A stretch of 64,000 bases of DNA from Paraphaeosphaeria minitans (Eukaryota > Ascomycota > Dothideomycetes > Pleosporales > Didymosphaeriaceae): the NCBI GenBank assembly GCA_015832175.1, contig WJXW01000001.1:1054001-1118000 (forward strand), in the 5' to 3' direction. A program made the translations under genes and the position numbers. Under the pieces are notes generated by a model. It searched no databases and was not told the DNA's origin. It worked only from the letters and a program-made list of their open reading frames with translations. This document shows positions 1 to 64,000 of this stretch, in pieces. Numbering within the stretch: the stretch's first letter is position 1; every line of letters starts with the position of its first letter.

Positions 1-1
1 A

Positions 2-577
2 GGCCTACTCTACCTTACCTTGTTCCTTGCCTCTAAATTCTCCGTCGCAATTCCTTTTCTACCGTCCCGACCTTTCACGACAAACCCAGATCACGTCTCA
101 GCCACCGCGCGATCGAACCTTAAGAACCGTTCGGTCCTCCCACTCAACGCGAAAGACTCAAATATCTCTAGCTACAGCGACGACCGCGTAGTCCCCGACC
201 GCTACCAAGCAGCAGCCCCACCAGTCTACTCCCTCATTCTGGTCCTCGTACCCATCGGTACTGCGATTTATGTGTGCAGCACTCGCTTCGCCGACTACCG
301 CCATTTTGGATTCGATCTCATTTTCGGCAGTTTGATTGGTATCACCGCGGCCTGGTTTAGCTTCCGCTGGTATCATCTGCCCATCACGCGTGGCGCTGGA
401 TGGTCTTGGGGACCGAGGAGCTATAAGAGATCCTGGGGAATCGGTGTTGGCGTGGGGTCGTATGTGGGAACTGAGGGCTGGAGCCATTACGGGAAAAGCG
501 AGACCACAGCGTCGAATGGACAAAGAACGATGACAGAGGGCCTAGATGAAAGGGAGGAGGGTGGGCGTGCTGTATAG
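2..577 (+). CDS. PAP2 lipid phosphate phosphatase, C-terminal part (5' end outside window)
   Basis: This is the C-terminal part of a membrane phosphatidic acid/diacylglycerol pyrophosphate phosphatase of the PAP2 superfamily, which dephosphorylates lipid phosphates. The open frame enters from the left edge without a start codon, so the gene is truncated by the window. The third PAP2 signature, R-x5-H-x3-D, is visible in TRFADYRHFGFD, with the nucleophile-activating His and Asp present. It is followed by a hydrophobic helix (LIFGSLIGITAAWFSFRW). Upstream lies a further hydrophobic stretch ending in SKFSVAIPFLP, as in fungal LPP/DPP1 proteins. The tail of about 60 residues is polar and Gly-rich, as is common in ascomycete members. 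The family assignment is firm; the exact substrate cannot be told from this fragment. Confidence 0.8.
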   Translation, partial: GLLYLTLFLASKFSVAIPFLPSRPFTTNPDHVSATARSNLKNRSVLPLNAKDSNISSYSDDRVVPDRYQAAAPPVYSLILVLVPIGTAIYVCSTRFADYRHFGFDLIFGSLIGITAAWFSFRWYHLPITRGAGWSWGPRSYKRSWGIGVGVGSYVGTEGWSHYGKSETTASNGQRTMTEGLDEREEGGRAV

Positions 578-1036
578 TAATGTTCAGGTACAGTCGCTGA
601 CTTGATGAGCTTGAGATGGCGTTTTGTTTTCTGGTTTAGCATGGAAGAAGTGGCAGCATGTGGCTTTGGACTTGCACACAGTTACAGTGAAGGCGATTCG
701 TTTTATTCCTCAGTTATGCATGTTTGAAATAGTAAAACGTTTGATGACTTTACAACAAGCTTCGCAAATACAACCTTAATGATCGCGACGTAGTCTAGGT
801 GGATGAAATGATGATCGCGACGTAATATTAGGTAGGTGAAATGAATCTTCCTTGTAGTATTGATGGAAGTCATTCACTGGAGCGGTAGGGATACTATCTA
901 CCCAAGATCTACCCCAGGGTACGAAAACCGAGGTGGGAAAGAACGGCACACGTGCACGCGCGCAGCCTGCGGCGTTACATAATCTCCGATTCATTAAGCA
1001 TCGCAAACCGCGCGACTCTCCAACTTTCCTGCAGCC
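578..1036. other. Intergenic; two-copy direct repeat
   Basis: 3' flank of the PAP2 gene and promoter of the next gene. It contains an imperfect direct repeat at 781-812 and 813-846 (both copies begin GATCGCGACGTA and end in GATGAAATGA or GTGAAATGA). I see no gene. Confidence 0.6.
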
Positions 1037-1931
1037 ATGTCCGAATACTGGAAGTCGACTGTAAGTTTTGCTTTCTACCAGCCTGAAACACACTGACCAT
1101 GCGCAGCCAAAATACTGGTGCAAGTTCTGCAAAGACTACGTCAAGGACACCAAATTCGAGCGCCAGCAACACGAAGCAACCGGCCGCCACCAGTCCAACA
1201 TCCAGCGTTCCCTCAAGGGCCTCCACCGCGAACAAGCCGCCGAAGAACGCCAGAAGCAGCGTGCCAAAGATGAGGTCGCGCGGCTGAACGGACTGGTCCC
1301 GTCTACCTCTTCGTCCGCCGCCAACAACGCGCCAGCTAAGCCGACGTTCGCGAAAACAGAGGAGAAGAAGGCGACACTGCAGGATCGGAAGAAGCAATGG
1401 GAGCAGCTAGCTGCGATGGGCATTGCGGTACCGGACGAAGCGCAGGGCGGGATGGCGCTCAAGGGCGAGTGGACGGTGGTCAAAGAGGAGGTTGTAGGTT
1501 CAGTTGACCAGGACGGGGAGTTCAAGGTGCTGAACAAGGGCGTGAGGAAAAGAAAAGTGGATGAGGCGGAGGAGGAGAGAGAGTTGGCAGGCGAGACTAT
1601 CACACGCAAGAAAGGGTGGGGACAGAAGTACAAGAGCTTGCCTGGCAAGGGCGGGGACGACGATGACATCGAGGCTCTGTTCAAGAAGGGGAAAACGAAC
1701 ATCAATGATGAAGAGGTCGCGTTGAAGACGGAGGTTAAAGAAGAAAATGCGGTCAAAGGGGAGGCCGAGTCGCAACCACTGGCGGATATTCCGACCGAGG
1801 AGGAGGCTGCTGCAAAACAGAAAGCGGAGAGAGACGCTGATGCCGCAGCGGCTTTAGTGAAAGTGGAGGAGGAGGAGTCCGGATCCACGCCCGCAGTGGT
1901 ATTCAAAAAGCGCAGAAAGATCGCTAAGTGA
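1037..1931 (+). CDS. U1-type (matrin) zinc-finger protein, WBP4/FBP21-like splicing factor
   Basis: Two exons, 1037-1060 and 1107-1931, encode 282 aa. The 46-nt intron has GTAAGT, an ACTGAC branch and CGCAG, and both ends are phase 0. The joined N-terminus MSEYWKSTPKYWCKFC gives a U1/matrin-type zinc finger with C13, C16, H30 and H36. The rest is highly charged and rich in Glu, Lys and Ala with coiled-coil character, and ends in a basic KKRRKIAK. This layout matches fungal homologues of WBP4/FBP21, which join the spliceosome in the pre-B and B complexes. The animal proteins also carry WW domains, which I do not see here. Function is inferred from the finger and overall shape. Confidence 0.8.
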
Positions 1932-2496
1932 AAGGGCAACGGGTACTGGCACAGAATAGTCCCATGTACAACCCACAAGATACGAGTCTACGTACGACTC
2001 GGACTCGAAAAGGCCACGAGCAATCTTTCGAGCTCAAGAAAGCTCATGCAATGCGCTGCTTTGGTTGAGGTAGACCAATGATACCGTACCAGCGTCTGAA
2101 CATCGGGCAGGCTTCACACGGAAGGAGAGCAGCATCCGTCAAGCATTTTGACCAGATGAGATTCACACCAAAGAAGCAGTCAACAGTGGCGTAATCAGAG
2201 CTCCGCCGTCTCCATATCAGATCGTATAGAACCAACCATGCATGTGCCTTTTGTCTTTGTGCCTGATGCTGTGCGACAGGCTCCAACAACGCTAGCGTGT
2301 GGATCGCCCGCCATCGTCTCCATACCCTGGTTCAGCCTTGCCATGCTCGCCAAGCGGCTCCCCGTCGCGTCCAACGCTCTCCGCGACTTAACGATTGACA
2401 CACTCCTGGCATACTCCTTCCTCGCTCCCGATATAAGCCGTCTCTGCACATGGTCACTCGTAGCATGCACTCATTTCTCACCTCGACGACGCGACC
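1932..2496. other. Intergenic, HIR1 promoter region
   Basis: Separates two plus-strand genes. The ORFs here have no recognisable content. I see no RNA gene or repeat. Confidence 0.5.
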
Positions 2497-5400
2497 ATGC
2501 ATCTCGTGAAGCCGCAGTGGTTATCCCACCCAGGTGCGTTCACCTTCGACATTGCGAGCCACGCAGGACACGCAGCACTGACATTGCTCCCCATGCAGGC
2601 GACCTTAAAGACTTCGAAGTATACAGTTGCCATGTATCGCCAGATGGATCGCGCCTGGTGACGGCCGCCGGAGGTTTGTTCTCTCTCCACCATGCACTCG
2701 CGCATGCGGAGCTCGCCCGTCGTGCGCCGCCTGGCAAACTGTGACTGACAAGGTGCCTGCAGACGGCTACGTGCGCATATGGTCCACCGAAGCAATCCTG
2801 AACTCGGCCGATCCCAACTACACCAAGCCCAAGCAATTGGCCGCCGTCAACCACCACTCGGGCACCATTCACACCGTGCGCTTCTCGCCAAGCGGGAAAT
2901 ACCTCGCGTCCGGCGCGGACGACAAGATTGTCTGCGTATACGCACTCGACCCCAACGCGCCAGCGCATGTAGCTTTTGGTGGGTTGGGTGCAACAAGCTG
3001 GACATTGGACGGCAGTTGACGAGCACGTCTAGGTTCCAACGAAGTGCCGCCCGTCGAAAATTGGAGAGTCTTCCGCCGTCTCGTAGGCCACGACAATGAC
3101 GTGCAGGATCTCGGCTGGGCGCAGGATGCATCCATCTTGGTGTCAGTAGGGTTGGATTCCAAGGTCGTGGTCTGGTCTGGCCATACCTTTGAGAAGCTGA
3201 AAACGCTATCCAACGTGCACAGCAGTCATGTCAAGGGCATCACCTTCGATCCTGCGAACAAATACTTTGCGACCGCCAGCGACGACCGCACCATCAGGGT
3301 CTTCAGGTTCAACTCACCAGGGCCCAATGCCACCGCCCAAGACCAGGTCAACAACTTCACCCTCGAAAAGACCATAACCTCACCTTTCCAAACATCGCCG
3401 CTGACCACGTACTTCCGCCGCTGCTCATGGTCCCCCGATGGAGCTCACATAGCAGCCGCAAACGCGACTAATGGCCCCGTTAGTACCGTGGCTATTGTAG
3501 CGCGTGGTTCATGGGACGGCGATATTAGTCTAGTCGGCCACGAAGGACCAGTGGAGGTGTGCGCATTTTCTCCCAGGATGTTTCATAAGGAACCACCTAA
3601 TCCGGACCCGAATGGCTTTCAGCCTCACAGCGTCACGGTGGTTGCGTGCGCCGGTCAGGACAAGTGTCTCAGCATCTGGAATACAAGTTATGCACGGCCG
3701 TTCATTCTTACGCAGGAATTGGCAATGAAGTCGATGACAGACCTTGCATGGGCACCAAACGGGGAGACGCTATTTGTGACAAGTTTGGACGGCAGTATTC
3801 TCACGCTGGTATTTGAGCCTGGGGAGCTTGGGTATCCCGCGTCTTTGTCCGAGAACGAGAAATCGCTGTCGAAATATGGCTCTGGTAGGCGAGCGGGAAT
3901 CATTGAAAACACAGACGCACTGCTCCTAGAAGAAAGCAGCAAGAACAGTGAACTTCAGGGTGTGCAGGGTAGAATGGGCGCTCTTATGGGTGACGGCGGC
4001 GCAGTTCAACCTCCCATCACCAACGGCAACGGTGAACTCCCAAGCGCACCTCCACTTACCAACGGCGCGTCAACAACGCAACCCGCACCACCTGCGGAAC
4101 CACCTGCTGACGAACGTGTGGAGAAATTCAAACAGCGCGTCACGATAAAGAATGGCAAGAAGCGCATTGCGCCCATGCTAGTATCATCTTCGTCTGCAGT
4201 CGGACCATCTTCCCTCCCACAAACGCAGCTCATCTCTGCAAACACCACAGCCGGTGGTAATAACAGCAACCCGCACAACATTCTCGATCTGTCGAAACCA
4301 TACGACGGCTATGGCAAAGGCGGTCTGACAGCCATGCTCACCGGGAACAAGAGGAAATTTGCCGAGATCGAGGGCGACGAGGATCGCCAAGTAGAAAAGC
4401 GCCTCGCAAATTCGGTCAAACCTGGTGGAGCGGCGATCGTCTTGAATAGTGAGAACGGGCTCGTACCACCCGGAGCGAACATTGCTGGAAAAACAAACGA
4501 CGCAGGTCCCCCACAGGTCCTGCGACCTGCAATAGTCAATCCGGCGCTTACCGTCAGTCAAGTACGCATGGCTATCCCTAAATTAAGAAGCATAATCGTC
4601 CGGACCGCAGACGGCAAGGAGCCGCCGCAGGGTGCCAAAGCTGATGCAGATACGGTGATCCTGGAGGCCAGGAATGCTACAGCGCCTTCTAGGACAGGGC
4701 GTCCGCAAGACCATGACCCATCCAGGATTACTTGCTCAAAGGAAGGGAAGACGCTCTGGCAAGATTTTCTTCCCAAGTCCGTTCTCCTCGTAACTGGCAA
4801 CACCAACTTTTTCGCGGCGGCGTGTGAAGATGGTTCTGTTTATGCCTGGTCCCCATCAGGACGAAGAACGCTGAATGCGCTGATACTCGAAGCACAGCCA
4901 GTCATTATGGACTGCCGAGCATGGTGGTTGCTCGCAGTAAGCGCAGTCGGTATGTGCTATGTCTGGAATCTGAGAAACATGTCCGCACCTCACCCACCAA
5001 TCTCTCTGGCGCCGATCCTCGATATCGCTGCGCAAGCCCAAGGACCACATTTGACAAGATCCCCTGGCATCGTCTTTGCACGCCTCAACTCAGAAGGCCG
5101 GATCATCGTAGCGCTGTCCAACGGAGAAGGATACGCATATTCACCATCAATGTACGTCTGGCAACGTCTTTCTGAGCCGTGGTGGGCAGTTGGCAGTCAG
5201 TACTGGAATACAACCGACTCCTCCGTCGGCAACGTCACTTCAAAATCCAACAACAGCGCAGCTGGCAAAGAAAAGGACGACCAAGTCTCCATTGAGAACA
5301 TCTCGGCCGGCATTATCCCTATGCTTGAGCGTAATACTACGAACCAATTCCTTCTGACCGGTCGCGCATTCTATCTCCAGAGACTTGTCAAGGTCCTCAT

Positions 5401-5840
5401 CTCGGCTGAGGGCTACGAAAGTTTCGAGTCATGTGCTTCTGTTGCGCATCTCGAAAACCGCGTTGCTGCTGCCAGGGCGCTTGGCGCGAAGTCGGAGTTT
5501 AAGATATATCTGTCGATGTACGTCAAACGCATCGGAGCCGAAGGAATGCGGGGCAAGATCGAAGAGCTGCTGCGTGAGCTGTCAAGAGGCTTGATCGAGG
5601 AAGACGAGGACGACAACCCCTCCGATCAAGACATTGCCGGCTGGAAGAGGGAGGAGCTACTTAAACAAGCGGTCATCATACTCGGTAAGTCAATGTATCT
5701 CACCGCCCTGCGGATGGCATCGCTAATACTTGATAGGGAAATACCGTGAACTTCAAGGTATCACAGTACCGTACGCGAAGCTGGTTGGCATCGTGGGCCC
5801 CGCTGCGGAAAGCGCCGATCAGCAGATGGGTGATGTGTAG
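2497..5840 (+). CDS. hir1: HIR1/HIRA histone H3-H4 chaperone subunit
   Basis: Five exons (2497-2533, 2599-2673, 2763-2978, 3033-5684, 5737-5840) give 1027 aa. All splice phases agree, and the start MHLVKPQWLSHPG is typical of fungal Hir1. The N-terminal 390 residues form WD40 repeats (for example VRIWS, VCVYAL, VVVWSG, IRVFRF, LSIWNT blades). A HIRA B-domain, the Asf1-binding motif, is visible near residues 475-495 as VTIKNGKKRIAPML. The C-terminal HIRA domain lies at about 810-965 (SAEGYESFESCASVAHLENR and following). With Hir2, Hir3 and Hpc2 it deposits H3-H4 independently of replication and represses histone genes in the nucleus. Length fits the family. The final exon adds KYRELQGITVPYAKLVGIVG, and the ORF reading through that intron would lose it. 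Confidence 0.95.
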
Positions 5841-8064
5841 GAACATACTACATCTCGATTGGGCGAAACATGAAATGGACGAATGGGCGTTACTTCAGAA
5901 CGGTTTGGCGTTAACGTGATGCACATTTGGTTAGCTGGATTGTACTACTAGACCGTATTTGGTTGGCAGCGATGCGCGCAATGCATTGTATGCAGCAGCA
6001 TTGTGTCAGTGCGGAGGAGTTTGCGGCGATGTGTAATTGTAGAATACAGCATTTGCACTGGGGGAGGTGGTGGGCTAAGGGTGGTCATGGACAGGTTATT
6101 CTGAACTGCATTTGGTAGGTGTCGTTAGAGGCTGGCGAGCGTGTGTTGTCACAAATACCCTAGACACGCGTCCTGATTAAGTCACTCTCTATCGCTTTCC
6201 TAGTATTGTTGTGGCGTATGGCTTGATGCGCACCCCGGAGCGGATGTTCCTCGTTCAGAAGCGCATGTGTCAACTTTAGGACCCCCCTACCTATAGGTAC
6301 AGGGCTTAGCGTCAGGCGGCCGTCCGCAATCAAACTTTACCTCGTTTGGTATTATTGGATTTCGCAAGTAAGAGTCAGACGGGAGGTTTGATCTGGGGAC
6401 TACCTAGGACGTTAGGGCGCCATCCGCAGAATGTCCCGACAACTCACTTACCTGACAACTTCACTCGTGTCCATGAATTCGCCGACCCGCGATATAACCA
6501 TCGATATGACATCCTTGAGATTTCTGGTCCCCACCGACTCAATGGCGCGCCAGTGGATCACGGCCGATCGAAAAAGAAAACGTTCAGCGTCATGGTCATG
6601 TGCGCAGCTGCAGCATGCTCATCTGGAAGCTGATTCCAGCCCAATAAAAACATACACACCGTACAGGTGCAAACCATCCTGCTGATCCCCATGTACAGTA
6701 CGCCGCTCCCAAACGCCATGATATGCAAAAGCCCAAGCCCATGCCATCTCCCGTGCTTCAAGACAGCATTCACCACGTGATATAGCTTCAACCGCACCAT
6801 ACTCAGAGCCAGCAAATCTCGCTAGAGACTAATAAGATATATCATGGCGATACCTTATCATGACCGAGCTTTGGTGCCGTGAAAGACCAGGGTCTAGATC
6901 CTGATTTGCTCCGAGGAAAAAAAAAACTATAACACTTCCAGTCGCTATCTTCGATGTCGGTCGAGGAAGGAGGGGCAGACCGCCCAAGGAAACACATTCC
7001 AGTGAGTCAAAGATAGTGTGGGTTTTTAACAAATGGAGGAGTCTCCTGAGCCTATCACATTCTAAATTACTGGAAAACTCAGCTGTGGAAAATCTGTCTT
7101 CATAAAATCGATGTATCGCATCTTGTTAAATGCTAACTGTTGTACGCTTTTTTCTTTTTATCTATCACGAGCAAGACCAAGGTACATATTTTCTTATCAG
7201 TTTAACAACATCTTTCATTGCACACATTTTGACGAAAATAGGCTAGTCTTGGATTGTTCTGGACGATTTAGTCGACATGGACTCGAAGGGCAACTTGGTG
7301 TTGAACTCTGACGTCTGGATTAGTAGGACACTTGAGAAGACGCTGCGACTTTTTAATAATCCGCTATTGGCTTGACCAGTCTCTCAGACTTCGTCGCTAT
7401 GAGCCCTGGGAAAAATCACAGCGCGAGGGAAAGTGCTTCAATATGATCACGTGATCCGCCATCACATGATTATATTTCTTCACCGTGCGCGTAACTTCTC
7501 TTCCACTGCATGTATCTCCTCCCTTCTCCACCAGACTACATCTCTCGCAACGGATTGCCGTTTCGTGATCTAGATGAAGCACTGCACCCAGCATTGCGAA
7601 GGCCAAGACGACGATCTCTTGCGTCATACCTATCCGTGGCGCATCGCACCTACCTCGTCTCCAAGTCGTTTACCTACCGTAGCACCCCCGGGTACATGTT
7701 CACGGTCTATCAGCCCTCCTGTGCCCAGGAACCATTCCAATTATGTACTGCATGTGCAATGCACCTTACTGTTGGGTGTATCTTCGTCCGCTACCTAGTG
7801 TCCTTTTTCTGGTCAAGTTCCTTGGTGGTAGAGACTACGAACGGCAAGAGGAGGGATAAGAACCAGTATCTACGAGCCCCCACGTGAAAACGCCATCGCG
7901 CCTCTCCACGTTCTAACGTGCAGTTCCTGCGTCATTGTGCGGATGAGCGGACATGGGAGGAGAAGCTGATAAAGCAGTGGTACGACAGTGTGGGGACACC
8001 ACGCGTACAAGAGTGAATGTTGTGATTATATTCCAAGTTTTACCAAAAGGAAACCTCGTTCAAC
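5841..8064. other. 2.2-kb gene-free stretch
   Basis: ORFs of up to 125 codons occur on both strands, but none shows a domain, signal peptide or plausible exon chain. About 6830-7300 is more AT-rich than its surroundings. No tRNA-like boxes or large repeats were seen. I see nothing that can be called. Confidence 0.4.
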
Positions 8065-9640
8065 ATGCGCAGCTCGACTTTCTCGAGTGTTTTCTTGCTT
8101 GCAAGTGTTGCGGCACAAAACTTGTCGCTGCAGCATCCGGAACTCTTCTCGCTGCATTGGCGAATGCTGGAGCAGAACTCCACCTCAGGTTTCGAGACGC
8201 CAACGGTGGACTTTTTGTCGGGATACCTGGAAGACAAAGGCCTCACCGTAGAATTGCAGCCTGTGCAGAGTCCGATCGTTGCGTATGAGAACGATGCCGG
8301 GGTTCGATACAGCGAGAGAAACTGACATGTCCATAGGTACAACGTCCGCAGGCAGAACATCTTCGCGTGAGTCTGCAGGCCTCTTCGGGATTGGATACTG
8401 ATAGCTTCCGTATAGGTACATCGGATCCAATAGGACATGCCGGTTAATTCTTAACTCTCATACGGATGTGGTCCCGCCGTACTTCCCTCCCACCGACAAC
8501 GACACCGACGTTTGCGGCCGTGGAGCCAACGACGCGAAAGGCTCCATTGCCTGCCAGGTGACCGCATCGCTCGAACTGAAGGACGCAGGCGTGATCAAAG
8601 AGGGTGACGTTTGCTTGATGTACGACGTAGGCGAGGAACAGTATGGCGATGGGATGCGGACGTTTGTGGATTCGCTGACTTATACTCCGGAATGGATCCT
8701 TACAGGAGAGCCCACCGAGTCGTTCCAGGCGACTGGCCATAAAGGATCAATCAACATCAATGTTACAGCGATCGGAGACACAGCTCATTCGTCGGTGCCG
8801 CAATATGGCCGCAATGCGATTCTAGAGCTCATGAACTTTATCCCGAGCTTGTTGAACCTAACTAGTATCTTTCCCTAAGACGACTTCCAGTGAGTTGGCC
8901 GAGTGGGAAAGATTTGGCAGTCATTCTAATCATTGGCACAGCGGAAACACAACGCTCTCTCTATCTTCCATCAGGGGCGGCACCATCTCCAATCAAGTCG
9001 CAGACCGCGCCGAAGCCATTGTCAATTCCCGCGTTGGAGTTCCTGCGAAGGAGATCTGGGACATCATAACGGAGCAGGTGGGTAACGTGTCGAACATCAT
9101 CCTATCCCGAGTTTCCGCGTCTTCCAATCCTCTGGCCATGGATGTCATCGAAGGCTGGCTGGCCAAGAAGATCATGCCGTATGGGACAGACTTAGGAGCT
9201 TGGACTATCAACAACACCAAGCTATTGCTGGGCGTTGGCTCGATGTGCTTAGACGAAAGGTTCCCACAGGGAAAGGAAAAGTTGCTATTGGTAAGGCGAG
9301 ATATTTGCTACCGCGCACTCTGCGTAAGTCTGGTAGCATGCCTAATGCCGATGGATGCTGACCAGCCTGCTTGCATAGTCATGAAGCTGTGTCGAAGCAA
9401 GAGATGATTGACATGGTGCGTTTTCCGAGTTGTGGTATTTGAACGGTTTACTGACCATCGGTGCAGGTTGTTTATTACAAGGAGTTCGTGCAAGGCATCC
9501 TCAATGGGACGCTGGTACCCATTCACAACGGCACATTCCCGTCAAGCTACCTTTTGGAAACCAACACTGGCAACTTGACCAAGCGAGAGATCGCGATGCA
9601 AGACTACGAAGCGCGACGTTATGGTGGATGTATGCATTGA
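8065..9640 (+). CDS. Secreted M20-family metallopeptidase, interrupted by an in-frame stop (possible pseudogene)
   Basis: The product starts with a signal peptide (MRSSTFSSVFLLASVAAQ). Exons 8065-8282, 8337-8366 and 8416-8889 join in phase. They give the metal-site motifs of M20 peptidases (acetylornithine deacetylase/carboxypeptidase-like): SHTDVVPP, GRGANDAKG and the VGEE pair. Exon 4 starts at 8942 (GNTTLSLSSIRGG), and the last exon at 9467 ends DYEARRYGGCMH. Exon 3 carries a TAA at 8876-8878, between FIPSLLNLTSIFP and DDFH, where relatives continue. Using a weak GTTGAA donor near 8850 would skip the stop but lose family residues. The junction before HEAVSKQEM (about 9244-9379) is also unclear, because the two strong donors there give the wrong phase. 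Family call is good; intactness is doubtful. Confidence 0.6.
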
Positions 9641-10990
9641 AGAAGAAGTGGGGCTCCTGGATGGCCGTCTTCTCGTCGCGCATCTTGTTGGAAATGAAGC
9701 CTGTACGTAAGCTGTTCAGCTGCCTAAAGGATTTTCGTGTCAAAGTATTCGTGTCAAAGTATTCGTGCCTTGTATGCAGGGTGATTCTTGCTGAGATGGA
9801 TAGTACCACTTCACAGGTGATTGCTGAGATGGATAGTACCACTTCACAGGTGATTGCTGAGGGCCGATCTGAACAGGTTGAAATCAGCCCGAGGGAGATC
9901 TAAGATTGGGAAAGAGCCCTTTCGTCCTTCTTTCCGTCGCATGCTTTTCGTACGTCCAAAGGCGTCATAAGGTGGACGACAAAGACGTGTGAGCGCAGTC
10001 TTTGCAAAGGTTGAATGCGTGAAAGAGAAAGCAGCCGCAGATGGTCTGGAATGCCAACCGCTTGTCCTTCACTTCCGGCGAATGTCGACGTCCGTCTTGA
10101 GTGCCGACTCGCCTTGAATGGCGAAATTGCGATGGGCGATGTCACCTTTGGCGGCTACAATTCGCTTCGTGCCTCCACGGAGACGGAAACAGAAGGCATT
10201 TGCTCGCCACGCACGTCTTCACTACCGCGCGTCGATGTCTCAAAGCAGTTGTCCAATTCTCGCGCTGCATGCTGCATGTTCACCTTGTGTATCGGCTTCT
10301 GGACAGCCAAACACGAGGGCAAGGCTGCATCTCCGCACTCACACATTGTTTACTAGGGACAGCGCTGATCCTCTGCGTGCTTAAAAAGTGGAAATGAGAG
10401 GTAGGTAGACTTGCAGGCCGTGATTGGATGGGCTAAACAAGTTTGTGAGTTCAATTACCGATGCCTCGCGCTATGGTGCGAAGTGGTGAGCAACGCCCGC
10501 AGTGCAAGAGCTGCGACATGCAGGCCAGGCAGGCATTCACGGTCCGCTTTGTTGGTTGCAGACTCCAGAGTACGAAGGACGCAACGCGGGTGTGGTCGCG
10601 GCTGAACAAACAAACACAGCGTGCAGGGAGGGCCGAAAACAGCAGCCCCCAGCTCGTCCGCATGCAGACCGCGCGCATAAAAAGAGTGCCGAGCGCTCGC
10701 CTTGTTCCCGCTCATTTCATTTCAACTGCAATTTGCCACAAAAGGAATCCGTCAAGTTAGCCGCCCCGTGGTGGCCGCAAGTGAGTTAGGAAAGCCCCCA
10801 TCGCAACATCTGGCCCGGCCGCCTCGTCGTTTCAAAAGCCCCAGGATCCCGCGCCCGCAACACCAGCGATCCCTCCTCCTCATCTCTCGTGCACACTCAT
10901 TGTTCGTCCGGCCTCACCTCTGCGCAGCTCTCTGCTCCACACTCGTTCAATCCTCTTCCCTCTAGTGTTCCCCACGTGTTCTCAGTCAAG
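9641..10990. other. Intergenic, promoter of the GPI-protein gene
   Basis: Holds short tandem repeats near 9740-9860 (entered separately). CT/CA-rich sequence before 10991 is typical of a fungal core promoter and 5' leader. The overlapping ORFs at 10000-10800 look like chance. Confidence 0.4.
9791..9856. repeat. 33-bp tandem duplication
   Basis: Two identical 33-bp units (CTGAGATGGATAGTACC...) lie head to tail. A smaller duplication (TTCGTGTCAAAGTA, twice) lies just upstream near 9735-9765. They lie downstream of the M20 gene. Confidence 0.85.
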
Positions 10991-11681
10991 ATGCAATTCT
11001 ACGCTGTCGTCGTGGCCGCTATGGCCGCGGCTGTGTCCGCCCAATTCCCTACCAACATCGACCCTGCGTACGTCTCCACTGACTATTGCACGCCACTGTG
11101 CGCTGTGCTCTGTCAATGCGTGGCTAACATTACGCAGGCAGCAATCCGCTCTACTCGTCCTCGCGACCGCGCTCCCGCCGTCTGTCCTCGCCGCTGCGGC
11201 TACCAACCAGGCCGGCTTCGCTTCTGAGGTCGCATCGTCCATCGCGGCGGGCAACACGCCCGAGTGGTACCAGGCTCTTCCCACCGACGTCAAGGCTGCG
11301 CTCGCCTCCATCTACCCCGTCTCTACCTCTGCCGAGGAGACGCCGTCCGAGACCGCTGCCCCGTCTTCGTCTTCGTATGAGGCATCGTCGTTGTCGTCGT
11401 CGTCGTCGTCATCATCATCATCATCGTACGAGGCGTCTTCGGTCGCTGAGACCACCACCACCGCTGCCATCACTTCTGCCCCTGTCGTTGTGCCCTCTGG
11501 CACCGGCGCGTCCTCGATCGGCACCAACTCCACCGGCATCACCAGCGTGAACACGCCGACGCTCTCCGGCACTGGTAGCCCCCAGCCCACGGATTCTCCT
11601 GGCGCAGCATCCGTTCCTTCGGCAGCCATTGGCGCTGGCATTGCCGGTGCCCTGGCTTTCCTCGGCATGCTCGCCTTGTAA
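10991..11681 (+). CDS. GPI-anchored Ser/Thr-rich cell-surface protein
   Basis: Exons 10991-11067 and 11138-11681 give 206 aa; the 70-nt intron (GTACGT to CGCAG) splits a codon after two bases. The N-terminus MQFYAVVVAAMAAAVSAQ is a signal peptide. A small globular part follows (DPAQQSALLVLATALPPSVL and WYQALPTDVKAALASIYPV). Then comes a long Ser/Thr/Ala/Pro-rich stalk that includes a run of eleven serines. The C-terminus is small residues followed by a hydrophobic tail (IGAGIAGALAFLGMLAL), as expected for GPI attachment. Such proteins sit in the plasma membrane or wall with an O-glycosylated stalk. The globular part resembles a widespread uncharacterised ascomycete family; its role is unknown. 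Confidence 0.85.
11384..11427 (+). repeat. TCG/TCA trinucleotide repeat coding for poly-Ser
   Basis: A run of TCG and TCA codons inside the GPI-protein stalk. Trinucleotide slippage here would change stalk length without breaking the frame. Confidence 0.85.
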
Positions 11682-12877
11682 GCTGATCGCTGAGAGGACT
11701 GGGTAGTGTGAGTTTCACTCACCGGACGGCGCATTCGGCTTCGACGCTCCTTACGATGTAACGTTGTCATTCTTTTGGGGACAGAGCCTGGGCGAGATAC
11801 CTTTGATGTTAGTTTGTTTTTTTAGCGGAGAAGGCATGCGATGGATGAAGGGCAATGCGGGGACATACATGAGGGAAAGTGGTGGTTTGCTGAATAACCT
11901 TAATAGCTAATTCTGCCATTGCGCTGGCCTTTCTCTTTGTGCAGCTCTGGGCGATGGCTCGTGTCAAGTGAGGGTTCTTGCGACGATAAGGCCCTGTCGT
12001 CCGTGTGAGGTTGTCGATGTTCTACGGTTGTGTCTGTTCAGTGTTTGGGTTCCCCTGCTACGCGGTTGACCCACTGCGGCAGGACCCACCCATTCGCAAT
12101 GGCGTGGACGCCCTGCATACAGAAAAGTAGGTACAGGTAGACTAGGTAATGGTGACAGTTGCATGTCTGTTGAATAGTAGTCCCTCACTGTTTACGGTTG
12201 ATGGAGAAGCATGCGGTGGTGGTTTCAAGACAGCGCCGGGTGCCTGGCATTGGGGATAGACGGTGCGAAGGGCAGTCCCGCAAGCGCACCGCTTTTCCCC
12301 ACCACTTAACTTATCCTCGACTGCTCGACTGCTCGACTGCTCGACTGCTCGACTGCTCGACTGCTCGACTGGTGGGCCTTCCCGCTACGATTGCAAGAGT
12401 TGTCGTCCGCGGCACCGTCAAGCCGCACCTCCTTTGGACTGCTTGCCGAGGCCTCGGAGCCTTCCCGTGAAGCTTAACTCACACCCCCAGCAAGCCTGCG
12501 TCATAAGAGCGAAAATCATCCGCACTGCATTCGCCGCACATCACTTTGCATTCCTCCTGGACTTTCGCCACACATCACTATTCATCCCTCCTGGGGTTTT
12601 TTGCAGTTCACCGCTGCCTCCAAAGGAACTCTCGCTACGCCATTACTATTACAATCGCAATTCGCAAAGGCTGCAAAGGTGTCACTCGGCCAATCTTCAA
12701 AGCGCAGTGCCGCTCCACCTGCATTCCCTTGCCGAGTCCAAGCGCGTCTCCACGCCCCTCGGCTTACAAGTATTTGCTCCATATATTCTTTGGACGCCCC
12801 TTCTCGAGGCCTTTGGTCGCTGTCTCGCTCTTTTCCTCGTCCACCAGCGACCGCGCCACTCATTCATATAGCCCACC
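11682..12877. other. Intergenic; MFS promoter and long leader
   Basis: Contains the 8-bp tandem repeat at 12316-12371 and a pyrimidine-rich leader ending in CCCACC before the MFS start codon. No gene is seen; the ORFs of up to 202 codons near 12263-12871 are repeat-driven or shadows. Confidence 0.45.
12316..12371. repeat. 8-bp minisatellite, seven copies
   Basis: Seven perfect copies of CTCGACTG upstream of the MFS transporter gene. Confidence 0.95.
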
Positions 12878-14776
12878 ATGGACGCCGCCGACAAGACCAT
12901 CTCCAGGGCCGAGGAGGACGCCAGCCCCGAGCGCTTCCAGCGCCACGACGAGGAAGCGCATGTCGAGAAGATGGAAGCACATGAGCCCATTGCGCGAACA
13001 TACACATACTCGACCTCCTCTTCATCATGTTCGGGCGACCCCAACGCCGAACGCGATGCTACCGTGTCGCGAGCCCCTACACAGCGAGAAGACGTCGACC
13101 TCGAGCGCCATCCGACTGCATTGAGCCGTATCCAGACACAACGCAGCCAGCACAGCGCTACAGTGGGGGCCAGTCTTAAGAGCAGGCAGTCTAGGAAGCC
13201 GTTGCCTCCATTCGGCGCCGGGAAACGATATCCACCGCCTCTGCCAGAAAGAGAAGAGTATGTCGTTGAATTTGAGGGGCCCGATGATCCTCTGCACGCG
13301 CAGAATTGGCCTATGAAGAAGAAGCTCTTGACTGGCGCGATGCTTGGATTTACCACTCTTACCGCGGCGTTTGGTAGCTCCATTTTCAGCGCTGCGACTC
13401 GCGTAGTAGCTCAGCAGTATGGTGTCGGTATTACCGTCGGTGTGTTGGGAACATCCTTCTACGTCTTGGGTTTTGCCACTGGTCCGATTCTGTGGGCGCC
13501 TCTTTCAGAATTGAAGGGGAGACGTCTGCCGCTCGTCATCGCCTCTCTGGGCTTTTCCATCTTCAACATCGGTGTTGCGACAGGAAAAGACCTGCAAACT
13601 ATCCTCATTTGTCGTTTCTTTGCTGGTTTCTTCGGTGCTTGTCCTCTGACTGTGAGTACTCACATCTATCCCACACGGTCATATACTAATATACCACAGT
13701 GTGTCGCTGCTGTTTTCTCTGACATGTTCGACAACCGCACTCGTGGCATGGCTATTACCATATTCTCAATGATGGTCTTCACTGGTCCCTTACTAGCACC
13801 TTTCATTGGTGGCTTCATCGTCATGTCCCATCTTGGCTGGCGATGGACGGAGTACATCATCGCTATCATGGGTTTTACCGCTTTTACCTTGAACGTCTTG
13901 TTCCTCGAGGAGTCCTACCCACCGGAGATCCTTGTCAAGAAAGCGTCCGAGCTGCGTCGTAGAACTAAGAATTGGGGTATACATGCCAAGCAGGAGGAAA
14001 TCGAAATCGACTTCAAGGAGCTCATGCAAAAGAATTTCAGTCGTCCGATAAAAATGCTTGTCAGCGAGCCCATCGTCCTGCTCTTATCTATTTATATGTC
14101 CTTCATCTATGGGCTGCTGTATCTTTTCTTGACAGCGTACCCTCTTGTCTTCCAGGGGGTCCACCATATGAATTTGGGAATTGGAGGTTTGCCTTTCCTA
14201 GGCATGATTACTGGAGAATTGCTGGCCGGTACCTTGATTTTCATCCGCCAACCGGGATACCAGAAGAAGCTCGCTGCGAACAACAACATACCGATTCCCG
14301 AATGGCGTCTGCCCGAGATCATTGCCGGAGGTGTATGTTTCGCTGTCGGCATCTTCTGGTTCGGGTGGACTGGCTACAAAGAGTCAATCCACTGGATCGT
14401 ACCGACATTGTCCGGTTTACTGATTGGCTTTGGACTTCTGAGTATCTTCTTGCAGGCGTTGAACTACCTTGTCGACGCCTATCTCATGGTAACCCCACTT
14501 CTTCTCCGTGCCTTCCTGGACTGCGATTTGGCTGACTGTTTGTAGTTCGCCGCCTCCGCCATCGCCGCAAACACCTTCCTGCGTAGTATCTTCGGAGCTG
14601 TGTTCCCGCTCTTCGCGCAGCAAATGTTCAAAGGCATGGGCATCCAGTACGCCGCCACTCTTCTAGGATGCATTGCCGCTCTGCTTGTTCCCGTGCCGAT
14701 ATGGTTCTACCTCCGAGGTGCGAAGATCCGAGAAAAGAGTGCTTACGCATCGACGATCAAGCCAGCGCAAGACTAG
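12878..14776 (+). CDS. MFS transporter, DHA1 drug/polyamine:H+ antiporter type
   Basis: Exons 12878-13651, 13700-14488 and 14546-14776 encode 597 aa. The first intron is 48 nt, in frame and without a stop, so retention would insert 16 residues. The second (GTAACC to TGTAG) must be removed to reach the true C-terminus. A charged cytosolic N-terminus of about 145 residues precedes the usual lead-in [11 protein letters not shown] and twelve predicted helices. The loop between TM2 and TM3 has [13 protein letters not shown], matching the MFS motif (PxSExxGRR) of the DHA1/TPO-FLU1-CAF5 group. It is probably a plasma-membrane exporter of drugs or polyamines; the substrate cannot be read from sequence. 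It converges on the SDR gene at 15498. Confidence 0.9.
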
Positions 14777-15497
14777 CTTTGTCAAGCATAGTACAAGAAA
14801 CAAGGCTTGGGTCTGAGTAGAAAGGATGCGGGATTTTTCGGGTAAGAATGTAGCGCTTTTGGCAGGAACAAGGGGAAGTGTGGGTGCACGTTTCTTGAAA
14901 TTGAGGTGACGCGCTGTTTTGTCCTTGTATATGATACCACTAGCTGGGCGTCGGATCACGCCGGATAGCAATCCTCGCACTAATTGTCTTTAGTTCAGTT
15001 GTTATTCATCATTGGAGCTTTGTCTATAAGCGAAGAGATATATCTGTCAGTTCACACGATCGGTTACATATTGTTATCAATGATGTTACGTTAACACGGA
15101 ACTTGCTGTCACGATACTTACCGCTTCCATAACTGTGCCTGGCCACGAATTGGAGCATACACTCACAGTGGCTGCCAGTGAAATGTTGATCTGTTGTGGC
15201 TATGAGTCGTCAGGACGGAAAATCAAAATATGGGGGTTTTAAATGTACCGTGCAGTGAATTCTTACAGGAAGAGATGTAAGTCTTCTGTGTCGAGCCCGG
15301 TGTACAGCCCCTCTGGAACAACGATTCAACGCCCATACTCTTGACCTTGTATTGTATCAGGCCCTTCTCCGAATACCCCCCTTTCGTCCACTTCCCAGCC
15401 TTGCGGCATCCACTACAGCCATTGAAACGACAGAATGATGTCCTAGTACTATAGGAAAGCGGGCATGAATTTCTGCAAGCGACAATAGGTATGACGT
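14777..15497. other. Convergent intergenic region
   Basis: Lies between the 3' ends of the MFS gene (+) and the SDR gene (-). AT-rich in the middle. No gene or repeat seen. Confidence 0.5.
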
Positions 15498-16415
15498 CTA
15501 CCGTGAAGTGTAACCCCCATCCACCATCAACGCGCTCCCCGTAACAAAGCTGCTCCTCCCACCAGCGAGATACAACACGCCATCCGCAATCTCCTTCGGG
15601 TTTCCCATCCTCTGCATCGGTACTGCTGTTTGTATGCGCTCATCCATCGCTTTCTTAACAGCGGGGTCTTTGGTCGTCATGGGCGTCTCCGTGTAACCCG
15701 GACATATCGCATTGACCCTCAGTCCTTGAGCGGCGTAGTCCTCCGATGCTGTGCGCGTAAGGCCGATGACAGCGTGCTTCGACACGGTATAGGCGGTAGA
15801 AAGCGTGATGCCGACAATACCCTGGATGGAGCTGAAGTTGACAATCGAGCCGCGCTGGAGTGGTCTGCGGTCAATAGAAGAGAGGATAGGATCTTGTTTC
15901 AGCATGATCTGGGCCGCGGCGCGAAGCACGAAAAAGGTGCCGTTTAGGTTGATGTCGAGAACCTTCTGCCAGTCTTGCGTCTCCGCGAATGCAGCGCCTC
16001 CCTGGTGTTTGATTGCGATTCCCGCAGCGTTTACAACATAATCAAGCCGGCCGAATGTGCGCGCCGCTTGGTGAACGGCTCGTGTGACTTCTTGCTCGCT
16101 CGAAACATCGACGGCGTAGGTTTCGATGTGTAACGGTGATGTTCGTACGTGGTTGTCTGGCATGGATGCTGCAACCAAGAGATCCCTGACTTGGGCCAGA
16201 GATTCACGGTTACGGTCGAGCAATGCAATGCCTGCGGCTCCTTCTTGCACAAAAGCCTTTGCGCACGCCTGTCCGATTCCAGATGCTGCTCCTGTAATGA
16301 GAGCAAAACCAGGAACGTCCATTGTGCTCCGCTGTGAACCTGCAGACCTCTGGGGCTCAATATGTCTCGCAACTTGCTCGAGGCGGGATTTTGAGGAGGC
16401 AGCCGTGTCGGACAT
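15498..16415 (-). CDS. Short-chain dehydrogenase/reductase (classical SDR)
   Basis: A single open frame of 305 aa. The NAD(P)-binding motif TGAASGIG is at residues 41-48, NAAG follows, the catalytic Ser is in NFSSIQG and YTVSK supplies the YxxxK pair. The C-terminal part reads RVNAICPGYTETPM, then GSALMVDGGYTSR. Start choice is open: Met32 (MDVPGFALITG) would give a normal-length SDR of 274 aa, and the extra 31 residues are polar. The acidic residue after beta-2 (LLDRN) favours NAD over NADP. It probably oxidises or reduces a hydroxy/keto substrate in the cytosol. It lies at the edge of the SDR-regulator-permease-monooxygenase group, so a role in the same pathway is possible but unproven. Confidence 0.9.
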   Translation of the reverse strand: MSDTAASSKSRLEQVARHIEPQRSAGSQRSTMDVPGFALITGAASGIGQACAKAFVQEGAAGIALLDRNRESLAQVRDLLVAASMPDNHVRTSPLHIETYAVDVSSEQEVTRAVHQAARTFGRLDYVVNAAGIAIKHQGGAAFAETQDWQKVLDINLNGTFFVLRAAAQIMLKQDPILSSIDRRPLQRGSIVNFSSIQGIVGITLSTAYTVSKHAVIGLTRTASEDYAAQGLRVNAICPGYTETPMTTKDPAVKKAMDERIQTAVPMQRMGNPKEIADGVLYLAGGRSSFVTGSALMVDGGYTSR

Positions 16416-17990
16416 GGTATGATAACGATCCAGCAGATGGCCATGCTGCTATACATTTATCATCCCTTCTCAGTCCTTCCGTTGCTCTTGCAGAGTTAAA
16501 GCGGGGTCGCTTTCAATTACCTTGCGAAGATATCTGATAATCTGGGGAAGCTTTCCTATTCCAAAATCGCCCACTTTGCAACGTCGCTAGCGCCACTCAT
16601 CCCGCCCACTCTTGCAGCTCTAGCAACAAGCACAGATACCGATCACAGCGGGCGCAGAGTAAAATCGGACTTGTTGTAAAGCTAATCCGAGTCTAACTTG
16701 CACCCGTTATAAATCTTTCAAGTGGCAGTTGTACATGAGTCCACAAATGCACAGACTGAGCTCTCGTTCCCAAGTATTGATTCCAGGACTACATTCAGCT
16801 CAGTACTAGATATACCGTGGTGCCACATACCGGTGATCGGAAACAATCGGAGCCCTGACTTCCTTTTCGGCGTATCCAGCTTTGCTCCACTCCACATGAG
16901 CTCAACAGCATCGTGGTAAATCCGCGGGTTTTTCTCTACCTAGATAATTGCAGTGCAACCCGTCCTCCAAATTTATCTCCTTTACTCCCCAGCCCCCTCC
17001 TCTCGCAATCTCCGCGTACGCAACGACGTTTCGCTAGGCTACCTGCTTATCTGCCTTTGAAGCAACATGACATATCGATATCCTATCGCTCTCCACCAGT
17101 ACCGTGTTCAGGATGGTTCTGCACCAGAGCTCCTCGGGGTTCTTGCAGCGCCCCATGGCAATCGAGAGGGAGACTACACCAAAGAGCACGTGAGCTGCAG
17201 TAGACGCCGCGATGGAGGTAGGGAAGCACGCAGGGAACAGATTCGTGAAGGCGTTGTAGGTCTTCCAGTATCTTACTCCGCCGGAGGAGCTGTCGCAAAT
17301 AAATTACCATGAAGGGGAGGGGGTCATTCCTCTGACGCTGAAGGTCAATCGATAATTGAGCGGCAGAGCTGATGCCGTCATTGGAGCAGATGTATATAAG
17401 GATGCGGGGAGTCACATTGGACTGCTTACACTGCCCGAGGAAGTTGAGGGCGGGTGCTATTGCAGGCTCTATGGCTCTCTGCAGTTTTGCGTACGGGCCG
17501 ATCATGTTAACGAGCTCGCACCTCAATGTTAGCACGCTTGCCCTTGGGAGTCGTTGTCAATGCAGTTCGACGTATTCGACATGTGCTTGGTGGTCGCACG
17601 TACACGTGCAGAACATGGCGAGGTGGGCCGTCTGCGCATTCCGTGGCGTCCAGAATTGAATGCTTGATGTAAGGTTTAAGAAGTCGCCAAGAGCCATGGG
17701 ATGTCCTGGTGCGGTCGTTGTCGAGTGATATAAAAGCTTCCATTACCTACTTGAAACAAAAGGGCGAATCGTTGCGAAAGTCATGCGGCACAGCTGCTTA
17801 CCTTCTGTTAGTGACGAGGCGTGACATCTGAACGTGTATGTAACGTAAGCCAAGCGATTTCGGTACGACGGGAAGGAGTTTGTCAAATAGTATGGGAGAA
17901 GTTTCGAATAGATGCTGATTTTCTACGTATTACATTGGGAATGCATCCTTGGTAGGGAATGGCCTAGATGATGGAAATTTCTCATTGTTC
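16416..17990. other. 1.6-kb stretch without a recognised gene
   Basis: Separates the two minus-strand SDR genes. ORFs at 17067-17312 (+) and 17083-17743 (-) reach 150 codons but show no domain. A very small or decayed gene cannot be excluded. Confidence 0.4.
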
Positions 17991-18889
17991 CTAACATACC
18001 CATCCACCATCGACATTATACACAGCACCTGTAACGAACGACGCTTCGTCACTGAGTAAGAATGCAATGACTTGCGCCACCTCAATTGGTTCCGCTCTTC
18101 TCTTCTGTGCAGTAACCTGTAGGCCCTTTTTGACGTGCTCAGGATCTTCGCCCTGCGACATTGGCGTATTCACAGACCCTGGGCGAAGACATTAGCATAC
18201 CCTCCACCATGTCGGCTTGGGCTATACACTGCGCTTACCTGGAGAAACGCAATTAACCCTGATGTATTGGTTTTCTTTCGCGGCTGTGCGAGTCAAAGAA
18301 ATAACAGCAGCCTTTGTCGCACAATACGCCGCATTCCCGGCTGCTCCAAACTGTCCGAACACGCTCGCTGCAGAAACCTGGGATAAAACTCAATATTCTG
18401 ATTCCTAGTACCGTGGAAACAATCTTACAATGCTGCCACCATAACCCATAGCGTTGAGTTGCGCACGGATACAATTGAACACCCCCTTGCTGTTCACTGC
18501 GAAAGATCGATCCCAGTCATCGTCTGAGAGCTCAGCTACCGGATTAGTCTTGCAGATGATACCAGCCATGTTCACTGCACCGTCCACTTGGCCATACTTC
18601 CTCTTTGTGGAGATGACCCAAGCATCAACAGAGGCAGGATCTCGCACATCGACCACAGCCCACATATGCTTATGTGGGTCCGATAAAGACTGCACGGCGG
18701 CGTGCACTGCATCTTGGTTAATATCCGCTAAAGATAACATTGCGCCGCGAGAGGCCAGGAGCTTCGCAGTTGCAAAACCCATGCCTGAAGCAGCACCAGT
18801 AATGCAAACCTTGCCTATACGTTAGCTAAAGCACCTGAACTAGTTGAGCCGCAAAGGGTACATACCACTTTGTCTGAGAATCCAGCCAT
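17991..18889 (-). CDS. Short-chain dehydrogenase/reductase, four exons
   Basis: Exons on the minus strand are 18889-18866, 18809-18429, 18377-18239 and 18178-17991, giving 243 aa with every phase consistent. The start reads [19 protein letters not shown], so the cofactor motif TGAASGMG is at residues 12-19. LADIN after beta-2 suggests NAD preference. Exon 3 restores [15 protein letters not shown] and the catalytic YCATK, which no single ORF contains. The end [12 protein letters not shown] is typical of classical SDRs. Three introns in 900 bp contrasts with the intronless SDR at 15498, so the two are not a recent duplication. It lies 240 bp downstream of the Zn2Cys6 regulator on the same strand, which may be its controller. 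Confidence 0.88.
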
Positions 18890-19129
18890 ATTACTTTTGT
18901 TCGTACCGCGACAATTCGACGAGAGATGGATCAGCATCAATTGTGTCCTTTTGACAGCCGCCTGAATACCAACAGTTAGAGAGAAGAAGGACTACTTCCT
19001 TTGATTTGATCTTGAAGTGTACTTGAATACTAATGAGATAGCGTCGTGAGTGCAACTTTTGGCTGCCAGAGGAGACGTTGGTCTTTCCATAAGGGAAGTA
19101 TCCCCGATGTCCAATGAAAAGGCGTATAG

Positions 19130-21250
19130 TCATGATGGACCCATCATAGTTTGTGCTGAAGACTCGCCCCCATCCACTAACATGTTCTCCTGTTGCCAGA
19201 TCCGTTCAAGATTGTTCAGAGTACCGCTGAACACGCTCAGGCCGCTCTTTCTCGTAGCACCATTCAGCCAAAGTGCAAATGAAGCCTGGACTTCAGGATG
19301 CATAGCCGCTGAGGCTGCGACAAATACGGGCCATAGGAGTCTTGCAAAACCGAAAGCTGCATCCGAATCCGTAGGGTTGCACTTGAATAGACAGTCACGC
19401 ACACGCTCCACTTTCTTTTGCAGTAAGACTGAATCCAGATCGTAGACCTTGCGATAGAAGTAAATCGACAGCGCATTTTGCATCGCGTCGAGCATATTCT
19501 CAACAGCTGGATCTGTACAATGGTCGATGTTCATTGGTTGTCGCATCTGGTTGATGCACTTTTCGACGGCTTTGGCGCGGCTTAGAAAGTCCTTCACGCT
19601 CAGATTACCTGACGGCGGCCCTCCTTGTTGAACTGTGTCTTTCTCACGAGTGAGTCGGATTACGAGTGAAACCAAAAACAGCCATGTCTCCGGCACGCCA
19701 AAGATCTCGGGGTAAAGTGTCGCAGACCAGATACCTGGGTATTCGAGATGCAGATCGTTCTCTCCTTCTTCTTGGCCCTTGACACGCTTCATGTCTTGAT
19801 CTAGGTCACTCCAAGGTCCAAGACAGAAAGACATGTTGTCCTGAAAGATAGCAAGTCCACTGGTTTCGACAGCCTCACGCACGTGCCGTCGATGACTAGA
19901 GTCTAGGCTTTCTACCGACGTGCTCTCGTGCAGAATCCTCTCAAAGGCGTAGCAATGATGGAGCAGTCGAACTTTTCGCGATTTCTTACGGTTAAGCCCT
20001 CGGAGTCGTATGAATTTTTCTGCTTCTAAGAAGTAGCATTCTGTTTGGTCGCGATTGCCAGTCACCATCGACACTTGAACAAGCGTGAGGAGTGCCATAA
20101 GGATGGACTTGTACTTGGCCGTCTTGGGAATATTGTATGCTGTCTTGAGCATGCTCTTGCAGGATCGTCGGGCGTATTGCTGGTATCTCCTCGCTTGATC
20201 CAGCCACGTTGAAGATTGAGAGAGACCGCCCATACTGAAGGCACTCACCGCAAGGATCCCGTGGAAGAGACAAAGACTCGCAGAGTCTATACTTTCTCCA
20301 AGGGTGAGAGCTGCCAGACAGTTCTTAGCGTGAGGAATAAACAGTACGTGCCACGGAGTTTTGCTGTGCCTGAATGGCGTCAAAAGTTGGAGTACTGCTG
20401 TTTGATAATGTTTCAGTAACATGACAGCATCGCTGGGCACTATGTTTCCAGCAGCGGTGACAACAGACCCAGGGCCACAGCCCACTGGAGTATTCATCTG
20501 TGTGTACGAAGCATCTGGGTGAAACGGAAGGGTTCCTGCACCGGGCTGATATGATGAAGAGTCCAGAATAGGTATCATGCTATCGTCGATTATTTCCTCG
20601 ATGCGACTACCATCTAGAGTAATTTCTGGTATGTCGAATATATCAGAGTGGATTCCTTGAAAAGTCGGCTCGAAAATAGTGTCTATCCACTGTTGCGTTC
20701 TCGGCGAAAAACCTGTGTTCGTCGCGCACACAAGCTCATCATATTGCGGAGAGGTAACATGAGCATCCTCTACGACGCCGTTCAATGGTGCATGCAAGAT
20801 TTTTACATCTGCCATCGACTGTATCAGGCGAAACGCACCAAAAGGCCCGTGAGAGATTTGCACATCTCTTGTCTCAGCGGCTTCCTCACACTCTTCATCA
20901 ATCTGTGAAAGACTCCGATTGACCAACGTCGAAGGCACAGCCGAGGTGATCCATTCACTCATTGATTTTCTTTCTTCCTCAGTAAGGAGTGGTCTTCGAA
21001 AGCGAAGGCTCGAAGCCTCCGGAGCGCCCTCAAAGTCGAAGAAAATAGCCTTTTCATATCCGCCGCATACGATTTCACTACTTCGGCATGTTGAGCACGT
21101 CGGGCGTCCTTCGTCACATTTCATATGCCGGTTTCGGCACTAAATCGTATCAGCAAGGCGCTGAGGACAGTGGAGTGAGTATGGGAGACAGACCGTAGCA
21201 CATCCGCCGAACGATCGGCTGCGCACGGGCTCGGCTGCAGGTGTGTCCAT
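19130..21250 (-). CDS. Zn2Cys6 fungal transcription factor
   Basis: Exon 1 is 21250-21194 and exon 2 is 21139-19130 (688 aa). The 54-nt intron splits the zinc cluster, a common place in this family. The joined cluster is canonical C-x2-C-x6-C-x6-C-x2-C-x6-C with C17, C20, C27, C34, C37 and C44. The large C-terminal part resembles the Fungal_trans_2 domain (helical; LLTLVQVSMVTGNRDQTECY, then EKFIRLRGLNRK). It should be nuclear and bind CGG half-sites. It is divergent from the amino-acid permease, with a CCG-N9-CGG palindrome at 21702-21722 between them, so it is a likely pathway regulator of the permease and perhaps the SDR and monooxygenase. Targets are inference. Confidence 0.9.
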
Positions 21251-21848
21251 GTCAGTGGTCGTATTGACCTGCTTGTACGGCTGTAAAAGCAGGTTTTAGA
21301 GGTAGAAGCCATCGTAAAAGCTTCTTGTGACGACTCTCGATGGGTTCTGACGGAAGAGGAAAGTTATCGAGAGTTGCCCAGCCATTCGTTGGGCTGGTGG
21401 CGCACAAAGCGCTAAGACGGGTAGGCAGGTAGGTACCTAGCCCGTTTGAGAGCTAGTCGCGTTGTCACTTGCCTCAAGTTTACAACTCCATGGATCAAAT
21501 TCATTTTCAGTCCCGTCGATACTTGCCTTCAGTTCATAAAATTTGAGTATGTTATTACACCCCATGCAGACGAAAGGCCGCAGATAGGGCCTTGGATCTA
21601 TCCTGATCCTGGAAAGATGAACCCGCGGCACGGCTGCTACCCCATTTCCCCCAGATTTGGCGTGATGGCTTGCGAGAGGGATTAACAGGAGTTGATGGTG
21701 GAGGCCGAGAAGGTCTCGGCCTGATATGCACAGATGCTTAGGTGAATAGAGCCAGGTCTATTATCAACTCAATATAAGTCGCACTGACCCAGACTACGAT
21801 TGTAAAATTCCACTCTTCACTAGTATTTCCTCAAAAGAAATTTCCTCC
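21251..21848. promoter_or_regulatory. Divergent promoter, regulator / permease
   Basis: 598-bp region between the Zn2Cys6 gene (-) and the permease (+). It contains the palindrome at 21702-21722, a GGTAGGCAGGTAGGTACCTAG stretch near 21421-21440, and a TATAAG-like sequence just before 21780. Confidence 0.55.
21702..21722. promoter_or_regulatory. Candidate Zn2Cys6 operator: 9-bp palindrome with CCG-N9-CGG
   Basis: Perfect 9-bp inverted arms AGGCCGAGA and TCTCGGCCT with a 3-bp spacer. The CGG triplets are everted (CCG-N9-CGG), a form bound by dimeric Zn2Cys6 factors. It is about 127 bp before the first permease ATG and 450 bp from the regulator start. Confidence 0.5.
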
Positions 21849-23672
21849 ATGCTGTTGCATTGTAATACACATCTATTCACCACCACCACCACCACCACCA
21901 CCACCTCCTCCTCCTCCTCGAAGGAAGACATGGCAGATAAACATCCCGGTGACATCTTCACTTCTGGAGAAACAGACCACAAAGCCAACATGGCAGCCGC
22001 TACTGATCTCTGCAAAGTTGAAAGCAACGTTGTCGGCGAGACTCACTTTGTTGAGTCAGCTGGCACCAAGCGCAACATCAAATCTCGACATGCCCAAATG
22101 ATAGCCATTGGAGGAACCATCGGTACAGGTCTCTTCGTCGGCGCCGGCCAGGCTCTCGTTATCGGCGGTCCGGCCTTCACATTAATCGCATACTGTCTGA
22201 CCTCACTTCTGGTCTATTGCATCGTTTCAGCGATCATGGAAGTCGCTACCTTCCTTCCGCTCTCAGGCTGCTCCATGGCTTACTACGCCAATCGATTCGT
22301 CTCACCGTCGATCGGGTTCGCGTTAGGCTGGCTGTACTTCTATAGCTTTGGGATACTTGTGGCATATGAGATCACAGCGGCGGGCATAGTGATCAATTTC
22401 TGGCCAAACGATGTACACATTGCTGTATGGATAACGATCATGATGGTGCTCATCATCGGCCTCAATCTTTCGTCGGTTGCTATTTACGCTGAGACGGAGT
22501 TTTGGTTCGCCGGTATCAAGGTGATCATGATCATTGGGCTGTTACTCTTGGCCTTCATACTTACACTGGGTGGTAGCCCAACACACGATCGGTTAGGTGT
22601 GGCCCTCCTCTCTAATTATCTACGATCAGAGCTGACAGATATAACAGGGTTTCGATATTGGAATGATCCCGGCGCGACCAGAACATACATTGTCGGTGGT
22701 GCCGGCGGACGCTTCACAGCTTTTCTCTACGTCTGGGTATTTTCCGGATTCTCCTTTTACTTTGGCCCCGAGCTCATAATATTCACGGCCGGCGAGATGA
22801 GAAACCCTCGAAAAAACCTTCCGATAGCGGGTCGTCGGTTCTTCGGCCGGCTAATGTTCTTTTACGTGCTGGCGTCACTGGCAATTGGCGTCATTTGCAG
22901 CTCAACGGCGGAAGGCCTCACCTCTTCATCAGGAAACGCCAACGCATCGCCGTGGGTCATTGCCATCCGAAACGCTAAGATTGAGGCGTTGCCTTCGATC
23001 ATCAATGCTGGTATCTTGATAAGTGCTTGGTCCGCAGGCAATGCTTACCTCTACATGTCCAGTCGAGCTCTGTACTCCCTGGCAATTGGGGGAAATGCGC
23101 CTAGGATCTTTGTCAAGTGCAACAAATACGGCCTTCCGGTTTACGCAGTCATCGCTGCGTCCTGCTTTGCACCACTAGCATATCTAAATGTGGTCTCTGC
23201 AGCTGGCGAAATTTTCAATTGGTTCATCAGCCTTACCAATACGGCGGGTTATACCAGCTGGATCGTTTGCTGTGTCATATTTCTACGGTTCCGCAGAGCG
23301 TGCGCTGCCCAGGGCATTTCTGTGCCTTATCAGTCGAAAATACAGCCCTACGGAGCGTACATCGGTTTGGTAACTTTCACCTTCTTGCTGCTCATGAACG
23401 GCTTCACCCAATTTTACCCTGGTCACTTTACAGCTTCTGGATTCTTAACGACATATTTGGGTATCCCTATCTTTCTAGTGCTCTGGCTAAGTCATAAGAT
23501 CCTTGCTGGTAGGGAGGATCCTTGGTTGCAGCACCCACTGGAGACCGACCTGACCACTGGTTTGAGAGAGGTCGAGATCGACGCCGCGACGTGGGACAGG
23601 CTGGAAAACGCAAAGGAGCGAAACATGGGAAGCCAGAATTGGCTGAAGAAGTTATCTATCATCTGGGGTTAG
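21849..23672 (+). CDS. Amino-acid permease (APC superfamily, fungal YAT type)
   Basis: Intronless, 607 aa from the first ATG. A second in-frame ATG at 21930 (MADKHPGDIF) would drop a Thr/Ser tract encoded by a CAC/CTC microsatellite and may be the true start. After a polar N-tail the conserved block reads HAQMIAIGGTIGTGLFVGAG, the TM1 substrate-binding signature of fungal amino-acid permeases such as GAP1 and PUT4. Twelve hydrophobic segments follow, with the conserved FSFYFGPELIIFTAGEMRNP loop region. The C-tail (LETDLTTGLREVEID) fits the family and its ubiquitin/endocytosis-controlled tail. It imports an amino acid or related amine with protons at the plasma membrane. The divergent regulator suggests substrate-specific induction. 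Confidence 0.9.
   Translation: MLLHCNTHLFTTTTTTTTTSSSSSKEDMADKHPGDIFTSGETDHKANMAAATDLCKVESNVVGETHFVESAGTKRNIKSRHAQMIAIGGTIGTGLFVGAGQALVIGGPAFTLIAYCLTSLLVYCIVSAIMEVATFLPLSGCSMAYYANRFVSPSIGFALGWLYFYSFGILVAYEITAAGIVINFWPNDVHIAVWITIMMVLIIGLNLSSVAIYAETEFWFAGIKVIMIIGLLLLAFILTLGGSPTHDRLGVALLSNYLRSELTDITGFRYWNDPGATRTYIVGGAGGRFTAFLYVWVFSGFSFYFGPELIIFTAGEMRNPRKNLPIAGRRFFGRLMFFYVLASLAIGVICSSTAEGLTSSSGNANASPWVIAIRNAKIEALPSIINAGILISAWSAGNAYLYMSSRALYSLAIGGNAPRIFVKCNKYGLPVYAVIAASCFAPLAYLNVVSAAGEIFNWFISLTNTAGYTSWIVCCVIFLRFRRACAAQGISVPYQSKIQPYGAYIGLVTFTFLLLMNGFTQFYPGHFTASGFLTTYLGIPIFLVLWLSHKILAGREDPWLQHPLETDLTTGLREVEIDAATWDRLENAKERNMGSQNWLKKLSIIWG
21880..21918 (+). repeat. CAC/CTC trinucleotide microsatellite
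   Basis: (CAC)n followed by (CTC)n just before the second ATG of the permease. It codes for Thr and Ser runs if the first ATG is used, otherwise it is 5' leader. Confidence 0.85.
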
Positions 23673-24343
23673 TCATCTTGGGGCTTTCCTTGCTTGCTGC
23701 TCCAATGTTGTTTCATAGCTCACTTAGTAGCTGGGTACCGAAGGCTTAGGGTTTTTTCAGATACACAAATTTGGCGACCCCATTTCTTCACGTTCAAATG
23801 AGTTTAATATGCTATATGATGAAATATTATTGCAACCAAGAACTTCGTGGAGCATACACTGCATTCCTGAAGCTAATCGGATATCGGTATCCACGGTAGC
23901 GGTTGATCATATCAGTGTAGATACAATGGCAGGATGAAAAACAGTCTGAGCTTGTTTATACTGCACCACAGGGGCTGACACAAGAAAATGGGGTTTAGGA
24001 CCACCTAGTTCTATAGAAGCTCACTCTATGATTACAGTTATGAAACTGCAACCTAATAGTATATTCAGAGTTCCCATAGCCAAGTGGTCCAATAGCCTAT
24101 CTGACACTAACTTAACCGTAGAACAATGTCAACTATGCTCGGCGATAGCTCCGCTGAATGCCTAGAACATCAGAGTTGATAGTGGTACGAGGAGAAGGGC
24201 ATGGGCTTAGGGCAAAATCAAAAGGGAAAGCAACCCCGACACCTGCAGCGCTAGGTAGGTAGGTAGGGATCAGCATCCGATAACAATCGAACACCAACGC
24301 TATATGCCCCACTTTGACCCCGCATCCAACTGGCAGATGTTGA

Positions 24344-24501
24344 TACCGTAGAGTTTTTCTACTGCCGGTTGAGCTAGATCGCACCTTGCATCCAGTTATA
24401 CAAGCTGTACATTCTTTTTTTACCCGCTTTTACGATCTATTTTGTTTCCTGATTAGATCGTTTATCGTTAGCTCAACCGGCATCAGAAAAACTCTACGGT
24501 A
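24344..24501. mobile_element. MITE-like inverted-repeat element, copy 1
   Basis: 158 bp bounded by terminal inverted repeats of about 33 bp: TACCGTAGAGTTTTTCT then GCCGGTTGAGCTA, answered by TAGCTCAACCGGC and AGAAAAACTCTACGGTA, with two mismatches. The interior is AT-rich and has no ORF. No clear target-site duplication; the outer TA on both sides is part of the repeat. Confidence 0.75.
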
Positions 24502-24596
24502 ACGGCCGGGACGGTAAAATGGCAGAGGGGAAGATATGATGTATGCAGGAAGGTCATGCAGACGCCTTCTCTCAGCCTCGAAAACCTCCTGAAATG

Positions 24597-24751
24597 ACCG
24601 TAGAGTTTTGCAGATCCCGGTTGAGCTACTTAGCACCTTGCACCAATCACATAAGTTATACGACAGTTGTGACCTGATTTTCACGGTCCATTCTGTTTTC
24701 TAAATAGATCGCTCATCAATAGCTCAACCGGAAAGTACAAAACCCTACGGT
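24597..24751. mobile_element. MITE-like inverted-repeat element, copy 2
   Basis: 155 bp, same family and orientation as copy 1. Ends ACCGTAGAGTTTTG and CAAAACCCTACGGT, sub-terminal CCGGTTGAGCTA and TAGCTCAACCGG. Shared interior blocks (AGCACCTTGCA versus CGCACCTTGCA; ATAGATCGCTCATC versus TTAGATCGTTTATC) show homology over the full length with clear divergence. Confidence 0.75.
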
Positions 24752-24894
24752 GTACAGAAGACCCCAGAACGCACCGACCCTTGCTTCAGTGCTATTTAAC
24801 ATGTAGTACGATTGACATACTGATACCTCTCAACTACTTCGTATTATAGGCACAATATATTTTCCCTCCTTACCACAGCCACCTCGTACGAAAT

Positions 24895-26622
24895 ATGGCA
24901 TCGGCCGCTCGTCAATCCAGTCAGACGTATGACGTCTTGATCATTGGTGCAGGACTTTCTGGAGTTTACAGTCTTTACGAAATCAGAAAACGCTTCTCGT
25001 CGTGGCGTGTAACAGTAATCGAAGCCGGCGACGACGTTGGCGGAGTCTGGTATTGGAACAGCTATCCAGGCTGTCAAATTGATACCGAGTCTCTTTCCTA
25101 CTGTTACTCTTTCGACGAAGAACTTCTGGAAGAATGGAACTGGAAAGATACCTTCGCATTTCAGCCAGACACGCACAAGTACATCAAGCGCGTTGCTGAA
25201 AAGCACGACCTGTACAAAGATATCCAGTTTAACAGGCGGATCAAATCTGCATACTGGAACGACGAAATGCACACCTGGACCTTTTTCGACGAAGATGGCA
25301 ATCAGTATTCCACCAGGTTCCTCGTGACTTGCTTGGGTTTCCTCTCTAACCCGACGTTGCCTGCCATACCGGGTATCGAGAACTTTCGAGGCGAAGCATT
25401 CCACACTTCGCGATGGCCTAAGGACATTGACATACACCAAGACCTCTCCAGGAAGCGTATTGGTGTCATCGGTACAGGAGCCACGGGGATCCAGACCATA
25501 ACAGCGCTTTCTAAAATCGACAACATCGGATCATTGAGCATTTTCCAGCGCACGGCAAACTGGTCTGCTCCGCTTCGAAACACAAAGATCACACCGTATG
25601 AGATGGAAATGTACAAAGGGAAATATGCTGAGCTGTTTCGCCAATGTGCAAGTACACCTACAGGCTTTATGCACACAGCAGACCCTCGCAAGTCTGCAGA
25701 TGTGACAAACGAGGAGCGCGATGCACTATGGGAGAAATTGTATGCCGAGCCAGGCTTCAGCAAGTGGTTAGGTGTCTTCAAAGACACATATACCGACCGA
25801 CAAGCAAATGAAATCTACTCCAAGTTCATGGCTGAGAAAATTCGAGCCCGAGTGCACGATAAAAACACCGCTGAGAGCTTGATACCAAAGCATGGGTATG
25901 GGACACGACGAGTGCCACTGGAGAGCGGATACTACGAGGCATTCAACCAACCTCACATCAACCTTGTCGATTTGCAGAAGAATCCAATCCAGCGGGTTAC
26001 GGAAAGCGGAATCGAAACAGCCGATGGAAGGCACCACGTTCTGGACATGATCATTTATGCTACCGGCTTTGACGCCATCACCGGCGCTTTCAGCGCCATT
26101 GAGTGGCATGCCAAAGATGATCGGCCTCTCATTGCAAGCAGCACAGGAAGCAACCGACAACCAATCTGGCCTGACCATCGCCCAAGTACGTTCTTGGGTA
26201 TTCATGTTCCTGCACTGCCAAACACATTCATGGTACTCGGACCACACCAGCCCTTTGGTAATGCAACCCGCAGCATAGAACATACCGTTAGTGCTATAGC
26301 GGACTTGCTACAATTCTGTCAGGCGAAGGGCATTACACGCGTTGAAACAACAGCCGACGCCGTGCAAAAGTGGACTGAGCATGTTGTCGCATGCAGTCAA
26401 GGGTCAATGATCAATGAGGTCGACAGCTGGATGACTGGAGTCAACAAAAATGTTAAGGGAAAGAACGTGAGAAATGTCGCCAGATATAGCGGGAGTGTTC
26501 AAGAGTACAAGAAATGGTGTCGGGAATGCAGGGATTCGGGTTATCAAGGGCTGGCGTTTGCGTCGAAGGTGGAGGGGAACACTGACGCATCTTCTGATCA
26601 TTCGCTGAGAGCTTCTTTGTAA
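24895..26622 (+). CDS. FAD-dependent Baeyer-Villiger-type monooxygenase
   Basis: Intronless, 575 aa. FAD-binding Rossmann motif GAGLSG at 18-23, the BVMO fingerprint FRGEAFHTSRWP at 164-175 (FxGxxxHxxxWP) and NADPH-binding GTGATG at 193-198. The second fingerprint area reads IIYATGFD. The sequence is like cyclohexanone/phenylacetone monooxygenases, which insert oxygen next to a ketone using NADPH and O2 to make an ester or lactone. Length is normal and all cofactor motifs are intact. It is followed at 550 bp by an EthD protein and preceded by a permease and a regulator, which suggests a catabolic or tailoring pathway. Two MITE-like elements occupy its promoter. Confidence 0.92.
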   Translation: MASAARQSSQTYDVLIIGAGLSGVYSLYEIRKRFSSWRVTVIEAGDDVGGVWYWNSYPGCQIDTESLSYCYSFDEELLEEWNWKDTFAFQPDTHKYIKRVAEKHDLYKDIQFNRRIKSAYWNDEMHTWTFFDEDGNQYSTRFLVTCLGFLSNPTLPAIPGIENFRGEAFHTSRWPKDIDIHQDLSRKRIGVIGTGATGIQTITALSKIDNIGSLSIFQRTANWSAPLRNTKITPYEMEMYKGKYAELFRQCASTPTGFMHTADPRKSADVTNEERDALWEKLYAEPGFSKWLGVFKDTYTDRQANEIYSKFMAEKIRARVHDKNTAESLIPKHGYGTRRVPLESGYYEAFNQPHINLVDLQKNPIQRVTESGIETADGRHHVLDMIIYATGFDAITGAFSAIEWHAKDDRPLIASSTGSNRQPIWPDHRPSTFLGIHVPALPNTFMVLGPHQPFGNATRSIEHTVSAIADLLQFCQAKGITRVETTADAVQKWTEHVVACSQGSMINEVDSWMTGVNKNVKGKNVRNVARYSGSVQEYKKWCRECRDSGYQGLAFASKVEGNTDASSDHSLRASL

Positions 26623-27172
26623 AATTGTCTGGTGCATTGGAGAGTCCTGGGCCGATATAGACTAGGCTGTAGATAGTTCTAATACGATATTAGACCACAG
26701 GGTTAACTGCATTGTTCCTCGTGGTGTATCAAAGGGTGCTCAAACGATTTTCAGCGCATTATTTTTTTGTCGGGCGTATACTGAGCTCGAAAGTAGTGTT
26801 GCTAGGGGACCGCCCGCTCCCATTTCGATCACGTGGTTCTTTCGCTGACTGCATATTTGGCCTGGAGTTATCGGACGTAATTTTTCTTACTAATAGGGTC
26901 CATGGTAATGTTATGCAAGTGACAACGTGAGGGCAAGCCGACATATCCCAGGCGAGGTAGGTCGTCTATAGGCTCAACGCACACTTTATTACGCCAGGCA
27001 ACTGTCCGGGACAACTCCAGGACGACTCCATGACAAACCATCCAATGAGCAACCCTGTAACGACCCGCGTAGCTAGCGAGTATATGTGCGGTATAAGTGG
27101 AGGTGCTGGCCTCTCGGCTAAAACTTGCGCTTCAACACACCGAAGACATATCTACACATTGCATCATCACAA
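26623..27172. other. Intergenic between monooxygenase and EthD gene
   Basis: Promoter of the EthD gene. I see no gene or repeat. Confidence 0.5.
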
Positions 27173-27583
27173 ATGGCACAGTCAGCCCCCACTCAGCCCT
27201 CAGGCCCCCAGCGATACTGCATCGTAGCCTTTCTCGCCAAGATACCTTCAATCACGCTCGAAGAGTTCCGCGACTACTATGAAACCAAGCACATCCCGCT
27301 TGTCAAGCGTCACCTCACCGCCGCAGGTGTGCCTTTACCCCTCGTTTACTCGCGCCGGTTCATCGATTCGAAGACCCCGACCGTCTCTGCTAGCGGAGTT
27401 AATGTCGGTTTCGACTGCGTAACCGAGCTTCAGTTCTCCAGTAAAGAAGATTTCGAGAAGTTTTGGGTGGCACCCTTGATGACGGGAGAAGGATCCACAA
27501 AGGTGGGAGAGGATGAGGCAAAGTTCATTGATCGGGAAAAGACAGTCGCGTATCAATTTGAGATGCACCAGACCGAGGGTTAA
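27173..27583 (+). CDS. EthD-domain protein
   Basis: A 136-aa single-exon protein. The upstream in-frame extension has no support, and the ATG at 27173 gives MAQSAPTQPSG. The EthD (dimeric alpha/beta barrel) pattern is visible: FLAKIPSITLEEFRDYYETKHIPLVKRHL, then a VGFDCVTELQFSSKEDFEKF strand-helix, ending before KTVAYQFEMHQ. EthD was named for a protein needed in bacterial ETBE degradation, and fungal relatives include cyclases, decarboxylases and isomerases beside oxygenases. The conserved His of the KHIPL segment is present and could be catalytic. It may process the monooxygenase product; that is inference from adjacency only. Confidence 0.85.
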   Translation: MAQSAPTQPSGPQRYCIVAFLAKIPSITLEEFRDYYETKHIPLVKRHLTAAGVPLPLVYSRRFIDSKTPTVSASGVNVGFDCVTELQFSSKEDFEKFWVAPLMTGEGSTKVGEDEAKFIDREKTVAYQFEMHQTEG

Positions 27584-28090
27584 TTAAACGGGACTGAGAG
27601 ATAGGAATTCTCAACGTTGATTAGTATACTGTGTTTGGGTGATGTTGCAAGCTGCACTACGAAAATGCGGCATGATGTCACTGGTATAGTGAGGGTCAAG
27701 TCGTAATGTTGGTGTAATTTGGTGATGAAGCGCAACAGCACTCCAGCTTGAGTACCTTCAGCCACGATAGCATAGAGTAGTTCTCCAAAGGAAACATCAA
27801 AATTTAACTAGGTTCTCGTGTTCTTCAAGGCTCAGCTTAACAGCCGAACCCCCGGCCTTGATTCCTTACGTATCTGAAAAGGGTAAGCGCATTCCAAGGT
27901 TGCTGCCGAATGGGCCGCATGACGTAGATGTTTGCTGAAACCGCGCGGGTAGCTTTCACAGCTCGCGTCCCGCCTTTAAATCCACCTTGCTCGCGCTGCC
28001 CTCCATTAACACGCTTCTTACCAACAGGATCTCCTTCCAAACCTAGCACATACGGCCCTTGACCTCCTGTAACTACTCACCAACCTAGTC
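27584..28090. other. Intergenic
   Basis: No gene seen. The last 100 bp before 28091 are CT-rich, consistent with a promoter and leader. Confidence 0.5.
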
Positions 28091-28835
28091 ATGGATGTAA
28101 GAAACGACAATGGCCGATGAAGGACGACGAGAGTGCTGACAATCGTTTGCCAGGTCTACTACTTCTACTCGTATGGAACCGCTGCCTGGATGGCCTTGCA
28201 AGCCGCTCCTTTGATTGCTTCGCCGACGATGATCATGGCGCTTCTCTCCCCAGAAGTCCGAGAGCCATCGAGTACGCATGAGCTCCACTACGACTTCCTT
28301 GCGGCTCCCACTGACCTGTGAATCAGCTCTCGAAATTTACTTTTCGCGCCAATTGGGACTTGCGCTGCTTGCGATAGGTGCACTGAATATACTTCTCACG
28401 GGCTCCGTACCGCTATCGAGTAGGCTCTCTGAAGGTAACGATGAAGCCCCAATTGCCACGTTGCACTTCCAGTTGACGCGCCGCAGGAGCAACTACGTCG
28501 GCAACCGACCCTAAAGCACCCTACGCCCTCCCCACGCTCACAATAACGGCTTTCTTCCATGCGGCCCTCGCCTTCTATGGATACACCATGTGGACCGAGA
28601 CTGGCGTGTTCAGCTTCGGACTAGGTACACTTGGCAGCAGCTTCTTCTGCGCTGTTGCCATGTGGTGCATCCTGTTTGCGAGCAGCGATGGCCGCATCAG
28701 CCGCAAGACAGGCGCGGACAAGAGGTAGAAGCTCTGCATACTTTGTTTTACGGTCCAATACTAAAGCCTAACAGGACGAGCGGATTCCCCTTCAAGAACA
28801 ATCAGGCACACTCGGAGCTGAAGAAGGGTAGGTAA
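28091..28835 (+). CDS. Small four-helix membrane protein, unknown function
   Basis: Five exons: 28091-28096, 28154-28271, 28327-28434, 28517-28724 and 28775-28835, in phase throughout, giving 166 aa. The first exon is only ATG-GAT. The chain reads MDVYYFYSYGTAAWMALQAA and then has four hydrophobic segments: LQAAPLIASPTMIMALL, QLGLALLAIGALNILLTG, LTITAFFHAALAFYGYTMW and FGLGTLGSSFFCAVAMWCILF. The tail is basic and polar (GFPFKNNQAHSELKKGR). The intron 3 acceptor is CTAAAG. I do not recognise the family; similar small membrane proteins are widespread and uncharacterised in ascomycetes. The consistent splicing across four introns is the main support for it being real. Confidence 0.75.
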
Positions 28836-29739
28836 ACTGCTTGGCCGCTCTCAAAAAGGCATACTGTTCGGCCGACGATAAAGCACATACGACCGCAAGC
28901 CAAGTGCTGGTCACTATTGCGTAGGGTTGAGAGGGGCGAATGACCGCCAGGGCATCAAACTACAGAGCTGCCATTAGGCGGGCGAGCGTCTTGGGCAGGG
29001 AGTGAACACGGGTTAAACAAAGCAACGACAACCAGCACTTTTAAAATAGCAGCATTGGGGAATGGGCTGTTGTACTATAACAGCTTCTTTTTGAATTAAA
29101 ATATGTCCATGACTGATGATCATGTGCTTTTGTAATGATGCCGTGTTGTGTGAAGAGACTGGATCCAGATATATGTGCACTTGCATTATGACTGACTAAC
29201 CTCTCATCTACTTCGGTATATGTGTGCAATGATGCGGCGATGATCGTGGCGAACGGCTGGCGATGACTTTCAAAGCCGAATTGCATCCGCAACGAAGACT
29301 ACCTGATGAACAGTCAGCAATGTAAAGGATACTAGGCGACAACTAGAACCGTTCGAACAATGCTATCAGATTAAGTGTAGTGAAAGAGTTACTCCGCATG
29401 CGACTTGCCACGAGGCGGGCCGTTGGAATTGCAGAACTCGAATATTCATCAGGGAGGGCGAGGAACAGAAAAAGCCACTTACTTTGGAGAATACACTCGA
29501 CGAGATGAGGCGCGCTCAATTGCGGCAGTACGGACCGAGAACGAGAGTGCGTTGCTTCTGTACCTGCAGAGTGAAGGAGGGACGGACAAAAGTTTCGCGT
29601 TTGGAGCTCCAGTGCGCTCCTCCGCCTAGATACCTACCTAGTCTGTGCGCCAGAGCAGCACCCGTCGACCGAACGCGTCGAGCAATGTCTCCTCCCTTTC
29701 TCAACAACCACCTCTCGCACGTCCGTCGCCGCCGCCACA
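28836..29739. other. Intergenic, promoter of the C2H2 gene
   Basis: No recognised gene. ORFs at 29405-29795 overlap the C2H2 start region and are not supported by any domain. Confidence 0.45.
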
Positions 29740-31011
29740 ATGGATTCTCCAGCTTCAGACCTCTCCGACTACGCCAGCGACGACTTCCCAGATGAAGTCA
29801 AAGGCCGCCGCATCAGCATCGAACACACGCCCGACCACGAGCCCGCTGCTCGTCCAAGCAAGAGGCCACGCCTGCAGAACCGCGCTCCATCGGACCCGCC
29901 CACCAATATGCTTCCCGTCGACGACCTGGGCGAGCTCTCCGAAGACACAGACGGCTCCGTGCCGGCCTCGCCGCACCATCCTGGCATGTCAGCCGAAGAC
30001 GACTTTGGCCAGGACCAGGTCACCGTGTGCAAGTGGGAAGGCTGCGAGGCGGGTGATCTCGACAACATGGACAGACTGGTCGAGCACCTGCACGAGGACC
30101 ACATCGGCACGCGCCAGAAAAAGTACAGCTGCGAGTGGAGCGACTGCACCCGCAAAGGCATACCGCATGCCAGTGGCTATGCGCTGAGGGCGCACATGCG
30201 CAGCCACACGCGCGAGAAGCCCTTCTACTGCACCCTCCCGGGTATGCGGTCATATCGTCCCTACTAATTAGCATAGCTAACGTCCACAGAATGCGACCGC
30301 TCCTTCACACGCTCCGATGCGCTCGCCAAGCACATGCGAACGGTCCACGAGACAGAGGCATTGCGACCATCGGATCCAGTCCCCAAACACCACTCGTCGA
30401 ACCCGTCCAACAAGTTCCAGCGCATCAAACTCGTTCTGAGCGAGGAGAAGAGGTCCACAGAGAAAGGTTCCACGCCTGCTTCACCCTCATCGCATCCGCC
30501 GAATAGCGCAACCCTTCCTCCCACCGTCGAAAATGACCACTCCAACGACAACATTGTATACATACAGGATCCTGTCACCAACGAAACCATGGTGCAGTTT
30601 CCCCCGGACGTGGCCTTCACGCCAGCAGAGCTCTCCCTGCCCGCGGACATGCTGTTCCGCCGGCTGCGGCGGCAGCTACTCTGGGCGACCCAAGATGGAG
30701 AGGCGCTCCGTGTTGAGTCTGAGGCACTCGAGAAGCAGCGCAAGGACGAATGGGCTGCCAAGGAGCTGCTCGTGGAGAACATCATGGAGGGCGAGCTTGA
30801 GTGCGCCAAGCGCCGACTTGTAGAGTCTGGACAGGACGAACCTGATCACTTCGCACAGCTCGAGGCAGATGTCGTCCCGTCGAAGAAACTTCGTATTCAG
30901 CCCAAGGATGGAAAGTTCCCTTGGTGGCGAGAGGATGGTTGGCTGCATCGTCAGGAGGGAGGTGAAGATAAGGCAGAACAGGCGGCGGAAGAGCCGCTGC
31001 CGACGTTATGA
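29740..31011 (+). CDS. C2H2 zinc-finger protein, Iec1/YY1-like (putative INO80 complex subunit)
   Basis: Exons 29740-30241 and 30290-31011 encode 407 aa. The 48-nt intron (GTATGC, GCTAAC branch, CCACAG) falls inside a finger: TLP-ECDRSFTRSDALAKHMRTVH forms only after splicing. The N-terminal 95 residues are acidic. A cluster of fingers follows: CKWEGC...HLHEDH, CEWSDC...HMRSH and CTLPEC...HMRTVH. The arrangement (degenerate first finger, then GLI/YY1-like fingers with WxxC spacing) resembles fission yeast Iec1, a YY1-related subunit of INO80. The C-terminal half is helical and charged (ELSLPADMLFRRLRRQLLWA). Function as an INO80 subunit is by resemblance from memory; it could be another GLI-type regulator. 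Confidence 0.85.
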
Positions 31012-31132
31012 ACTGTCTGAATTGCGCATCCATACATTGCTTCTAGGAGTTGCGGACAACGGAAAGGATACCCTGTTTGGCTACACAATCATAACATTAC
31101 TTCTCGTGTTTTCCACCTCTATTCTGCCTCCA

Positions 31133-32227
31133 CTATTGCTCGAGGTGTCCCTGTAGTTGCTCAGGGTATCGGTGGCCTTGAATAGGGAATTTTTTCAAAA
31201 TATCCGAGATCACTTTCATATCCTCATCACTGAGCTTGACCGGCGCCGCGTTCTCCTTGACCCTAGACTCTCGTGTTGCTCCCGGGATGGGTAGAAATTC
31301 ACCAAGACCATCCTTTCCGTTGTGAGCGATGACCCAGCCAAGAGCGACCTGACCGGGAGACGCATTCCTCTGCTTAGCGATCTTCTCGACTTCGTGCAGC
31401 AGCTTGATGTTCTCGTCGAACACGTCGGGCTGGAAGCGCGGCATCATCTTTAACATTGAGTTATCGGGGATGTCCTCGTACTTTTGAAATTGTCCGGTCT
31501 GTCGGATGTTAGTATTGTACGTGCTGATCGACTCTTGAAAGAAGCATACCAAGAACCCTCGTCCGAGAGGCGAGTACGCGACAATGGGAATGCCCAGCTC
31601 TCCGCAAGTCTTCGCGACGCCATTCTCAAGAATATCCGTGCTCCAGAGCGAGAACTCGACCTCCACCGCCGACACGGGGTGGATCGCGTGCACCTTTTTG
31701 ATCGTATTCGCATTCACCTCGCTCAGACTGATGCCTCCCACCTTGCCCGCCTTGACATACTCCGCGATCGCATCGATCGTCTCCTCAACCGGCACATTTG
31801 GGTCCAATCTCGCGACCTCGAACAGGTCCAGGAACTTTTTGCCGTCCAGCCACTTGAGGCACTCGTCGATACTGCGGTGCACGTTCTTGCGGCTGCCGTC
31901 GGGGACCGGGTGCGGGCCCGGGATGCAGCCGCCTTTGATGGAGAGCACGACTTTGTCGGCGTCTTCGGGGTATTTGGTGAAGTATTCGGAGAGGAGTTGT
32001 AGCGAGTTGCGCTCGGGAGAACCGTAGATTTCGCCGCCGTTGAATGCGACCATGCCGTTGTCGACGGCGGCGCGCATTGCGGCGAAGGCTTGTTCTTGCG
32101 AGGGCGGGTCGGCGCGCCATGTGAGGCCTGGATGGTGTTAGGAACGTTTAAGCTGAGCGATGACTGCGGATGTACCCATGAGGCCGAAGCCTAGTTGGCC
32201 GACTTCCTTGTTGTTGAACTTGACCAT
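31133..32227 (-). CDS. Aldo/keto reductase, pyridoxal reductase (Plr1)-like
   Basis: Exons 32227-32176, 32127-31550 and 31498-31133 give 331 aa. The last intron is 51 nt and in frame, so it reads through as an insert in the ORF (GTATGC, TACTAAC branch, GACAG). The start is MVKFNNKEVGQLGFGLMGLTWR. The AKR tetrad residues are recognisable: an Asp in the DNGM segment, GGEIYGS with the Tyr, and LSIKGG with the Lys. The His position is replaced in the family's usual way (FEVARLD where others have HR.D). The tail has the NADPH-binding PIPGATRESRVKENAA. Plr1-like AKRs reduce pyridoxal to pyridoxine with NADPH in the cytosol. It could also reduce other aldehydes. Confidence 0.88.
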
Positions 32228-32915
32228 TGTTGTGTGGTTGGTGGATTAGTGCTTTGCTGGAAGCTATTGTAGCTAGCTGGCTGCGAGTTATTGCAATTGG
32301 AGGTAGACGGGTAGGAAAGTTTTGTAGACTTGTGATGGAATGAATACACTCTATGGATGTCTGCGCGCATTATATAGGTATTCTCAAAATGTACTGTGTA
32401 AAGTCCGACTGGTGCACTACGTAAACGTGGGGAGCTCTCAGCCCAGCCCCGCTTCGGCGCAAACCCTGCCTGCAAAGACCAGTGCACGAATGCCATCTGT
32501 AATCGTAGTAAGAGGAGTTGTAAGGCGGCTATAAGTATAGATCCGGTGCGAGATGCAGCGATTGGCATTCAGCGGATGAGAGGTGCAGAAATGCGAGGCT
32601 TTGATCCGGAGGGGCGCGTGCACTTGGCCGGATGAGAGGCAAGATGACGTCCAGGATTTTGTGAGAGTCTTGCGGAGATAAGCAACCTCCCACAACCGGA
32701 AAAATGGGGCGGTTCAGCCAATCATGGAAGTAGAAGGACCGATGCCGCTGCGAAGTCCTGTCATATATGATCTTGCGATATATCTACTGTCTACATTAAC
32801 TCCTTGCCATGTGCGCAAAGAGAAATCAGGTTTTCACGGTTTCTTCCTATACTCAACGATCATCCGTGAATAACGATCGAACCTCCGGTGGCTAGTGAGA
32901 GCCTCGTAAACTGGC
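32228..32915. other. Intergenic (AKR promoter / ceramidase 3' flank)
   Basis: Upstream region of the aldo/keto reductase and 3' flank of the ceramidase, both minus strand. No repeat or RNA gene is seen. Confidence 0.5.
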
Positions 32916-34120
32916 CTATAAAGTCTTCTTGCCTGACGAAGCGGCATCAAGATTTCGCAGGACAGCGCTCACGGGCCAGACGAATCCGTCTTCGACCTTG
33001 TCTGTCCTTCCGTCTTCGATTGTGACAAGGTACTCAACAACCGCCATGCCAACGTATGCCCCAATGCCTGTCAGAATATGCCACCAGCTTGAAAGAGGGT
33101 CAGCACGAGGGTTGTAAGGCGTTTTCGAGATGACTTACCCGTGCAGCTCGAAGATGAACACCCACGGCAGACCAATGGCGTGCTTCACAGCCGTTACATG
33201 CTCGCAAAAGTGCTCGTCGATGTTCCACAGGAAGTAGCCGAAGAGTCCAGTGGCTGCTTACACGTTAGTCTTGACCCATATTAGCTTGTAATTGGACTGT
33301 TTGACTTACCTAGCCCTCCATTAGCCAAACTGAGTATTTTGCTTCTCTGCTCTGCATTGGAAATGCGCTCGCGAACGAGCTTGCGAATTTCCCAGCCGCA
33401 CAGGAGCACCATGGTAGCGAAGGTGATCTGGTGCACGTAAAGCTCGTCTGCCCAACAGTGGTAGACGGATACGGGGATCAGGATGCCTACGATGAGAAGG
33501 GTTCTGAATCGACGAGTGGACAGGGGTTGGTTGAAGGTTTGGAGCTGGTTGAGGAGAGCGCCGACGGCGAGAAACATGGAGAGATCGTCGCCTGTGGGAT
33601 ATTAGTTTCAGCTGATGAACTCGTGAGTCCAAAATTGGAGCACGGCTCTGGCTTACCCATCTGGCTGTGGTAGTTCAACGTGGCATGGAACCAGGCTGAA
33701 AGGACGCCAACACCGATCAATCCCCAGTAAGGGAATGCCAATGTCGAGGACAGTCCGCCATCCTTGCGGGGGCTGACCCTGCGAAGGCCGTGTATACCAT
33801 AGATCACTACAAAAAGTTAGTCGCAAAGTTTCCAGTAGATGCTGCCGGCAAATGAATGGCAGGTACCGCACCGTAGGTCAAATTTGTGAGCGTATTCACA
33901 AACTCAGCAATGTAGTGTGTAATCACGTAGTCCTTCGGCTAAGATTAGTATAAAGTCTGCGCAGAACATATAGCTGTATGGTACCTCTTCGCAAAAGCTT
34001 GGAGCTGTTAGTAGTTGTAGCCAAGCAAATGTGTGAGAGCGCAAAAAAGGCTTACTTGAAATTGGAACTCGGCGTGCCCCAGGCCCCGTGCCCAGGGCTC
34101 TCTGCATAGTCCCAACGCAT
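32916..34120 (-). CDS. Alkaline ceramidase (ACER/YPC1-YDC1 family), seven exons
   Basis: Exons 34120-34056, 33997-33985, 33932-33872, 33806-33657, 33591-33310, 33253-33139 and 33087-32916 give 285 aa in a consistent frame. Exon 2 is only 13 nt and is needed to make SNFNFCEEDYVITHYIAEF. The acceptors before exons 2, 3 and 7 are AAG. Zn-site residues of the CREST family are visible: the His in SAWFHATL, the Asp in QMGDDLSM and the HGWWH pair near the C-terminus. Seven hydrophobic helices are expected in the ER/Golgi membrane. It hydrolyses (phyto)ceramide to sphingoid base and fatty acid. The family call is firm; phytoceramide versus dihydroceramide preference cannot be read. Confidence 0.9.
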
Positions 34121-34558
34121 TGCAATTGTCGATTTGCGGGATGATGGAACCCGGGCCTCGTGCGATGGTTTATAGATAGGTACGTAGCGTTGTTTGGTAT
34201 TTCGTACGAGGTGGACGAGTGCCGCGGGCAGTTGGCGAGGGTCCATTGGTGCATTTAAGCCCAAACAGCTGCAAAACTAGCGGCCGCAAGCCTCTTTTGG
34301 CCGCGCAAACAGCAGCCGAGAACAGTGTAATCGTGCTGGCAGATCGACAGCTTGTTAAACCTGCGCGTACGCATGGTGGGAACAATCATGATCCAAAGCT
34401 TTTCAAGAACGCAAGAGGTAATCACCGCATATTCACAGAGTGCTGCAGATACTCATTGACTTATCAAGTCAGGGTTACTCCCTATTCCCTATAAAGGGTG
34501 AGCACCTTGTACCACCACAGGTAGGAATTTCCCCAAAATATGTACACTGGCTCGGACC

Positions 34559-34559
<1 letters not shown>

Positions 34560-34592
<33 letters not shown>
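34560..34592. repeat. GATA tetranucleotide microsatellite, about 8 copies
   Basis: Perfect GATA repeats located about 80 bp beyond the 3' end of the tRNA gene. Confidence 0.95.
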
Positions 34593-34661
34593 GGGGCGAT
34601 TTGATTTAACAAAAATCACGGCAGGCGCCAAAGAACAAACGGTCAGCCGCACCACCAATTA

Positions 34662-34666
34662 CAAAA
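34662..34666 (-). terminator. RNA polymerase III terminator of the tRNA-Pro gene
   Basis: A TTTTT run (minus strand) begins six bases after the discriminator base of the tRNA. Confidence 0.8.
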
Positions 34667-34672
34667 AGAGAT

Positions 34673-34813
34673 GGGTCTTACCGCGATTCGAACGCGGGGC
34701 CTCTCGCAAATGTGCTCAGGTAACAGCCCTAAGCGAGAATCACTGAAGAATTGGTTAGCTACTGTTAAGCGAATGTAAAGCTGTTGTACTTACTACCACT
34801 AGACCATAAGACC
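34673..34813 (-). tRNA. tRNA-Pro(AGG): tRNA-Pro(AGG) with a canonical intron and an extra D-loop insert of spliceosomal form
   Basis: Read on the minus strand. Acceptor arms GGTCTTA (34813-34807) and TAAGACC (34680-34674) pair perfectly, and the discriminator is C, as for tRNA-Pro. The T arm is CCGCG-TTCGAAT-CGCGG. The anticodon arm is CTCGC-TTAGGG...T-GCGAG, anticodon AGG, with an 18-nt intron (34726-34709) after base 37. That intron contains CCT, complementary to the anticodon, as in normal nuclear tRNA introns. The A box TGGTCTAGTGG is intact and a TTTTT terminator follows. Between the D-loop A and TGAT lies a further 51 nt (34793-34743) that starts GTAAGT, has GCTAAC 11 nt before the end, and ends TTCAG. 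Without it the D arm reads GTCTAGTGGTATGAT, exactly the usual tRNA-Pro sequence. Confidence 0.88.
34743..34793 (-). other. Spliceosomal-type intron inside the tRNA-Pro D loop
   Basis: 51 nt: GTAAGT donor, GCTAAC branch, TTCAG acceptor. This is the same size and signals as introns in nearby protein genes (51 nt with TACTAAC in the AKR gene; 48 nt with GCTAAC in the C2H2 gene). It lies just downstream of the A box, leaving pol III signals untouched. Whether it is spliced is unknown. Confidence 0.7.
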
Positions 34814-35441
34814 AGATCTTATTTGATGTGAGCATCCCAAATTTGTAAAAATATATAGCTAATTAAAACATCTCCATGTGTTCCGAGATCAACAATTAGT
34901 CACAATCCAATTATGGAATCGACCGTTGTTAGCGCCTTAACCGTTGGCCGAGGCCATCTGGCAGTATGCGTAGGAGAACCCACTCCCCCGAGATCCACAT
35001 GCCCATGCCGAGCCAAGGGACGCCAATCACCAACACTACTTAGAACATGAGCCACGCGTTCTCCCAATCGTACAGCATCAAGATACCTACGCAACTGAAG
35101 ATCAGATGCCTGGGTAACCTTTAAGATTTAGTGATAAGCACCATCGCACACTCAATCAATTAGTGCTGTTTTTAGCAGTATTTAGGACCATTTTATCTTT
35201 ACTGTTGCTGCGATCAAGCTTGCATAGCTATTTATTAGATTCCTCGCGTAGCTCGACATTTGTTCAGCACTTGTCGCACGCGCGGGATAAAATCGTGACC
35301 TCGAACCTCTACAGGCCGAAACGGTGCTCCCTGGAGTAGCTTCGGTGGAAATAATTATCGACAAATGACGTCGTGCGGAAAACCTTCCGACACAGACCAC
35401 CCACCCTGCACCCCATCTGAGTGACTTACACCAACGTCCAG
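34814..35441. other. Intergenic upstream of tRNA and kinase relic
   Basis: Contains the tRNA 5' flank and the promoter side of the kinase relic. A weak tRNA-like fragment near 34910-34960 is discussed among rejected items. No gene called. Confidence 0.45.
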
Positions 35442-38400
35442 ATGGTGGAGCCGGCACCGACGCACCTGCTATCGCGATCGCAGTCCGCTCTTCTCGAAGA
35501 CTCGGCAAACGATGACAAGCGAGCTTTCGATCACGAGGCGTTGCAAGAGCTGGACGGCATAGCTTTTCACGAAGTCCTCGACCAGGATCCTCGACCCACC
35601 TTCGTACTCGATTTAGACTCTGATCATCTTGACTACAGCGAGACTAAAACCATCCTTCGGCCGATATTCTGCAATGCGGCCCTCCGACTACACGACAAGT
35701 TGCTAGATAGAATTACGGGCTTGAGTACAGAGAGCGACCACTCGCAATCCGCTCGAACGCCATATCTACATTTCAGATCTTGGGTCACGAGTGTAAGCGA
35801 ATTTGACGACTCGCGCGATGTCTTCCCACAGACTTTTCTCTACGAAGGCATGCTCTGGATCGGCTTCACGTCTAAGCAACGATGGCGCTTCGTGTCGGGC
35901 ATGCAGTGGAGCGACGCGACACATCACGTGGCGGATATGTCAGTTATACATGAGGCGAAGATATTAGGGGAAAGACAAACTTGAGGGAGGCTCTGGTTAG
36001 GAAGAAGTTCAGAACGTCAGAAGACACAATGGCGCCGACGATTGCCGCGGCCGCTGCGTCCGCGAGCGACCCCCCTCTCGGTACCCCAACACCTCAAACT
36101 GAGCTTCCGGTCAGAAGTAGCTCCCTGATATTATCCACTCCTACATTTCCAAATGATAGCAAGGGGCGCTCATCTAACCCGACCACCTCCGGAGAAGCAT
36201 CCAACGATACATCAGGAAGTGGCGCATCCGTAACATTGGCTTTACCAAAGAATGGCGTACCCGATTGGACGGCCACAAAACCACGAGGAGTCTTGACTGA
36301 ACACATGGTATTTGCGCGAAACCTTAATTGGAGTGCCACGCCTTTAGGGTCTATGAAGACTTGGTCTGCTGAATTCCGGGAAGTCGCAAACCTTGTCATG
36401 AGGAATCCTCATCCGGTCGCTCTTTTCTGGGGTGAAGAGTTGACTATGCTCTATAATGAGGCATATAAGAACGAGGTCGCTAGGGACAAACATCCAGATC
36501 TGATGGGCACCGGGTTTTCGGGTCCATTCAGCGAACTATGGGATGGGTGGGACCAATCTTCCGGGAATGTGCTCGAACGGGTAAAAGTGTTCGGAAAGAG
36601 AATGACTACCTACCAATTGAGAGGTACGGCTACCTTGAGGAGACGTTTTTCTCTTGGTCATTCACGCCAGTATATGGTGGGACGAAGCGCAGTATGTAAG
36701 CACCAGATGGAAGCCGTCAGGAAAGACTGATCAGACGGCTTTCCAAAGGCTTATGAGACCGTCCGTCTGACTGTGTTTGAGCATCATTGTTACTCCTCGC
36801 TAACTTTGCCTCGAACATTTAGTCCTGGGCTTTTACAATGCACCTTTCGAAACAACCTACCAAACAGTAAGCCATAGAAGGATGCAAACGCTGAGACAGA
36901 TAAGCGAAAAACTGGTGGAAATACGATCTACAAAGCACTTTTGGCAATGCGTTTTAGACGGACTCCGAGATAGTCCATGGGAAGTGCCTTTCGCTCTTCG
37001 TAAGTTGAGCTTCCCTCCAGTAATATTCCGCATCAACTTGGTGGTGCTGCCTTAGTGTGACTGTATGGGTTCATTCGTTAATTCAAACAGTGTACTCAGT
37101 CACTGATTCGGATGACGCCGACACGGTCTCCCACTCATCCGACAGCACTATTTCCATGAAAAGCTGCCTATTAGAAGGTGCAATTGGTATCCCTGAAGGT
37201 CATGCAGCTTCACCGCCAAAGCTTGATCTGAAACGTTCAAAAGAAGGATTCATCCCCGCATTCTGTGAAGCTATGCGAACCCGTGAACCAACGATTCTCC
37301 ACAGGCGGAATGGCAGTCTACCTGATGAGCTCACCGCAAGTATTGAATGGCGCGGCTACGGTGAGCCATGTAGGTCAGCAATAATCATACCTGTCCGCCC
37401 GACCAACAGCGAGAACATTCTCGCCTTCCTACTACTAGGCGTCAATCCCAGGAGAGCGTATGATGAAGAATACAGAGCCTTTGTTCATATGCTCAATCGG
37501 CAGTTAGCAAATTCGTTAGCATCGTTCGTGCTTTTTGAAGAGGAGGTTCGAAGAAACAGAAACGCAGCAGAGGTCGCTTCGTTACAGCGGGAACAGCTCA
37601 GCCAGCAGCTCGAGGTACAAGCGAGTAGGATGCGACGCATGACTGAACTCTCACCGTTGGGTATGTACCTGTTTGGCTGCGATGGCATTCTATTGGAAGC
37701 AAACGAACGCTACTACGAAATGACAAAACATGGAAGGGATGATGACAGCCCCTTCGCCTTTCTAAAGCCAATGTCCGAGGAGAGTGTTCGTAAGGGGAAG
37801 ATTATGTGGAGACAGATGATGGAGGATGGCATAGCAAGACAAGAGGAATTCCATCTCACTGGCACGGACTTCGTACCGCGTGATCTCGCTGGCGAGCCAA
37901 TCGAGTACTGGGTGCTTGCTACTTCCCAGCCGGAAATTGACGCCCACGGAGAAATGAAATCCATCATGGGTTCAATCGCGGACATTTCTCATCTGAAATG
38001 GGTCCAAGGACTCCAGGAGCAACGACTGAAGGAGGCAGAGGAAATCAAACGCCAGCAGAACGAGTTCATCGATATAACGAGCCATGAAATGAGAAATCCA
38101 CTGTCGGCTATCCTGCTCTGTGCCGATGACATCCGAGAGTCGCTTTCGCAGCATCTTTTTGGAACCTCCGATGCAAAAGTAGTCGAAGAATGCATCGATG
38201 CCGCAAACAACATCGCGCTCTGTGTCCAACACCAAAGTCTATTGTGGATGACATTCTCAATGTTTCCAAGCTTGACTCGAACTTGTTGCTTATAACACCC
38301 ATCGCTATACAGCCATCCGCAATCATACACCGCGCGATGAGCATGTTCAAGCCAGAAGTCCAATCGAAGGATATCGAGTTCGATTTCTTGCCACATGAAT

Positions 38401-39471
38401 CATTGAGCCGACAACCTCATTAGTAATGTAAGATGCTCCCCAGTACAAATTCGCTATGTCTTAGGACATAATCACTTGTACATGAATCCATTTCTGTGAC
38501 TCAGCTGACTTCGTCCCCGCGAGTATAGGCAATCAAATTCACGGCGGGGTCAGAAAGACGGTCCATCTCGGCGCCGACACGGAGCAACCTCACCCTCATT
38601 TCAAGGGCTTTGAATACATACCAACTCGTAGCTCAATCGTAGATATCGCCGCTGGCCAAGATTGGGGCGATGGCGAGCGGCTGTACATCCGTGTCAAGGT
38701 GGAGGACACTGGCGTCGGTCTTGCCGCTGACGAAAAGCATCTCTTGTTTCAACGATTTGCACAGGCTTCGCCACGTACTCATGCTACAACAGCGGCCTGG
38801 GTCTTTTCATCTCTCGACAGCTCGCTGAGCTTCATGGAGGGCAGGTTGGGGTGTCTTCGGAAGCCGGGATTGGAAGCACCTTTGGGTTCTTCGTCCAAGG
38901 CAAGAGGGCTCCGGTTCCAAAGCGACCAGGTATCCTGGGACCGGCGCCACTCGGAGGACCGCAGGAGACAGCTGGGGCTCACGCTTCGGTAAGGTCGAAC
39001 TCCAGTCCTGCATCAATCCCCTCTACAATACAAAGTGGGCTTTCGACAGACCATTCGGACCTAGCTATCCTCATAGTCGAGGACAACCTGGTGAATCAAC
39101 GTGTTCTGTCCAAACAGCTTAAAAAGGCTGGATGCGCCGTCTACACGGCTGATAATGGCCTCCTAGCACTGGAATTTCTAGCAAAGACCTCTTTTCAGGA
39201 TCCAGCTGGCCAGCCACTGTCGATAATTCTCATGGATCTGGAGATGCCGGAGATGGACGGGCTAACGGCTGTCGGTCGTATACGAGACATGGAGGTTGAG
39301 GGTGTTGTGACAGGTCATGTGCCTGTCATTGCCGTAACGGCGAATGTGCGAGACGAGCAGACTCGGGCAGCGATGAAAAGTGGGATGGACGACGTCGTTG
39401 CAAAACCTTTCAGGGTTCATGAGTTACTCGCAAAGGTTCGATCGGTTTTAGCCAGACTCGGTAGTGGGTGA
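35442..39471 (+). pseudogene. Fungal hybrid histidine kinase, multiply frameshifted; receiver domain still open
   Basis: Domains in order: N-terminal fungal domain (PRPTFVLDLDS..., 35442-35980), PAS/GAF-like sensor part (LNWSATPLGSMKTWS... and HPDLMG), a PAS near 37650-37990, HisKA with SHEMRNPLSA (38085-38115), an HATPase with N-box NLISN/AIKFT across an intron (38428-38528), and a receiver (39060-39460) with phospho-Asp in LMDLEMPEMDG and VAKPF. An intron at 37000-37090 splices in phase. The frame is broken near 35978, 36628, at the intron 36695-36832 (phases do not match), near 38236, at 38405-38412 (the segment before the N-box is lost), near 38545 and near 38785 (first G-box glycines lost). 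Such kinases phosphorylate a receiver Asp in osmotic or redox signalling. This copy should not make a full kinase. Confidence 0.8.
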
Positions 39472-39807
39472 CGGTCAAGGGTTTCACTGGTGTGTTGGTC
39501 GAGAGACCCATGCTTGTGTACTCGGGGTCTCTGCGTCCGCTTCAATTCTTGATGAGCGTTCTAGCGTATATTATTTGAGCTGCAACGACAATACACATAC
39601 TGAATAGGTTTTGGTAAGATGATTACTTCCTGTGTGTCGCTCAAGTTTAATTGAAAATGATCTACTGAGTAAGAGGTAGGAGATAGATCCACGCAATCGT
39701 AGAGATGCACTCATACCCATTCCAACGCCAACGCCTCGCTATGAATCAATCTGGCCACCAAAGCGACGGCAGAAAAATAAAAGTCATGGATACCATGGCC
39801 CGTAGGC
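39472..39807. other. Convergent intergenic region
   Basis: 3' flanks of the kinase relic (+) and Rieske oxygenase (-). Nothing notable. Confidence 0.5.
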
Positions 39808-41095
39808 TTACCAAACCAATGCCTCGTTACTCGTAGAACATGATAGCCCATTGCAGAAGTCTACATCCTCATTGGCTTCAGCAGCGCTGCTGGAAAACTT
39901 CTGGCGTGCAGGCCAGATCTCCCGCTTCGCTGCCTGTTCTCGTTTGTGCCATCCAACGACCTCCTCTCTGCACATCTTCTGGAAGTAAAGCGGGCCCTTC
40001 TCCATGTGTGGGTGGAGCTCGCCCTTTACAAAGACGCCAGCGTTGAGGTTCTTCTGCGCCCGGTCGCAGAGAGCCTTGTCCTCGTTCATGATACGCTTAA
40101 ACATGTTGCTGATTTGTTGAAAGTCCTCTTCGGACGAGTGACGGTTTCGGAAAACTTCGTAGTAGACTTGCGTGGTCTTTGCGCTGGTGGGTAGGAACTT
40201 CTGCATGAAGAAAAAGTGTGGTCTGCGAGTTGTTAGAACTGCAGCATGTTGAGAGTGGGCAAACTTACGAGACGGTCATAGAAACGAACGGCCAATAGTA
40301 GGTACTGGCAATGTGCATGCCCTGCTTTATCTGCTCTTCTGAAGGCGATGCATCATGGTCAATGTGCTTGTCCTTCGGATGCACATCGTAAGTCTCGAGG
40401 TTGGCCACTTCCGGGACGTCAGGGTGAGTGGTCGCGCAGTGATAGCACTCGTTATAGTTGTCGGCGGCGATCTTCCAGTTGTACTCCGCATCGAGTTTCC
40501 ACGTATGATCGAATTCGTAGTTGCCAAAATCAAAGCTCTTGAAGCGTTCTTGCTCATCGACGCCTCCGAAATCTGATTCCCACGGGACCTCTGGCTCTGC
40601 CGAAGCATCGAGGTTTATCCAGACAAAGCCGTTGGCGTCAGTTCGAACATGAATCTTGAACAGGCCGTTCTGTTGCTTATCGAATTCAGGAAGATCTTGG
40701 TAACCCGGAGCCTTGGCCAGTTTGCCGTTGAGACCATACGACCATCCATGGTATCGACACGAAAAGATCTTGGCAGTTCCCTGCTCCTGCTCGATGACAG
40801 GATAGGCACGGTGTCTGCAGACGTTGTGAAAGGCAGAGATATCGCCCTGACGATCCCGTGAGAGAACAATGTCGAAACCAGCGATCTGGTAGCGGAGGAA
40901 GTCACCCGTGCTCTTGAGGCGAAGGGAATGGGTCACCATAAGCCACTTGCGGGAAAAGATGGCACGGCGTTCAAGCTCGTACATCTCAGGAGACGTGTAC
41001 CAGTTGGCTGGAAGCGCACGAACAGGTTCTGAGGCGGGAGAAATATCAGGCTCCTTACTGCCACCCAGGCCGAGTCTGTTGAGTATAGCTGCCAT
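39808..41095 (-). CDS. Rieske [2Fe-2S] oxygenase, choline monooxygenase / betaine demethylase-like
   Basis: Exons 41095-40269 and 40222-39808, 413 aa; the 46-nt intron (GTAAGT to CGCAG) splits a Ser codon. The Rieske cluster ligands are C93, H95, C113 and H116 in CRHRAYPV and SCRYHGW. The mononuclear iron site is in DNYNECYHCATTH (H219, H224). The C-terminal half has the long helical region (VREEV-like REEVVGWHKREQAAKREIWPARQ) seen in fungal proteins annotated as choline monooxygenase. It needs a separate reductase and oxidises a quaternary or N-methyl amine. It is divergent, across 1.6 kb, from a dimethylglycine/sarcosine-type oxidase, so glycine betaine or a similar N-methyl compound is the likely substrate class. 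This is inference. Confidence 0.9.
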
Positions 41096-45244
<4,149 letters not shown>

Positions 45245-45962
45245 GATCTTTCCGGTTCTGGTAGACTTGAAATGGGCTAACACGGCGTTCTGATTTTTGC
45301 ATTTCTTTAGTTGCAGGTCACATCCATTATTGCATATCAGAGCATCGCCTCGGCTCCATCATGAACTGGAGTTGGGGTCATCGTCTATAGCACTTCATTT
45401 AGTTTTATCACGACAATTGATAACGGCGCTTCGGAAGGACAGATTCAGTTGCTTAATTTTCGCTCTATCTGCCATATCATTGAGTCGAGCATTCTCAAGC
45501 CACGTGGTCTAACTTTCGCTGCTTAGTATTCTCGGGCCACAGATACACTAGACTTTGCTGTACGGTTTTGGACCTCGCCCCCAGTTTACGAGGGCTCTTT
45601 TTCTCAAGTGATGCTGCAAGTGCGTAGCCTATTGCTATGCTATCGAGAGTGTAAGCATTGAGTATGATGTTGTCACGGTGACACTCGTAGCTAGCGGTAT
45701 CCAGAACCTGCGACAGCAACCGAAGCCTCCTTTCTGTATTTCTGGAAGGCAGAGGTACCGGTACGCAACTACTGAGGGGCATAACTATCCATCCTAACCC
45801 ACTTTAGCCGTTTCGAAATGCCGCTGGCTACAAGTATATTAACGCGCTAACCACCTACAGCAAACCCTAACTATACGACAGTGTTCAGCCTAATAAAGTT
45901 GCATCGTACCAACTCCATCCTACCCTCGGAGCCTTTTTCCTTAACTCCATCATCACTCGATC
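45245..45962. other. Intergenic
   Basis: 3' flank of the oxidase and promoter of the UstYa-like gene. No gene or repeat found. Confidence 0.5.
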
Positions 45963-46697
45963 ATGAAGCGGACCGCAGAAGTGCTAGATGACGAGGAGGA
46001 AACTTTCCTACAGCATGGCCAACCCCCCTTACTGGAACCGCGCAGCACGCGATGGCGAACGAGGGACTACATACGACTGCTGATCGAGCTCGCGATGGCG
46101 TGTGCGATAGCAGCCCAGCTGGTGCGCCCGTCCTCGAGCGCACCCAGCTGGTCCCCGATCCGCAGAACGCCAATGCCGCAGCTGCCACGGAAACTGTACA
46201 CCTTCCAGAGCAACCCACGCTACAACCCAGACGACATGTTCGCCAACCAGTCCTCCACGCTCCGTGCGCTGCACAACTGGATCGAGCTGTCGAGCACCGG
46301 GCGAGGTTACGTCCGTGCTCCTTCTTCTGGTGGTGATTACGACCTCCCTGAGCCGTACACCATCGCCATCGACCGTCATAACGACGGCCCCGGTTACATG
46401 ATATCTGCTTTCCACCAGTTGCACTGTCTTTCGTACCTTGCGGTCCACTTCCAGGAAGGTTACGGTGGTGTGAAATTAGAAGACAAGGTCGCCCACCATT
46501 CCGTGCACTGTTTCAATTATCTGCGGCAGGGGATCATGTGCAATGCGGATACGACGCTCGAGGGACAGACAGAGGCTGGTCCGGGAGAGGGGAGTGAGCA
46601 TGAGTGTGTGGACTACGACGCCCTGCTGGAGTGGGCGAATGCGAATGCGGGCATGAGTTGGAGGAATGGGTTGCTGCCGAATGAGGCGACGCTGTGA
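45963..46697 (+). CDS. UstYa-like (DUF3328) oxidase-family protein
   Basis: Intronless, 244 aa. A short acidic cytosolic N-terminus is followed by one membrane helix (IRLLIELAMACAIAAQLV, about residues 37-54) and a lumenal domain. The two family hallmark HxxHC motifs are HQLHC (151-155) and HSVHC (179-183), the second followed by FNYLRQGIMCNADTTLE, which is very typical. UstYa homologues act in ustiloxin and other fungal RiPP (dikaritin) pathways, in oxidative cyclisation, chlorination or related steps. Many also stand alone. No clear precursor peptide with Kex2 sites or other RiPP enzyme was found nearby, so pathway membership is open. Confidence 0.88.
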   Translation: MKRTAEVLDDEEETFLQHGQPPLLEPRSTRWRTRDYIRLLIELAMACAIAAQLVRPSSSAPSWSPIRRTPMPQLPRKLYTFQSNPRYNPDDMFANQSSTLRALHNWIELSSTGRGYVRAPSSGGDYDLPEPYTIAIDRHNDGPGYMISAFHQLHCLSYLAVHFQEGYGGVKLEDKVAHHSVHCFNYLRQGIMCNADTTLEGQTEAGPGEGSEHECVDYDALLEWANANAGMSWRNGLLPNEATL

Positions 46698-46719
46698 AGA
46701 TCAGTCCGAGTATCGTTGA

Positions 46720-47116
46720 TCCAGTCCATCACTCCGATGACTTGCTCGCGTGGTCCCAGAGGCGCGAGTCTGGACAGGACGATCCGTGTCGCTTCATAAA
46801 CGCTTTTGGACTTGCCCTCAAGTTTTTCTCTGTTATCAACAACATGACGAGTGACCTTTGCGGAAACTAGAGGATGTCCAATGTGACTTTTTCCAATCCG
46901 ATGTTCGAGACCTCTTCCATCCATAACGCCGTCTGCGTATGCCCTACTGACTAACTCGTAACCGCCTCGGGCTGATTTCCCTTGAGATAAATGGAACTCC
47001 GCCCCAAAGACAACGACAACAACATCACCAATCTGCATGTCCTTTGAGCCTAGGTCTAGATGTTCTTCACCCGTGATGAACGGTCGTCTGTCATCATGGT
47101 GATACAAGATGTCCAA
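46720..47116 (-). pseudogene. C-terminal relic of a HET (heterokaryon incompatibility) protein
   Basis: The minus-strand frame contains RRPFITGEEHLDLGSKDMQ, IGDVVVVVFGAEF and GGYELVSRAYADGVMDGRGLE, the usual end of fungal HET-domain proteins (GD.I.V..G..P...R....YELVGE.YVDGIMDGE). No HET domain, other exon or promoter is found upstream (47117-48200), so only the tail is left. The open frame overlaps the end of the UstYa-like gene on the other strand by chance. Confidence 0.6.
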
Positions 47117-48168
47117 ATGGGAAGCAGCTTCAACTTAATTTCCATCTCTTCTTCATCGGCCTGATGATCTCGATTGAACTTTTTTCTTTCTCAAGCTTGA
47201 ATAGGCTGGAAGGTAGGGTGGTCATATCAAAGCGAACACACTACAAAACTGTCGCCGAGAGAGAAGCAGGAAGAAGCATAGGCCCAGAATCGATATCGAG
47301 GAGATCCAACCCATAGGAAGAAAGCACAGGAGCTGTTTGCATAGCCTAGCCTAGCCCAGTCATCATCATCATCCTCATCACTACAGAGTAGAAGACCGCT
47401 CCAAACATGTACTTTTTTCATATTTGTTTTTCTTTTCTTCTTCACCATAGACTTGACCGTAGACACCGTAGGTAGCAACCAAATTCAGCTTCGTAGATGT
47501 TTCAAAGTACAGCGCTCCAATCTTCCCAGAACGCGAGAGCAACCGTCTAAACCGAGAAAGCTACCCTCATTCAAGCCTCTATCCTAAACACTAGGAACGA
47601 TTTCAGGGCACAGAAGAGTAAAACCCTTTTAGAAGCCAAATAAAATGTGTAGTGTAGATCAAGTCCATTCGCATTGCTCGCTTAGACACCCTCGCCATAT
47701 CTAACGAGAGAGACAAGTCGAGGATTCTGCTATCTACCTAGACTACCAGGGGTAAGTTATTAACTCGAGGACAAGTAATTTCGAACAAGTCATGATGACC
47801 ACAGTCCATCGCGCCCGTGAGCTCATCCAATCCCTAAAGGAACGAGACAATTCCGCCTGACGCCATACAAATGCAACCAGTTCGTCAACCATGTCCGGTT
47901 TTTTCGAAAGGCTTGTACCTTACCGCTCCAAAGCACACAGGTACCGGCACGGCTTGCGAGGTCCCGCTAGCTAGGTAGACGCCGGGGGACGATTCGCAAG
48001 CAGCCCGCCGGCGAACTTCCAAGTTCTCTATTTACCGGCTTGTGAGGACTTCGGCATCGAGGCCGAGTCTGAGAGTCAGTAGGTACATATGCAGGGTTGT
48101 GGGGGGCGTGGAGCTGGTGATGTAAAATTGGAGACACGGCGCCCTGCATATACATGCGCTACAAGTAC
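47117..48168. other. Gene-free stretch
   Basis: Only short ORFs; AT-rich with ATC/ATCATC runs near 47350-47390. Nothing recognised. Confidence 0.45.
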
Positions 48169-48284
48169 GTATCTACCTGGGTATAGGTATCTACCTGGGT
48201 ATAGGTATCTACCTGGGTATAGGTATCTACCTGGGTATAGGTATCTACCTAGGTATAGGTATCTACCTAGGTATAGGTATCTAT
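48169..48284. repeat. 18-bp minisatellite, six copies plus a partial
   Basis: Unit GTATCTACCTGGGTATAG; the last two full copies have CTAGG in place of CTGGG. Because the unit is a multiple of three, an ORF at 48089-48445 reads through it as a six-residue repeat (YLPGYR). There is no signal peptide or dibasic site. Confidence 0.95.
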
Positions 48285-48541
48285 ATGTACGGTGCCTACT
48301 TGGCGTACAGGACAGGGCATACCGAGCAGTCTACCTAGCGGACGACGTCCTGATGGGCGTCAACGGTGCATGCAGACCCCTAAACATTCCACTGTGGTAC
48401 TGTCTACTCATCACGTGTGATTGGCCGACGATTGGCAAAAGGTGACGAAATCGCTGAACCCCTCTTATTCGCCGGCACTTTTTGCCGTCTCACTGACGTG
48501 CAACGGCTAAGGATAACTCACCCGCTCTCTACGTAAAGGAT

Positions 48542-48830
48542 CGTTGCGAACCCTTGCAACAAGAGGGTTCGCAATCAGCTGCTCGAAACTTGGAAAGAAG
48601 CCTGCGCGAGGAAAAGTCTGGACGGAAACCGGCAGATGAGAACACTTTTGTAAGGATTTGTGTGGATTTGTGAGGATTTATGTGGAATTTGTGTGGATAG
48701 CTCGTAGCAATGCTTCGCGAGCTACAAACCATGTTCGAGTGCTGTACGGAAACCGACAGATGAGAACATTGTCATGTGGATCTGTGTCGATGGCTCGTAA
48801 CAATGCCTCGCTACGAGCCACGCTAGAGTG
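48542..48830. repeat. Degenerate tandem duplication with three hairpins
   Basis: Two related blocks (about 48600-48735 and 48745-48830) share CGGAAACCGRCAGATGAGAAC and CTCGTARCAATGC. Three inverted repeats occur in series: TTGCGAACCCT/AGGGTTCGCAA near 48543-48573, TAGCTCG/CGAGCTA near 48697-48723, and TGGCTCGTA/TACGAGCCA near 48791-48820. Confidence 0.65.
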
Positions 48831-51046
48831 ATTTACGTATGGATTAGCAGTGCGGCCCAATCTCCAACGCTTGCAACAAGATTGAAAAGATATGGTAAAG
48901 GTCTCTCCGAGGGATTTCAGTGATCTTGGCCCGCGGTCATACGCGGCGGTCTACCACACGAGCGCCCCACTTTACGTTTCCCTGATTTAATCCTGGTAAT
49001 GAGGGGTCATGCGTTTCCATTTTCAGGGTATCGCATTCGCAATTGCCATGCCCCCAATGCGGGACGGTTTCAACCCGTCTCATGTGATATGATGCCCTGA
49101 TGAAGAGAACGCTGACTGTTTTTGCACGTCTCGAGGTGAAGCTCTTTCCGGTCTCTCCTGCTCAGCGCCTGCAAGATAAGCCGAAGTACGAACCGTTGCA
49201 CACAATAAGAGTGCCCTAATGGTGAGTTGGGCCGACCTTGTGGGTACCTTTTGTGTGGACCAACAGGCTCAAAGTTTGAACCATGGCAAAAGGGGCGCAA
49301 AGAGAGTTGATACCTAGGGTGTTGGTCAGCAGGCGCGAATTCCACAAGCTGGAGGACAAAAAGTATCAGAAGCAGGGCCGGTGGCGCAGAGTTTTTGGGC
49401 ATTGCGCTAGGCAAGTGTTTTGGCCTGTTCGCTTCAATCCAGCAGGGGTCCTCGCATCCCGATTTCACGATCCGCGACATCACAGTGTTGAAAGTTGACA
49501 ACAGTAGTGAAACTGCATCGTGCGATCGCCCAGACTAACGCTGACTAGGAAGGAGGAAGGCGTCCGACCCTTTAATCATTGCGAATCCAGTTTATGTATC
49601 GTGAGCCTTGGCTACCTTCAACGGTAGGTCGGCGGTTGAGGAGCCGGCCCTATTCATCGTCACAATGTTTACCCAGGGGCGAAGCTATCGGAGGAGACGG
49701 GGAGCTGTCGGATGCAACAACGGCGTCAAACGTTGGGCGAACGGCGGAACATACCCGCACTGCTCCCATTCGATGCCAGGCACGCGGCTCTACTGACGCC
49801 GTTGATTGCCCAGGCGACCGATAAGCAGCAGGGCAAGCGGGAAACCTAGCGTGAGCGCTTGGAGCGTTGCCAAGATCTGGGGCCAAGGTATCCAGGCTGT
49901 CGGAGTAGAGACCGAAAGGTGGATGAAGGCCAAATTGGCAACGAAGGTGAGGAGGAGACGAGTCCAGGCGGTTGCTGACCAGGACATTGCCATGGAATCT
50001 CGTACGATTTTCCGGATTTGGAGAACAACTGGACGTCTTGGAGTGCGACGGTCTCGTTATTGAAAGAGGAGGGGAGAAGAGAGTTGCAACGTGGACGACT
50101 GGCTGGCTACTCGTTGCGTCTTCTTCTTGCGCTACTCAAGCTCTCCTGTTTGCAGCATCCGATACTGAACGGAATAGATACTGCTTCCGCTGCCTGCGAC
50201 ACAGAGCTAGACGGGACCCAGCACGCGTGCGGCGTGGTGCAGGAATCAGATCACATCCAGTCAAGCCAACAAAGAGATAGGTATCGAGGCAGCCGATAGC
50301 ATCAAGCCACACTGAACGCTATGCGACATCTAATACGCCCACTCCATCAAACACGGTACGTTAGCACGCAGAAGATGCAGCGCCAGCTGAGCATGTGCGG
50401 TCGAGTGTCCAGCCCAGCGAGGTGGAAGATTGACCGGGCAGATGTGCTCCACGATGATCTCCAGCAAGCGCATCTCTGGACACGCCTTCTTGTAGCAGAT
50501 CTCTCCCACGCAGCTGGGAATGCTGGCGGAGGGCCGATGCCATTGGTGTTCAATTTCGAGATGTGCACCCAAACTGGACTCTGCGGCTGTTGACCCTGAA
50601 GCGTGGGTGTCGTGGTGAAACGGAGACAGGTGGCGCGGCGCAAATTCAGGACTTGCAGAGTCGACTCAGCGGAGTGAGATTAATCATGGACGTGAAGCAC
50701 TCGATCGCGATCTGAGGCGAGTGGACGCTTGCGGCATCGTCAATCTCGATGTCCGCGTGGCTCCGGCGAAGTTTTGGTGGCTCCGGCGATGGCGGTCTGG
50801 TGGCTGTCGGCGCTGGATTTTCTCAGAGCAGTGGAGCACCACGCGGGGGCGTTCTGCGAATCTGCGAGAGTCCAGACTTCTGCAAGCGGCGTAGCAGGGC
50901 CCGTGGTTTCGGAGTGTTGCCAGGAACTCTGATTTGCGGATCCACACTGACATCACCCGCTGTCAAAGGTTTGAGCCAAAAACGGATCGAAGGCGCAGGG
51001 TCATGGCGATGCCCTGCATGGCGGAGAGCAGCATCAGCGACGACGG
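48831..51046. other. 2.2-kb gene-free stretch
   Basis: ORFs are plentiful because GC is high, but none has a domain. A minus-strand 67-aa frame at 49790-49993 has two hydrophobic segments and cannot be judged. No RNA gene confirmed. Confidence 0.4.
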
Positions 51047-51047
51047 C

Positions 51048-51089
<42 letters not shown>

Positions 51090-51158
51090 ACGAAGACGAA
51101 GACGAAGACGACGGCAACAACAAGGCAACAACGACGGCGACGACGTCAACAACAACAA
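51047..51158. repeat. GGCAAC / GACGAA simple-sequence tract
   Basis: About six copies of GGCAAC, followed by GACGAA triplets and CAACAA runs. It gives a false Arg/Gln-rich or Thr/Ala-rich ORF. Confidence 0.9.
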
Positions 51159-51565
51159 CAGGGCGACGAAAGTGTCCTGCCGAGAGAGGGCCCGCGGGCA
51201 AAAGGTGCTGGCGGCAGTTCTGGTGTGGGAGGCCGAGGATCGAGATTGAACGGGTTCATGACAAGATCAGGCCGATCTGCTGGACTGCGAGGCGTGGAGG
51301 ATGACAGATGGGCAAGAGAATGGGCAAGTGAGGGTGGGCAGAGATTCGAGAATGGGGCAAGCGAGTGTGTGCGCAGGGGCATTACGCGGTGCGGGCCCCG
51401 AGAGCGTTGGCGAAGAGTGACGTCACTGGGTGTGGCACTATCGATGAGCAGCCAAAACGCCGATGGCGCTAAATTATGTGGTGGATGGCCTCGGACAGGG
51501 GAGGATGCAGGGCCTTGAGGCGACGGTTGGCAGGGCGGGAGAGTGCGAGTGGTGTGGTCTCCTGT

Positions 51566-51848
51566 GATGTTCTGGATGGATGGGATGCTGTGGATGGATG
51601 GGATGTTCTGGATGGATGGGATGCTGTGGATGGATGGGATGCTGTGGATGGATGTGATGCTGTGGATGGATGTGATGCTGTGGATGGATGTGATGCTGTG
51701 GATGGATGTGATGCTGTGGGTGGATGTGATGCTGTGGATGGATGTGATGCTGTGGATGGGAGGGATGCTATGGATGGGAGGGATGCTATGGATGGGAGGG
51801 ATGCTATGGATGGATGGGATGCTATGGATGGATGGGATGCGATGGATG
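51566..51848. repeat. 18-bp minisatellite, about 16 copies
   Basis: Unit GATGCTGTGGATGGATGK with point variants (GTTCTGG, GCTATGG, GGATGGGAG). All three frames on the plus strand and at least one on the minus strand stay open, so the ORFs here are not evidence of a protein. Confidence 0.93.
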
Positions 51849-51874
51849 AATCTGTTGATGCTGCTGGAAATAAC

Positions 51875-52040
51875 ACTGCTGCCAGCAATGAATGAGGCTC
51901 AAAACACTCCCGCCAACAATGATAACACTGCTGCCAGACATGAATGGTACTCAAATACTCCCGCCAACAATAACAATACTCGGCCAGCAATGACAATGAC
52001 ATTGCTCGGCCAGCAATGAATCATGCTCCTGCCAGCAACA
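51875..52040. repeat. Dispersed short repeats around GCCAGCAATGA
   Basis: Variants of CTGCCAGCAATGAATG, CTCCCGCCAACAATGA and CTCGGCCAGCAATGA recur about every 20 bp directly after the 18-bp minisatellite. Confidence 0.7.
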
Positions 52041-53044
52041 ACAATACGTTGCGTCGCACTCGGGTCGTCCTTTGCCCTGCTCTGCCCTGCTGTCCAGTGT
52101 CGGCGTGCGCCGTGGTGGACACTGGACGGCCTGCTCCACTCTGCTCCAGGCGGAATGCTCGGAGCTAATAAGCAGCAGCCTGACGGTGCGAATACTTCGA
52201 TCTCGATCGATCATCGCCAACACCTCAAGCACACGGGCACCTGCGCATTGGCTGCGGCTTCGGCGCCGTGTGTTGGAGTGCTGGGCGCACTCCGGGTCTG
52301 AAATGACGCCCGTCGCTGCATGCCAACTGCTACCTATCGAAAGGACGCTCGTCGCTGCATGTCAACTGCCACTCACCTCTCCATCTACCTAGCACACGCA
52401 CCCGCATCCGCACCCGCTCTGCTGTGAGCCCAAGGCCAGCCGTTCGCGACCTGCCTCCGCGCAGCACCACCACCACCAGCGGCGAGGCGGTGGCTTGACG
52501 CGTGGGTCCGCCTCGGCGCCAGGGTCAAGGGCAAGGACTCCCCCGGCCAGCCACTCACGCTAGCCGGGCATGCGAGTTGACAATTCCATGTCTCGTCTGC
52601 TTCGTCTGAATCTGATGTGCCGCCGCCGCCTGCAAGCCTGCACCTCGATTGCCCTGAAAACATCCCTGCCCCGTGGTTCCAGCGGACCTGCCACAAAAGT
52701 TCCTGCCCTGCCCTCCCCATAAAGGCACCCATATGGTCCCCTCGCTGCCTCCTGCATCCACCGTGATTTCACTACAAACTCTCTCTCTCTCCCTCTCCCT
52801 CTCAACCACCCCGACCACCCCTCCCCGCTCCTCACCATCCCGAGTGTCTGGCGTCACCCTACGCTCCATCCCCCCAGCTATCATCACCTGTCTCCAGCCT
52901 CAGCACTACCTCCCACTCGCCTACCACCAAATACCCTGCACCCGCGCAGCTTCCCTCCTCACCAGCGCATTCACGTGAACCACGTCGAGCCTGGCTGCAT
53001 TCCTCTCACTGGCGCGTGTTTTGGGCCGAGACCACTAGGAAATC
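52041..53044. other. Promoter and leader region of the C2H2 gene
   Basis: No gene. A CT-rich tract (CTCTCTCTCTCCCTCTCCCTC, near 52778-52800) and a long pyrimidine-rich stretch precede the C2H2 start, as in many fungal regulator genes with long leaders. Confidence 0.5.
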
Positions 53045-54004
53045 ATGGACGGCAAGAACTCCTCCGGCCGCCGAATTTCTCTCTTGAACGACAGCGCAGC
53101 ACCTCAGCTTCCCGTCCGCACACCCTCCATCCCGCCCTCGCTGCGCTCAAGGACCTCCAGCTACACCTCCTCCCCCATCGGCTCCCCCGCTACGCCTCAG
53201 CTCGTGCGCAGCAACTCCACCGACTCGGCAGCCACCATGCAAACGCCCTCGCCCATCACGCCTGATTTCACCTTCGATGGCCTCCCACCCCAGACCCTCC
53301 ACTCGCCCGTCTTCACCCAGAACAGCTTCTTCCCAACGCAAAAAAACCTGGTCTCCGCCTACCCACCCCTCTCCCACAACTCTGGCCCGCTATCCTATCC
53401 CAACAGCAACAACGTGCAGCCGAACTACTTCAGACCCCAACCGCCCCAAGAGTCCCACAATGGCGCCGCCTCTGCCAACCCCCGCTCCAAGAAGAACAGC
53501 TATCCTTGTCCCGTTGCAAAGCAGTACAACTGCGGCGACCACTTCACAACCTCTGGCCACGCCGCGCGGCACGCGAAGAAGCACACGGGCAAGAAGGACG
53601 CCTTCTGCCCCGAGTGCAACAAGGCCTTCACCCGCAAAGACAACATGGAGCAGCATCGCCGGACACACCAGAGCGGTCGCAACGTCGCAGGCAAGGGCAC
53701 CGACAACAGCATCAAAAAGGCAAAGGCCCAGGCGAAACGTCCCAAACCCGCGCCTCTGCAATCAAATCTGCCATCCCTCTCCGGCCTTTCCATGATGGAT
53801 CCTGCGCTGCCCATCAGCCCCTCCCAAAGCTTCATGGCACCTGCCGTCCAGCCTGCAGACTCATTCGCCGACTACTCCCACCCATCACCCTACCCCGACC
53901 CCTCCCAGTACGCCTTGACTCACGGCTTCAACCCCGGCCCCTCGTACGGTCTGGATGCCTTGGCCATTGCTGCATCCGGAGAGAAGCGCAAGTACGAGGT
54001 TTAG
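53045..54004 (+). CDS. Two-finger C2H2 transcription factor (FlbC-like group)
   Basis: Intronless, 319 aa. The N-terminal 155 residues are Ser/Pro/Asn-rich and disordered. Two adjacent C2H2 fingers follow at about 158-215: a variant first finger CPVAKQYNCGDHFTTSGHAA then RHAKKH, and a standard second finger CPECNKAFTRKDNMEQHRRTH. A basic linker (KKAKAQAKRPKP) and a Pro/Tyr-rich C-terminus end in GEKRKYEV. The finger pair and TSGHAARHAKKHTGKKDAFC linker are strongly conserved among ascomycete regulators of growth and conidiation, and FlbC is the closest I can recall. It lies alone in a repeat-rich stretch, and its long upstream region suggests complex control. Confidence 0.88.
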   Translation: MDGKNSSGRRISLLNDSAAPQLPVRTPSIPPSLRSRTSSYTSSPIGSPATPQLVRSNSTDSAATMQTPSPITPDFTFDGLPPQTLHSPVFTQNSFFPTQKNLVSAYPPLSHNSGPLSYPNSNNVQPNYFRPQPPQESHNGAASANPRSKKNSYPCPVAKQYNCGDHFTTSGHAARHAKKHTGKKDAFCPECNKAFTRKDNMEQHRRTHQSGRNVAGKGTDNSIKKAKAQAKRPKPAPLQSNLPSLSGLSMMDPALPISPSQSFMAPAVQPADSFADYSHPSPYPDPSQYALTHGFNPGPSYGLDALAIAASGEKRKYEV

Positions 54005-54490
54005 CTCCCGCTTCCGGCCACCGAACGGCGCCATTTTCCTTTGCACCAAAACTACGGGGGGTTCAGGTAAAGAGACGCTTTAGCCGCCAGGGCTACGAAT
54101 CTACGAGGCGTTCTTCGGGTCTGTGATGGCAGCTGCCGTGACATGAAAAAAAGCTACCCTTCTCGTATTGTATTTTTTGTATTACCGCCACGCGGGCCTT
54201 GCCTAGGCAATTTTGTTTCGCGTTGGCCACCCCCATTTTTTTTAAACTTCTTCTCTTCTACTCATCTGTTCATGTTTCATCACTTTCATATCGGTATCAA
54301 TGTCCACATTTAGCTGGGCGTTGCCTTTTTATTTCTTTCTACGGGGTTTGGCTGGCTCCATTGATCACGGGGTTATGGTCAAAGGGCATCAGGATATCAG
54401 GGCAAACATGGGATACCCAGCCCTCATCGAAGGTGCACATCTTTTCTGGTCGGCTACAGTTAGCAGCGATGCGGGGAGCGAGGTCGCTCA

Positions 54491-54546
54491 GCAGGGTCGA
54501 GGGGTGGCAGGGATGAAAGCAGGGTCGAGGGGTGGCAGGGATGAAA
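54491..54546. repeat. 28-bp tandem duplication
   Basis: Two perfect copies of a unit beginning GCAGGGTCGAGGGGTGGCAG. Confidence 0.9.
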
Positions 54547-54690
54547 GCAAAGGGTCGGAATCAGCTAGGCTGCTCAACAACGCAAGTCAAGGAATGAATT
54601 GAGTTTGGAACGCAGCAGCCATCGTATTCGTCGCGTCCGTCTGCCGTGACTGAAGCATGGTTTTCATGTAGATTTGTGTACAGAGTGCCT

Positions 54691-54692
<2 letters not shown>

Positions 54693-54727
<35 letters not shown>

Positions 54728-54728
54728 C
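54693..54728. repeat. CTGC tetranucleotide repeat, nine copies
   Basis: Perfect CTGC repeats. Confidence 0.95.
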
Positions 54729-55013
54729 CATTGCGATGTGGCAACGATAAGGCTCGCGTGATACTGCCGTACGTCCGCCCGGGTCGGCTCTTTCGCCTAG
54801 ACGTTGTTCGTCCGCGCGCACGCATCAGACTAGCGGTGCCACTGCGCACAGCTCGACGTTGCTCGTCGAGGAAAGGAAAAGGCAGCTCGTTCCCAACAGT
54901 TTCGACGCCCGCAACCGCGTGGCGCAGATGACCTCTTGTGCATGCCGCGGGCTGGAGGTGCCGTTCGCCGTCTCTCACCGTCTCCCACCGTGGCCCGCCA
55001 GCGCCCCGCGCAT

Positions 55014-55064
55014 GCCCATGCCCATGCCCACGCCCGCGCCCGCGCCCGCGCCCGTACCCGACGG
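55014..55064. repeat. GCCCAT/GCCCGC hexanucleotide repeat
   Basis: About eight hexamers changing from GCCCAT to GCCCGC along the tract. Confidence 0.85.
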
Positions 55065-55300
55065 TGCAACAAAGGCAGAACAAAGGGAGATGGAGACAGG
55101 ACAGGGAAACCGCTGCAGCGTGCCCCCCGCAGGCGAAGACGCAGGCGCAGGGCAGCCAGTTGCTGTCCCTGCCCAGGGCGTTGCACTGCGCATCCGCCAG
55201 CAGCCGTGGCAAGCGGTGACGAGGACGGCGTGTGGAAGGGCAAGCCGACATGACGACCATGGCCAGGCATGCGTCCCGTCAGGCCCCGGCGCGCCTTGAA

Positions 55301-55561
55301 GCTGGACCGCCTCGCCTGGCAGACTGTAACGCCTTCTGGCAGAGGTTCGTTGCCCGCTGGACCGCCTCGCCTGGTAGACTATACGCCTTCTGGCAGAGGT
55401 TCGTTGCCCGCTGGACCGCCTCGCCTGGTAGACTATACGCCTTCTGGCAGAGGTTCGTTGCCCGCTGGACCGCCTCGCCTGGTAGACTATACGCCTTCTG
55501 GCAGAGGTTCGTTGCCCGCTGGACCGCCTCGCCTGGTAGACTATACGCCTTCTGGCAGACG
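55301..55561. repeat. 54-bp minisatellite, nearly five copies
   Basis: Unit begins GCTGGACCGCCTCGCCTGG and contains TTCTGGCAGAGGTTCGTTGC. The first copy has one extra base (GTAACGCC for TATACGCC), the last is partial. The unit is a multiple of three, so long ORFs cross it on both strands (18-residue repeats). Confidence 0.93.
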
Positions 55562-57756
55562 TTCAACCGACGACCAAATTCTGCCATGGCAAAAAGGTTG
55601 CGGGGGAGGACGATGGATCGAAAGACCAGCCAATCGCGGCGCGCCGTTGGGACCCTGCATGAGCGACGGACCCGCCCAGCGATCTGCAGGTGAGAAGCCT
55701 CTGGCCGAAGGAAGACAGGCCGTTGCGGCTGATTGGCGTCGTCCGACCACCGCTCAGTCTGGCGCTTGCCCGCGGCAGGAGCCACATCACATCGTGTGTT
55801 TTTCCATGACGATGTTCATACCCTGGTCATCCGTTACTTGGAAAACTCTACGGGAGATACTGTTGTTGACCTGGGATGGCTGTGCTCCTTTGAGTCTGCG
55901 AATCCCCGCATCGGTCCGGGGCTGCGTCGCCCCGCCGCCCTTGCTCTGGCGCCGCGCTTCCAGGTTCGAGCCATGTCCTGCCAACGCTCGCGGACCCCCA
56001 ACGTGACGCAACCAACCTTTGCCTGGACGGAATCCCGGCCAGGCTGCGGTTGCTGGCACTGCGCATGTTGCATCCATACGACGTCGTCGTCGAACAAACT
56101 TTGGCGTGGGCACAACATGAGCGCACAAACGCCACGGGGGGGGCCGCCACCGAGTTTCGCTTCTGTGGCAAAACGCCATGCTCTCTGACAGGATGACTCT
56201 GCCTCCTCGCCTACCCGCTGTGCAAAGCCACGCGACGTCGGGACACCCGTCCAGCTCCAGTGGCCAACATCCGTTTCCTGTGTCCACTTCACTTCTTGGA
56301 CTGATCTTTGACGAGTAAACAAACTCTTGCCACGCCTCGTAGGATCCGGGCCTTGTCTCGTCTAATGCCTTCATGTATTGCCTTCATAACGTTAAAATGG
56401 AACATCTGCACCAGTCTTTCCCTTTGTGCCCAATGGCCATGCATTCGGGCTGAAGCAAAGCATCGTCGCGTACAAGAGGTTGGGCTTGCAGTTCAACCGC
56501 CACAATCCCTCGGGAGCTACTCGTGTCAGTATCTTGCTTCTTCGTAGCTGATTCGCCAGCCCTGAAGGTACTACTACTGCCGTGCCACGTTCGTCAATCT
56601 GCCCGTACATCTCAAAATATCTCAACCAGCAGGTGGACGTGCGTCTGCAATCCTGAAACATGGCTGTTGATCCGCATTCCCCGGACCAGGTCGTGGGCGA
56701 GAATTGACAGGACGCAACTGCGCATGGCCGGCCACTGTTACCGATGAACCTTGCTCTTCCATTTGCGAATGCGAGCTTGGAGCGACGTGGACCAGGGGGA
56801 CAAGGCCCAGCACCCGACTGCCATCTTTTTTGTTCTTCCTTTTCTCGTCGTTTGTTCTTATTTTTGTCTGACATCGCTAAGCCCCCACATTGTCGCTCTC
56901 GCTTCACAACGCCATGTGTGCGGTGCCACAGTACCTTTGTGCTGCGTAGCACCGTCTCACCCTGCCCCGGATGCCTCAGTCATCCTGGTATCGGGATTCC
57001 CATCTTCCACATCGAGCTGTGGAGCCCTTGGCACCAGGCCCATCCGCTGCACGATGTCCTGGCCGGTTGCAAGGACCAAATGTCGTCCTCAATGCGACGA
57101 AAAAGGCTCGTTGCATGCTCGACAAGTACCGTGGCGCCTGTCCAAAGCCAACCAAGAAGAAAGAGCCTTGCATTGACATCTTGCGTGTACCGCCTCGGCC
57201 CATCGTGGAAACTCTGGTAGCGAGCGACAACGAAGGGCAGGGGATGGCTCACTGCAGATATGCGAGAAACGTAGCTCAACGGCTGTCACTGGCTGATTCC
57301 GACCATCGTGCGCAGGGAAGTTGTACAAACGGTGGGGGAAATACTGCATCGGGACGCTTTCACTATCAGGCCGACAGACTCTTCAACAACAGCTGACTCA
57401 CAGCCAAAACAATCGGAAAAACAAAGTTTTGATGCCCAACCCGGAAAAGTGCTGCTGGTGCCGTGCTTGAGACATTGACCTGGATGTATGTGCATACTAT
57501 CGGCCTCTCTAATGTACCCTTCCCAGCTCTTTGTGCATAGCTGGCGCTCCATTGTTTCAGTGTCCCTGTCTCTGCGTTCCATTTCATCCACGGATGGCTG
57601 GTAAGCCCTCATATCACTGAAGCGCTGCTGCTCCTGCTGCGAATGACTCCGCGAGTACTTGGGCAGCGCTCAACATGAGCCAGTGCATGGCTTTGCAGAT
57701 CGAGACGGAACCGGACGCTGCGTGACATTGCCGTTGTCGAAATGCCCGTTGCATAC

Positions 57757-59055
57757 TCAGCCGAGATTGGCCTTGTGCACGTACCGTGCAAAGCTGAAGT
57801 CTTCTGCGGATGGCCCCGCATTGTCTCTGAGCGCTTGCTGATACCGTGCCTTCAATCCGTGCTCTGGGTTGTCCGAATCGTATTCTTCGTCTTCGGAATC
57901 GTCCTCGTCAACCTGCATGCCCTCGTCGCTGCTGTCCTCCACATCGCTGACCGTCTCGGGCTCGTCCGTTTTCTTCTTGCCTTCGCTTGCGCCACCGACA
58001 TTCATATCTTTCATCAGCTTGTCTAGCTCCCTTTCTCGGGTGGCGGCCTTCTCCTGCTCCCGCTCGGCCCGCCTTCGCTCAAGTTCAGGCTTGTAGTCAC
58101 GCTCAAATTCGTCCTTCTTGCTCTCAACGCTCCTGAAAAACGCATCCATGCCATCGCCAGTCATTGAACTGACCGCTACCACGCTCAAATGCTTGTAGAA
58201 CTCCTCGAGAACCAATGACATGCTGTTCAACAGACTGCCCATGTAGCCGCTTCCTCCGCCGATAGCACTTCCTTCACCACCAAAGCTTCCTCCCTCTTCC
58301 TCGTTGCGCAGTGCACTCTGGAACGCTTCGAAATCCGTCATCCAGTCTTTGGCGAACTGTGCATCCTGCGCGTCGGTCTTGTTGAAGACTAGAATCATGG
58401 GCAACTTTGTCTTGTATAATATGGAGCAAGCGTAAAGCATATTGGACATGAAGGTCGATGTGCTTGTAGTGCGTGGCGTGTCTATAACATAGGCAACGAC
58501 GGTCGGGAAAGTGCTCGCCAGGCTGCTCAGCAATATCTCTCCGCTGGCGGACCATACAAATACCTCGATCTGCCCAGGGGTATCCACCAGTATGTGCTTT
58601 ACGTGGGGTGGTTTCTGTACCGGCGGGGCTGTCTTGCCAGAGTTTGTCATGAAGTCAACCGTCGTCTGCTCTGCGTGCTCAGCAGGCGCGGGCGGGGCAG
58701 TGCGCTTTTCCAGCAGACCTATGACCTGATCAATCTTGGTGCTGAACAGGTTCAGACTTGTAAGGATGCCACCGTTAGGTCCCAGATTGAACTGCTTCAT
58801 GACTTCTTTGTAGTTGACCGAATCGCGGATGTCGATGTTAGGTGTGAAGGGGACGTAGTGCACGGCGGGATCGAGATTCAGGATGTAGGGCGGCGCAGCT
58901 GACATCTTGGAGGTCGTGGGCTCGCTCTGGGTGGGGTCGGCATGTGTATACAGATGCGAGACGAGGCGTTGCATGAAGGTCGTCTTGCCGGAGCCCGCCA
59001 TGCCCACGCAGACGATAGCCACGGGGGCGTCGGAGGAGGGAGCGGGGTCGCTCAT
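57757..59055 (-). CDS. npa3: GPN-loop GTPase 1 (Npa3/XAB1)
   Basis: 432 aa from the ATG at 59055 ([18 protein letters not shown]); the 45-codon upstream extension is Pro/Thr-rich leader sequence and was excluded. P-loop GMAGSGKTT at 18-26, switch and GPN loop LGPNGGI at 91-97, DTPGQIE (G3) near 170 and NKTD (G4) near 238. The C-terminal third is a charged coiled coil ([21 protein letters not shown]) followed by an acidic tail ([14 protein letters not shown]). GPN1 works with GPN2 and GPN3 in assembly and nuclear import of RNA polymerase II. A Gly/Ser insert ([19 protein letters not shown]) in the GTPase domain is longer than in yeast as far as I recall. Divergent from CWF19 with a 253-bp gap. 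Confidence 0.93.
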
Positions 59056-59308
59056 GGTGGGTGGTCCGGGTGGCGTAAGTGAGTGTATCGACGATGGGTG
59101 GACGGTGGGTGGACGGTGGACGGTGGACGTATTCGAGGGAGGCCGGGGGTGGAAGTATCTAGCTGGAGTTGTGAGCGGTGGGTGGGGCACAACTGTCGAT
59201 GAATTTCTTTAGCGGGCGGGACGGGCGTCATAGGTAGCTGTGCCTACTGGACATTGAACCCTGACGGATCCTGCTTTTGCTCAACCACCCCACCACCTCG
59301 ACGCGACA
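59056..59308. promoter_or_regulatory. Bidirectional promoter GPN1 / CWF19
   Basis: Only 253 bp separate the two start codons, so both housekeeping genes must share a promoter. The GPN1 side is rich in GGTGGACGGTGG-type repeats. Confidence 0.6.
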
Positions 59309-61556
59309 ATGGGTCTCGACGACTTTGAGCGCGAGCTTGCCGCGAGCAAGGCGAAGGACTCACCCAAAGAATCGCACCGGAAGAGGGACCGCAGTCGGAG
59401 TCGCGACAGCCATCACCGGCACAAGCACCACAACTCGTCGCGTCGCGACGACGGCGGCAACGGAAGTCACCGAAACCGACACCGACTCCCACACAAGCGC
59501 TCCAAGCACCATCGCGAAGCCTCCCAAGAGCGCGCAAGCCGAAAGCAACGCGAACGCGACGAAGATGAGGATGGCCGCTCCCGGCGCAAAGAGAAGCGAC
59601 GCAGGAGCCCATCGCCCTCGGACGATCAAGACCGCCTCACGAGCAAGCGCAAGCCACGCAACCACATGTACGAAGAGGATTCTCCTTCCGACGACGAACG
59701 CATGAACAAAGACTATTCTCGCCCAAACGACGACCTGTTGGTCCACCAGCCCGAGGAAGCTGCTGACGCAACCCTGCAGCGCGATGGCTGGATGCGTGCT
59801 CCTTCGTCTATGCATGTCGAATACCTACAGCGAAAGCAACGCGAGGACAAGAGCACCTTTGTAGGCGCGTCCGTCGAGCAAAAGCATACCCTCAAGATCC
59901 ACCACGCCGAGCTCAACCACCACCTGAGTCAAGTCCATGGAGAAGAAGGCCCTGCAGTGGACGAAGAGCCAATACGCCGAGAAGTATCATACACAATTGG
60001 CGACTGTGGATCGCAGTGGCGGATGACCAAGCTGAAAGGCGTATATCGCATAGCAGAAGAGGAGCATCGGCCGGTGGCCGAGGTTGCGCTTGAAAAGTAC
60101 GGTGATCTGCGCGACTTCGATGCTGCTAGGGAGGAGGAGATCGAAGTCGACCGACGGAAAATGTATGGGCGAGATTACGTCGGGAAAGAGAAGCCTTCAG
60201 GAGAGCTTTTTGAAGAAAGACGACTGGAGGCAGGCATTCACAGGCCTTCCCAAGAGCATCCACACTTGCCAGACGACCTACCACAAGGCCAAGTGGTTTC
60301 CGATCCACTCCCGACAGCGAAAACCGTTGTCCTCAGCCAAACAGAGCTCAACAAACTCAAGGCCCAGATGATGAAAGCAAAAATGAAGGGCGCTACCAAC
60401 GCGGCTGAGCTCGAAGACCAATATAACGCGGCCCTTTCCGGTGCTGCCAACCGCATGGATCACGATGTCGTGGTTCTCAATTCCATGGACAATCGCATGC
60501 TCGCAGGCGGCCGGCAAGGCGAAGTCAAGGAGTTGACAAACAAAAGGGGACGGGAACGTGGCCTCGTGGTTGAGAATGACGACATGTCCGTCGAGGATAT
60601 GCTCAGGCAAGAACGACGCACCAAAGGTCAGGCGGGTGGTGAGGGTACGTTGCTGGCAGAGAAGATCGCGAAGGATTCCAAATTCGATGTAAGTCTTTCC
60701 ACTTTTCAGCATGTGATAATCCTTACAAAAGTAGAACGACCTTGACTACATTGATGAGAACGCCGAGAAACTCGCCACTCGCGCTCCTAAATCCACGATC
60801 AACCTTCGCAACCAAGCAATCTCCGACTACCAGCGCACAAACCGCATTCTCGACTCCTGCCCTCTTTGTCATCATGAAGACAAGTCTCCGCCGCAGCTGC
60901 CTACCGCACCGATTCTCTCTCTTGCTACTCGCGTTTTCCTCACCTTGCCTACCGAGCCCGAAATTAGCGATGGCGGCGCTATCATTGTCCCCATCCAACA
61001 CCACACAAACCTCCTCGAGTGCGATGACGACGAATGGGAAGAAATTCGCAATTTCATGAAGTGCCTTACACGCATGTACCACGACCAAGGACGCGACGTC
61101 ATCTTCTACGAGAATGCAGCCAATCCAGGACGCAAGCTTCACGCTGCTATGAATGCTGTACCGATTCCGTTCGAACTTGGCGAGACAGCGCCAGCGTTCT
61201 TCCGCGAAGCCATCTTGACGAATGACGACGAGTGGTCGCAGCACAAGCCTATCATCGATACGTTGAAGGCCTCGCGCTCCGGTGAAGGGAAATCTGCGTT
61301 CAGAAGAAACCTGGCGAAGGAGATGCCGTACTTCCATGTATGGTTTGAGCTTGATGGTGGAATGGGACACATAGTGGAGGATGAACGAAGATGGCCGCGT
61401 AGCGATCTATTTGCTAGAGAGACATTGGGTGGCATGCTTGATGCGGATATCGAAGTCGTGAAGAGACAGGGGAGATGGGTGAAGGGAGACAGACGGGTCG
61501 ATGGGTTCAGGAAACGGTGGAGCAAGTTCGACTGGACAAAGGTGCTTGCTAATTGA
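59309..61556 (+). CDS. cwf19: CWF19-like splicing factor (CwfJ domains)
   Basis: Exons 59309-60688 and 60735-61556 (733 aa; 46-nt intron, GTAAGT to AAGTAG, both ends phase 0). The N-terminal 115 residues are an Arg/Ser/His-rich RS-like region. The CwfJ_C_1 domain starts about residue 500 with SDYQRTNRILDSCPLCHHED (zinc-type CPLC) and includes AIIVPIQHHTNLLECDDDEW with the His pattern of HIT-like folds. CwfJ_C_2 follows and ends WSKFDWTKVLAN. Cwf19/CWF19L2 acts late in splicing and in intron-lariat handling with debranching enzyme. The first exon alone ends with a spurious tail, so splicing is needed for the catalytic-like half. Confidence 0.93.
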
Positions 61557-62249
61557 TGACAGGTCAACGATGGTGAATATATATAGCTTCGGAGCAAAGC
61601 TACCCTGAATGCCACCGGGGTCTAAAATAAGAAGGCAGATAATAATGTGCGCTAAAAACTGCTCATTATAGTCTTCTAATCGGCAAGGAGTCTCTCTCAT
61701 TCCGGTACGTCACCAAGCGTTTCTGTATGCAACCCTTATAACAAAATCATCAACGAATACATGGTTCACATTGATTTCGCCAGTCATTTATTACTAGGTA
61801 CTTTAACCAACTCCAGTCACGCACATTGTCTAGCAGCACCTTTGCCTGTCCTCTACGTATCCACGCTCCCACTTCAACACCTCTTCGTACTCGAATCAAC
61901 AAAGGGGCATTCTCCACATTACCTCACTTCACCTACAGAACACTGTAGCTATTCCCTCCCCCCATGACCCCAAGAGCAGTTCCAAGTCCACAGCCACTCC
62001 TCCTCCTCCTTCAATTCCACCCATCGATCCCACCTCCTGCACAGCACCAATCTGTTGGTTTTTTCATCACAAACAGCATTAGGTATATATAGACCTCGTC
62101 CCGTGCATGTTAGAAAGAGTAATGCGATTTTCCTATGTATTCCAACACAATCCCTCCTCTCAACCCTCCTCTGCACAATCCAACCTCCCCCAGCCCGCTA
62201 CGGACACCCAGTACCATTGTGATGGGTCCTGATGCAGCACCAGCCCTTG
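61557..62249. other. Intergenic
   Basis: 3' flank of CWF19 and upstream side of the flavin monooxygenase relic. No gene seen. Confidence 0.45.
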
Positions 62250-63184
62250 CGGTAACCCAGAAAGCCCCGGGTGGAGACAATAGGCGGCTGGATCAGGGCT
62301 ATGAATCTGGCCTACGAGGTGATGCATGGGTACGATGGAAAGACAGGAAACTTAGAGGATATAGTGGAGCACTGCGTGTACGAGAAAGTGAAGGAGCTGG
62401 GTGGGACGTGGTTAATGAATAGAGACCCTGGAGTTGCGTGCGATGTGCCGGCACATATATACACATGGAAGTGGCCTCGGCATTCTTAATCAATGATACT
62501 ACCTGCACTGTAGTAAGTTGTCTTCTTTCAGGGGTGCAACTTCCCCATCCCGGTGCTCCTCGAAAGCTTTGTGCAAACCTCGCAAATCTATCATCATCAT
62601 CTCAACGGAACACTGTCTACCCCATCCACGCCACCTACTGACCTACCCAAGGAGTCCCCTTCGAGCCCATCCCCAACTGGGCCGCCTTCTACAGCAGTGG
62701 CCCCGAAATCCCAAGCCTACTTCGCGCGCACGGTAGTAAAATACAACCTCGCTCGCGGCGCCAAGCTCTCGTACGAAATCGTCCACGCACTGTTCGACGT
62801 CCACAAAGGCATCTGGATCCTCAAGGTCTCGCGCAAAAGGCGGCGTCTTCGACGACTGGCGCCCCGCCCTCGTCCTCACGACCAGCTTCCTCTGGCACTG
62901 GAAATGGCCCGACATCTCCCGGCTTGCACAAATTTGCGGGCTTGGACGTGCATTCTGCGGCTTGGGATGAGGAGTGGGATTGCAGCGGGGAGAAGGCCGC
63001 AGTCATTGGGAATGGGAGCTCCGCGATCCAGATGATGCCCGAGGTGGCGAAGAGCGCGGCCCGCGTTGTGAACTTTATTAAGAATTCGACGTGGATTACG
63101 CTGGGGCTGGTGCGGTTATCGGAGGAGGAGAAGAGGTCTAAGGAGGAGCCCGGAGAGCTGAGTAGACATCGGAAGGAGATCTAG
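62250..63184 (+). pseudogene. Decayed flavin monooxygenase (BVMO/FMO family), N-terminal half only
   Basis: Fragments in different frames follow the family order. In 62271-62460: LGGTWLMNRDPGVACDVPAH. In 62650-62720: VPFEPIPNWAAFYSSGPEIP. In the 62553 frame: YFARTVVKYNLARGAKL then KGIWILKVSRK. In another frame: GGVFDDWRPAL and WHWKWPDIS. In 62924-63184: KFAGLDVHSAAWDEEWDCSG, KAAVIGNGSSAIQ (NADPH motif) and VNFIKNSTWI. At least four frame changes and an insertion of about 170 bp after HIYT break it, and the C-terminal half is absent. It resembles fungal monooxygenases of the sterigmatocystin StcW type more than the intact gene at 24895. Confidence 0.8.
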
Positions 63185-63880
63185 CATGAAAGCAACAATG
63201 CGTTCTATTCGGTTAGTTTGCTCAATTCTATAGAGACATGTAATCTACATAGTAAACTAGTAGATTTGCGATTGCACATGGTCTTCAGGACCATGGTCAC
63301 ACTATCCCTTCAAAAGGCTGTCGCTAAAAGTGTCGTAGTTCGTCAACACTTGAAGAAGTAGTTGGAAAGAGCGGGGCGGCTTTGGTTTAGCTGATCTAAC
63401 GAGATGCCACAGTGGCCGATAACGAAACTGGGATGGGGTAGACCCTACCATGTCCACGCTGATTTAGTGTCGATATCTTACTTGCACCATTCATTAGAGT
63501 GACGCTCACTTTGGTGCTTACGTCTGGAAAGTGTTGCATGTTGACTTGTCACTCGATGAGGAGTACCCACAACCCCTCTCGGAAAGGTGCGATTGCATAA
63601 GAGATTGAGATGCTTTTGCTCAATCCGAAATCCATTCATTAATCCTAGGCTCCTAACAGGCGACGATCAGCCCTGGCGTTATTGTGGAGGCAGAAAGAAG
63701 TCGTAGAACAAGTAGAAGCAGGAAAAGTACATCTAGACAAAGCCCCTTCATGTAAGCTCATTGATTTGCTCATCTTGCCGTCGGCCGTTTGCCACGCACC
63801 GACCGGGTCACACATGAGTGACCCATTTAGTAATGGGATGCATCTCTGCCCCATTCCTCGATATGCGGCTCTTCAATCGC
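63185..63880. other. Intergenic
   Basis: No gene, repeat or RNA recognised. Confidence 0.45.
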
Positions 63881-64000
63881 CTAGCCTGCAGCGCCGACAC
63901 CGTTCGTATCCATAGGACTCCCACCTCCATTACCTGAGCCATTGGTACGTTTCCTCCTCGCCGATATTTTCTTCCTGCTGTCCACCGACTTGCCTTCTGC
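63881..64000 (-). CDS. Possible C-terminus of a gene entering from the right edge
   Basis: An open minus-strand frame of 39 codons runs in from the window end and stops at TAG (63883-63881). The translation is basic then Gly/Asn-rich (KKISARRKRTNGSGNGGG), as in disordered tails of nuclear proteins. No domain is available to name it, and it could be chance. Confidence 0.3.
   Translation of the reverse strand, partial: AEGKSVDSRKKISARRKRTNGSGNGGGSPMDTNGVGAAG

Follow-up and report, generated by a model that had tools for sequence, protein, structure and literature searches.

Predicted spliceosomal introns in at least 19 tRNA genes of Paraphaeosphaeria minitans, among them a tRNA-Pro(AGG) gene that also carries an ordinary tRNA intron

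What interrupts the tRNA-Pro(AGG) gene at 34673..34813 of the window, and what would remove the interruption? The window is the whole 64,000-nucleotide stretch of Paraphaeosphaeria minitans DNA that was analysed. Its HIR1 gene product matches that of Didymosphaeria variabile best (92%), followed among named species by Pseudopithomyces chartarum (85%) and Bimuria novae-zelandiae (84%), with metagenome proteins ranking in between; D. variabile and P. chartarum are classified in Didymosphaeriaceae (Pleosporales), which makes that family probable for the present fungus. Outside some algae, nuclear tRNA introns are taught as the work of one endonuclease at one position, and spliceosomal introns are taught as a matter of mRNA with U6, U3 and rDNA as rare exceptions. 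The gene and all of its parts lie on the minus strand, with the mature 5′ end at 34813 and the discriminator C, counted as part of the gene, at 34673. Exon 1 (34794..34813, tRNA positions 1-21), with box A at about 34796-34806, is followed by a 51-nt GT-AG insert of the spliceosomal type at tRNA positions 21/22 (34743..34793). The insert begins with a 5′ splice-site-like GTAAGT (34788..34793), contains a branch-site-like CTAAC within AGCTAAC (34754..34758), the fourth base of which, an A, is 12 nt from the insert 3′ end, and terminates in a 3′ splice-site-like TTCAG (34743..34747). The remainder of the tRNA 3′ of the insert (34673..34742) includes an ordinary 18-nt tRNA intron after base 37 (34709..34726) and the T loop with box B (GTTCGAATC, 34685..34693). 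Upstream is a TATATAT (34851..34857), in the same range as the TATA of 54 of 63 intact tRNA genes of the genome, and downstream a T5 run resembling a pol III terminator (34663..34667). A GATA tandem repeat is located at 34561-34592, about 80 nt past the gene 3′ end.

Scans of the entire window with ARAGORN (bacterial code) and Rfam (gathering scores) returned zero tRNA calls. Unspliced, the gene scored 22.7 bits against the Rfam cut-off of 29 and was read by ARAGORN, wrongly, as tRNA-Val. Removal of the 51-nt block restored the ARAGORN call of tRNA-Pro (agg) i(37,18), confirming the initial annotation, which had described a GT-AG block in addition to the normal intron at 37/38.

As that annotation had proposed, the tRNA-Pro(AGG) copies of the genome were compared, the search covering 47.45 Mb in 30 contigs of the same fungus. 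Three Pro(AGG) loci were found, the window gene on contig C1 and one each on C5 and C7. The C5 gene was uninterrupted, the block being missing, and differed from the spliced window gene at one of 89 bases, within the 37/38 intron. The C7 gene carried a 49-nt insert at a site identical to that of the window gene; the spliced forms of the two were identical over 89/89 bases, and their inserts agreed at 41 of 51 columns. The boundaries of the insert are independent of any GT-AG assumption because the uninterrupted C5 paralogue fixes the cut, and the sole cut that gave back the C5 context in the window gene was GT..AG, 51 nt apart. At the insertion sites tested against insert-free counterparts, a GT..AG cut was permitted at 7/7 and exclusive at 2, with the position numbers of the inserts assigned by eye and 5 of the 7 cuts slidable by 1-4 bases. 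Given 1, 4, 5, 3, 5, 1 and 2 cuts available at the respective sites and a probability of 1/256 for each, the chance of 7/7 was estimated by hand at approximately 1e-14, a figure in which the branch sites are not yet counted.

At least 19 tRNA genes with GT-AG inserts, at 12 sites, were found in the genome. These were Ser(CGA) on C4 at 3/4, where the acceptor stem is split after base 3; Leu(CAG) on C10 at 10/11; Val(TAC) on C6 at 15/16; Arg(TCG) on C3 at 18/19; Pro(AGG) on C1 and C7 at 21/22; Ala(CGC) on C7 at 25/26; iMet on C1 at 38/39 and on C9 and C17 at 46/47; Asp on C3 and Arg(ACG) on C16, both at 52/53; His on C1, C2 and C6 at 53/54; and Gly(GCC) on C3, C5, C12 and C13 at 60/61, where the T loop is split. 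The initial annotation had also suggested a search for such genes, and the 18 found in addition to the window gene strengthen its spliceosomal reading of the block. The sources of the genes were the Rfam tRNA family, an iMet query, two T-arm patterns, of which many, though not all, of the matches listed were read, a joined tRNA query, and a pattern combining a branch site with a T loop. For the Rfam family 58 matches were listed, the best 62 of 1307 candidates having been scored. Seven of the 19 interrupted genes were among these 58, four above the cut-off and the three His genes below it, and the other 12 were absent from the matches listed, partly since only the best 62 of 1307 were scored. 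For comparison, 63 genes were taken as intact; the genome holds more, so that the 19 genes are a minimum from which a fraction cannot be derived. The Arg(ACG) gene on C16 was found by prediction, using the pattern CTAAC 5-12 bases before AG plus a T loop, which picked out three places: the known Asp gene, the new Arg(ACG) gene and C1:4694245. The reversed control of this pattern gave 11 matches, and the pattern alone is therefore unspecific. A query of eight tRNA sequences found no candidate in the genome, and two scans of viral contigs gave no match. The census is incomplete, with Phe, Trp, Tyr, elongator Met and some Val, Leu, Pro and Arg genes unseen.

All 19 inserts had GT at the start and AG at the end, and their lengths ranged from 49 to 68 nt (median 52). 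The 5′ hexamers were GTAAGT (6), GTGAGT (5), GTAGGT (3), GTATGT (2), GTACGT (1), GTAAGA (1) and GTAAGC (1), and the 3′ ends CAG (14), TAG (4) and AAG (1). The branch motif was CTAAC in 15, CTGAC in three and CTTAC in one, thus CTRAC in 18/19, with the branch A 9-13 nt from the 3′ end in every insert. GT...AG ends with the fungal 5′ splice-site consensus and a CTRAC near the 3′ end, the features of U2-type introns, are therefore present. In the window itself, GTAAGT..CTRAC..YAG gave eight matches from six start places, one of them the tRNA-Pro insert, versus 0.30 in shuffles; the remaining matches were taken for putative mRNA introns. The spliceosome would fit the ends, branch site, spacing and length of the inserts, and we consider it very probable that at least 19 pol III tRNA genes of this genome, the window gene among them, harbour U2-type spliceosomal introns.

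The strongest argument for real splicing, which hinges on the completeness of the assembly, is the lack of intact iMet and His genes. At each of the three loci identified with the spliced iMet query the match was interrupted at base 37 or 45, and the assembly contained no end-to-end match (3/3 candidates scored). Three loci were likewise identified with the spliced His sequence within the joined query; here the match stopped at the T-arm break, and no intact His gene was present among the best 40 of 44 candidates scored. Since all located iMet and His loci are interrupted, the inserts in these tRNA genes are almost certainly removed. Provided that the assembly is complete, neither initiation nor His decoding could proceed without that removal.

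Paralogues sharing an insertion site were compared in exons and inserts. The four interrupted Gly(GCC) genes share one mature sequence, which is also that of the intact copy on C8, and their inserts are pairwise 56-63% identical (30-35 of 54-57 aligned columns). The exons of the iMet genes on C9 and C17 are identical at 71/71 positions and the inserts at 34 of 53 columns; with the C1 gene included, three iMet genes yield one identical mature tRNA via two different sites. In the His genes the exons plus the 37/38 intron agree at 74-75 of 78-86 columns and the inserts at 47-59 of 62-66, a weak contrast, as the inserts are hardly less conserved than the exons. The His inserts (L038, L039, L040) keep a long common stretch (GGCCCTCTC...CAACG) and are more conserved than other same-site inserts. 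Between interrupted genes and their intact paralogues, compensatory double changes were found at 5:68 and 10:25 of Ser and at 29:41 of Arg(TCG), with strands set by eye. Counted over the acceptor, anticodon and T stems of the first 15 genes, 252 of 255 pairs were formed, 15 of them G-U; in this count the Pro anticodon stem was shifted by one pair, and it pairs in either register. All three failures were one 27:43 anticodon-stem mismatch common to the His genes. When spliced, all 19 forms were read as tRNAs by ARAGORN, 15 with the expected isotype and four (Ser, His on C6, Val and Gly on C5) with a wrong isotype or none. Of the unspliced forms, ARAGORN found no tRNA in 12/19 and a wrong one in 5/19, and called tRNA-Met in two, both iMet. 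Promoter and terminator signals and, but for the His mismatch, complete stems after splicing, as expected of functional tRNA genes, were thus found across the 15 genes examined, and the correct isotype in 15/19.

The signals flanking the interrupted genes were those of intact tRNA genes. A TATA at -70..-20 was present in 14/14 interrupted genes with enough upstream sequence and in 54/63 intact genes, against 2/14 and 4/63 in a control stretch, and a T4 run occurred within 45 nt of 15/15 interrupted and 62/63 intact genes. The four Gly genes, excluded from both counts, have a T4 9-21 nt downstream. The inserts themselves contain one T4 run and no T5, versus 3.0 and 0.8 in shuffles (P 0.16 and 0.43), a scarcity that fits pol III and is suggestive, but not significant. 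Insert sites avoided boxes A and B no more than random sites did (15 genes). Box scores were lowered by the inserts in Leu(CAG) (box A) and, in part, in Val (box A) and His (box B), and in the Gly genes the insert falls within the T loop and alters the end of box B. The T loop of iMet makes a poor box B. Each iMet gene (L059, L065, L067) has a box-B-like sequence, GTTCGAACC, GTTCGATCC or GTTCAATCC, some tens of bases downstream, and the U6 gene (L147) likewise has a box-B-like sequence downstream. From the promoter and terminator signals we infer that the interrupted genes are transcribed by pol III.

Spliceosomes act mostly on pol II transcripts, and the introns might be real while pol II makes the tRNAs, either as separate units or as part of host transcripts, giving the spliceosome its usual capped substrate. 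Against this, the TATA range and the T run are the same as in intact tRNA genes, and exon 1, leader aside, is as short as 3 nt in Ser and 10 nt in Leu. Furthermore, a pol III RNA that is spliced is known, the U6 snRNA of fission yeast, whose gene has an mRNA-type intron (PMC10484740). Synthesis by pol II is thus very unlikely. The introns described here resemble that of U6 in that a small, structured fungal RNA made by pol III is interrupted by a spliceosomal intron (PMC10484740), and differ from it in affecting tRNA, in many isotypes and at 12 sites versus one gene type. The only U6 gene found in the present genome is intronless, so that U6 offers no second case of pol III splicing there. By the title of Canzler et al. 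2016, U6 introns reportedly occur repeatedly in fungi.

Under transcription by pol III, the interrupted pre-tRNA would be made from the upstream TATA, box A and box B and end at the T run, as the conserved signals suggest. The spliceosome would then recognise GTRNGT, CTRAC and YAG and join the tRNA exons, and the tRNA endonuclease would next remove the 37/38 intron where present, as in Pro(AGG). Spliceosomal removal probably precedes the other processing steps, because the inserts sit inside arms that are read by RNase P and the endonuclease.

How the introns arose is a separate matter. The initial annotation suggested a recent gain through intron-multiplying elements, and introner-like elements are known in Dothideomycetes (PMC4457414); like the inserts described here, they are short spliceosomal introns, and they come from the class to which the present fungus belongs. 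A 14-mer, GTAAGTTCAATCAA, starts both the Leu insert (C10:238846) and the iMet insert on C17 (C17:1062563), and hints at copying between tRNA introns. When one insert per site was compared, seven of 66 insert pairs reached P 0.05 (3.3 expected) and 14 reached 0.1 (6.6 expected), the best P being 0.0015. However, none of the 66 pairs passed multiple-test correction, the 14-mer has exactly two copies in 47 Mb and is absent elsewhere in the genome, and the window gene plus insert as query found only the three Pro loci. Unlike introner-like elements, no multicopy insert family was thus present in what was searched (window gene query, shared 14-mer and 66 insert pairs). The same-site Gly and iMet inserts must moreover be old, because they are deeply diverged between paralogues. 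The suggested recent gain is therefore unsupported, and we give introner-like elements recently multiplying through the genome little more than a marginal chance. To judge by the few weakly similar pairs beyond expectation, some inserts may share a faint ancestry, and reverse splicing could have brought introns into tRNA precursors. The history that we regard as likely is one of at least 12 separate insertions across the tRNA repertoire, some so old that little but the splice signals has stayed alike, in a lineage in which the spliceosome would be an essential tRNA-processing enzyme and iMet and His would depend wholly on spliceosomal removal from pol III precursors.

Ectopic tRNA introns can also be pictured as substrates of the tRNA splicing endonuclease, cut via bulge-helix-bulge motifs, as proposed for Cyanidioschyzon merolae. 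The tRNA-Ile introns of that alga are at 12/13, 37/38 and 53/54, the last being the His site of the present genome (PMC9602550), and the insert of iMet on C1, at 38/39, adjoins 37/38 and is read by ARAGORN as an anticodon-loop intron. None of the 12 insert sites, as assigned by eye, is at 37/38 itself, 38/39 being the nearest. When the strict motif was scored in the 14 genes other than the Gly genes and Arg(ACG), its core, a helix of four pairs flanked by two three-base bulges, failed in 13/13 scorable genes (0-3 pairs; Ser exon 1 is too short), and the alternative register failed in 14/14 genes (1-3 pairs). Nor would the endonuclease explain GT, CTNAC and AG at fixed spacing in 19/19 inserts. 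Removal of the inserts by this enzyme is accordingly highly improbable. The nucleomorph of Guillardia theta shares with C. merolae and the present fungus tRNA introns outside 37/38, but the accessible parts of PMC9602550 and PMC3978253 tie the introns of these two to the bulge-helix-bulge motif and tRNA endonuclease and describe no GT-AG or branch-site signature. Many Guillardia tRNA introns have no defined bulge-helix-bulge motif (PMC3978253).

The initial annotation also allowed that an unspliced gene of this kind would be a dead tRNA gene; on that account the introns would have entered spare copies that have ceased to function. Intact paralogues are indeed present for Pro, Asp, Ala(CGC), Arg(TCG), Arg(ACG), Ser(CGA) and Gly, and Val(TAC) has a divergent uninterrupted relative on C17. 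No second copy of Leu(CAG) was seen among the best 40 of 44 candidates scored with the joined query, and its codon may be readable by other Leu tRNAs. This alternative is contradicted by the zero intact iMet or His genes found in the genome, by exons that stay fixed while the inserts diverge, by the three compensatory stem changes and by the retained promoter and terminator signals, and it is highly improbable. The relaxed constraint expected of a tRNA pseudogene was not observed, given the identical mature forms of Gly (4/4), iMet (3/3) and Pro (2/2) together with the compensatory changes in Ser and Arg(TCG). Self-splicing group I and II introns have a catalytic RNA core of hundreds of bases, far larger than the inserts, all of which are 49-68 nt; the Rfam scan at gathering scores gave no group I/II match in the window, and the other inserts were judged by size.

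Spliceosomal introns, the reading preferred here, are known in other structured RNAs. As of 2017, frequent interruption by introns was known among small structured RNAs for U3 and U6 alone (PMC5832005). The present genes resemble fungal U3 snoRNA genes in that canonical spliceosomal introns interrupt an RNA that is structured and non-coding, and differ in that tRNA is not on the list of interrupted RNAs given in the accessible part of that paper. Ascomycete rDNA likewise has spliceosomal introns in nuclear non-coding RNA (as cited in PMC11889510), those being in rRNA genes and the present ones in single-isotype tRNA genes. In the open-licence literature, searched by titles and the starts of abstracts, a scope outside which most subscription papers lie, no earlier report of spliceosomal introns in nuclear tRNA genes was found among the papers listed. 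If the reading is true, two intron systems meet in one precursor, that of Pro(AGG), and translation itself depends on the spliceosome. The need of the spliceosome for a cap or pol II, the minimum exon length, the entry of introns into new genes and the supposed immunity of tRNA genes to spliceosomal introns are now testable. Because few of the interrupted genes were among the Rfam matches listed or were given the right isotype by ARAGORN when unspliced, such introns of tRNA genes may be unseen, not rare, in other fungi.

Several other tRNA-like loci were observed. Four (L094, L113, L116 and L124) have odd anticodons, fair acceptor, D and T arms, and inserts of about 100 nt that lie in the anticodon arm. 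By eye, a GT-AG insert was not evident in any of them, and the family was left out of the count. A repeat ending in GTTCGAGCCCTTTTTACCACAACA occurs at many places and may be the terminus of a transposable element that resembles a T arm. A cluster of tRNA matches at C3:2840217-2853194, mitochondrial-looking by eye and inside a 4.3 Mb contig, would be either mitochondrial DNA inserted into the nuclear genome or a join made during assembly. At L063, an apparent tRNA-Ile 3′ half is located upstream of a degenerate Glu(CTC)-like tRNA.
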